A stretch of 38,044 bases of DNA from a virus. Positions 1 to 38,044 of this stretch are shown one piece after another. Under the pieces are notes generated by a model. The model was not told where the DNA came from. It was given only the letters and a program-made list of their open reading frames with translations, and made no database searches. The stretch's first letter is position 1; the number at the start of each line of letters is the position of its first letter. The DNA lies in IMG/VR virus record IMGVR_UViG_3300044635_002302, positions 1 to 38,044 of that record; one strand, given 5' to 3'. Position numbers and translations under genes: made by a program.

Positions 1-19
1 GTGAACATGACCGTTGAGA

Positions 20-1834
20 TTAGTTATCTACAAACGGATTGTAATCTATCTTCCGTGTTATGCCATTCTGTTTTTCTAGAAATATTACATCTCCTGTAGC
101 ATGTTGAATGCTCTCTTTGCGATGACTGATGACCATCACACACTCGTTGTGCTTTGCAACACGCTCTTTGAGAATGTTGGTTACCAACTCTACACCCTTT
201 TCATCCAATGAAGAATCAAACAACTCATCATATATGCTGATGTTGTATACAACATCTCCCTGCAATCTGCGCATGTCCATGAATGTGAACAAGCATGCAA
301 AGTCTACATTTTTACGTTCAGCCCCAGAGAAGTTAAAGTACGAGCATATTTTATTCTTTTCGTTGATGATCTCTTCTTCGAAGTATTCATTGAAATAACA
401 CAAACAATTTGCATCCATCTTGCGAAGATATCCTGCTAAGATGTTGTTGAACAATTCAAGAATTTTATTTACGATGTAAGATTTAACACCTTCTTCTGAT
501 ACAATATATTTGACAGTATCCAACAGGTTGAGGTGTTGACGGTGACGATTTACAACGTCACGTGTTGATTGAGCTCTCGTTTGTGTGGACATCAACAATT
601 CATCTACCTCGGTGTTGGTTGATTGTAGAGAAGTGATGTCATCATCCAACTGCAACAACCACTCATCCAATTGATGCATCCTCACGGATATGTTGCAACG
701 TTTTTGCTCTTGCAATTGTACTTCATTCAACTTGGTGTTGCATTTGGTGATGAGTTTGTTGATGGATGCTTTCTTCTGCTTGACATGCTCAATCTTGGTC
801 ACACATGTAGCATGCTGCTGTTCCAGTTTGGTGATCTGATCACGCAATGTTGCACGCTCTACTTCAATCTGTTCTTTGTCATGATCAGTGACAGGCTTGC
901 AACATACAGGACACTTGCTTGAACTGGTGCCGATCTTGGATAGCGTTGATTGATGTTGATTGATAGTTGCAGCTAGTTTGGACTTGAGTTCGGTAAGTTG
1001 TTCAAGTTTGGTATCACATGTGATGATACCTTCGTTGAGTTGATGCAATTGCGTGCTGATTGCACCCACATCAATCTCCACATGTGCAGCCATCTCTTCA
1101 ATCAATTTCTGCTTCTCGTTGATGTTGGATGTTTTGCGACCTTGATATGTTACGATCTTTTGCGCTCGAGTATCCAGAATGGTCTGTCGTTGCGTGGTGA
1201 GACTCTTTGCTGTGTTCTCAGCTTCTTCAAACTTGGTCAACTCTACTTCATACACTCGCTTGTTGTCACTATATTCATCGCGAACAACCGACATCATCTG
1301 ACTGAATATCTCTAAATTGAAGATACCTTCGATGAATTTGCGTTTGTCCACCTTGCTCTTGGCCATGAATGGCGTGGTGTTGTTGAGTGTCATGATCACA
1401 CAATTTTCAAACACGCTTGGTGTAGCATGCAACACTCTGTGAATATCTTCTTCAGTATTCTTGATGCTATCTCTTGTTGCATCAACACCATTCACAACAA
1501 ATTGTAGCTTGGTTGGATTGAGCGTTCGAACAATACGGTACTCGTCGACTTTGTTATTTTGCTCTACAGTAAAGTCCAAGATGACCTGACATGTGCCATT
1601 GGTAAAGCTATTGGGTATTAGATCTTTCTTGAGTTCACGAATGGTTTGACCAAACACTGCAAAGTATATGGATTCGATCACACTGGTCTTTCCGATGCCA
1701 TTGCGACGATCAATCTTGTCACGATTGATGCCAGTGATGATATGCAAACCTGGCTTGAAGTCCAACACCACTGGAGTTTCACCAATGGACAAGAAATTCT
1801 TGATCTGAACCTGATTGAAATTGATGCGTTTCAT
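20..1834 (-). CDS. 46: Recombination nuclease subunit gp46 (SbcC/Rad50-like ATPase)
   Basis: This is the ATPase half of the T4 gp46/gp47 nuclease, which resects DNA ends for recombination-dependent replication. The 604 residues follow the Rad50 plan: an N-terminal Walker A (NGIGKTS, about 45-51), a long coiled coil, a zinc hook CPVC at 308-311 at the apex, a second coiled coil, then a C-terminal Walker B region (YDELFDSSLDE) and an ISHR motif. The ATG overlaps the TGA of gp47 as ATGA, so the two subunits are probably translationally coupled. Length and domain order fit the family; nothing appears broken. Confidence 0.95.
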   Translation of the reverse strand: MKRINFNQVQIKNFLSIGETPVVLDFKPGLHIITGINRDKIDRRNGIGKTSVIESIYFAVFGQTIRELKKDLIPNSFTNGTCQVILDFTVEQNNKVDEYRIVRTLNPTKLQFVVNGVDATRDSIKNTEEDIHRVLHATPSVFENCVIMTLNNTTPFMAKSKVDKRKFIEGIFNLEIFSQMMSVVRDEYSDNKRVYEVELTKFEEAENTAKSLTTQRQTILDTRAQKIVTYQGRKTSNINEKQKLIEEMAAHVEIDVGAISTQLHQLNEGIITCDTKLEQLTELKSKLAATINQHQSTLSKIGTSSSKCPVCCKPVTDHDKEQIEVERATLRDQITKLEQQHATCVTKIEHVKQKKASINKLITKCNTKLNEVQLQEQKRCNISVRMHQLDEWLLQLDDDITSLQSTNTEVDELLMSTQTRAQSTRDVVNRHRQHLNLLDTVKYIVSEEGVKSYIVNKILELFNNILAGYLRKMDANCLCYFNEYFEEEIINEKNKICSYFNFSGAERKNVDFACLFTFMDMRRLQGDVVYNISIYDELFDSSLDEKGVELVTNILKERVAKHNECVMVISHRKESIQHATGDVIFLEKQNGITRKIDYNPFVDN

Positions 1835-2886
1835 TTCCTGATTTTTTTGTATAACTCCAAAGTGTAGTCTATTACTTCTTGACGATTGTTGATGTCCATC
1901 AAATCTATAAATTCACGCATGGCTTGTTCGATGTCAATGCCGGATAGATCTTTGCGGTCTCCATCCAAATCATAATCAGAGAAGTTGGTCTCGTACTCCA
2001 CCACAAACTGTTGTGGAGCGTATTGGCGCATCTTGGTCAACAGTACATCAACATCATCAGGAGATATTCTCCTGTCAACTTTCAACTTGATCAGATTGTT
2101 GCGTATCTGCTGTTTGATCTCGGCGGTCAAGGTGCCTGCTTGCACCATGGAAGATAACGTTATGTTGTGATGAACAGGCGATAGTCTGTTCTCATGAAAC
2201 ACATATGTGTTGTTGGATGTATCCATGATGTAATATCCTTTGCTAGTGCCCGCATCATTGAAGTCCATCTGAAATGGATTACCAACATAGAGAACTGTTC
2301 CATCTGCATACTTGCGTTCATCGCGCAAATGAAAATGTCCTGATACCACCAATGGCGATTTCTTCAATATTGCATCAGCATCAACTCCATGATCACAAAT
2401 GAAGAATGTGTTCATCTTGAAGAAATTGATCTCAAAATGTCCAAACACGATGTCAGACTTTTGGATGTTTTGAATCTTTTCTCCCCAAGGAACAAAACTA
2501 AACTTACGACCATGAGACTCAACTTGTTGAATCGAGTCTACCAGGTTGATGTTGCTCCACTGAGCATATGGTGCTAGTGAATTGATGTCAGAGCTATCAC
2601 GCAGATAGCAATCATGATTGCCTGTGATCATGGTGATGTTGAAGTCAGCAAACAACTCCAACAACCGCGATCCAAAGTGAAGAGTATCTACTGATATCTC
2701 ATCACGAGTATGAAAGTAATCTCCACAGAACACAACATCCTTGATGTCATGACGCTTCAAGTCAGCAATGATCCATTCTGCCCAATCTCTGGCAATGTTG
2801 TGCCAAAATCTCGAGTTCTGATGCACACCAATATGCAGATCAGAGAAGACAGCTATCTTGGTATTTGCGAAGTAGTTTTTACTCAC
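1831..2886 (-). CDS. 47: Recombination nuclease subunit gp47 (SbcD/Mre11-like)
   Basis: This is the metallophosphoesterase nuclease partner of gp46. The Mre11 motifs appear in order: FSDLHIG, GDYFHTRDE, TGNHD and SGHFH, which hold the two metal ions. I place the start at a GTG (2884-2886) that overlaps the stop of gp55 in the string GTGAGTAA. This gives 351 residues beginning MSKNYFANTKIAVFSDLH, close to the T4 length of about 339. An ATG start at 2922 would add twelve residues lying wholly inside gp55. Stop/start overlaps on both sides place it in one operon with gp55 and gp46. Confidence 0.93.
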   Translation of the reverse strand: MSKNYFANTKIAVFSDLHIGVHQNSRFWHNIARDWAEWIIADLKRHDIKDVVFCGDYFHTRDEISVDTLHFGSRLLELFADFNITMITGNHDCYLRDSSDINSLAPYAQWSNINLVDSIQQVESHGRKFSFVPWGEKIQNIQKSDIVFGHFEINFFKMNTFFICDHGVDADAILKKSPLVVSGHFHLRDERKYADGTVLYVGNPFQMDFNDAGTSKGYYIMDTSNNTYVFHENRLSPVHHNITLSSMVQAGTLTAEIKQQIRNNLIKLKVDRRISPDDVDVLLTKMRQYAPQQFVVEYETNFSDYDLDGDRKDLSGIDIEQAMREFIDLMDINNRQEVIDYTLELYKKIRK

Positions 2887-3361
2887 CGTCCCAATTATAA
2901 CCGCCTTCATCGTCGTGATCAACTGCTGGTTTTACATAGATGTTGATCTCGCCGCTGGTGAGAAGTTCTTCATACTTGCTGTCTCTATAGGCGGTGACAG
3001 CTTCGTAGTGCTTCTTCTCTTTCTTGATGCGGTTGATGAATGCATGAAATGCAATGGTGGTGAAGTAGCTGAAGGGACTAGTGGCAGATGCAACATCAAA
3101 CTTTTTGCGTTTGAGTGCTGAGAACATCTTCACAATGGCATCACCCACCATTTCATCTTTGTAAGAATAGTTGATGAATGATGGTGAGAAGCTCAATCCT
3201 TGAGCAATCTTGTTGATGCATTCGCAGAGATAATCTGTACAATCATCAGTCTCATAATACTTGGCAATTGCTTGCTTGAGCTCTTCTGCATTGACGTAGT
3301 GTTTGTCTTTGCCTACTTTGGCTACTGCTTTAACTTTGGCTTTGGTTGGTTTGTCTGACAT
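2879..3361 (-). CDS. 55: Late-transcription sigma factor gp55
   Basis: This 160-residue protein aligns by eye with T4 gp55, the small sigma-family factor that directs host RNA polymerase to late TATAAATA promoters. Shared features are an N-terminal YVNAEELKQAI segment, a central IAQGLSFSPSFINYSYKDEMVGDAI region, and the FSYFTTIAFHAFINRIKKEKK helix, which matches the [20 protein letters not shown] segment of T4. It is slightly shorter than the 185 residues of T4. A Lys-rich N-terminus of about 18 residues precedes the conserved part. Its presence supports reading the TAAATA elements in this window as late promoters. Confidence 0.88.
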   Translation of the reverse strand: MSDKPTKAKVKAVAKVGKDKHYVNAEELKQAIAKYYETDDCTDYLCECINKIAQGLSFSPSFINYSYKDEMVGDAIVKMFSALKRKKFDVASATSPFSYFTTIAFHAFINRIKKEKKHYEAVTAYRDSKYEELLTSGEINIYVKPAVDHDDEGGYNWDGE

Positions 3362-3381
3362 ACATAACCTGATTGTATGTC
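3357..3381 (-). promoter_or_regulatory. Hairpin over the gp55 ribosome binding site
   Basis: A 7-bp inverted repeat (GACATAC/GTATGTC) with an 11-base loop spans the gp55 start. On the coding strand the AGG of the likely Shine-Dalgarno lies in the loop and the ATG lies in the 3' arm. This could limit translation of the late sigma factor. The structure is seen in the sequence; the regulatory role is inferred. Confidence 0.4.
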
Positions 3382-3399
3382 ATCTCGTGCAATTGCAAC

Positions 3400-4833
3400 C
3401 TACTTTTCAATTATTTTGTGAGTTGTATAATTGATTTGTTCTGTCTGGTATATTTCTTGTCTGCGTGTGGCATGTTTGGTACCATATTCCAATGCATCTG
3501 CAACATCAATGATGGTTAGATTCTCTTTGGTGGGATGCAAGCGCAAACCCCTACCAATGGATTGTACTGTTCTGATGAAGCTCTTGCCTCCTGCAGCAAA
3601 TATGATCATGTGAATGTTTTTGATGTTGACGCCAGTAGAAAATATGGAGCTGATGGCAACACACACCACGTTGTGGTTGTTTTCCATGATGTGCTTCACT
3701 CGATCTCTGTCTTCTACTTCTACTTCACCACGAATAAAAAACACCTGCTTGTTGGTCAAATTGCTCAAACAACTGGTCATCGCTTCCCCGTGTTCAATGT
3801 GATTGACCAACACCAGAATGTTGTTGTTGAAGTTGGAGCACATGGTCTGAATCACTCGATTGCGAAATGTGTTGTTGTATATGAATTCTAGCTCTTGCTG
3901 ATAAGCTTGAGTTGCATGCTCTTTGACCAAGAGCTTGGGTGGTTGGGTCTTGTATTGAATCTGCATCATCTTGACTTCGACATTTGCAAGATAGTTTTCA
4001 CTTCGAAGATCGTACGAGCTTTTTTCGATCAATACTGGTCCAATTTTACCCAGAATGTTCCATCGGTTCATTCGATCTTCTGGCAATGTACCAGTGAAGC
4101 CAAATTTATGAGGAGTGTTGATCTGATCAAGAATCTTACTCAACCCTGTACCTTTACCAGCTTTGTGTGTCTCATCCACAATCACCACATCAACATGACG
4201 CAGCCATTCGTTGTCATCAAATTTACTCTGCAGAATAGCTGTGTTGGCGATGATGACGTTGGATGTAAGATCAGGTGTGATGGTACCTGTCCATCTGGTG
4301 AGTTTGAAGCTCACCTTGTACTCAATAAAATCATTGTATGTCTGATTGACCAATCCTAGATCTGGTACAATCACCAAGCACTTGAACACATCACGATCAT
4401 GCGCGCGATAATAATTTTCAATCAACGTTGCACATGTAAGCGTCTTGCCTGCACCAGTTCCTAGCAGCACCACACCTCGACCCGCTGCAACACATTGTTG
4501 TACAGCTGTTGTTTGATAATCCCTCAGAGGAATGTTGAGTGGTTCAACATGTTGAGTACGATTGCTTGGACGCAATATCTTTTGTGCAGCAGGTGATAGT
4601 TGCAGTTCAGTTACAATGTCACGCTCCACCAAAAACTTCTGCAGCTCTCCCACCAGACCAATATCAAATTGACCTGTTGGTGTGATGGCGTACAACCTCC
4701 TGGGTATGAATCGACGATGCTTGAGAAATCGCGCTGCAGGATTGTCAACAGAAAAATACTCACGAATGACATTAAAGTATTCACCTTGAATGATACCCTT
4801 GCGCTTCTTTACATCATAATCAACATGAATCAT
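3400..4833 (-). CDS. uvsW: UvsW-like DNA/RNA-DNA helicase
   Basis: A superfamily 2 helicase of 477 residues, close in size and layout to T4 UvsW, which unwinds R-loops and branched recombination intermediates and switches off origin-dependent replication late in infection. Motifs: a Q-like LRDYQ near 103, Walker A GTGAGKT at 125-131, a DETH box at 220-223, GFTGTLPED near 243, and a C-terminal QSIGRGLRLH motif VI. About 100 residues precede the helicase core, as in UvsW. Its ATG overlaps the TGA of the upstream UvsY-like gene (ATGA), and 38 bases separate it from gp55. Confidence 0.92.
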   Translation of the reverse strand: MIHVDYDVKKRKGIIQGEYFNVIREYFSVDNPAARFLKHRRFIPRRLYAITPTGQFDIGLVGELQKFLVERDIVTELQLSPAAQKILRPSNRTQHVEPLNIPLRDYQTTAVQQCVAAGRGVVLLGTGAGKTLTCATLIENYYRAHDRDVFKCLVIVPDLGLVNQTYNDFIEYKVSFKLTRWTGTITPDLTSNVIIANTAILQSKFDDNEWLRHVDVVIVDETHKAGKGTGLSKILDQINTPHKFGFTGTLPEDRMNRWNILGKIGPVLIEKSSYDLRSENYLANVEVKMMQIQYKTQPPKLLVKEHATQAYQQELEFIYNNTFRNRVIQTMCSNFNNNILVLVNHIEHGEAMTSCLSNLTNKQVFFIRGEVEVEDRDRVKHIMENNHNVVCVAISSIFSTGVNIKNIHMIIFAAGGKSFIRTVQSIGRGLRLHPTKENLTIIDVADALEYGTKHATRRQEIYQTEQINYTTHKIIEK

Positions 4834-5249
4834 TGTTGCTCAAGTTGAATGATTTTGATGATGTTTCCTATATCGTATGTACAACTCGAGAAGTTGCGTT
4901 CGGTTTTTTCCAGCAACTCGATGATAAGTTCATTTTCTCGGATCTTGTGATTCAAGTCAACAATGTCATCTGTTGAATCGATCGATTGACCTAGCGTTGC
5001 AGTAGACATCTTCACAGGTGCATTATCAGCGAGTTGTTGCATCATGGTTTTGCGTCGACGATCTTTTTGCATCTTCAATCGCTCGAGTTCAATCTTGTGA
5101 TTGATCAGACGCGCAACCCAGAAATGCTTACGCGAAGGTAGACGCATCTGAACATCTTTGATGTTGAATTCGTCAATTTTGAGATCCTCAGCAATCTCTC
5201 GTACGTACCTTTCCAACAATTCCATAAAAGTATAATGTATTACAGACAC
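4830..5249 (-). CDS. uvsY: UvsY-like recombination mediator
   Basis: UvsY loads the UvsX recombinase on gp32-covered single-stranded DNA. This small charged helical protein (139 residues from GTG; T4 UvsY has 137) sits next to uvsW, as in T4 relatives. It has the family pattern of a conserved W followed by HKIELERLKMQK and a Leu/Glu-rich C-terminal helix. The match is by pattern and position and is weaker than for its neighbours. The start is uncertain: GTG at 5247-5249, or an in-frame ATG at 5223-5225 giving 131 residues. Neither has a clear Shine-Dalgarno. Confidence 0.65.
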   Translation of the reverse strand: MSVIHYTFMELLERYVREIAEDLKIDEFNIKDVQMRLPSRKHFWVARLINHKIELERLKMQKDRRRKTMMQQLADNAPVKMSTATLGQSIDSTDDIVDLNHKIRENELIIELLEKTERNFSSCTYDIGNIIKIIQLEQQ

Positions 5250-5260
5250 ACAAAATCAAC

Positions 5261-5266
5261 TAAATA
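5261..5266 (+). promoter_or_regulatory. T4-type late promoter (CTAAATA)
   Basis: TAAATA preceded by C. The next gene starts with GTG at 5272, exactly 6 bases after the last A, which is where a T4 late promoter would begin transcription. Confidence 0.75.
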
Positions 5267-5271
5267 GTGTT

Positions 5272-5487
5272 GTGAAGAAATTTAAATTTGATGAGATGGT
5301 TGAGCAGATCATGGAGCAAATGATGTCATCAACTGTCTTTGGTGCTGCAGCACCTGGTGATCAGGGAGGCACAGTGCCTGGTAGATCAAATTACGCTGAA
5401 AAAGACGGTGCAATCATTCCAAAGATTTTGGGCGCAAAGCGTAAACGTGCTAGAGTTCAGCGACGTGCACTCATAACTACCACATGA
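5272..5487 (+). CDS. Small late protein with capsid-targeting-like N-terminus
   Basis: A 71-residue basic protein of unknown function. It begins MKKFKFDEMVEQIMEQ, which resembles the N-terminal capsid-targeting peptide of T4 internal head proteins (MKTYQEFIAEA) and contains an IME site of the (I/L)xE type cut by gp21. The middle is Gly/Pro-rich and the end is very basic (GAKRKRARVQRR), which would suit binding DNA in the head. It starts with GTG directly at the predicted late start site. The next gene overlaps its stop (ATGA). An internal head protein is an inference. Confidence 0.7.
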   Translation: MKKFKFDEMVEQIMEQMMSSTVFGAAAPGDQGGTVPGRSNYAEKDGAIIPKILGAKRKRARVQRRALITTT

Positions 5488-5891
5488 TGGATGATCTTGG
5501 ACATTGGGTCAGCACAGTAGCTGTTCCATCTGCAGCATATGGTTTTGTGTATTGCATCACAAACATTGAGGAACAGCGCATGTACGTTGGTAAAAAGCAA
5601 ATGCAGAGTATCTTCAAGCAACGTCCATTGAAGGGTAAGACCAAAAAAAGACACAAGGTTGTAGAGACTGACTGGAAGACCTATACTAGTAGCTCCAATG
5701 AGTTAAATGGTGATATCACAAGACTTGGAAAAGATAAGTTTAAATTTGAGATCATCAGATTTTGCTGCAGCAAGAGTGAGTTGGCTTACTACGAAGCTAA
5801 AGAGCAATTTGACCGAGAAGTGTTGTTGAGAGAAGACTACTACAACGGCATGATCAACCTCAGAATCGGAAAGGTCAAACAATCTAGTTGA
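5484..5891 (+). CDS. GIY-YIG-like endonuclease
   Basis: A 135-residue protein with an N-terminal GIY-YIG-like core: YGFVYCITN is followed by MYVGKK, in place of the usual GIY and YIG strands. The segments TDWKTYTSSS, GKDKFKFEII and YYEAKEQFDREVLL follow, as in conserved phage proteins annotated as putative GIY-YIG nucleases. There is no obvious DNA-recognition domain after the core, so it may be a free-standing nuclease rather than a typical homing enzyme. It overlaps the upstream gene by 4 bases (ATGA) and probably shares its late transcript. Confidence 0.7.
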   Translation: MMDDLGHWVSTVAVPSAAYGFVYCITNIEEQRMYVGKKQMQSIFKQRPLKGKTKKRHKVVETDWKTYTSSSNELNGDITRLGKDKFKFEIIRFCCSKSELAYYEAKEQFDREVLLREDYYNGMINLRIGKVKQSS

Positions 5892-5923
5892 TTTTGTGAA
5901 TTCATGAGATTAACTATCGTAGT

Positions 5924-6439
5924 GTGAGTGAGAGAGAAAGCTTCCAATACCCTGAGTACAACCTCAACATAATCTCTCTCAATTATCTTGTAGCAAATTA
6001 TGTTGAGCCAGCAATTCAACAATTCTGTCTAACTCACAATATTGAGATCAGACCAAATTCACGTGATGTTAAAAGATTGATTCTTCACTTTGTAGCGGAT
6101 TCAATCATTAAAGCTTGTGCATGTACAAGATCTACATCATCAGTACTCAACTTTACTCAGCTAGACATACATCTGATAGGAGATAACATGACACCTATTG
6201 TTAACACGTGTATACATCAGATACTCAAGAGATTCAAACTGTGTCATACATCTTTTGATAGCAACATTGATCAATTGAACACTCAACAATTATATCACAT
6301 CAAATCTATTGTTGACACTTGCAACATCAAACCCAAGTCGTTAGCTCAAATTAAAAAATTTTTAAAAACCAATCAACTCACACAACTTGCACAACGCGTT
6401 GCGACAAATGTAGTAGTTCAACACACTCTCGCTAAATAA
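5924..6439 (+). CDS. Hypothetical protein
   Basis: A 171-residue protein I do not recognise. It is mostly helical in appearance, with several Cys residues (TRSTSS preceded by CACT), no signal peptide and no membrane segment. The start is GTG (GTGAGTGAG); no TAAATA element or clear Shine-Dalgarno precedes it. Its last codons and stop overlap the TAAATA promoter of the next gene. It lies 32 bases after the GIY-YIG gene and could be read through from it. Confidence 0.7.
   Translation: MSERESFQYPEYNLNIISLNYLVANYVEPAIQQFCLTHNIEIRPNSRDVKRLILHFVADSIIKACACTRSTSSVLNFTQLDIHLIGDNMTPIVNTCIHQILKRFKLCHTSFDSNIDQLNTQQLYHIKSIVDTCNIKPKSLAQIKKFLKTNQLTQLAQRVATNVVVQHTLAK
6433..6438 (+). promoter_or_regulatory. 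T4-type late promoter (CTAAATA)
   Basis: TAAATA at the very end of the previous gene, sharing bases with its stop codon. The next ATG (6444) begins exactly 6 bases after the last A. Confidence 0.75.
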
Positions 6440-6443
6440 TCAT

Positions 6444-6836
6444 ATGAAATTCTTACAAGCCGTTCAAAGTAAACTCATGCTACTCGAGCAAGATGCACCA
6501 CCAGCACCACCGGCTGATGCAGCAATGCCTGCAGATCCTAATGCTGCTCCTGCCGCGCCAGCTACCGCCCCTGCAACACCATCAGAAGTAGATCAAATTG
6601 GTGATGATGCAAATCAAAAAGTGCAAGAATTTGCATCAAATATGACAGTGATGATGAAAAATTTACTCAACATTTTTAGTATCAAATTCAATGAGCAGTT
6701 GAGCGCAGAAGATGCAGGCATGCAAGCATTTTCATCTCAAATTAATAGATTGAAACAATCGCTAGACTCCGCGGGTAAAGACATCACGCAGCTAAATGCT
6801 GTAGAAAGAATTATTGAAGAAATGCAGCGAACTTAA
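6444..6836 (+). CDS. Small late protein with Ala/Pro linker, possible internal head protein
   Basis: A 130-residue protein in three parts: an N-terminal MKFLQAVQSKLMLLEQ with an LLE site like those cut by the gp21 protease, an Ala/Pro-rich linker (about 18-47), and a helical C-terminal half with many Gln, Met and Asn residues. The N-terminus resembles a T4 capsid-targeting peptide, so packaging inside the head is plausible but unproven. It starts exactly at the predicted late start site. The stop overlaps the stop of the convergent gene by 4 bases. Confidence 0.75.
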   Translation: MKFLQAVQSKLMLLEQDAPPAPPADAAMPADPNAAPAAPATAPATPSEVDQIGDDANQKVQEFASNMTVMMKNLLNIFSIKFNEQLSAEDAGMQAFSSQINRLKQSLDSAGKDITQLNAVERIIEEMQRT

Positions 6837-7279
6837 GCAACTCTATCATCCTTGGGAGCCCACTCCTTGGGAGTCCAATTGGAGTTTCTGGTCAATTTGA
6901 TGCCAAAATTACCACTCTCTCTCCAACCAATGTAAAACTTGCATGCTCCAATGTAAGATACAAAGGGATAAATCATCTTGGTTGTTTTGGAGAATGCAAA
7001 AGTCCAGCCACCATCTGGACGAAATACTCCACGTGCATATGGAAATCCAAATCTAATGGAATCAACTGTCTCACATCCTAGCACGATAAAAACAAGGTTG
7101 TGAAATGGGTTGCGAAACCACCATTTGATGCGAATCCAAGGTGTATCAATTTGCTCAGGATTCCAATTGTGATCTCCAATGTATCCATCACGTGAATTTC
7201 CGAAGATGCACCAGATCAACCATGCAACAGGGTTGGTTGGAATTGGAGTTGGTTTGCCTTTTTTGATGAAAACGTCCAT
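6833..7279 (-). CDS. Conserved phage protein, aromatic-rich
   Basis: A 148-residue protein, MDVFIKKGK onward, rich in Trp, Phe and Tyr. The motif WWFRNPFHNLVF recalls a family of uncharacterised phage proteins, but I cannot assign a function. Short hydrophobic stretches (PVAWLIWCIFG near 20 and NLVFIVLGC near 60) could be buried or membrane-associated. I chose the ATG at 7279 because a minus-strand CTAAATA element ends exactly 6 bases upstream; a longer reading frame reaching 7405 would run through that promoter and the divergent gene. Confidence 0.7.
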   Translation of the reverse strand: MDVFIKKGKPTPIPTNPVAWLIWCIFGNSRDGYIGDHNWNPEQIDTPWIRIKWWFRNPFHNLVFIVLGCETVDSIRFGFPYARGVFRPDGGWTFAFSKTTKMIYPFVSYIGACKFYIGWRESGNFGIKLTRNSNWTPKEWAPKDDRVA

Positions 7280-7284
7280 ACTAT

Positions 7285-7290
7285 TATTTA
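7285..7290 (-). promoter_or_regulatory. T4-type late promoter (CTAAATA), minus strand
   Basis: TAAATA on the minus strand; the ATG at 7279 follows the last A by exactly 6 bases. It lies 7 bases from the divergent late promoter at 7298-7303. Confidence 0.75.
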
Positions 7291-7297
7291 GTCTACA

Positions 7298-7303
7298 TAA
7301 ATA
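7298..7303 (+). promoter_or_regulatory. T4-type late promoter (ATAAATA)
   Basis: Plus-strand TAAATA; the ATG at 7309 follows the last A by exactly 6 bases. It forms a back-to-back pair with the minus-strand promoter at 7285-7290. Confidence 0.78.
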
Positions 7304-7308
7304 CCCAT

Positions 7309-7824
7309 ATGCCATACAAAGTGCGTGGAAAGTGTGTATACAAAAAAGATACTGGTAAAAAGGTAGGTTGCACCAAAGGATCTGTTGAAAAGTACACGAG
7401 TGCACTTCATGCTAATGTGAAAGAATCATTTGATGAAGCTGTCGCAAAATATCTTGTGGAGATGATGGATACTCGTAATTCATCCAACATTACTGGTGCA
7501 ACAACTACTACCACTGCATCACAAGATGGTAAAATTCAAGCCATCAACCACAACAGTACTACACAACGTGATCCCAACGATCCTGCATATCAAAAAGAAA
7601 CATGTATTGGTAAGGATCACAACAACACGCAACATGTAGATGAAGTGAAGCAAAAATTGAAGTTGAAAACACCTCAAGAAGCAAAAGCTCTTATTCAGCA
7701 GTACCGACAACCTGCACCTGCTCCAAACACACAACCGCTAAACAAGCCTGTATATACCAAGCCGCAGCCAGCTGTTGCGTCTGCAGCACCATCAACAACA
7801 TACAGCACACAACCAGCAATCTGA
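7309..7824 (+). CDS. Conserved marine T4-like phage protein (MPYKVRGKCVYKK N-terminus)
   Basis: A 171-residue protein. The first 35 residues (MPYKVRGKCVYKKDTGKKVGC onward) form a conserved basic module seen at the N-terminus of proteins in cyanophages and related T4-like phages. A segment FDEAVAKYLVE follows, with an LVE site that resembles an internal gp21 cleavage signal. The remainder is Thr/Asn/Gln- and then Pro-rich and probably disordered. Function unknown; a virion or head-interior role is possible given its late promoter. The next gene starts within its stop (TGATG). Confidence 0.78.
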   Translation: MPYKVRGKCVYKKDTGKKVGCTKGSVEKYTSALHANVKESFDEAVAKYLVEMMDTRNSSNITGATTTTTASQDGKIQAINHNSTTQRDPNDPAYQKETCIGKDHNNTQHVDEVKQKLKLKTPQEAKALIQQYRQPAPAPNTQPLNKPVYTKPQPAVASAAPSTTYSTQPAI

Positions 7825-8189
7825 TGAAATCATTTGCTGACTACTATCGAGAAAATCTCGTCACATCTATTCTGGAACCCATCATGATTGATGGCATTGG
7901 TGATGTAGAAGCTCGTGTGAGCAATGACAACAACAGCATGAATCAATTGCATGGTTGTGACTTAAGGGAACATGATGGGGAAGTTTCATTTGTAACTGTG
8001 TATGACAAAACACATCGTGCCACTGTTGTGGGTAGAGATGAGCATGGTCCACAAATTGCGTTGATGGTCACCACTCAACAACAACGTCCTAAAAAGATGT
8101 TCTTTACTATTGTAGACAAAACAAACGATCCCGAGAAGTGCGTTCTCGGGATCGATCACATCAAACCAATTGATGTAGAGCAGAATTAA
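7824..8189 (+). CDS. Small late protein with capsid-targeting-like N-terminus
   Basis: A 121-residue protein of unknown function beginning MKSFADYYRENLVTSILEP. This is again the MKxF pattern followed by an ILE site like those cut by the gp21 protease. The rest looks like a compact beta-rich domain (EVSFVTVYDKTHRATVVGRDEHGPQ). Its start overlaps the stop of the previous gene. The last 60 bases contain a perfect 12-bp hairpin, and the stop overlaps by 4 bases the stop of convergent folE. Confidence 0.72.
   Translation: MKSFADYYRENLVTSILEPIMIDGIGDVEARVSNDNNSMNQLHGCDLREHDGEVSFVTVYDKTHRATVVGRDEHGPQIALMVTTQQQRPKKMFFTIVDKTNDPEKCVLGIDHIKPIDVEQN
8127..8155. other. Perfect 12-bp hairpin at a convergent gene end
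   Basis: CGATCCCGAGAA, a 5-base loop GTGCG, then the exact reverse complement. It lies inside the last codons of the 7824-8189 gene, about 30 bases before the overlapping stops of that gene and folE. No T-run follows on either side, so it is not a standard intrinsic terminator; it could be a 3'-end stabiliser or processing site for either mRNA. Confidence 0.45.
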
Positions 8190-8845
8190 TTTCTGTTCTT
8201 CTGAGCAAATTCTACAAACTTGTAAAATTCTGCTCGCGAATTATCAGTGTTATCTAGGAATGCACCAGTCATTCTAGCAGTTCTCATTGTAGAGTCATGC
8301 TTGATACCACGATTAGAACAACATGTATGATTGCATTCTAACATTACAGCTACCCCATTATTATTTTCGCACACTTTATCAATGTAGTCACATATCGCAA
8401 AAGTGAGAGCTTCCTGGAGATTTGGCCTTCTTGCAAACCAATCTACAATACGGTTTAGCTTGCTCAATCCAATCACTTTGCCATGTTTGGATGGAATGTA
8501 TGCAACATGTGCATATCCAGTAAATTGCAGATTGTGATGTGAACACAATGACGTTACTTTGATGTTGTTCTGACACACCACACCATCATATCCATCTTCA
8601 TTATCAAATGCAGTGATGTTGGGTGGAGCAGAATAACATCCAGAGATGATGTCATTCACCCACGCCTTGGCTACGCGTCGAGGTGTGTTGTCGCTGTTGA
8701 CGTCAGCTCTCCAATCAAATCGAAGAGCTTCAAGAAACTTCTCGTATGCAGCAGTTGCTTCATCGATGATTTGCTCTCGTTCTTCAAGACTGCAGCAGAT
8801 GTTGCTGTTGGCACGCAACAGAATTTTATTTTCACGTTTGGACAT
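8186..8845 (-). CDS. folE: GTP cyclohydrolase I
   Basis: Converts GTP to dihydroneopterin triphosphate, the first step toward tetrahydrofolate and also toward 7-deazaguanines. All family motifs are present: CSHHNLQF (101-108) with the zinc Cys and His, GLSKLNRIVDWFARRPNLQE (126-145) and ECNHTCCSNRG (170-180). At 219 residues it is full length. With queD and queE elsewhere in the window, it most likely feeds preQ0 synthesis, though folate supply is the alternative. No minus-strand TAAATA precedes it, so it is probably expressed earlier than its late-type neighbours. Confidence 0.93.
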   Translation of the reverse strand: MSKRENKILLRANSNICCSLEEREQIIDEATAAYEKFLEALRFDWRADVNSDNTPRRVAKAWVNDIISGCYSAPPNITAFDNEDGYDGVVCQNNIKVTSLCSHHNLQFTGYAHVAYIPSKHGKVIGLSKLNRIVDWFARRPNLQEALTFAICDYIDKVCENNNGVAVMLECNHTCCSNRGIKHDSTMRTARMTGAFLDNTDNSRAEFYKFVEFAQKNRN

Positions 8846-8868
8846 AGCATCATGTTAGACGGTCCTCA

Positions 8869-8874
8869 TAAATA
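8869..8874 (+). promoter_or_regulatory. T4-type late promoter (ATAAATA)
   Basis: TAAATA in the gap between divergent folE and the next plus-strand gene. The GTG start at 8881 begins 7 bases after the last A. Confidence 0.7.
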
Positions 8875-8880
8875 TTCAAT

Positions 8881-9294
8881 GTGAAAAAGTTTAAATCTCT
8901 CATGGACAACGCTATCCGACAAACTCAGCTTGTGCGAGTGCGCTTGAAGGTTGATCCAGCATTGTGTGCCAATGGAGAGATCATGAAGTATCAAGGATAC
9001 GAGGGATTTGTACTTGCAGAGCATGATGGTGAAACTCGAGTGTATGTAGAGAGCTGCAATGATGTGATCATGGTACCAAGTGGCATGCTTGAACCTGTTG
9101 CCTCAACATCACCACTTGACACGCTAAAGATTGCTGCAGTTGAAACGCTACAGATGTCACCAGGTGATGCACTAGTGCCTATGATCATTGCTGCTAACTC
9201 ACCTGAGGCACTTGAAGCCTATCTCCGAGAACATGGAGTAGATGCTGAGCTCATGTTGTGCGTGTATCGCAAAGCGTACTTTGCTAGTATTTGA
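8881..9294 (+). CDS. Hypothetical late protein
   Basis: A 137-residue protein of unknown function beginning MKKFKSLMDNAIRQTQ. Residues about 20-70 look like a small beta barrel (VRVRLKVDP, GYEGFVLAEHDGETRVYVE). A helical C-terminal part follows. GTG is the only reasonable start: the ATG two bases upstream is followed at once by a stop. The MKxF beginning is shared with other late genes here, but I see no (I/L)xE site. The 3' end overlaps the convergent fibre gene by 11 bases. Confidence 0.7.
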   Translation: MKKFKSLMDNAIRQTQLVRVRLKVDPALCANGEIMKYQGYEGFVLAEHDGETRVYVESCNDVIMVPSGMLEPVASTSPLDTLKIAAVETLQMSPGDALVPMIIAANSPEALEAYLREHGVDAELMLCVYRKAYFASI

Positions 9295-10336
9295 TGATAT
9301 AGTTTAGAGCCATGTACGGCTGTATATTGTTTATCGTTGTGCTTGTTTTGCTCGTGTCATCTACAACTACGTTTTGTGTGATGAATGGATAATTTGTGGT
9401 TATATTTTCTGTGACAATACTAGTAAATCTCAATGTAAAGCTTTGCCAAGTTCTGCCTGCAGGTCCATCATCATCCACAAGTACAATTGTAGTGTAGCTG
9501 TTGCTAGGCTGCGGTACTTGATGTAAAGTTATTGCACTACGACCACTCACATTTATCAACTCTACATTTGTGGTCTGTATTATGTTGAATGGTAGCGAAC
9601 CTCCGCTAGCTCCGTATGTAACTTTATTTGTATTGCTGATGATGCTGCCTGTTTCTCTCACAAGCGTTCGCTCAATCACACTCAACTCTCTTAGCTCCTG
9701 CCAGTTTCTGTGCTGCACACTCAAGGAGTTTCCCTGAAAAACTAAAAAATCACTACCATCAACTGCAACACTAACATCTACATCTTGCACAAGATTATAT
9801 GTATATGTTGTAGTTTGTGAAGTTTTTGTTAAAGTAGGTATAGTTACATATGAAATTGGTAAAAAAGATTTTTGTATTTTGGTGTTATATTTACCACCTA
9901 CAGAGCCTACATTAACTGTGTTGGATGCGTTCCATTTGCCGTAATTAAACGTCTGATTTGTTTTAACGTCACAATACCCCATAATCACCCTGCCTTGCAA
10001 GTTGGGTAAATTGAATGAATTTTCATCAACACTTCCATACGTTTTTCCTATACTACTGTATAGTCCAGGATATGCACTTACTGCAACAGATCTACCATCG
10101 CACAACAACCAATTTCCCATGGTATCATCAACAGCGTTGCTTGCATATGGCATGATTGCACCTGCAGGATACAATGCATTTGTAAAATCTTTTACTAAAA
10201 AATCTTTTAATGCATTGATATCAGTGCGTAGTGTTCTTGGCTTGCCTGAGTAAATGCTTGTTTGTACAATAGGTAGAGCTTCAGTACCTGATAGTGGTTG
10301 TGCTACTTGTTGTTGAGATATCCTAGGATCTTCCAT
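9284..10336 (-). CDS. Tail-collar fibre protein, paralogue C
   Basis: A 350-residue fibre or adhesin with a tail-collar domain (PF07484 type) at about 57-121: PAGAIMPYA, GNWLLCDGRS and SFNLPNLQGRVIMGY. The N-terminus (DPRISQ, LSGTE) and the last 10 residues (PYMALNYIIKY) match the two upstream fibre genes. The central and C-terminal part (about 125-340) is a beta-rich region unlike the others, without low-complexity repeats. Only 3 bases separate it from paralogue B and no exact TAAATA precedes it, so it is probably co-transcribed with B. Confidence 0.82.
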   Translation of the reverse strand: MEDPRISQQQVAQPLSGTEALPIVQTSIYSGKPRTLRTDINALKDFLVKDFTNALYPAGAIMPYASNAVDDTMGNWLLCDGRSVAVSAYPGLYSSIGKTYGSVDENSFNLPNLQGRVIMGYCDVKTNQTFNYGKWNASNTVNVGSVGGKYNTKIQKSFLPISYVTIPTLTKTSQTTTYTYNLVQDVDVSVAVDGSDFLVFQGNSLSVQHRNWQELRELSVIERTLVRETGSIISNTNKVTYGASGGSLPFNIIQTTNVELINVSGRSAITLHQVPQPSNSYTTIVLVDDDGPAGRTWQSFTLRFTSIVTENITTNYPFITQNVVVDDTSKTSTTINNIQPYMALNYIIKY

Positions 10337-10339
10337 GTG

Positions 10340-11461
10340 TTAATATTTGATGATGTAGTTCATAACCACATAGGGTTGCGTCACGCTTAACGATGATGCT
10401 GCAGCAGAATTAGATGCTTGAGCAATCGATAGTGTTGTTGATCCTTGCGATCCTGGTGATCCTGGTGATCCTGGTGATCCTGGTGATCCTGGTGATCCTG
10501 GTGATCCTGGTGATCCTGGTGATCCTGGTCTCCCTGGTACATAAATTGATAATTCTAGTGATTGATAGCCCCATCCTTGATCTGTAACCTGAAACCGCAC
10601 ATCACCACTTGCATCAGGTACAACAGTTACAGATCCTCTAGCCCAAGCATTGTTTCCGGAACATCCAAGAGATTGCCACGATCCACTATTTGTAACAGCT
10701 CCACATGCTTGACGAAAACCATATGTAAGTGTGATCCATGGTGGTACATCCCCGCCATATAACCCTCGCAACCCACCACTAATAAGTGAATTTATGCTAA
10801 CTGTAACACCACCATATATGGGTGATGAATTATATATTGATCGTGACGTTGGATCAATAGGTGCAACAGGTGCAACAGGTGCAACAGGTGCAACAGGTGC
10901 AACAGGTGCAACAGGTGCAACAGGTGCAACTACCTGTGGTTTGTTCAGTAACGCGGTTGATGTTTTGAGGGTAATGTCTGCAGACTTCAACAAATGATTG
11001 AATTTTCCATCAACACTTCCAAGAGATATTTTAGATGAAGAATTCCAATCTCCACCCTTGACTCCCGATAAACTTATGGATGATGATGAACTACAATACC
11101 CCACGACAACCCTACCTTTTAAATTGGGTAGTTTGAAAGTACTGTCACTATTACAACCATAAATAGTACCAATTCGTTCAAACAACTTTTTGTATGTAGT
11201 TCTTGATACTGATTGACCATTACACAACAACCAACCGTTTGGTACATCTGTTGCAGACACTTTACATGCATATGTTCCAATGGATCCAACTGGACAAAAC
11301 ACATTTGAAATTGAATCGATAATAAACTGCTTGAATGCATTAGGATTAGTGTATACAGTCCTAACTGCTTTTGTTACATCACTTAGCTGCGCAACAGGGA
11401 TATACTCTTCACCCGACAGAGCACCAGCAGTATTAAATTGTGATATACGTGCATCGTTCAT
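10340..11461 (-). CDS. Tail-collar fibre protein, paralogue B, with VAP and collagen-like repeats
   Basis: A 373-residue fibre starting MNDARISQF. It has a tail-collar domain at about 57-122, then a Val-Ala-Pro repeat (about 178-201), a beta-rich segment, a collagen-like Gly-Ser-Pro repeat (about 315-343), and the shared C-terminus PYVVMNYIIKY. The repeats are encoded by exact 9-bp DNA units and probably form a rigid rod and a triple helix. I chose the ATG at 11461 by homology with the paralogues; the longer frame from a TTG at 11491 runs through the promoter. The TAAATA lies 12 bases upstream. Confidence 0.85.
   Translation of the reverse strand: MNDARISQFNTAGALSGEEYIPVAQLSDVTKAVRTVYTNPNAFKQFIIDSISNVFCPVGSIGTYACKVSATDVPNGWLLCNGQSVSRTTYKKLFERIGTIYGCNSDSTFKLPNLKGRVVVGYCSSSSSISLSGVKGGDWNSSSKISLGSVDGKFNHLLKSADITLKTSTALLNKPQVVAPVAPVAPVAPVAPVAPVAPVAPIDPTSRSIYNSSPIYGGVTVSINSLISGGLRGLYGGDVPPWITLTYGFRQACGAVTNSGSWQSLGCSGNNAWARGSVTVVPDASGDVRFQVTDQGWGYQSLELSIYVPGRPGSPGSPGSPGSPGSPGSPGSPGSPGSQGSTTLSIAQASNSAAASSLSVTQPYVVMNYIIKY
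10449..10529. repeat. Tandem array of nine 9-bp units (Gly-Ser-Pro codons)
   Basis: The unit gatcctggt is repeated nine times without a mismatch; a degenerate tenth copy follows at 10530. On the minus strand it encodes the collagen-like Gly-Ser-Pro triplets of fibre B. Gain or loss of units keeps the frame and changes only the rod length. Confidence 0.95.
10860..10931. repeat. Tandem array of eight 9-bp units (Val-Ala-Pro codons)
   Basis: The unit ggtgcaaca occurs seven times exactly (10860-10922), plus an eighth copy with one changed base. On the minus strand it encodes the Val-Ala-Pro stretch of fibre B. As with the Gly-Ser-Pro array, unit number can change without shifting the frame. Confidence 0.95.
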
Positions 11462-11472
11462 GGTGTTACATG

Positions 11473-11478
11473 TATTTA
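11473..11478 (-). promoter_or_regulatory. T4-type late promoter (CTAAATA), minus strand
   Basis: TAAATA 12 bases upstream of the fibre B ATG. A T4-type start would leave a 6-base leader, slightly longer than for most late genes in the window. Confidence 0.65.
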
Positions 11479-11503
11479 GTATGCATCTCAAAAAGCAATC
11501 ATA

Positions 11504-12877
11504 TCAGTACCTAATGATGTAATTCATCACCATGTAAGGTTTTGTGTTATTAAGTGGTAACGCAGATGTATTGTTTGTACCCTGTACTATTGACGATGAT
11601 GTTTGCGGAGCACTTGGAATATTTCCAAATGTAATTTGCGTTTGATTGATGGGTATTTGACTTCCAATTAATTGATGATTGAACACACCTCCTGTGCTGC
11701 CAACTGCAACAGTTGGTGCACCATCATTGGGAGTAGCCTTAAAATTTATTGCATCATTCAAGGTCAGATTATTGGGCGTCCAATTGTTGTTGTTGAGACT
11801 TGCATCATTACCAATAGTTGTAGCTGTCATTGCAGATCTGTCTGCAAAATTTAGATAAAAGCCATTGGTCCCGTATGTGCCTGTGTATGTTTTGGGTATC
11901 CACGCACCACATGCATTGGTTTGACCAAAATTACTAGCTGCTAGCGCTTGTCCATCAATAAAGTTTATTTCTGCAAGAGCTCCATCAAAAAGCTGAATAC
12001 CAGAGGTAGAATTTTTACCAATAAACACAGGTTGCGTTGAATTTACATATGTTTGAAAATTAATTGCAGGGTATGTTGCAATTGAAAATGATGTAATTTG
12101 TGCACCATCAACATAAATCTTTATCCTGTTTGTATCAAAAGTTTGAGTTGTATCGCATGCAACTACAATATGATACCATTTTGATGTATCAGTAAAAGTC
12201 TGTGTAGTTTGCAATTGATCTGTCACAACATTTCCTGCAGCATTTTGACAAGCTAATATATTAGTATTAGCGAAAGCTATAGAAACAAAATCATTTTGAG
12301 TTGATCCCCAATGAAATATACTGTCTCCAGTGCCTATAGTTCTTCTATTGATCCATCCACTCCACGTCCATATACGTCTATTTCCTGCAATTGTAGGTGT
12401 TCTGCTTAGATACGTGTTGCTACTTGACCTAAACCTCAAACCATACTGAATGTAATCATCATTATAGGAATTGAACACGCTCGAGAGATTTGTAGATGCA
12501 GTAGTATCACAATATCCCATGACAACTCTCCCCTTGAGATTTGGTAGATTGAAAGACTTGTCGTTGATGCTACCATATGTTGTTCCAATTTTGCTAAACA
12601 GCTTACTATACGTAGATCTCATAACCGATCGACCATCACACAACAACCACCCGCTAGGTGCATCAACTGAAGATACACTACCAGCATACGATATAATCAA
12701 TCCAGGTGGACAAAACAAATCAGCTGCTTCATCAAATACAAAATCTTTGAATGCATTTGCATCAGTATACAGCGTTCGCAACACATTGGTTGATGTCTGC
12801 AACTGTGTGATGGGAATGTACTCGCTACCCGAAAGAGGAGCAGCTACTTTGAGTTGCGAAATTCTTGCATCATCCAT
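11504..12877 (-). CDS. Tail-collar fibre protein, paralogue A, with LamG-like domain
   Basis: A 457-residue fibre or adhesin. The N-terminus MDDARISQ and the tail-collar domain (about 57-122; GWLLCDGRS, LPNLKGRVVMGY) match the two paralogues. A LamG/concanavalin-like jellyroll follows at about 145-330 (TWSGWINRR, WYHIVVACD, IKIYVDG, LFDGALAEINFIDG), a fold that often binds glycans. After it come GNDASLNNNNWTPNN and the shared end KPYMVMNYIIRY. The LamG domain lies between the shared ends like an exchangeable cassette. Host recognition is the likely role. Confidence 0.87.
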   Translation of the reverse strand: MDDARISQLKVAAPLSGSEYIPITQLQTSTNVLRTLYTDANAFKDFVFDEAADLFCPPGLIISYAGSVSSVDAPSGWLLCDGRSVMRSTYSKLFSKIGTTYGSINDKSFNLPNLKGRVVMGYCDTTASTNLSSVFNSYNDDYIQYGLRFRSSSNTYLSRTPTIAGNRRIWTWSGWINRRTIGTGDSIFHWGSTQNDFVSIAFANTNILACQNAAGNVVTDQLQTTQTFTDTSKWYHIVVACDTTQTFDTNRIKIYVDGAQITSFSIATYPAINFQTYVNSTQPVFIGKNSTSGIQLFDGALAEINFIDGQALAASNFGQTNACGAWIPKTYTGTYGTNGFYLNFADRSAMTATTIGNDASLNNNNWTPNNLTLNDAINFKATPNDGAPTVAVGSTGGVFNHQLIGSQIPINQTQITFGNIPSAPQTSSSIVQGTNNTSALPLNNTKPYMVMNYIIRY

Positions 12878-12890
12878 AGTTGATTACGTG

Positions 12891-12896
12891 TATTTA
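12891..12896 (-). promoter_or_regulatory. T4-type late promoter (CTAAATA), minus strand
   Basis: TAAATA 14 bases upstream of the fibre A ATG, leaving a predicted 8-base leader. Confidence 0.62.
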
Positions 12897-12913
12897 GTAG
12901 CTATGATTATGGT

Positions 12914-13528
12914 ATGAGTAAGTTTCAAAGTACCAAAGTCATCGAGCTAGGTAGCTGTGCATTTCGTCAATGGTGTGCTACATCTCATTGTCGCTACCTT
13001 CATGGATATCAGCTAAAAGCTAAGTTTTGGTTTGGTGCATCTAGTCTTGATGAAAAGAATTGGGTAGTTGATTTTGCAGGTCTAAAAGAACTCAAAGCAA
13101 CGTTACAACATCAGTTTGACCATACTCTGTGTATTGCAGCTAATGATCCACTACTACCACTATTCAAAGACTTGCATGATAAGGGTGGGTGTGATTTGCG
13201 TGTTATGGAAGGTGTGGGTATTGAAAAAACTGCTGAGTGGTGTGCACGTGCTGCTGATGAATTTGTTAGAAAAATTACCAACAACCGTTGCTGGGTTGAT
13301 CAAGTAGAAGTATTTGAGCATGAACTAAATTCTGCAATTTATTCAACACAACAGCAGCTTGCTATTGACGTGTCACAACCTACACCGAGCACGGAGGCTG
13401 TGGTCGCAAGTCCTGTTACCACCCCAGCAAACACACAACCTGCACCAAGCTCGTCACGACCTGCTCATGTTGGTCCCAACAACTCACCTGGCAAGGGAGA
13501 TTGGTTCAAAGGAACAAGCTGGGGATAG
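12914..13528 (+). CDS. queD: 6-carboxytetrahydropterin synthase-like protein (QueD family) with long tail
   Basis: QueD turns dihydroneopterin triphosphate into 6-carboxytetrahydropterin on the way to preQ0. The family is clear from SHCRYLHGY (24-32), NWVVDFAGLK (49-58) and FDH (68-70), with Cys26 where the catalytic Cys is expected. The usual zinc pair HGH reads HGY, and the first zinc His is not in its usual context; His25 may substitute. At 204 residues it is 60-80 longer than most QueD because of a Pro/Ser/Thr-rich tail (about 150-204) ending GDWFKGTSWG. No TAAATA precedes it. Confidence 0.8.
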   Translation: MSKFQSTKVIELGSCAFRQWCATSHCRYLHGYQLKAKFWFGASSLDEKNWVVDFAGLKELKATLQHQFDHTLCIAANDPLLPLFKDLHDKGGCDLRVMEGVGIEKTAEWCARAADEFVRKITNNRCWVDQVEVFEHELNSAIYSTQQQLAIDVSQPTPSTEAVVASPVTTPANTQPAPSSSRPAHVGPNNSPGKGDWFKGTSWG

Positions 13529-13529
13529 T

Positions 13530-13730
13530 ATGCGTGGTGTGGAACGCATAATCACACCTGACGACTTTACTGCTAGTGTGTTTAGCAAAATGCACGCTAT
13601 AGCAGGTGATGATACATTACCGCAAAGCAAATCTTCTGGAGTAACACACATTTCTCCAGAAGAAGCTATACGAGAGTTGCTTGAGATGCAGCGCGTTAGT
13701 GTGGTACTGTCTCCAACTGCTTCACAATGA
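13530..13730 (+). CDS. Small hypothetical protein
   Basis: A 66-residue protein starting MRGVERIITPDDF, one base after the queD stop, so it is probably translationally coupled. It has a helical middle (PEEAIRELLEMQR) and no domain I recognise. The frame extends upstream inside queD, but the ATG at 13530 is the natural start. Its last 35 bases overlap the end of convergent phoH. The DNA contains a 9-bp inverted repeat (CTTCTGGAG/CTCCAGAAG). It could still be spurious. Confidence 0.5.
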   Translation: MRGVERIITPDDFTASVFSKMHAIAGDDTLPQSKSSGVTHISPEEAIRELLEMQRVSVVLSPTASQ

Positions 13731-14457
13731 ATTTCAAGATTTGTGATCTAACAACTTCGTTCTCAGTAAACACAAAATTGTGAATTCCACGCTCTTCGCT
13801 TTCAGGATTATCAAACACTTGCTTGATCTTGCAAAATCCAGATTTGCTACCAATATCTGACTGAAAGCTATCACCTATCACAACGTATTTGCTATTTTCT
13901 CCAAAACGCGTCAGTATGGTGACAATTTCAGCAGAAGTCATGTTTTGTATTTCATCCACAATTACTACGCTATCTCGGAAAGTTAATCCACGTACAAAGT
14001 TGACAGGCATACACTTGACGTAGTTGTTGCGCATCAACTCCCCACCTACTTTGGGTCCAACTAGTTCATCTAGCTTCTCTATCAATGGTAGAGACCATGG
14101 TTGAAACTTATCCTGTAGCTCTCCTGGTAAGCTTCCCAAACTTTTTGAAGCACTCTCTACAATGCTTCTGATGTAAACAATTTGATTTACGCTTTTCTTC
14201 TGCAGAAGCTGCAATGCACCGTATACTGCTAGATAGCTTTTTGCTGAACCTGCTGGTCCGTCTACAAATACCATTTTTGTATCTCGGTACAAAAACAGAT
14301 CCATAAATGATCGATGAACATCTGTTAGTTCAAACTCGTTGTGTATCTTGAAATTGCAGAACCAATTCTTCTTGGTACTGATCTCAATGTTGTGCATCAG
14401 AATGTCTTCTGCTGCTTCATCTTCGACGACTTCGCGCTTCCTGGTTTTCTTTGCCAT
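13696..14457 (-). CDS. phoH: PhoH-like ATPase
   Basis: A 253-residue P-loop ATPase of the PhoH family, common in marine phages and of uncertain role (RNA metabolism or stress). Walker A is GPAGSAKS at 67-74; Walker B is VVIVDEIQNM, followed by TRFGENSKYVVIGDSFQSD as in the helicase-like PhoH core. The N-terminus is Lys/Arg/Glu-rich. A minus-strand TTAAATA ends 7 bases before its ATG, placing it in the late class beside the structural gene at 14477-16279. Confidence 0.9.
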   Translation of the reverse strand: MAKKTRKREVVEDEAAEDILMHNIEISTKKNWFCNFKIHNEFELTDVHRSFMDLFLYRDTKMVFVDGPAGSAKSYLAVYGALQLLQKKSVNQIVYIRSIVESASKSLGSLPGELQDKFQPWSLPLIEKLDELVGPKVGGELMRNNYVKCMPVNFVRGLTFRDSVVIVDEIQNMTSAEIVTILTRFGENSKYVVIGDSFQSDIGSKSGFCKIKQVFDNPESEERGIHNFVFTENEVVRSQILKFIVKQLETVPH

Positions 14458-14463
14458 TGATGG

Positions 14464-14469
14464 TATTTA
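14464..14469 (-). promoter_or_regulatory. T4-type late promoter (TTAAATA), minus strand
   Basis: TAAATA in the 19-base gap between the structural gene and phoH; the ATG of phoH begins 7 bases after the last A. Confidence 0.7.
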
Positions 14470-14476
14470 AGCAACG

Positions 14477-16279
14477 TTATCTACTAATCTCTTCCCAGTC
14501 CATGGAACCATATGCAGGTGATCCTGCGTTATTGGTTGCAACAGCAAGTGTCAACTCGTATGGAGTAGATGTGAGACCATTACGTTCAAGCTGAAACTTA
14601 AACAATGCTTCTTTCAATATATCTACTGATGGTGAACCTTGATTTGAGCCTTGCATGAATCCACTTGCGAGTATTCTACCACCAGTCACGCTGGTAGCAT
14701 TAAGCTTGTATTCAACCGCAGAATCTGGTCCAGCATCAACCCAACTTGCTCCACCAGAAGTTGTTCCGCTTGCAACAACTCTCCACGCGTAAAATGCACC
14801 ATTTGTTACAGGTAGCAAAGATATTGCAGTGAGAATTACAATAGCATCCAATCTTGATGCTTTGAGTCTGATGGTAGCAACAGGGTAAAAAGTTGATGCT
14901 AGAGTTAATATTTTTGGTGCAGCAATCGGAGTACCTATGGCTTGCTGTAGTCCTCTCAATTCATAACCACCCTCAGAAATTACGGTCGAGCAAACTTGCT
15001 TCATCACGCTCGTAACTCCTGTTGCACCAGTGTTGGTGATCTCATACCTCAAAGGAAGAGACGCTGTTGTGATGTATGTTGATGCAATTTTATTTGCATG
15101 ATGAAACGAGTGACATGTTACAAATTGACCATCAATGACAAATCCCATGCGTACTGTACCTAGCCCCAACCACTCAACATCCATCCATAAAATTTGCGCC
15201 TTGGTGACATCAAGAGTAAAACCAGACGGGCCTGATCCATTTAGCTTGTCACCATTCCATGCAGATAGTGGTACAATGGTCTCTGTTGCTGGTGATCCAT
15301 TCACCAAACTACGCTCAACAAAACTAATTTGACCACCAGACAATTGAAAATACATTCCGTTGTCTTGACCAAAATAACCCACACGTTGTCTAAGGTTGTT
15401 GGCTGATGGTGCCATGACGAACGTATTAAGCGTCAGCAATGACTTGCCTGGCTGATAAGAAAATACTTTGGTGGTCTCTCTGACAACAGATGACCCTGAT
15501 AGTCCATTTACTGTCATCTCTATCAAACCTTGATTTGCGTTAAATTGATAAGATCCGCCAACAGCAGTCAAGCTGCTCCATAGATTGTTGTCGCGATACC
15601 GGTGACTTGAATCAAACAAGGTGAGGGGAGCAGATGTTCGCAATCTACCAAATGCATCAAAGTTGGGAGTATGAGCAAACGTAATGGGGAATCCTTCGGT
15701 TGGATCTACTGTTGCGACAATTGGATTTGTCACATTGACGTTGAGTGATGAAGTTGCAGAAGTTACTGTAACGTTGTTGTTGTTGCGATCTTTAAGAGCA
15801 ATTGAATTGAGAACATCAACAGCAGTAACAGGATTGGTGATGGTTGTACTGTAAGTTGCGGTTGAAAGAGCTCTAACAGTTGTGTTGGTAGCATAGTCAA
15901 CAGCTGTCAATGTGTCGAGCTGTGGATAATTTTGAGTACGAACGCTTACTGCACCAACGGGAAATCCTCCAACAGTGCCTGTATGAATAATCTGACCATA
16001 AACATATGATCCTGATGTGTTGTCCACAAGTCCAACATTTCCAATATCAACTTCACTAGCTGATAATTGAATGTTGATGTCTGATGCATTTGCAAGATAT
16101 GTTGTAACAGCATACTTGGGGTATACCTCAACAGATGTGACTGCTGGCATGGAAGAATCTTCTGGATATTGTACTCGCACCACAGAAGTTGCTGGAAATC
16201 TTGCATCTCCAACTATTTCAACAAATTTACCATGCTCAAGTGTAGCAGGATTTTGACGCACATCGCTATTGTAGCTCAT
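14477..16279 (-). CDS. Phage structural protein, marine T4-like type
   Basis: A 600-residue beta-rich protein with a Thr/Val/Asn-rich N-terminal part (1-210) and a conserved core (FDAFGRLRTS, RYRDNNLWSS, QPGKSLLTLNTFVM, RVGYFGQDNGMYFQ), typical of virion proteins annotated as structural in cyanophages and relatives. The exact virion location is unknown; a tail or fibre role fits its position near the fibre genes. The TAAATA ends only 4 bases before the ATG, unlike other genes, so translation may instead begin at an in-frame GTG at 16261. Confidence 0.75.
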   Translation of the reverse strand: MSYNSDVRQNPATLEHGKFVEIVGDARFPATSVVRVQYPEDSSMPAVTSVEVYPKYAVTTYLANASDINIQLSASEVDIGNVGLVDNTSGSYVYGQIIHTGTVGGFPVGAVSVRTQNYPQLDTLTAVDYATNTTVRALSTATYSTTITNPVTAVDVLNSIALKDRNNNNVTVTSATSSLNVNVTNPIVATVDPTEGFPITFAHTPNFDAFGRLRTSAPLTLFDSSHRYRDNNLWSSLTAVGGSYQFNANQGLIEMTVNGLSGSSVVRETTKVFSYQPGKSLLTLNTFVMAPSANNLRQRVGYFGQDNGMYFQLSGGQISFVERSLVNGSPATETIVPLSAWNGDKLNGSGPSGFTLDVTKAQILWMDVEWLGLGTVRMGFVIDGQFVTCHSFHHANKIASTYITTASLPLRYEITNTGATGVTSVMKQVCSTVISEGGYELRGLQQAIGTPIAAPKILTLASTFYPVATIRLKASRLDAIVILTAISLLPVTNGAFYAWRVVASGTTSGGASWVDAGPDSAVEYKLNATSVTGGRILASGFMQGSNQGSPSVDILKEALFKFQLERNGLTSTPYELTLAVATNNAGSPAYGSMDWEEISR

Positions 16280-16282
16280 GTG

Positions 16283-16288
16283 TGTATT
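16283..16288 (-). promoter_or_regulatory. T4-type late promoter (CTAAATA), minus strand, close spacing
   Basis: TAAATA 4 bases before the ATG of the structural gene. A standard T4 start site would fall inside the coding sequence, so either the start codon or the transcription start differs from the usual pattern. Confidence 0.55.
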
Positions 16289-16330
16289 TAGTTAGCTTGA
16301 TTATGTTGCTGCAGCATCTAACATCATAGT

Positions 16331-17068
16331 ATGAATGATACTTTATTTGTGTCTGATGACAAGGCGTTTTATACTCTTGAAGGAGAGGGTGAGTACGTTG
16401 GTCAACCATCTGTGTTTTTGAGATTATCAACCTGCAACTTGACCTGCAAAGGATTCATGAGCGAATCGTCACCTCATGGATGTGATAGCTACGTGAGCTG
16501 GTCTGTAAAAAATAGATTTACTACTGATGAGTTGATCGAGTACATGGAGAAGGGACTGTATCACAACTATCTCAAGCGTGGAGCTATTTTGAAGCTCACA
16601 GGCGGCGAACCTTTGCTGCAGCAGAAGAAGTTGATCAAGTTTTGTGAACGCGCATTTGATCATTGGGGATTTGTACCTCGTGTTGACTTTGAGACCAACG
16701 CAACCATCATGCCTCTTGATGCATGGAGAGAGAAGTTTAACGCTACTTTTACAACTTCTCCCAAGCTTGCATGCAATGGTGATCCAGAAGACAAGCGATA
16801 TAAGCCTGAGGTACTGAGAAAGCATGTAGAGCTTGGATCAGGATTTAAGTTTGTTGTGCAAACTCGAGACGATATCGTAGAAATATTTACAAAATACATT
16901 GAGCCATTTAGCATCAATCCAGATCGAGTATGGTTTATGCCCTGCTGTGGATCTCGCGATGAGCATGTTGTACGCGCACCTCAGGTAGCTGAATGGGCAA
17001 AAGAATTTGGAGTTAACTTTAGTCCACGACTACATCTACTGCTTTGGGATAAAGCTTTAAAAGTTTGA
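16331..17068 (+). CDS. queE: 7-carboxy-7-deazaguanine synthase-like radical SAM enzyme (QueE family)
   Basis: QueE converts 6-carboxytetrahydropterin to 7-carboxy-7-deazaguanine using SAM and an iron-sulfur cluster. The QueE start (YTLEGEG, 14-20) and the GGEPLLQ SAM motif (91-97) are clear. The cluster cysteines are C35, C39 and C51, a CX3CX11C spacing instead of the usual CX3CX2C, with [10 protein letters not shown] between the last two. The sequence is full length at 245 residues. It heads a three-gene unit with a Nudix hydrolase and a kinase, separated by 4 and 9 bases. Confidence 0.88.
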
Positions 17069-17072
17069 TATC

Positions 17073-17480
17073 ATGGATACCAAACGTGTAGCAAAGGTAT
17101 TCTGCATGCGCGGTAATAGCATTTTGCTGCTGTTATCCAAGCATCTCAACAAATGGCATCTTCCTGGGGGTCACATCCAGCAGGGCGAAACATTTGAAGA
17201 TGGTCTGTGCAGAGAAGTGAAGGAAGAAACAGGATGTACATTGAAGTATTTTCATCGTGTGCGTATGACCAGCAGCAGCGTTGCGTTGTATGTTGGAAAA
17301 TTGAACAACGGTATCATCAAGTTGAGCGATGAACATTTGAATCACATGTGGATACCTCTCAAGCAGGCTCTAAGTGCGCCTGTGTGTAAATTTACATTCA
17401 GAGACATCAGATATTTACAAACCATCATGGGTGCAGTAAAAACTGCATCTCGAGTTGATACAGAAGAAGCCCACCAATAA
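17073..17480 (+). CDS. Nudix hydrolase
   Basis: A 135-residue Nudix hydrolase with a perfect Nudix box at 33-55: GX5EX7REVKEETG. Such enzymes cleave nucleoside diphosphate derivatives. The substrate cannot be read from the sequence; possibilities include an oxidised or modified nucleotide, a nucleotide sugar, or dihydroneopterin triphosphate, given queE immediately upstream. It starts 4 bases after queE. Confidence 0.88.
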
Positions 17481-17489
17481 CTAAACATC

Positions 17490-18245
17490 ATGCGTATTTC
17501 AGTAAGCGGTACAACTTGTATCGGTAAATCAACGTTTGTGAATGATTTTTGCAAACACTGGACCAACTATACATCTCCGAGATTCAGTTATCGAGATGAG
17601 CTAGCCAATCTACCACACAGCAAGACATGCACCAAGGATACTCAATGGTTGATTCTCAATAGCATGATTGATGAATTGCAGAAACACTCTTCAACAGATC
17701 ATGTTATCTTTGATAGGTGTCCGCTTGATAACTTGGTTTACTCCATGTGGGCATTCGACAAGGGTGATGGTGATATTGATGCTGAGTTCATTGCCAAGTG
17801 TGTACCGTTGGTGAGAGAATCTATGAGATTTCTCGACATCATCTTCTTTGTACCCATCACGCGTGTAGCTCCTGTCACAGTAGTGGAGAACGGTTTGCGT
17901 GAAACTGATCCTGCATACATTGAAGAGATCGACAACATCTTCAAAGCACTGGTGCATCAATATCAACACAACATCGAAACAACTCAATTCTTTCCCAAGG
18001 GAGATTGTCCTGGAATCATCGAGATGTTTGGTCGACCTGAAGAACGCATCTACCTTGCGCAGCAGTATCTAGACGCAAGTGGTGATGTCATTGGTGCAGA
18101 AGGTGATTCAATTCTCAACCCTGAAAATCTTGAAGAGCTTGAAGCATTGCTCAAACAACAGCAAACAGCTAGTGAGAGTGAAGCATTTGAGAAGAAGCAA
18201 GTTCAGATGCTCAAAGAGTTTGTTGCAGCTACCAAGCGCAAATGA
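17490..18245 (+). CDS. P-loop nucleotide/nucleoside kinase-like protein
   Basis: A 251-residue P-loop protein with Walker A GTTCIGKST at 7-15 and FDRCPLDN at 74-81, the lid/acceptor pattern of deoxynucleoside, thymidylate and NadR-type kinases. It probably phosphorylates a nucleoside or nucleotide; with queE and a Nudix enzyme before it, a nucleotide-salvage or modified-base role is possible but unproven. The C-terminal 50 residues are Glu/Gln/Lys-rich and likely coiled. Its stop is directly adjacent to the stop of the convergent gene, with no base between. Confidence 0.7.
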   Translation: MRISVSGTTCIGKSTFVNDFCKHWTNYTSPRFSYRDELANLPHSKTCTKDTQWLILNSMIDELQKHSSTDHVIFDRCPLDNLVYSMWAFDKGDGDIDAEFIAKCVPLVRESMRFLDIIFFVPITRVAPVTVVENGLRETDPAYIEEIDNIFKALVHQYQHNIETTQFFPKGDCPGIIEMFGRPEERIYLAQQYLDASGDVIGAEGDSILNPENLEELEALLKQQQTASESEAFEKKQVQMLKEFVAATKRK

Positions 18246-18836
18246 TTAGTACGACTTGATGACCATCACGTTGTATGATGGTTGTGCGAGGAGTTCTTCA
18301 GATGTGCTTTCTTGCGTTTGTGTGACAACTTCACCTGTAGCGGTGTTTGCTGTTAAAGTTGTTCTATAGAATGATGCAGTAATGGAAAAATAACCTCTAT
18401 TGTCGCTACTATCATCAACTGCTGAAATATAACCTGGAAATCTACCAGCTACTGCATCAGCAGGCGTCACAATGAAGTCAGTTGGTGTGATTTCTGGAAC
18501 ATCGCTTGAAGGTCTGGGCTCAAGCATTCCAGATTCAGTAGTCCCGTTGGTCACCTTCACAGTTGCTTTGCCAATATAAACCTTGGTCATGGTTTGATCA
18601 ATGTAAGCAGACATGTCTGCTAGTTGTGTGCTGATGTTTGAGCTTAAGTCTGCAACATCAGTCTCAAGAGAATACACTAGTGTTGAGATTGCAGTCTTTT
18701 CTGGTTCCAAGATGAGATCTGCATAATCAAGAATGTATGTACCATCAAGTTGCTCAACAACCAAAAAATCACCATCGGTGATCTCTAGAGTTTGAGGCAG
18801 ATCTTTAATGTTGATGGTAGCTTTCTTGATGCTCAT
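18246..18836 (-). CDS. Putative virion protein
   Basis: A 196-residue protein. Its N-terminus (INIKDLPQTLEITDGDFLVVEQLDG followed by YADLIL) matches a short module common at the start of virion and fibre-associated proteins of marine T4-like phages. A heptad-like helical stretch (about 45-85) and a beta-rich C-terminus follow. A minus-strand CTAAATA ends 7 bases before the ATG, supporting late expression as a structural or tail-associated protein. Exact role unknown. Confidence 0.7.
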   Translation of the reverse strand: MSIKKATINIKDLPQTLEITDGDFLVVEQLDGTYILDYADLILEPEKTAISTLVYSLETDVADLSSNISTQLADMSAYIDQTMTKVYIGKATVKVTNGTTESGMLEPRPSSDVPEITPTDFIVTPADAVAGRFPGYISAVDDSSDNRGYFSITASFYRTTLTANTATGEVVTQTQESTSEELLAQPSYNVMVIKSY

Positions 18837-18842
18837 TGAACA

Positions 18843-18848
18843 TATTTA
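18843..18848 (-). promoter_or_regulatory. T4-type late promoter (CTAAATA), minus strand
   Basis: TAAATA with the ATG at 18836 beginning 7 bases after the last A; it lies in the gap to divergent rmlB. Confidence 0.72.
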
Positions 18849-18868
18849 GGTTGACGATACATATTGTA

Positions 18869-19810
18869 ATGAAAATTCTAGTAACTGGGGGTTGTGGGTT
18901 CATTGGCAGTAATTTCATACACCATGTACTCAAAAAACCCGAAGTACAACACATCATCAACGTGGATCTGATGACGTATGCTGCATGCAAAGACAACGTA
19001 CCTTTTGATACGCGAGTTGAAACCGTCGAAGATGACATCAACAATACTGAGCACATGAAACATCTGATGCATAGTGGTGATGTTACGCACGTTGTTCATT
19101 TTGCAGCTGAAAGCCATGTAGACAACAGCATCACTTCCCCTGGAGCATTCATCACTAGCAACATCAACGGTACTTTTTCCATGCTTGAAGCAGCTCGAGC
19201 TACTTCAGTATCAAGATTTCATCATGTGTCTACTGATGAAGTTTATGGTAGTTTAGGTACATCAGGTAAGTTTCTAGAAACAACACCATATGATCCTAGA
19301 TCTCCATATTCAGCATCTAAAGCATCTAGTGATCACCTGGTACGAGCATTTCATCACACATACGGGATGAGCACCACCATCAGCAATTGTTCCAACAACT
19401 ATGGTCCTCGTCAACATCGAGAAAAACTTATTCCAAAAATTATCACCAACATATTGTCAGACAAGAAGGTACCAGTGTATGGTACAGGAGCAAACGTTAG
19501 AGATTGGTTGTTTGTAGATGACCATTGTGAAGCCATTTGGCAGATCATCACACAGGGCGCATCTGGTGAAACGTACAATGTTGGAGGTGATTGTGAGATG
19601 AGCAATGTAGAGATGGTACATGTGTTGTGCATGTTGCTAGGGCGCAACTTTGATGATGTTGTTGAATTTGTTGAAGATCGTAAGGGTCATGACTTTCGTT
19701 ATGCAATCGATCACACCAAACTCACACAAGAGCTGGGGTGGACACCAAGCGTGACCAACATTGGAGAAGGTCTACAAAAGACCATTGATTATTATAAATT
19801 TCAGCGATAA
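18869..19810 (+). CDS. rmlB: dTDP-glucose 4,6-dehydratase-like (RmlB family)
   Basis: A 313-residue short-chain dehydrogenase closely resembling RmlB, which makes dTDP-4-keto-6-deoxyglucose. Features: the NAD-binding GGCGFIG (7-13), FAAESHVDNSI (78-88), STDEVYG with the Asp-Glu acid pair (121-127), the catalytic YSASK (147-151) and the substrate region PRQHREKLIPK. I start at the ATG at 18869; a longer frame begins at a TTG inside the divergent promoter region. No RmlA, RmlC or RmlD is present, so the substrate presumably comes from the host. It is the first gene of the sugar cluster. Confidence 0.88.
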   Translation: MKILVTGGCGFIGSNFIHHVLKKPEVQHIINVDLMTYAACKDNVPFDTRVETVEDDINNTEHMKHLMHSGDVTHVVHFAAESHVDNSITSPGAFITSNINGTFSMLEAARATSVSRFHHVSTDEVYGSLGTSGKFLETTPYDPRSPYSASKASSDHLVRAFHHTYGMSTTISNCSNNYGPRQHREKLIPKIITNILSDKKVPVYGTGANVRDWLFVDDHCEAIWQIITQGASGETYNVGGDCEMSNVEMVHVLCMLLGRNFDDVVEFVEDRKGHDFRYAIDHTKLTQELGWTPSVTNIGEGLQKTIDYYKFQR

Positions 19811-19817
19811 TTGACAT

Positions 19818-20603
19818 ATGAGTGATAAGATAGGAGTTGGCGTTGTGACTTACAAACGTCCAGATTTTTTCAAGAAATGCTACGCATCAGTTTGTGAGGC
19901 AAATCCTGATGTTGTTGTCGTTGTAAACGATGGTACACCATACGATGATGTGCAGGTACCAAATTTAATACAACACGCAACCAACCAGGGTGTGGGTGTG
20001 AGCAAGAACGATGCATTCAAACATTTGCTCGCAGCAGGGTGTGATCATATTTTTGTGGTGGAAGATGACATCATCATCAAACACCCTGATGCATTCAAAG
20101 TGTATGTAACCGCAGCTGCAGCAAGCGGACTCAAGCACATGATGTATGGTTATCATGGACCTGCCAACAAGCGTGGTGGTAAACCTCACCCAAGATACAT
20201 TGTAGATTACGGCTCAACAAAAATTGCCTTGAATCAACATTGCGTTGGAGCAGTTTGTTATTACGCAAGAGAAGTTTTAGAAACTGTTGGACTAAACGAT
20301 GATAAATTTATCAATGCATGGGAGCATGTAGAACATTCACTAAGAATTGTGAAAGCTGGATATGTACCTGCTTACTGGTGGTGGCCTGATGTAGCCAACA
20401 GTACTGATTACATTGATGAGCTTGCATGTAGTGAGGAAAATTCTACCATTCGTCCTAGGACAGATTGGAACGACAACATAATGACAGGTGCAAAACACTT
20501 TGTGAGTAAGCATGGTGTTTCACCTGTTGCAATTCCAGACTCTTCAATTGAGAGTGTAAAAGATTCACTCAAAACTATATACAAGCAGCATGCAAAGCGT
20601 TGA
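19818..20603 (+). CDS. Glycosyltransferase, GT-A fold
   Basis: A 261-residue GT-A type transferase. The N-terminus IGVGVVTYKRPDFFKKC is typical of GT2 enzymes; NDGT lies near 37-40 and the metal-binding EDD at 82-84 (VVEDDIIIK). The acceptor is unknown: host surface glycan, virion protein or modified DNA are all possible. It is 7 bases after rmlB, and its last 14 bases overlap the next glycosyltransferase gene. Confidence 0.8.
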   Translation: MSDKIGVGVVTYKRPDFFKKCYASVCEANPDVVVVVNDGTPYDDVQVPNLIQHATNQGVGVSKNDAFKHLLAAGCDHIFVVEDDIIIKHPDAFKVYVTAAAASGLKHMMYGYHGPANKRGGKPHPRYIVDYGSTKIALNQHCVGAVCYYAREVLETVGLNDDKFINAWEHVEHSLRIVKAGYVPAYWWWPDVANSTDYIDELACSEENSTIRPRTDWNDNIMTGAKHFVSKHGVSPVAIPDSSIESVKDSLKTIYKQHAKR

Positions 20604-21273
20604 TGTTATAATTCTCTCCAACACCAAAGATCTATCTCTGTATGGACTTACTCAGCGCACCATCAACACACTAAGGCTATCTGAACAAGACTATAATTTT
20701 GACATCAAGGTTGTTGAGACTAATGCAGATATCTTGCGAGATGGATTTGTATATCAAGGGTGTAACGTCGTTGTACCTAAAGCAGAATTTAACTACAACA
20801 AGTTTCTCAACGAGGGGCTAAAACATTGTACAAATGAGTGGGTAGCATTGTGCAACAATGATTTGATCTTCACACAGCACTGGTTTAGCAACTTGATGAA
20901 ATTTCATCAACAAAATCCAGATGTTAAATCTCTTGCTCCATTTGAACCCAACTGGCATATAAAGCGTGGGATGTCTGCAGATGCAGAAGTATATTATGGT
21001 TACAGGACATCGTTTGAAATTACTGGGTGGTGTTTGATTGTGCATCGTGACGTGATCACCACTTGCAATCTATTTGATGAAAATTTTGCATTTTGGTATC
21101 AAGACAACGATTATGCTGAGACCATCAAACATCATCAGTTCAAACACGCATTGGTTTGCAACTCTAGAGTCTATCACATGGTGTCTGGATCACACCACTT
21201 GCTTGAAGAGAACAAACACCGAATGACAGATGGTCAGCGAGATGTTTTTGTCAACAAATGGAACAAGGGCTAA
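20590..21273 (+). CDS. Glycosyltransferase family 2-like protein
   Basis: A 227-residue GT2-like transferase. It has the acceptor-loop pattern FNYNKFLNEGLKHC followed by the metal-binding CNNDLIF (88-94), as in rhamnosyl-type GT2 proteins, and later GWCLIVHRDV and FAFWYQDNDYAE. The ATG lies inside the end of the previous gene, so translation is probably coupled. Substrate unknown; the neighbouring RmlB suggests a deoxysugar. Confidence 0.78.
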   Translation: MQSVDVIILSNTKDLSLYGLTQRTINTLRLSEQDYNFDIKVVETNADILRDGFVYQGCNVVVPKAEFNYNKFLNEGLKHCTNEWVALCNNDLIFTQHWFSNLMKFHQQNPDVKSLAPFEPNWHIKRGMSADAEVYYGYRTSFEITGWCLIVHRDVITTCNLFDENFAFWYQDNDYAETIKHHQFKHALVCNSRVYHMVSGSHHLLEENKHRMTDGQRDVFVNKWNKG

Positions 21274-21276
21274 AAA

Positions 21277-21951
21277 ATGGACATCAAATTCTGCATAACA
21301 TCTAACGTTAGTTTCTCGCAACACACATACCCTGTAATAGTACCCTCGTTGACTGCTTGTGGTGTAGATGCACCAAACATTTATTTCATCGAAGGTGGTC
21401 ACACTGATAGGATTACATGCACACAGGGTGGTGTTAATTACATCAAAACAGGTCATAACTCTGTTGAATATACTAGCTTGATTGATATTGTTGAGCACAA
21501 CATGCAAGCTGATTACTGGGTGCTGTTGCATGATACATGCAGAGTGGGAAAAGATTTTTTTGTACTAGTGCAAAACATTCCCGATGGTTGTGAAAAAGCT
21601 GCACTCAAACACTGGCCGTCCATGTCCATTGGAGCATACAAATACAGCTACCTTAAAAAGCATACGGATCGTTTGATGCAAATCAAAAACACTGACTACA
21701 GCAGAGATCGAGTGCAACATTGGAAGCAATGGGGTATTCACAACGAAGATTACATGCTGTGGAGAGAATCTAGCTCACCTTGTGCACTATACAATCCGCA
21801 TTTAGAACTAAGAGAGAAGTTTGTTGTGTGTGAAGAGGCAGCGTGGTACAACACCAACACAACGCGTCGTGTGGAGTATTACGCTCAGCTTGATCTTTAC
21901 AAAAGCAAAGCTAATTGGCATCCCAAACCTTGGATGGAGATTGATGTATGA
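21277..21951 (+). CDS. Possible glycosyltransferase-like protein
   Basis: A 224-residue protein without a clear signature. The segment ADYWVLLHDTCRVGKDFF resembles the donor-binding strand and aspartate of GT-A enzymes, and later WGIHNEDYMLW could carry a catalytic acid. It has many Trp and Tyr residues, suited to sugar binding, and no membrane segment. It lies 3 bases after one glycosyltransferase, and its stop overlaps the next start (ATGA), so it clearly belongs to the sugar cluster. Confidence 0.6.
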   Translation: MDIKFCITSNVSFSQHTYPVIVPSLTACGVDAPNIYFIEGGHTDRITCTQGGVNYIKTGHNSVEYTSLIDIVEHNMQADYWVLLHDTCRVGKDFFVLVQNIPDGCEKAALKHWPSMSIGAYKYSYLKKHTDRLMQIKNTDYSRDRVQHWKQWGIHNEDYMLWRESSSPCALYNPHLELREKFVVCEEAAWYNTNTTRRVEYYAQLDLYKSKANWHPKPWMEIDV

Positions 21952-22919
21952 AGATTGCGATTGTTGGAGCAGGGTGGGTAGGTTGTCATTTGGCTAGTGT
22001 GTTGAGACAGACGCACGATGTGACTTTATTTGCTCCAACAGGTGAAGTGTTTGATGGCACATCTATGCACAATCAGAATCGATTGCATCTTGGTTATCAT
22101 TACGCACGTAGCTACAAAACACGCGAGTTGTGTAAAGATACGTTTCAAGAGTTTTTGCATGCATATGGTCACCTAACACAGCCCATCAACAACAACTTGT
22201 ATGCAGTTCCTGTCAATGAATCGTTGATGGACTTTGCAACATACTTGAAGATTTTTGATGATATGCATCATCAAGTAGTAGATGAGCCTACTTTGGAAAA
22301 CATAGAAGGATGCATTCAAGTTGACGAGAGATACATTGATCCTGCTGCAAGCAAGAACTACTTTCAGCAGCAGCTCGAATCATTGATTGTTGACGCATCG
22401 ATGTCGTGTAAAGATCTACAACACACAGCAACCACACACGATGCAGTTATAAATTGCACCAACAATTTTTTACAGCCTGATACCAACAATACGTTCTGGG
22501 AACAATGTGTGATGTTGATATATGCAAAAAAACAACCGTGCAATTTTGGAGCTCTCACGTTAGTTGATGGTCCTTTGTTTTCAATCTACCCATACCTAAA
22601 CGGTACCATTACTTTGAGTCATGTGTTGCACACTCCTGTATACAAAAGCAGCACCCCTGATGCAACGTTCTCAATGGATGTTGAACAACAACGACGCCTC
22701 ATGGAACAAGATGTGTTGAAATATTTTCCCAGCTTTCATGATTGCTTTGAACATCAAGGTCATTTCACCAGCACCAAGATCAAGCGCAACATCAAATGCG
22801 ATGATCGTTCGCCTGTGATGCGAGTTGATAACAACATCATCAGCTGTTATACTGGTAAGATACAAGGAATTTTTCACATACAAAAATTTGTTGAACATGA
22901 ATTATCTCATTGGAAATAG
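21948..22919 (+). CDS. FAD-dependent oxidoreductase (DAO-like) of a sugar cluster
   Basis: A 323-residue Rossmann flavoprotein. The N-terminus IAIVGAGWVGCHLASVL is a GxGxxG dinucleotide-binding motif, followed by TSMHNQNRLHLGYHYARS, a conserved stretch in DAO-like oxidoreductases of surface-sugar gene clusters. The C-terminus ends in a typical flavoprotein strand (NIISCYTGKIQGIF). It may oxidise an amine or hydroxyl of a nucleotide sugar; the substrate cannot be assigned. Its end overlaps the next gene by 23 bases. Confidence 0.72.
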   Translation: MKIAIVGAGWVGCHLASVLRQTHDVTLFAPTGEVFDGTSMHNQNRLHLGYHYARSYKTRELCKDTFQEFLHAYGHLTQPINNNLYAVPVNESLMDFATYLKIFDDMHHQVVDEPTLENIEGCIQVDERYIDPAASKNYFQQQLESLIVDASMSCKDLQHTATTHDAVINCTNNFLQPDTNNTFWEQCVMLIYAKKQPCNFGALTLVDGPLFSIYPYLNGTITLSHVLHTPVYKSSTPDATFSMDVEQQRRLMEQDVLKYFPSFHDCFEHQGHFTSTKIKRNIKCDDRSPVMRVDNNIISCYTGKIQGIFHIQKFVEHELSHWK

Positions 22920-23670
22920 CGGTCTAGTTGGTAAAAATTTGCTCAAACATCAACAATTTGATGCAACATTCAACAGCTCCAACATCAACAACTTACCATC
23001 AGTGTTTGTTGAGGGTGGTGATGTGATACTATCTTGCTTACCTGCCACCAAGTGGCAGATCAATCAAAACAAACTCAAAGACCTGCAAAACATTCACAGC
23101 ATCATCAACACACTTGCACCTTGTGCATTTAACAACATTGTGCTGATATCAACCATTGACGTCTATCTTGATTCACCCTTGGGTGTTGATGAATCGCATG
23201 ACCCAACAATCAACACACTACACTATGGATCACACAGATTGTTGTTTGAGAAGATGGTTAGAGATTTGCTAAATTACAAATCGTTACACGTGTTTAGGCT
23301 ACCAGCATTGTTTGGAGATCATCTCAAAAAGAACGTGCTGTTTGATCTACTGCACAACAACAATGTTGACAAAATCAATCTCAACACATACTATCAATGG
23401 TATGATCTTGGCAGATTGCATGATGACATCAAGCACATCACCACCAATCACAGCAGCGGTATATTCAATTTGTTCACACAACCTGTCTACACTGCTGATG
23501 TTGTTGATGCATTCTTCCCATCTGCAGATGTTGGGTATGTGGGTAATTTGGTGCAGTATGATTGGAAAACACAACATCTTGCATCTGGATACATTCTAGA
23601 TGCATCACAGGTGATGCAAGATATTGAAAAATTCATATATGAAGCTCGCAATAAGCAATCTAGCTTGTGA
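22897..23670 (+). CDS. NAD-dependent epimerase/reductase-like protein (SDR)
   Basis: A 257-residue extended SDR-like protein. The start MNYLIGNSGLVGKNLLK holds the GxxGxxG nucleotide-binding turn; LISTIDVYLDSPLGVDE and HYGSHRLLFE follow. The catalytic YxxxK reads YGSHR, with Arg instead of Lys; related proteins of surface-sugar clusters seem to share this. I chose the ATG at 22897, inside the end of the flavoprotein gene, because the motif begins there; upstream residues are a shadow of that gene. Likely acts on the same sugar as its neighbours. Confidence 0.72.
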   Translation: MNYLIGNSGLVGKNLLKHQQFDATFNSSNINNLPSVFVEGGDVILSCLPATKWQINQNKLKDLQNIHSIINTLAPCAFNNIVLISTIDVYLDSPLGVDESHDPTINTLHYGSHRLLFEKMVRDLLNYKSLHVFRLPALFGDHLKKNVLFDLLHNNNVDKINLNTYYQWYDLGRLHDDIKHITTNHSSGIFNLFTQPVYTADVVDAFFPSADVGYVGNLVQYDWKTQHLASGYILDASQVMQDIEKFIYEARNKQSSL

Positions 23671-24358
23671 TGATGTCTCGCAAATCACACCAACAGGTGT
23701 ATCGTTGTTGGAGTGTGTGTTCTCAAAAACACAACCCATCATGGAGCAAGATGCATCAAGCATTGCTGCATGGCACAAGCAATTGCCTGCAACACTAACT
23801 CCCTACTCAGCACAATCCATAACATATGGTTGTGGATTGACTGACTTCTCTGCATGCGCAGCTAACTTTGTGGTGATGGACAAGATCATCGAACTTGCTG
23901 CATCGCTGCAACTCAAGCGATTGGTGTTTGGATCTCCAGGTATACGCAAAGGACGTCCTGATGCATCAATGTTCAAATATATAGATGAACAATTGAAGGG
24001 CGGTGACACGGTGTTCTGCATTGAACCCAATGCACATGTGTATGGTGGTGAGTATTTCTTTGATGTTGCAGAGATTGCTGAGTTCTTACAACAACACAAA
24101 TTCAACAACATTAGTACCATGATTGATACACACAATTCATGGTTGGAGAATCGTCGCACAGTAGATGATGTATACATGTTCCAAGACGTAATCAAGCACG
24201 TGCATGCATCAGAGGTCAAGCTTGATGGCTTCATCAGTTTAAATGATCATGCCATGGTAGCAGAAGCTCTTGTCAACATCAATTATCAGCACGTTGTGAC
24301 TTTCGAATCACTCACAATGCACGGGGTAGATGATTTTATAAAAACATACGGTAAATAA
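23639..24358 (+). CDS. Sugar-phosphate isomerase/epimerase-like TIM barrel
   Basis: A 239-residue protein of the xylose-isomerase-like TIM-barrel superfamily: LAISNLACD at the first strand, ITYGCGLTDFS, LKRLVFGSPGIRKG, FCIEPNAHVYGG with the metal-type Glu, STMIDTHN and VTFESLTM in strand order. It probably isomerises or epimerises a sugar intermediate. I start at the ATG at 23639; the longer frame begins at a TTG. It overlaps the SDR gene by 32 bases and closes the sugar cluster. Confidence 0.72.
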   Translation: MKLAISNLACDDVSQITPTGVSLLECVFSKTQPIMEQDASSIAAWHKQLPATLTPYSAQSITYGCGLTDFSACAANFVVMDKIIELAASLQLKRLVFGSPGIRKGRPDASMFKYIDEQLKGGDTVFCIEPNAHVYGGEYFFDVAEIAEFLQQHKFNNISTMIDTHNSWLENRRTVDDVYMFQDVIKHVHASEVKLDGFISLNDHAMVAEALVNINYQHVVTFESLTMHGVDDFIKTYGK

Positions 24359-24362
24359 CATC

Positions 24363-24569
24363 ATGAGCAACACATACAAAATTGTAAAAGATATCGACAC
24401 TGGAAAATATTTTGATGGTAGCGATTTCCAAGCTCCCAAAGAGTCTGCACTTCACTTCCCACCACACATTACCGAAATGTACTTCAAATACAGCTATGAA
24501 CACGTTGATGTAGTAGTCGAAGATACTGATCGAGTGATGCACTGGGAGACCGACCATTGTCCACTGTAG
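24363..24569 (+). CDS. Small hypothetical protein
   Basis: A 68-residue acidic protein with no recognised domain, rich in Asp, His and Tyr (YSYEHVDVVVEDTD). It begins 4 bases after the sugar-cluster isomerase and is followed by a 37-base gap, so it is probably the last gene of that transcript. No membrane segment. Coding is supported mainly by tight packing and codon use like its neighbours. Confidence 0.6.
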   Translation: MSNTYKIVKDIDTGKYFDGSDFQAPKESALHFPPHITEMYFKYSYEHVDVVVEDTDRVMHWETDHCPL

Positions 24570-24606
24570 CGCTAGATTTTTTGTGTTGCTATGATATCAT
24601 CATGTC

Positions 24607-25194
24607 ATGGTACTCACAACTAATACTACGTATAATGGCGATCTCATTCACAAGCGCTTTGCATATCAATTTCTTCGCGACAAGGTAAGTCCAATTGGTG
24701 ATATTGTTTGTTTTCGTGGTGGTATGAACGTCACCACCAATCTGATCGATCAAGAAGATCTCATCAACAAAGATTACATCTACAGTGGCGATGCGATGAA
24801 CTTCATTTGGGAAATACCCAACCTGTGTCCATTTGGAGCAGTAGCATTTCAGCGATTGTTCAACACGCAAATTGCAAATTTGTTGTCGGTCAAATATCTG
24901 CAGAAGCCCATCGAAGTTGATGGTGATGATTTGTTGGTGCATGATCATTTTGTTGGTAGTGATGGAAAAGATTACGAGAAAGGTAAAGCATCTGTAAGCA
25001 TTACATATTCTACCAACAATGTAGCAATTGGTCATACTGGTATCAACATCGATGCAGGTAAAGGTGCACCTGGATTTGCATACTCAACCAAGCTGAGTGA
25101 TGAGCAGGTTGAAGGCTTCATGAATGACGTAAATCAGATGTTTTATTTCATGTGCATGGATGCATTTGTCGCAACTACAAAAGTGATTGTGTGA
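24607..25194 (+). CDS. Conserved T4-like phage protein
   Basis: A 195-residue protein. The segments DLIHKRFAYQFLRD, VCFRGGMNVT, FGAVAFQRLFNTQIA, DGDDLLVHDHF and GHTGINIDAGKGAPGFAYST match a conserved hypothetical protein of marine T4-like phages as I remember it. It looks like a compact enzyme or nucleic-acid-binding domain, but no catalytic motif is certain. The next gene starts within its stop (TGATG), which links it to the replication genes. Function unknown. Confidence 0.75.
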   Translation: MVLTTNTTYNGDLIHKRFAYQFLRDKVSPIGDIVCFRGGMNVTTNLIDQEDLINKDYIYSGDAMNFIWEIPNLCPFGAVAFQRLFNTQIANLLSVKYLQKPIEVDGDDLLVHDHFVGSDGKDYEKGKASVSITYSTNNVAIGHTGINIDAGKGAPGFAYSTKLSDEQVEGFMNDVNQMFYFMCMDAFVATTKVIV

Positions 25195-25562
25195 TGGAAG
25201 CAACCATCTTTAACTACCTTGATTCGATTCTCTGCTCCAAGAAATATATAACTGATATCAATCATGAAGAGAGTCAGTACAGCAGCTTTATGTGTAATCG
25301 CTGGATTAGCATGTATAGCAACACTACTGCTGAAATTATCAACGACTCGACCAACAAGTACTGGTCGCAGATGACGCAGCCCAAGGATCATTATGATTTT
25401 TTGATGCACTTGATGCCAAAGTATTCACGCAAAAAGATCAACTACATCAAGAAGGTCAAAGAAGATGCTTCTGCTGCAGCAGAGAACAATAGCTCATCAA
25501 TTGCAAAAAGAATGGAGATCTCTACCAGAGAAGTTGAGATGCTCAAAAGCATGTGCAGTTGA
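25194..25562 (+). CDS. 62: gp62-like clamp-loader small subunit
   Basis: A 122-residue protein resembling the small clamp-loader subunit of T4-like phages, which with gp44 loads the gp45 sliding clamp. The pattern YSSFMCNRWISMYSNTTAEIIN, then HYDFLMHLMPKYSRKKINYIKK, then a C-terminal helix (SIAKRMEISTREVEML) matches marine gp62 proteins by eye. It is shorter than the 187 residues of T4. gp44 and gp45 are not in this window. Start: ATG at 25194 overlapping the previous stop. Confidence 0.62.
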   Translation: MEATIFNYLDSILCSKKYITDINHEESQYSSFMCNRWISMYSNTTAEIINDSTNKYWSQMTQPKDHYDFLMHLMPKYSRKKINYIKKVKEDASAAAENNSSSIAKRMEISTREVEMLKSMCS

Positions 25563-25591
25563 CTTAACACATCATCAACTTAACTACCAAC

Positions 25592-26008
25592 ATGGCATCA
25601 GAAGTACCCACACACCTAGACAATCTAAAAAACAGTCGTTCACTCATTGATCTTGAAAGCTGCGCTGATGGCGTGTTTGCACTAGATGATTATTCATTGT
25701 CGTTTGTGTTTGATGATATTGTGCTGGTTGAGATGATTGATGAAGTCAACGATGGTATGGGTAGCGCTATTCAGCGCAACGGTTTGTATGTTCCTACCAA
25801 CGCAATGACCAAAGCTTGGCGCAAAGGCAAAGTGGTGTTGGTAGGTCCAACCGCGCAATATTGCAAGAAAGACGACATTGTGGTGTTCCCAAACGACAAA
25901 GGAGCAGCAGTATCCAATCTTATCGTAGAGAATTACGGAAAAATCTCCAAGGGGATGTTCCTAAACGAACAACGCTTGTTCGGTATCTGCAAGCGTGTTG
26001 ACGCATGA
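25592..26008 (+). CDS. 31: GroES-like cochaperonin (gp31 functional type)
   Basis: A 138-residue protein whose residues about 35-135 follow the GroES fold: FDDIVLVEMIDE at the first strand, NGLYVPTNA at the mobile-loop end, WRKGKVVLVGPTAQYCKKDDIVVFPNDKG, and a C-terminal LNEQRLFGICKRV. T4 gp31 replaces GroES with host GroEL so that gp23 can fold; a similar job for the gp23 in this window is a reasonable inference. A leader of about 30 residues precedes the fold. It overlaps the next gene by 4 bases. Confidence 0.75.
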   Translation: MASEVPTHLDNLKNSRSLIDLESCADGVFALDDYSLSFVFDDIVLVEMIDEVNDGMGSAIQRNGLYVPTNAMTKAWRKGKVVLVGPTAQYCKKDDIVVFPNDKGAAVSNLIVENYGKISKGMFLNEQRLFGICKRVDA

Positions 26009-26382
26009 TGGTTGGATTGAGCCAGCTGAAAAGCACACTGCTCACCAACGTTGTTGATGTTAGGTTTGTGAGGAGATTGCCTGCTGCAGGCAAAGCAGCA
26101 ACCAGGAGAATGTGGTGCACCAATTCATCTGCTCTACTCACAAGTTTCAATGGTCGCAGCATCTTGAATTATCACGCTCCAACACACAATCCAAAATTTA
26201 ATCCTGCTGCAGAGAACATTATTATTACATGGGACATCTTGATGCAGAACTTTAGATGCATAAGTATGGATAGTTGTGAGTTGATTCAATCTGTTCCAGC
26301 AAATGATGAATTCTGGAAATTCTTCAACGAAAACATCTACATAATGTCCACACAACAAAAAATCAACTTCATGAACACATGA
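26005..26382 (+). CDS. Conserved T4-like phage protein
   Basis: A 125-residue basic protein of unknown function. The string GKAATRRMWCTNSSALLTS, then ILNYHAPT, then FWKFFNENIYIMS resembles a conserved hypothetical protein of marine T4-like phages, as I remember it. Overlapping ATGA junctions on both sides put it in one unit with the gp31-like gene and the following small gene. Either of two adjacent ATGs could be the start. Confidence 0.68.
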   Translation: MMVGLSQLKSTLLTNVVDVRFVRRLPAAGKAATRRMWCTNSSALLTSFNGRSILNYHAPTHNPKFNPAAENIIITWDILMQNFRCISMDSCELIQSVPANDEFWKFFNENIYIMSTQQKINFMNT

Positions 26383-26711
26383 TCAATTTAGAACAATCTT
26401 TAAATTATTTTTTGCAGCGTGAAATCACATTTACAGTAGACAACAAATGTGTCAAGCGTGGCAAGTTGATCCTGTGCAGCATCAAAGATTTTTACATTAC
26501 ATTTTACCTCAAACACAACGATGATCAAAAACGGTATGAACTTCCATACCCGTTTGCTACGCATGGAGTTGGAAAAAATTTGGTGTTTGACTACAAGCTC
26601 AGCACCATGGCATGCAACAATGTAGATCTGTTGTTCAAACTACAGAGCTTAAACAAGAAGAAAAACTCCAAGATCTACGACAATCAGATTGTTATCGCTG
26701 AAGTGTCCTAG
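26379..26711 (+). CDS. Hypothetical protein
   Basis: A 110-residue Lys-rich protein I do not recognise. It looks beta-rich (ITFTVDNKCVKRGKLILC, FYITFYLKHNDD) and has no membrane segment. Its ATG overlaps the previous stop (ATGA), and 32 bases separate it from the helicase gene. The arrangement suggests an early or middle operon with replication genes. Confidence 0.62.
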   Translation: MINLEQSLNYFLQREITFTVDNKCVKRGKLILCSIKDFYITFYLKHNDDQKRYELPYPFATHGVGKNLVFDYKLSTMACNNVDLLFKLQSLNKKKNSKIYDNQIVIAEVS

Positions 26712-26743
26712 AGGGTGCATGATGCATCGTATATCATGACGAT

Positions 26744-28366
26744 GTGAATTTACTCAGCAATTTTCCTGAAACCCACGATGCTCGTCCACAACAGATTGAT
26801 CTGTTGCAGCAAATTGATCGAGCATTTGCCTCTGGCAAAAAATTTGTCATCTGCTGTGCTCCAACAGGTTCAGGTAAATCGTTTCTGAGCAAAACTCTTG
26901 CAAACGCTAGCAAGAGCCCATCTACTACATTTGTTGATCTAGTTGAATCTCATGCAGCATTCAAACAAGATCAATTTGGTGATTATGTTCATAAAGATGA
27001 TTGCGCAAAAGAACCTGCATTTGGTGCACTTGCTTTAACCATCACCAAAAATCTTCAAGATCAGTATCGTGAATTGTTTGATGATGCTAGTGTAATGAAA
27101 GGCAAGTCCAACTATCTGTGCAATGTTGATCCAAGATACAACGTGGACGTTGCACCATGCATCTACTTAACGGAACTCAAAGAAAGTTGTTTGCACAGCA
27201 ACAATTGTGCATACTACAACGCGCGCAACAGTGCATTGGTGAGCAAGTTTGCTGCATTAAACTACAGCATGTTCATGTCGTTGCCTGATCATGTAAAACA
27301 TAGAGAGTATATTGTGTGTGATGAAGCATCTGAGCTTGAGCGTGAATTGGTTAGCAGGTACAGTAGAGAGCTACACTACAAAGTACTCAAAAAGCTTGGA
27401 GTAAATCCATCTGCTATTCCAGTAAACAATTACTCCAAGTTTAGATCTTGGCTAGAGAGCTTTTCAGAAACACTTGCAGCAAACATTCATGATGTGCAAG
27501 CACGACTCAAGCGCAAGAAAAATGAAACCGTATTGGCTGATCGTCAGAGATATGCGCTATTGCGTAATTTACACATCTCTCTACAAACTACCATCGATAC
27601 GTGGAATGATTGTGAGTACATCATTGAACGCAATGAAGAGAGCATAACACTCAAACCTTTGCGAGTTGATAATCTAGCAAAGTGTATTTTCGATCACGCT
27701 GATCGTGTGTTGTTGATGTCAGCAACCATCATTGATCCAAAAAACTTTGCTAAAGCTCTTGGCATTACAGATTATACATACATTGAAGTTGATTCAACGT
27801 TTGATCCAAAAAATGCTCCAATCTTTTGCTCAGGTAAGCATAAGCTGAATCACAAGAACTTGAAGACCAGCTTGCCCATGATAGCTCGTCAAGTTGCTGA
27901 GATATGCAAACATCATGGAGACGTTAAAGGTGTCATTCATACACACACTCATGAAATTACCGAGTATCTAAAGAATAGCTTGCGTGGTGATAGATTTATT
28001 TTTAGAGAATCAGGTGTCAACAACGAGCAGATCATCAAGCAACACACTGAGTCAACCAACAACACCATTCTGGTGAGTCCATCTTTGACACTTGGGGTTG
28101 ACTTGAAGGATGATCTAGCTAGATTTCAAATCATCATCAAAGCAGCGTATTTACCCCTGGGAGATGAGCGCATCAAGAGATTGTTCAAAGAAGATCCACA
28201 GTGGTATCAGAATCAAATGCTCAACAACTTAATTCAAGCTTGTGGTCGCGGTGTGAGATCCAAAGATGATCATTGTGTTACGTACATCATAGATGGTTGC
28301 ATCACAGATGCAGTGCTCAAGTGTAGACATAGATTACCACGTTACTTCATCAAGAGATTCGTATAG
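26744..28366 (+). CDS. DinG/XPD-like iron-sulfur DNA helicase
   Basis: A 540-residue superfamily 2 helicase. Walker A APTGSGKS is at 39-46, the DEAS box at 193-196 (DEAH-type), LLMSATI is a motif III equivalent, and LIQACGRGVRS is motif VI. Four cysteines between motifs I and II (C126, C139, C149, C155) fit the Fe-S cluster of XPD/DinG enzymes, which unwind 5' to 3'. The start is a GTG with no better alternative. It likely acts in replication or repair. The TAAATA of the next late gene lies directly after its stop. Confidence 0.85.
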   Translation: MNLLSNFPETHDARPQQIDLLQQIDRAFASGKKFVICCAPTGSGKSFLSKTLANASKSPSTTFVDLVESHAAFKQDQFGDYVHKDDCAKEPAFGALALTITKNLQDQYRELFDDASVMKGKSNYLCNVDPRYNVDVAPCIYLTELKESCLHSNNCAYYNARNSALVSKFAALNYSMFMSLPDHVKHREYIVCDEASELERELVSRYSRELHYKVLKKLGVNPSAIPVNNYSKFRSWLESFSETLAANIHDVQARLKRKKNETVLADRQRYALLRNLHISLQTTIDTWNDCEYIIERNEESITLKPLRVDNLAKCIFDHADRVLLMSATIIDPKNFAKALGITDYTYIEVDSTFDPKNAPIFCSGKHKLNHKNLKTSLPMIARQVAEICKHHGDVKGVIHTHTHEITEYLKNSLRGDRFIFRESGVNNEQIIKQHTESTNNTILVSPSLTLGVDLKDDLARFQIIIKAAYLPLGDERIKRLFKEDPQWYQNQMLNNLIQACGRGVRSKDDHCVTYIIDGCITDAVLKCRHRLPRYFIKRFV

Positions 28367-28369
28367 CCC

Positions 28370-28375
28370 TAAATA
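28370..28375 (+). promoter_or_regulatory. T4-type late promoter (CTAAATA)
   Basis: TAAATA just after the helicase stop; the GTG of the gp15-like gene (28381) begins exactly 6 bases after the last A. It marks the switch from replication genes to morphogenesis genes. Confidence 0.76.
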
Positions 28376-28380
28376 CCCGC

Positions 28381-29550
28381 GTGAAGGATAGAGCTTTTCA
28401 TTTTGAAATCCGAGACCTAATAACGCAGTTCATTGCTGCGTTTGATGATGTTGTCATTGGTAGGTACAACAAGGCCCGTCAAGAACAAGCTCAGATCAAG
28501 GTTAGATATGTATATGCTCCAAAAGAGCGCGTGTTGTTTGATATCGTAAACAAAGCTCAAAACATTACGCTACCAGTTATTGCAGTCAGCCTCAACAGTG
28601 TAGCTCGAGATGAATCTCGTGTGTTCAACAAGATTTACGGGTTTGACGTTCCAGGGAGACTTGATGTACATACTCCCGCGAAGTACACTAGGCATATAGG
28701 CATGCCAGTGCCAGTAAACATCTCTGTGAGCATGAACATCATTGCATCATATCAGACAGATATTGATCAGATCATATCAAACTTTGTGCCATACAACAAC
28801 CCTTATGTTGTGATTTCATGGAAGATACCCAATGCATTTGAGTTGATGTTGCCACAGGAAATTAGATCTGAAGTCATGTGGGATGGAACAGTTGCATTGA
28901 AATATCCCATCGATTCAACTGGTGCTGACAAATATCGACTTGAAGCAGATACATCCTTCACCATCAAAGGTTGGTTGTTTCCACAAGCACCACCTGAGCC
29001 TCTAAAGAACATCTTCTTCATTGATAGTAACTTTTATTCTTCAAGAGTATTGAACAGTGATCGATTCAAAGGGTATGATACATACTATACTTTATCTGGA
29101 ACATCCATGCGAGTAGATTTAAGTTCCAACTTGAGCACTGAATTTGACAACATCACAGTATCTGCAGCTCCAACCATCACCAACATCTATTTTGCAGGGG
29201 GGCCAAAATATCATGCGCTGTATGATGATGAAGCGTTGATCATCACGCCTGAGAATATTGATGGAGATTTCCTGCTACAAGGTAAACGATTCCAATACAC
29301 GTCAAATGTCTTCTTGAGCAGCAACACACCAAGTTTCTATACATCATTGACATCATTGAGCTTTGACTACTACCCTGTGATCAATGCGTACACACTGCCT
29401 ACCTCATGTTATCAGATAGTAAATGAAAACATCATGAACCTCACTCTACCAGTAGAGATTCTATCTGGTGACTTTGACATCATCGTGCAAGATGAAGCTG
29501 GTTGGGACTCTACAGCTCGTAAAGGTGTCAGATTAACTCGTACCTTGTAG
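28381..29550 (+). CDS. 15: gp15-like tail sheath stabiliser and completion protein
   Basis: In T4, gp15 caps the tail and joins it to the neck. This 389-residue protein follows T4 gp15 by eye: AQIKVRYVYAPKERVLFDI matches the RVPITYASKEHFMMKL region, then NISVSMNIIASYQTDIDQII and FVPYNNPYVVI, and FTIKGWLFPQAP matches the FEVNGWMYPP segment. A C-terminal half of about 180 beta-rich residues goes beyond the T4 length of 272. The GTG start lies exactly at the predicted late start site. It directly precedes the portal gene. Confidence 0.75.
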   Translation: MKDRAFHFEIRDLITQFIAAFDDVVIGRYNKARQEQAQIKVRYVYAPKERVLFDIVNKAQNITLPVIAVSLNSVARDESRVFNKIYGFDVPGRLDVHTPAKYTRHIGMPVPVNISVSMNIIASYQTDIDQIISNFVPYNNPYVVISWKIPNAFELMLPQEIRSEVMWDGTVALKYPIDSTGADKYRLEADTSFTIKGWLFPQAPPEPLKNIFFIDSNFYSSRVLNSDRFKGYDTYYTLSGTSMRVDLSSNLSTEFDNITVSAAPTITNIYFAGGPKYHALYDDEALIITPENIDGDFLLQGKRFQYTSNVFLSSNTPSFYTSLTSLSFDYYPVINAYTLPTSCYQIVNENIMNLTLPVEILSGDFDIIVQDEAGWDSTARKGVRLTRTL

Positions 29551-29571
29551 TTGTGATTTTGTAATTCTTGA

Positions 29572-29577
29572 TAAATA
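29572..29577 (+). promoter_or_regulatory. T4-type late promoter (ATAAATA)
   Basis: TAAATA in the 33-base gap before the portal gene; the ATG (29584) begins 7 bases after the last A. Confidence 0.75.
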
Positions 29578-29583
29578 CCTGCA

Positions 29584-31389
29584 ATGGGATTCTCTTTTGA
29601 TGATGGTAGAACCTCTACATTTGGTAGAGAGCTGATGAATTATATTTCATCAAAGTTACCGTACTCGGGCTACGATCTTTCCAAAGTAACCGACAATCTT
29701 AATCCCAAGTACAAGTATTTTGAAACAACTGGTACTCGTAGAGCAGAGGTGTTGTCCAAATACTCCATCTCACAAAATTTTGAGTACAACAACAACTCTG
29801 TTGGAAGCATTGTCAGCGACAAGCAGTATTCAGACATCATGTACGCCAACATCCAGAAGGATAAAGGCGCGCGTGTCAGAGACTATCGCATCATCGCAGC
29901 ATTCTCCGAAGTGGCAGATGCGTTGGATGAAATCTGCGATGAAGTCATCAACAAAGATGCTCAAGGTAAAGTCATCAAGTTGTTGTTCAAAAACGCAACA
30001 TTGACCGAACTTCAGCAAGAGTCCTTGGAGAAAGAATTTTCCAAATACATTCAGCATTTTGAATTGGATACCAAGGGATGGGATTATTTTCGTCAATTGT
30101 TGATCGAAGGTGAAGTGTACTGGGAGCACATCATTCACGAAAAGTATCCCAAAGAGGGCATTCTAGGTGTGGTTCAAGTACCCACCGAGCTGATTGACCC
30201 TGTGTTCTCCAACATTCAGAACGTGATGGTCAAGGGGTACTTGTATCGTAAGCCTAAATTTGATCCACGCAACCCCACCAAGCAGGTTGGTGTTGATTAT
30301 GTACCTCTTGATAAAAACCAGGTAACTTACATTCACTCCAACATATGGAATGAAAATCGCACCATGCGATTGCCGTTCATTGAAAATTGTCGTAGAGCAT
30401 ATCGTCAGTTGTCCATGATTGAAGATGCTATTGTGGTGTATCGTCTGGTACGAGCTCCAGAGCGTCTGGTGTTCAATGTAGACGTTGGCAACATGCCCGC
30501 ACCCAAAGCAGAAGCATATCTTAGAAAATTACAATCGCAATACTGGTCGTCCAAGACATACGATAATAATCAGGGAGGTATCGTTCAAAAATTTAATCCA
30601 CAATCTATGCTTGATAGCTATTGGTTTGCCAAGCGAGCAGGCAGTGAAGGTACCAACGTAGTTACGCTACCTGGTGGACAGAATTTAGGTCAATTAGATG
30701 ATCTACTATATTTTACCAAAAAGCTATACAAAGCGTTAAAGGTGCCAACTACTCGTCTTGATCCGCAGGATGCATTTCGCGATGGTCAGGACATGCTCAG
30801 AGAAGAGCTTAAATTTGCTAGATTCATCATTCGCCTGCAGCAGAACATTGCTGCAGGTCTGAAGAATGGGTTCATGACACATCTGCAATTGCGTGGATTG
30901 TGGGATGAGTTCAAGTTGAAAGAATACAACATTGATTTGGAGTTCAATGTTCCAACCAACTTCTACGAGCTTAGAGAATCACAAAAACTTGAGCTCAAGA
31001 TCAACAACTTCAACAGCATGGCAAGCAATGAATATGTTTCACCAACATTTGCTCAGAAGAAGTATCTTGGATGGACTGATGTTGACATCAAGGCCAATCG
31101 TGAGTTCTTGAGGAAAGACAAAGCTTTCCGATGGGAGCTCACGCAGATTGAAAATGGTGGACCAGAATGGAAGGAAGCCATGGCAGCTCAAGCAGGGGCA
31201 ATGGGTGGAGCAGCTCCTGAAGCTGGCGGTGGCGGAGGTGGTGGAGGTGGTGGCATGCCACCACCATTTGTGGGTGGACCAGCAGCAACTGGTGGTGAAG
31301 CAGGTGCACCACCTGAAGCAGGTGCACCACCCGAAATGGGAGCAGCTCCAGAAGGTGCACCACCTGAGGCAGCAGCACCGCCTGCATAG
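29584..31389 (+). CDS. 20: Portal vertex protein gp20
   Basis: A 601-residue T4-type portal, the dodecamer through which DNA enters and leaves the head. The order is family-typical: the KYKYFETTGTRRAEVLSKYS region, VADALDEICDEVINKD, IEGEVYWEH, IEDAIVVYRLVRAPERLVFNVDVGNMP, KAEAYLRKLQSQYWSSK and PTTRLDPQDAF. From about residue 530 a Gly/Ala/Pro-rich low-complexity tail follows, including a run of ten Gly, as in some marine relatives and unlike T4. It is a single intact reading frame. Confidence 0.95.
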   Translation: MGFSFDDGRTSTFGRELMNYISSKLPYSGYDLSKVTDNLNPKYKYFETTGTRRAEVLSKYSISQNFEYNNNSVGSIVSDKQYSDIMYANIQKDKGARVRDYRIIAAFSEVADALDEICDEVINKDAQGKVIKLLFKNATLTELQQESLEKEFSKYIQHFELDTKGWDYFRQLLIEGEVYWEHIIHEKYPKEGILGVVQVPTELIDPVFSNIQNVMVKGYLYRKPKFDPRNPTKQVGVDYVPLDKNQVTYIHSNIWNENRTMRLPFIENCRRAYRQLSMIEDAIVVYRLVRAPERLVFNVDVGNMPAPKAEAYLRKLQSQYWSSKTYDNNQGGIVQKFNPQSMLDSYWFAKRAGSEGTNVVTLPGGQNLGQLDDLLYFTKKLYKALKVPTTRLDPQDAFRDGQDMLREELKFARFIIRLQQNIAAGLKNGFMTHLQLRGLWDEFKLKEYNIDLEFNVPTNFYELRESQKLELKINNFNSMASNEYVSPTFAQKKYLGWTDVDIKANREFLRKDKAFRWELTQIENGGPEWKEAMAAQAGAMGGAAPEAGGGGGGGGGGMPPPFVGGPAATGGEAGAPPEAGAPPEMGAAPEGAPPEAAAPPA

Positions 31390-31393
31390 TGAC

Positions 31394-31399
31394 TAAATA
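31394..31399 (+). promoter_or_regulatory. T4-type late promoter (CTAAATA)
   Basis: TAAATA in the 15-base gap after gp20; the ATG of gp13 (31405) begins exactly 6 bases after the last A. Confidence 0.76.
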
Positions 31400-31404
31400 C
31401 ATGC

Positions 31405-32559
31405 ATGGCATGTGAAATTACTCCGGTATCTGCTTTTCAGAGTACCAATCTGAGCAGTAAAATTGACTGTTTTGGTCGTCTAGCAGATCGCATTGTACGC
31501 ATGCTAGGTGCACCAATTGTAACCATTGAAGCTCATCAAGATCAGATATTTGAAGCAATTGCAGTATCTTGTGAAATGTTTAGCAAGTATGCAGGATATA
31601 CGCGCGAGTATTTGGTGTTTGATTCCAAGCTATATGAACGTGGTAAAGGTCTTCGTTTGGATCATCTTTATACCCTAGCAAATCCCAACCTATCGCTTGC
31701 AGATAGAGTAGCACACAAAACAACATCTAGAGACACATCACCATATATTTCAAAGCCAACATCAGTGTATGTAGCTCAGAGTGCTATTGATGCATCATAC
31801 TTTACAGGACTAGCAGATCTCTCAGCAGTCTTTGCTAGCGGCGTTACAGCTAATCAAATTCTTGATGAAACAACATACAACACACTACTAACAAGTTTTT
31901 CACCAAGTACTGTGAATGTATCTGCTACCTTTGTGCCTTCACAAATACAACACATGTCCAATCAGGGAAGTTGCGATGCTCTACCTCTAGAACCCTTCAA
32001 CAACATGTTTGATTATGATGTGATGGACTATCGCAAAGTAGTTGATGTTACTCAATTTGAGGAAGGGTCAACATCAGGCATCAACACATTGTTTACCATT
32101 GAACAGACTCTTGCTCAACAAACGTACTTTAGTTATGCAATGGGAAATTATGGGTTTGATCTTGTGAGTTGGTATGTGTTGAAGGAGTGGCTGGAGTTGA
32201 GAGAGAAGCTGCTTGCAACACGTCGCTCTATAGAATTTAATGATCGCACCCAGTATCTGAGAATGTATCCTGAACCAACACCCAATCAACAATTCTTTGG
32301 AGTGCTTGCTTGTTATGTAGAAAAACCACTACGTGACATCATCAAAGAGCAATGGGTATTTCAACATGCTCTTGCTCGTGTGAAGACCATTGTGGGTAAT
32401 GTTCGTGGAAAGATACCAGTACAAATGTTTGGTGGTCAGCAGTTCTCTACAGATCTAGGTGCGCAAGGATTGCAAGAATTGGAAAAGCTTGAACAACAGC
32501 TGTTCACCAATGCTGCAGGATTTGGTGATTCAGATCCATGTATTTTCTTAGTTGGTTGA
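31405..32559 (+). CDS. 13: Neck protein gp13
   Basis: A 384-residue protein matching T4 gp13, which forms the neck ring under the portal. RMLGAPIVTIEAHQDQIFEAI matches the T4 [20 protein letters not shown]. The C-terminus FQHALARVKTIVGNVRGKI, QGLQELEKLEQQL and final IFLVG match the T4 end EELYLLDPPFGILVG. It is about 75 residues longer than T4 gp13 (309), with an extra segment near 95-170. Here it follows the portal, whereas in T4 it precedes gp14-gp15. Confidence 0.83.
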   Translation: MACEITPVSAFQSTNLSSKIDCFGRLADRIVRMLGAPIVTIEAHQDQIFEAIAVSCEMFSKYAGYTREYLVFDSKLYERGKGLRLDHLYTLANPNLSLADRVAHKTTSRDTSPYISKPTSVYVAQSAIDASYFTGLADLSAVFASGVTANQILDETTYNTLLTSFSPSTVNVSATFVPSQIQHMSNQGSCDALPLEPFNNMFDYDVMDYRKVVDVTQFEEGSTSGINTLFTIEQTLAQQTYFSYAMGNYGFDLVSWYVLKEWLELREKLLATRRSIEFNDRTQYLRMYPEPTPNQQFFGVLACYVEKPLRDIIKEQWVFQHALARVKTIVGNVRGKIPVQMFGGQQFSTDLGAQGLQELEKLEQQLFTNAAGFGDSDPCIFLVG

Positions 32560-32572
32560 TAATCAATATGTT

Positions 32573-33178
32573 ATGAGATATGCAGCAATCATATATGTAG
32601 CCATATTGGTAGGATGCACCACATACTCTGGAGTGCGGACCAAAATTGATCAACGCATTGAAGCTGCTGAACGCAAACTTGATGATGACGCAAAAGCATT
32701 CATAGCTACAGCAAGCAACATGCTAGCAAATGTAAATGCTACTCGTCGCGATCCTGCCTTGGATAAAGTCCTAGACATCATCAACAAGGGACAAATCATG
32801 ATGGGTGCTAAGGTAGGTGATGGAGCAGAATACAAAGGTTTGGATGCAAAAGCTCTTGATGAAAAGATGCAGCAGATATTTGAAGATAATCAAAAACTGC
32901 TCAAGCGTGTGGATGAACTAGAATCCAAAAAAGAAGAGACAGTAGACAAGATTGTAACCAAAGACGTTGCAACACAGGCAGTTGAAGATTATAAATTCTG
33001 GGAACGATTCAAATTGTATTCCATCTTGATTGCAGCTGTTGCTGGAATGGTGACCACATTGATATACCTCCCACCATCTTTCATCAAAACAGCTTTAGGG
33101 TGGATAGGTGCATTGTTTGGTAAAAAGAAAGAAACATCCCCAAGCACAACTACTGATGCAACCTCCGCAAGACTCTAG
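32573..33178 (+). CDS. Lipoprotein with C-terminal membrane anchor, candidate unimolecular spanin
   Basis: A 201-residue membrane protein. The start is a short signal peptide with a lipobox LVGC (residues 12-15; next residue Thr, which favours the outer membrane). Charged helical stretches follow at about 20-60 and 92-140, then a transmembrane segment at about 149-167 and a second hydrophobic stretch before a Lys cluster (GKKK, 183-186). This topology matches a u-spanin, which links both membranes during lysis. I start at the ATG at 32573 so that the lipobox is correctly placed; the TTG upstream would add seven residues. A lysis role is inferred. Confidence 0.6.
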   Translation: MRYAAIIYVAILVGCTTYSGVRTKIDQRIEAAERKLDDDAKAFIATASNMLANVNATRRDPALDKVLDIINKGQIMMGAKVGDGAEYKGLDAKALDEKMQQIFEDNQKLLKRVDELESKKEETVDKIVTKDVATQAVEDYKFWERFKLYSILIAAVAGMVTTLIYLPPSFIKTALGWIGALFGKKKETSPSTTTDATSARL

Positions 33179-33608
33179 ATTCAAACAGGGCATATATCGT
33201 CCCAAACACCCAGAGAAGTTTATTGGTAAACATGCTGTGTATAGATCTTCTTTTGAGTTGAGGTTCATGCAATGGGCCGATCGCAACTCCAACGTGCTAG
33301 AGTGGGGTAGTGAGAATATTATCGTCCCATATATTAGTCCTGTAGATGGAAGAGCTCATAGATATTATGTTGACAATTTTGTGGTCATCCGTGAAGGTGA
33401 ACGCATCAAACGATATCTTGTGGAGATAAAGCCGTTCAAACAAACTCAACCTCCACAACCATCAGCTCGTAAAAAGCGTACCACTGTGTTATATGAGCAA
33501 ACTCAATGGGCCATCAATCAAGCTAAGTGGTTGGCAGCAAGAGATTACGCAAGAAAAAAATCTGCAGAGTTCATCATAATTACAGAAAAGGATCTGTTTC
33601 AAAACTAA
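33156..33608 (+). CDS. 4: Head completion protein gp4
   Basis: A 150-residue protein, the same length as T4 gp4 (gp50/65), which completes packaged heads before tail joining. Shared segments are the FKQGIYRPKHPEKFIGK start, YRSSFELRFMQWAD, VLEWGSENIIVPYISPVDG, HRYYVDNFVV, YLVEIKPFKQTQPP and a C-terminal FIIITEKDL. The fold resembles restriction nucleases. The ATG at 33156 overlaps the end of the lipoprotein gene by 23 bases; longer frames start inside that gene. Confidence 0.9.
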   Translation: MQPPQDSRFKQGIYRPKHPEKFIGKHAVYRSSFELRFMQWADRNSNVLEWGSENIIVPYISPVDGRAHRYYVDNFVVIREGERIKRYLVEIKPFKQTQPPQPSARKKRTTVLYEQTQWAINQAKWLAARDYARKKSAEFIIITEKDLFQN

Positions 33609-33644
33609 ATACTCAACAATCTGGAAAAATATTCTTCCACGACA

Positions 33645-33650
33645 TAAATA
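33645..33650 (+). promoter_or_regulatory. T4-type late promoter (ATAAATA)
   Basis: TAAATA in the gap after gp4; the ATG of gp21 (33656) begins exactly 6 bases after the last A. It fixes the gp21 start, because a longer open frame extends 129 bases upstream through this element. Confidence 0.77.
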
Positions 33651-33655
33651 CTTGC

Positions 33656-34324
33656 ATGTCGTTGAGACTCATTGTTGAAAAACCTGCGCCTGAAGAACAA
33701 TTTGAGTATATTGTAGAAGAAAAAGATCGTAATTCACCTTCTTCTCTATTCGTCAAAGGCCCATATTTGTGGGCTGAAGGTGTCAATCGCAACAACAGGT
33801 TGTACCCATTGAGTGAAATGGTACGTGAAGTGGAGCGATACAAGAACGAGATGATCACTACATCACGTGCCATGGGAGAGTTAAATCACCCATCATCTGC
33901 AGATGTAGATCTTGAGCGCGCATGTCACATGGTGACCGAAATGACTCAAGATGGAAATGTGTTCATGGGCAAGAGCAAGGTGTTGACCACCCCGTGCGGG
34001 TTGATTGTACGTTCACTCATCAATGATGGTGTGCGTGTTGGAATGAGTTCCCGTGCTTTAGGACAACTTGAAGAGAGCGGTGGCAAGAACATTGTGAGAG
34101 ACATGCGTTTGATTGCAATCGATTGTGTTGCTGATCCATCTTTTCCAAAAGCATTTGTGAATGGCATCTTGGAATCCAAACAATGGGTACTGGGTAGTGA
34201 TGGTCAATTTGAAGAGCAGTATGAACGCTTTGAATCCGACATTGCAAATCTACCTCGTCATGACGTTGATGCGTATTTAAGAAATTTGGTGTTGGAATTC
34301 ATTAATAAAATCAAATCAGCATAA
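33656..34324 (+). CDS. 21: Prohead protease gp21
   Basis: A 222-residue protein close to T4 gp21 (212), the serine protease that matures the prohead by cutting after (I/L)xE. The catalytic His is H78 (MGELNHPSS) and the Ser is at about 131 (VGMSSRALG), as in this family. IAIDCVADPSFP and a C-terminal helix follow. The start is set by the late promoter 6 bases upstream. Its substrates probably include gp22, gp23 and perhaps small proteins encoded at 5272-8189. Its stop codon is part of the next TAAATA. Confidence 0.93.
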   Translation: MSLRLIVEKPAPEEQFEYIVEEKDRNSPSSLFVKGPYLWAEGVNRNNRLYPLSEMVREVERYKNEMITTSRAMGELNHPSSADVDLERACHMVTEMTQDGNVFMGKSKVLTTPCGLIVRSLINDGVRVGMSSRALGQLEESGGKNIVRDMRLIAIDCVADPSFPKAFVNGILESKQWVLGSDGQFEEQYERFESDIANLPRHDVDAYLRNLVLEFINKIKSA

Positions 34325-34327
34325 ATA
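34322..34327 (+). promoter_or_regulatory. T4-type late promoter (ATAAATA) sharing the gp21 stop codon
   Basis: The TAA of the gp21 stop is the first half of TAAATA. The ATG at 34333 begins exactly 6 bases after the last A. Confidence 0.76.
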
Positions 34328-34332
34328 TCATC

Positions 34333-34479
34333 ATGAGTGTCGACACAACCATTAAAAACTTTATTCGCTGCATTGCGGAAGAAAAATATGCGCAGGCACA
34401 TAAATATCTGCAATTGGCGCTGACTGAAAAGTTCAAACAGAAAGTCCGCACCGCAATCAAATCACAAAGATTATTCTAA
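34333..34479 (+). CDS. 67: gp67-like prohead core peptide
   Basis: A 48-residue basic protein between gp21 and gp22, starting MSVDTTIKNFIRCIAEEKYAQ. It follows the first half of T4 gp67 by pattern: a short helix, EEKYAQAHKYLQLAL, then EKFKQKVRTAIKSQRLF, against the T4 NDLVAARKLFAEAM and IAIARNFL. T4 gp67 has 80 residues with a very acidic tail; that tail is absent. The match is weak but the position and late promoter support a core protein. The next gene starts 4 bases on. Confidence 0.55.
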   Translation: MSVDTTIKNFIRCIAEEKYAQAHKYLQLALTEKFKQKVRTAIKSQRLF

Positions 34480-34482
34480 TAT

Positions 34483-35361
34483 ATGAGCCAGGATATCGCA
34501 ACACTCTTAAAAGAAGCAACCAAAGGACTCCTTTCCGAAGAGTCACTTGCAACCATCAAAGATTCATTTGAATCAGCTGTAACTGATCGCGTCACCATTC
34601 ATGTTGAAAAAGCATTGACCGAGCAAGATGCAGAGTATACAGCAAAGCTCGAGCATCTACTTGAAGCAATTGACACTGACCATACTCGTAAATTGCATCG
34701 CGTGGTTGAAGCAATCGACAAGAACAACACTTCCAAGTTGCAAGCAGTAGTTCGCAAATATAGTGGAGCAATCACCGAGCAAGCTGGTAGCTTCAAAGAT
34801 ACATTGGTAGAGCAGATCAGCAACTACCTTGATGTATATCTCGAGAAGTCAGTTCCGCAAGCTTCCATCAATGAGGCAGTCAAGAACAAGAAGGCTCACA
34901 TGGTTCTTGAAAATCTTCGCAAAGCTTTAGCAGTAGATGTGACACTCATGAAGGAGTCAGTCAAGGATGCAGTGCTTGATGGCAAGGCTCAAATCACTGA
35001 AGCAACAACTACAGCTAGCAAGTTGAAACAAGAAGTTGCTGCATTGAATGAGAAATTGATGCGTGCACAAGCAGATCTAGTGTTTGAACAGAAGACATCC
35101 ACACTACCTGACACCAAGAAAGCATATGCACGTCGTGTGTTGCAAGGCAAGTCAGCACAATTCATCCTAGAAAACATCGATTACACTTTGAGCTTGTTCG
35201 ACAAGAAAGAAGAAGAGCGTCTGGACATCCTCAAAGAAGAAGCTTTCGAAAAACGCGTGGTTCGCGAACAACGTGTGGTTGTTGAAGAATCCACACAACA
35301 AGAACCCGTTGCAACATCTGGCGCAGTGAATAATTACTTGTCAGAATTGAGCAAATACTAA
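34483..35361 (+). CDS. 22: Prohead scaffold protein gp22
   Basis: A 292-residue, almost entirely helical, Glu/Lys-rich protein lying directly before gp23, as in all T4-like phages (T4 gp22 has 269). It has long coiled-coil stretches (about 20-110 and 165-200), a YARRVLQGKSAQFILENI segment near 213, and a C-terminal LSELSKY. It forms the inner scaffold and is degraded by gp21. No TAAATA precedes it; it is probably co-transcribed with the small core gene four bases upstream. Confidence 0.9.
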   Translation: MSQDIATLLKEATKGLLSEESLATIKDSFESAVTDRVTIHVEKALTEQDAEYTAKLEHLLEAIDTDHTRKLHRVVEAIDKNNTSKLQAVVRKYSGAITEQAGSFKDTLVEQISNYLDVYLEKSVPQASINEAVKNKKAHMVLENLRKALAVDVTLMKESVKDAVLDGKAQITEATTTASKLKQEVAALNEKLMRAQADLVFEQKTSTLPDTKKAYARRVLQGKSAQFILENIDYTLSLFDKKEEERLDILKEEAFEKRVVREQRVVVEESTQQEPVATSGAVNNYLSELSKY

Positions 35362-35379
35362 AATTTCCCAATTTAGTTG

Positions 35380-35417
35380 AAGTACATTGTACTTGAATAA
35401 CCAGGACTTTAAGTCCT
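35380..35417 (+). promoter_or_regulatory. Two small hairpins in the gp23 leader
   Basis: Hairpin 1 is AAGTAC, loop ATT, GTACTT (35380-35394). Hairpin 2 is AGGACT, loop TTA, AGTCCT (35403-35417). They lie between gp22 and the gp23 ribosome binding site and may stabilise the gp23 mRNA or mark a processing site. The role is inferred. Confidence 0.5.
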
Positions 35418-35435
35418 TGAGGTCGAACAAAATCA

Positions 35436-35443
35436 AGAAAGGA
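35436..35443 (+). promoter_or_regulatory. Strong Shine-Dalgarno of gp23
   Basis: AGAAAGGA, ending 11 bases before the gp23 ATG, within an A-rich unstructured stretch. It is the only strong, well-spaced Shine-Dalgarno I noticed upstream of a late gene here. Confidence 0.75.
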
Positions 35444-35454
35444 AAAAACAAATC

Positions 35455-36918
35455 ATGAATATCCGTCCTACACAGGCATATATCGATAAGTCCCGCGCAC
35501 AAGCACTTCTAGAGAAGTGGAGTCCAGTATTGGATTACTCTTCCAAGAATGTATCGCCTCTTGAAGACGCACATACACGCCTCAACACCGCAATGCTTTT
35601 GGAAAACCAAGAGTCATGGTGCTTGCAGGAAGCCAACATCGCTGGTGGTACCGGTTCCGTTTTCGGTTCCGTTGACGCTGGTGCAGGTGGCGGTCGTATT
35701 GGCAACGCTGATAGCTATGCTACAGGCGATGCTCGTCTACCCAAGATTCTTATCCCAATGATTCGTCGTACTTTCCCTGAACTCATCACCAATGAAATCG
35801 TTGGTGTACAGCCAATGAGCGGTCCTGTTGGACTCGCTTTTGCTCTTCGTTACAAGTATGGTCAGTCCAGCCTTGGAACAGGTGGAGCAGACGGTGGCGT
35901 GGGTGGATCAACTGGTCACTACCAGATCAACCCATCCTACGGATCCGGCAACGGTCAGAACGAACTAGGTTATCAACACCTAGACACACGTTTCACCGGT
36001 ACATCATCAGCCGAACTCTCCGGTAACGCAGAGTGGGCTTTCGCTGATCAAGATCGCGGCGTTGCAGAAATTCTCAAGAATTTCGAAATCAACTCCAACA
36101 TCCCAACAGTAGAAGTCAGCTTCGAGAAGACAGCCGTTGAGGCTGGAACTCGTCGCCTCGGTGCCCGCTGGTCCGTTGAGCTCGAGCAGGATTTGAAGAA
36201 CATGAACGGCATCGACATCGACGCTGAGATCACAAACGCCATGGCGTATGAGATCCAAGCTGAGATCGACCGTGAAATGATCGTCCGTATGATCCACACA
36301 GCCCTTAACGCAGGTCAAGGTGCTGGGTATTCTGTATGGAGTCCCGCTTCAGCCGATGGTCGTTGGTTGGTAGAGCGTAATCGTGATTTCTATCAACGTC
36401 TCATCATTGAGGCTAATCGTATTGCCGTTCGCAATCGCCGTGGTGCAGCCAACTTCATCGTTGCTACTCCCAAGGTTTGCGCAATCCTCGAAATGCTACC
36501 CGAATTCCAATGGGTACCAGTTCAGGGCAACGTCAACACACAGCCCGTTGGTGTGGCCAAGGTAGGAAATCTTGGTGGACGTTTCAACGTTTACCGCGAT
36601 ACACGTACCGAAGTCCAGAATTCATCCCAGTACCCAGCAGGTCAAGGTTACACACCTAGCCGCACAACCGCAATGGAATATGCATTGCTCGGATACAAAG
36701 GACCAGAATTCTACGACACAGGTATCATCTACTGCCCATACATTCCAGTGATGGTTCAGAGAACAATTGGTCCTAACGATTTTGCTCCGAGGGTTGGATT
36801 GCTCACACGTTATGGTGTAGTAGACAACATCTTCGGTGCTAATTTGTACTACCACGTTATTCTCGTCAAGGGATTGGGCCAGGCATTTACGCCCGGCAAT
36901 TCGAACGTGTACTTTTAG
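35455..36918 (+). CDS. 23: Major capsid protein gp23
   Basis: A 487-residue T4-type major capsid protein (HK97 fold). The N-terminal region contains the expected maturation site: CLQE at 56-59 followed by ANIAGG, equivalent to the T4 cut after FLTE (E65); removal would leave about 428 residues. Conserved parts include RRTFPELITNEIVGVQPMSGPVG, ARWSVELEQDLK, AYEIQAEIDREM and the C-terminal GPNDFAPRVGLLTRYGV. Its codons look more C-rich than those of most neighbours, as expected for strong expression. It has a long leader with hairpins and a strong ribosome site, and a strong terminator follows. Confidence 0.97.
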   Translation: MNIRPTQAYIDKSRAQALLEKWSPVLDYSSKNVSPLEDAHTRLNTAMLLENQESWCLQEANIAGGTGSVFGSVDAGAGGGRIGNADSYATGDARLPKILIPMIRRTFPELITNEIVGVQPMSGPVGLAFALRYKYGQSSLGTGGADGGVGGSTGHYQINPSYGSGNGQNELGYQHLDTRFTGTSSAELSGNAEWAFADQDRGVAEILKNFEINSNIPTVEVSFEKTAVEAGTRRLGARWSVELEQDLKNMNGIDIDAEITNAMAYEIQAEIDREMIVRMIHTALNAGQGAGYSVWSPASADGRWLVERNRDFYQRLIIEANRIAVRNRRGAANFIVATPKVCAILEMLPEFQWVPVQGNVNTQPVGVAKVGNLGGRFNVYRDTRTEVQNSSQYPAGQGYTPSRTTAMEYALLGYKGPEFYDTGIIYCPYIPVMVQRTIGPNDFAPRVGLLTRYGVVDNIFGANLYYHVILVKGLGQAFTPGNSNVYF

Positions 36919-36941
36919 TCCGTACTAAAAGCATCAATTTT

Positions 36942-36981
36942 ACCGTGGAGTGCTCGTCACTCCACGGTATTTTTTTTTTTT
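36942..36981 (+). terminator. Intrinsic terminator after gp23
   Basis: A perfect 11-bp stem (ACCGTGGAGTG/CACTCCACGGT) with a 5-base loop, followed at once by A and a run of twelve T. It is the strongest terminator in the window and closes the head-gene transcript. Confidence 0.96.
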
Positions 36982-37034
36982 GTCTCATTAAGCTCACCGC
37001 AACATTCTCATAATTTTGCGTATCTCGTTGAGCT

Positions 37035-37040
37035 TAAATA
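37035..37040 (+). promoter_or_regulatory. T4-type late promoter (TTAAATA)
   Basis: TAAATA after the gp23 terminator; the ATG at 37047 begins 7 bases after the last A. Confidence 0.7.
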
Positions 37041-37046
37041 TTATAT

Positions 37047-38044
37047 ATGCCAGGACTTTTTACAAATATTAATGGACTAGGTATCTTCAACGATAACACA
37101 AAAAACGGGGGATCTGTAGCTAATGGTATTTTTAACGACAGCTCCATCAATACTGGTATTGTAGATAAAGGAGTTTTTCAGGGTGCATCTAAAAACCAAG
37201 GCACAGCAGACACAGCGTATGTTGGACCCAACGCTACCAACGAAGGCATCATAAACAACCCACTATCTGACAACAATGTCAACAAAATTACATATCCAAC
37301 CGGAGAATATGTATGGATAGATATCGTACCAGGTGATGGCACACTGTTGTGGGGTCGATTTAATTATCTTGACTCCTACCAAGCAAACAATAGTTACACA
37401 CTACCACAAGTATCATTCATACAAATTGCTGAGCTAGAACATGCTTATTGGGGATTAGGTCGTACGTTTCCAGTAGGTATTGCAAATCAACCTCCTTTAG
37501 AAGCAGTGTGTAAATATAAATCCAATGGTACTGGTAGCTACTATATTGAGTGGCCAGAAGCAATGGATAGCTTGTGGACTCGTACAATCTACTTGGAACG
37601 ATATGTAGCTGATTCTAGCTATACTTTACCGCCTGCTGTTTTTGTACAAATTGCTGAGCTAGAACATGCTTATTGGGGTCTAGGCGCAGGTTACCCTGCA
37701 GGTATTGCAAATCAACCTCCTTTAGCAGCAGTGTGTAGGTTTTATGCAGGCGGAGCACGGGGGAGCCTAGGTATAATAGAAGATGGTAATGGCAGTTATA
37801 TAAAAGAGTGGCCAGAAGCGATGACATCGCTATGGAGTAAAATACGGTATCAAGAGAGGCATCAAGCTGACCCAAGCTACACATTACCACCTGCAGCGTT
37901 TGTACAAATTCCCGAGCTTGGTAGCGTGTATTGGGGCATTTCTCTAGATCAAGGTGTTGCCAATCAACCCCCGCGGGATGCAGTGTGTACGTTTTATGCA
38001 GGCGGAGCAAGTAATAATTATGGGATAGTTGAAGAAGGTAATGG
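37047..38044 (+). CDS. Repeat-rich surface or fibre-like protein (3' end beyond window)
   Basis: An open frame of 332 codons runs off the window end without a stop. Residues 12-71 form four 15-residue repeats (GIFNDNTKNGGSVAN-like) suggesting a short beta-solenoid. From about residue 116, large repeats begin: SYTLPxxxFxQIxELxxxYWG, then GxANQPPxxAVC, then WPEAMxSLW, with units of 75 and 86 residues and a third unit cut by the edge. There is no signal peptide or membrane segment. The late promoter and position after gp23 suggest a virion-surface or adhesin protein; the family is unknown to me. Confidence 0.82.
   Translation, partial: MPGLFTNINGLGIFNDNTKNGGSVANGIFNDSSINTGIVDKGVFQGASKNQGTADTAYVGPNATNEGIINNPLSDNNVNKITYPTGEYVWIDIVPGDGTLLWGRFNYLDSYQANNSYTLPQVSFIQIAELEHAYWGLGRTFPVGIANQPPLEAVCKYKSNGTGSYYIEWPEAMDSLWTRTIYLERYVADSSYTLPPAVFVQIAELEHAYWGLGAGYPAGIANQPPLAAVCRFYAGGARGSLGIIEDGNGSYIKEWPEAMTSLWSKIRYQERHQADPSYTLPPAAFVQIPELGSVYWGISLDQGVANQPPRDAVCTFYAGGASNNYGIVEEGN
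37080..37259 (+). repeat. Four 15-residue protein repeats
   Basis: Consecutive 45-base units encode G-(I/V)-F-x-x-x-(S/T)-x-N-x-G-x-x-x-x, with the fourth unit starting AYVG instead of GIFN. The repeat is clear in protein and weak in DNA, so it is old. Confidence 0.75.
37392..38044 (+). repeat. Large tandem protein repeats (75-86 residues)
   Basis: SYTLP motifs start at 37392, 37617 and 37875, spaced 225 and 258 bases. Stretches such as caaattgctgagctagaaca are identical between units 1 and 2, which points to recent duplication. The third unit is cut by the window end. Confidence 0.88.

Follow-up and report, generated by a model that had tools for sequence, protein, structure and literature searches.

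Gene content of the window and of the sugar cluster

The window, meaning the whole stretch of DNA analyzed, is a 38,044-base virus record and represents a 38-kb fragment of a T4-like phage. This assignment, already made in the preliminary description, was borne out by a gp23 major capsid gene (PF07068, 309 bits), a T4-type gp20 portal gene (PHROG 213), and PhoH, all found in the window. The portal protein shares only about 30% identity with those of cultured phages, with cyanophages among the best matches. The seven-gene sugar cluster described earlier was recovered as seven open frames on the plus strand at 18869 to 24358. The packing is as tight as had been claimed (gaps of at most 8 bases), with junctions, in gene order, consisting of a gap of 7, an overlap of 14, a gap of 3, and overlaps of 4, 23, and 32 bases; gaps thus measure 7 bases at most and overlaps up to 32. 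The genes and their borders are as follows.

18246 to 18836, minus strand: divergent border gene; the same gene lies on the opposite strand beside the island in the related phage loci L079, L081, and L100
18869 to 19810, plus strand: P1, RmlB-type dTDP-glucose 4,6-dehydratase (TIGR01181, alignment with solved RmlB)
19818 to 20603, plus strand: P2, GT2-type glycosyltransferase (PHROG 2456), syntenic in L079, L081, and L100
20590 to 21273, plus strand: P3, GT2 glycosyltransferase (PF00535), syntenic in L079, L081, and L100
21277 to 21951, plus strand: P4 ("GTL"), virus-type glycosyltransferase with a predicted GT-A fold (AlphaFold model, Foldseek)
21948 to 22919, plus strand: P5, FAD-dependent oxidoreductase of the DAO superfamily (PF01266, model fold)
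22897 to 23670, plus strand: P6, extended SDR with YxxxR (family alignment A7; relatives match PF01370)
23639 to 24358, plus strand: P7, xylose-isomerase-like TIM barrel (PF01261, putative metal ligands)
24607 to 25194, plus strand: DUF366 protein (PF04017, 69.6 bits), downstream flank of the island

In L081, L100, and L119 the DUF366 gene likewise follows the sugar island directly, irrespective of its cargo. Elsewhere in the window, three tail-collar-like paralogs occupy 9284 to 12877 on the minus strand, the middle one carrying VAP and collagen-like GSPG repeats, and four such paralogs are present at the matching position in L081. The idea that the border gene at 18246 to 18836 is another of these paralogs, and hence a glycosylation target, found no support, as no HMMER match was obtained.

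RmlB and the glycosyltransferases

P1 scored 420 bits against the TIGR01181 equivalog (cut-off, 365) and aligned with solved RmlB proteins (E 4.6e-92), with the TDE (STDEVYGSLG) and YSASK motifs present; the equivalog score and the catalytic TDE and YxxxK motifs together predict an RmlB. It shares 62% identity with its L081 relative and about 50% with RmlB of cultured phages. P3 exceeded the PF00535 cut-off (30.5 bits versus 23.3), and P2 matched the glycosyltransferase family PHROG 2456 (E 1.8e-28), its PF00535 score of 19 bits lying below the cut-off. No Pfam or PHROG match was obtained for P4. The AlphaFold model of this protein (pLDDT 93) had glycosyltransferases as its best Foldseek matches (E 2.4e-4), with a VIA Z of 11.8 and an rmsd of 3.1 over 155, in a list that also includes non-transferase nucleotidyl enzymes. 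P4 is predicted from its model to adopt a GT-A fold, which on its own is no proof of activity. An HDT triplet (H85-D86-T87) is invariant in the P4 family at the likely DxD position, and no canonical DxD is present. Relatives of P4 were identified by an IMG/VR alignment scan in 30 viral loci and gave no matches in 398 Pseudomonadota genomes, so that within the sensitivity of that search the protein looks viral. The earlier naming of an RmlB, two glycosyltransferases, and a glycosyltransferase-like protein could therefore be retained, with P2 sub-threshold in Pfam and P4 standing as a predicted GT-A fold. None of the seven proteins contains a membrane segment, judged as a 19-residue stretch over KD 1.6.

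The FAD, SDR, and TIM-barrel enzymes

The last three genes of the cluster are referred to below as the trio. P5 scored 40.4 bits against PF01266 (DAO; cut-off, 27.9), and its model (pLDDT 94; Foldseek E 1.9e-14) had as nearest folds the glycerol-3-phosphate dehydrogenase GlpD of E. coli (VIA Z 25.9, rmsd 3.0 over 310) and glycine oxidase; by family score and fold it belongs to the DAO superfamily of FAD oxidoreductases. GlpD, the fold counterpart of P5, is an alcohol-oxidizing flavoenzyme. P5 was also considered as a UDP-galactopyranose mutase. PF03275 was absent from its Pfam matches to E 0.1 (the mutase gene of L100 gave 1.4e-54), and no mutase chain occurred among the structural matches listed; this identity may nonetheless hold.

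P6 alone had no Pfam match, and Pfam Epimerase (PF01370) was matched by 8 of the 16 members of its family. In alignment A7 the glycines of the nucleotide-binding GxxGxxG motif (G6, G9, and G12) are invariant. The protein carries YGSHR, and because Y110 and R114 are invariant in all 16 aligned relatives, YxxxR is a family trait; the classical YxxxK pair is absent from the alignment, with Arg replacing Lys throughout. Given Arg at the position of the classical catalytic Lys, P6 may not be an ordinary reductase. P7 exceeded the PF01261 cut-off (33.4 bits versus 31.1), and its best NCBIfam match was a keto-gluconate epimerase (E 6.7e-6). Four residues that we take from general knowledge to be metal ligands, E129, D163, H189, and E223, are invariant in 19 sequences (alignment A8), and the Pfam score and this Glu-Asp-His-Glu site together predict a xylose-isomerase-like TIM barrel. 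The three family assignments first proposed, including the SDR with YxxxR, were confirmed. P4 to P7 are under purifying selection, with dN/dS values of 0.02 to 0.32 between near pairs.

Transcription of the cluster

The motif CTAAATA occurs at 10 sites in the window against 3.3 expected, an approximately threefold enrichment that 0 of 100 shuffles reached. These sites, which include 5260, 12891, 16285, 18843, 28369, and 31393, often lie shortly before genes. From general knowledge of T4-like phages we take the motif to be a late promoter, and it is probably that of this phage. The window motif scan found no CTAAATA inside the seven-gene cluster; the nearest, just upstream at 18843 to 18849, is on the minus strand and would serve the opposite gene (18246 to 18836), in agreement with the original observation that the cluster has no late promoter. 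Expression of the cluster is thus probably not late. As sigma-70-like sites were at chance level in the promoter scan (25 versus 24.5), no transcription start can be named. Since the opposite gene leaves about 30 bases before RmlB, the cluster is probably transcribed from plus-strand genes upstream.

Distribution of the trio

IMG/VR alignment scans returned 312 stretches with P5 relatives and 222 with P6 relatives, and the best 80 of each were fetched. Single-protein IMG/VR scans with P5, P6, and P7 were empty owing to the patterns used, which is no sign of rarity, as alignment queries found 222 to 312 relatives. The viral FAD loci analyzed are the 78 nearest of the 312, gathered by FAD alignment independently of P4, with neighbors counted on six-frame ORFs; figures for distant relatives may differ. 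Both the SDR and the TIM-barrel gene were present in every one of the 69 loci among these 78 that had at least 2 kb downstream, and the FAD-SDR-TIM trio is inseparable in IMG/VR. P4 was directly upstream of the trio in 47 of 76 loci (among the same 78 nearest of 312), and elsewhere other genes, several of them glycosyltransferase-like, took its place. The glycosyltransferase is therefore the exchangeable part, and with 29 of 76 loci without P4 directly upstream, its link to the trio is looser than the trio itself. In the set of 30 P4 loci, the FAD enzyme adjoins P4 in 19, and a UDP-galactopyranose mutase lies next to P4 or one gene away in 5. Within the stretch covered, no locus had both near P4. 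This pattern, mutase or FAD enzyme but never both, suggests that P4 depends on a neighboring donor-making flavoenzyme.

The phages carrying the trio or P4 include T4-like phages (the window, L079, L081, L100, and L119), a phage with a PF06381 portal (L092), and records of 176 to 318 kb, and their sugar islands hold GT2, GT4, GT47-like, methyltransferase, and GDP-mannose dehydratase genes. In the similar islands of large phages, such as that at L171 (8791 to 10926), GT47 exostosin-like genes lie inside the trio, between the SDR and the TIM barrel. When 50 FAD proteins were compared in a careful tree, a long branch led to a single clade (100/100) of the 18 viral sequences, and a quick-method tree of 62 viral and 19 bacterial rows again put the viral sequences on one side; the viral rows of both are those nearest to the window, and more distant viral relatives could break the clade. 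The trio has no PHROG family. A search of 50,697 phage records with P4, P5, P7, and P5/P6 relatives returned one distant fecal contig only. This record, MT839812.1 (a human fecal phage contig of 4 kb), is the sole one in the phage collection that pairs distant FAD and SDR relatives. A literature search by the combination of enzyme names, confined to open-licence papers, found no match for the trio.

Among bacteria, tblastn of P5 against plasmids identified Rhodobacterales and rhizobial FAD proteins encoded next to an SDR and a TIM barrel; in the Rhodobacterales loci, GtrA and GT2 genes are also nearby. The bacterial FAD, SDR, and TIM-barrel proteins share 22 to 32% identity with P5, P6, and P7. 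A scan of 84,980 species genomes yielded 70 FAD relatives, the bacterial P5 orthologs having 31 to 36% identity. Within bacterial FAD loci with flanks of at least 3 kb, the SDR and TIM barrel were nearby in 30 of 44. FAD relatives (E 1e-10) were present in 10 of 398 genomes drawn from Pseudomonadota, and within this search sensitivity the bacterial form of the trio is uncommon. Polysaccharide loci that contain it include those of Ruegeria, Sagittula, Rhizobium, and Alteromonas, where GtrA, GT2, or Rml genes are close by. A nearby RmlB was missing from nearly all of the viral trio loci and from most of the bacterial ones.

Varying cargo of the island in related phages

In the window, L079/L080, L081, and L100, the island is bordered by a kinase gene and the opposite-strand gene and, where the contig reaches, by the DUF366 gene. 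Between these borders the cargo varies. The window and L081 carry RmlB, P2, P3, P4, and the trio, and L079/L080 carries RmlB, P2, an extra glycosyltransferase gene, P3, P4, and the start of the FAD gene, where the contig ends. The L100 island consists of P2, an extra glycosyltransferase gene, P3, P4, a methyltransferase gene, and a UDP-galactopyranose mutase gene, without RmlB and without the trio. In L119, closely related to L081, the island includes P3, methyltransferase-like genes, P4, and the trio, and the covered part of the contig lacks RmlB. We judge it somewhat probable that the cluster is an exchangeable glycosylation island of two modules.

Proposed function and alternatives

The explanation that we favor, with confidence a little above even, assigns RmlB and the two GT2-type glycosyltransferases to one module and P4 with the trio to a second, which would remake a host nucleotide sugar whose product P4 would transfer. 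In the first module RmlB, by its family, would form dTDP-4-keto-6-deoxyglucose, with the two GT2-type transferases alongside. The trio would draw on a nucleotide sugar, or a sugar phosphate, that the host already contains. Oxidation of a ring hydroxyl by the FAD enzyme would create a ketone, next to which the metal-dependent TIM barrel would epimerize or isomerize the sugar; reduction by the SDR would then give a rare sugar for which P4 would be the transferase. This order of oxidation, epimerization, and reduction follows from fold and family logic, the trio having no characterized close relative here. A ready-made host nucleotide sugar is proposed as substrate because the transferases vary and no nucleotidyltransferase or other sugar enzyme regularly adjoins the trio; the replacement of the trio beside P4 by a UDP-galactopyranose mutase hints weakly at a UDP-hexose. 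The earlier caution that the product is uncertain and may be new is supported. More tentatively, and with rather less than even confidence, the trio may be a previously undescribed way of making a rare sugar donor, forming its own phage lineage and passed between unrelated phage types with its transferase swapped.

The preliminary description held that the seven genes could make and attach an unusual deoxysugar. Its view of a phage cluster for sugar synthesis and transfer stands, but a single pathway fed by RmlB is not supported, as the trio occurs mostly without RmlB and the L100 island lacks both. Such a linear pathway, in which the trio would remodel the dTDP-4-keto-6-deoxyglucose from RmlB to an unusual deoxysugar attached by the three glycosyltransferases, would account for the close packing of the seven genes in the window and L081, and the trio does adjoin a dTDP-rhamnose operon in a few bacteria, for example Alteromonas (L017) and Rhizobium (L018). 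However, a strong RmlB match accompanied the FAD gene in only 3 of the 44 bacterial loci with flanks of at least 3 kb, RmlB was confined to T4-like phages among the first 20 viral FAD loci, and L119, near L081, has the trio and no RmlB in the part of the contig covered; we therefore regard one pathway as unlikely. It is still less probable that the trio has as its product a small molecule such as a free cyclitol or sugar acid, by inositol-like chemistry, and supplies no donor to the adjoining glycosyltransferases: the TIM-barrel and FAD families do include keto-sugar epimerases and small-molecule oxidases, but the trio sits in glycosyltransferase-rich loci in phages and bacteria alike.

The soluble transferases fit virion proteins, inner-membrane lipid-linked or core glycans, or DNA as acceptors. 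Virion proteins and the host surface would be about equally the likeliest targets, with DNA less likely. The window carries three further genes that bear on DNA:

8186 to 8845, minus strand: FolE (PF01227)
12914 to 13528, plus strand: QueD-like PTPS protein (PF01242)
16331 to 17068, plus strand: QueE-like 4Fe-4S protein

These form part of a 7-deazaguanine (preQ0) pathway, and guanine in the phage DNA may therefore be modified. QueC was not found in the 38-kb window and is present in G002, the record of L100, at 76797 to 77426. Such genes would suit a glycosylated phage genome, with the sugar perhaps attached to a 7-deazaguanine base to guard against restriction, but no known DNA glucosyltransferase family appeared among the matches of the seven proteins and bacterial polysaccharide loci contain the trio as well, making this the most improbable of the readings considered. 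Bradyrhizose was also considered as the product and rejected; the published description of its locus, an eleven-gene cluster, mentions a dTDP-glucose dehydratase but nowhere names such a trio.

Relation to known systems

Sugar islands with RmlB or UDP-galactopyranose mutase have been described in Synechococcus, Aeromonas, and Agrobacterium phages (PMC6630229). The window resembles them in its phage-borne sugar-nucleotide enzymes accompanied by glycosyltransferases and differs in a P4-FAD-SDR-TIM module without a PHROG family. Phage sugar islands are thus already known; what is new is a widespread, uncharacterized phage-borne trio with a virus-type transferase. Phage sugar genes are usually filed singly as auxiliary metabolic genes. 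Here three enzymes have stayed linked, frequently alongside a virus-type transferase, in T4-like phages, in phages whose portal is of the PF06381 type, and in very large phages, although genomes of cultured phages hardly contain them. Should the trio yield a single defined donor, three purified proteins would reveal a sugar in which many environmental phages invest genes, and if it is indeed a route of its own phage lineage, this sugar and the part it plays in phage-host conflict would both be new. The swap of trio and UDP-galactopyranose mutase at one locus offers a natural comparison for the purpose of phage glycosylation.

The SDR-TIM-(GT)-FAD-GtrA-GT2 operons of Rhodobacterales and similar bacteria (L005 and L008) likewise hold homologous FAD, SDR, and TIM-barrel genes close together in polysaccharide loci, but their partners are GtrA and GT2 and their SDR is about 60 residues longer in this group. 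In inositol metabolism, a dehydrogenase, an IolI-type TIM-barrel isomerase, and a dehydrogenase interconvert inositols via oxidation, epimerization, and reduction. The proposed route has the same three chemistries with a metal-dependent TIM barrel in the middle, but differs in an FAD rather than NAD oxidase, an atypical SDR, and glycosyltransferase neighbors. Unlike a gtr serotype-conversion cluster, the seven proteins include no GtrA flippase or membrane-bound transferase.

Of the dTDP-L-rhamnose pathway (RmlABCD), the 38-kb window contains RmlB; RmlA and RmlC were looked for through PF00483 and PF00908, neither of which was matched. The earlier statement that no complete dTDP-rhamnose pathway is present is thus true of the window, but the argument built on it fails: missing Rml genes are uninformative, since the window is just a 38-kb piece, and in a 184-kb relative the Rml-like genes lie far from the island. 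In that relative (G002, 184.5 kb), an RmlA-like nucleotidyltransferase, a second RmlB-type dehydratase, and an RmlD-like SDR lie at 143.9 to 148.4 kb, possibly a shortened rhamnose route in a T4-like phage. The record of L081 has a nucleotidyltransferase with an odd C terminus near the contig end (L109, 4360 to 5166), which may reflect assembly trouble. In the RmlA-like/RmlB-like/RmlD-like set (L110, 4898 to 9447), the RmlD-like SDR carries GKPNVDSCE and recalls the epimerase-reductase of plants and giant viruses.
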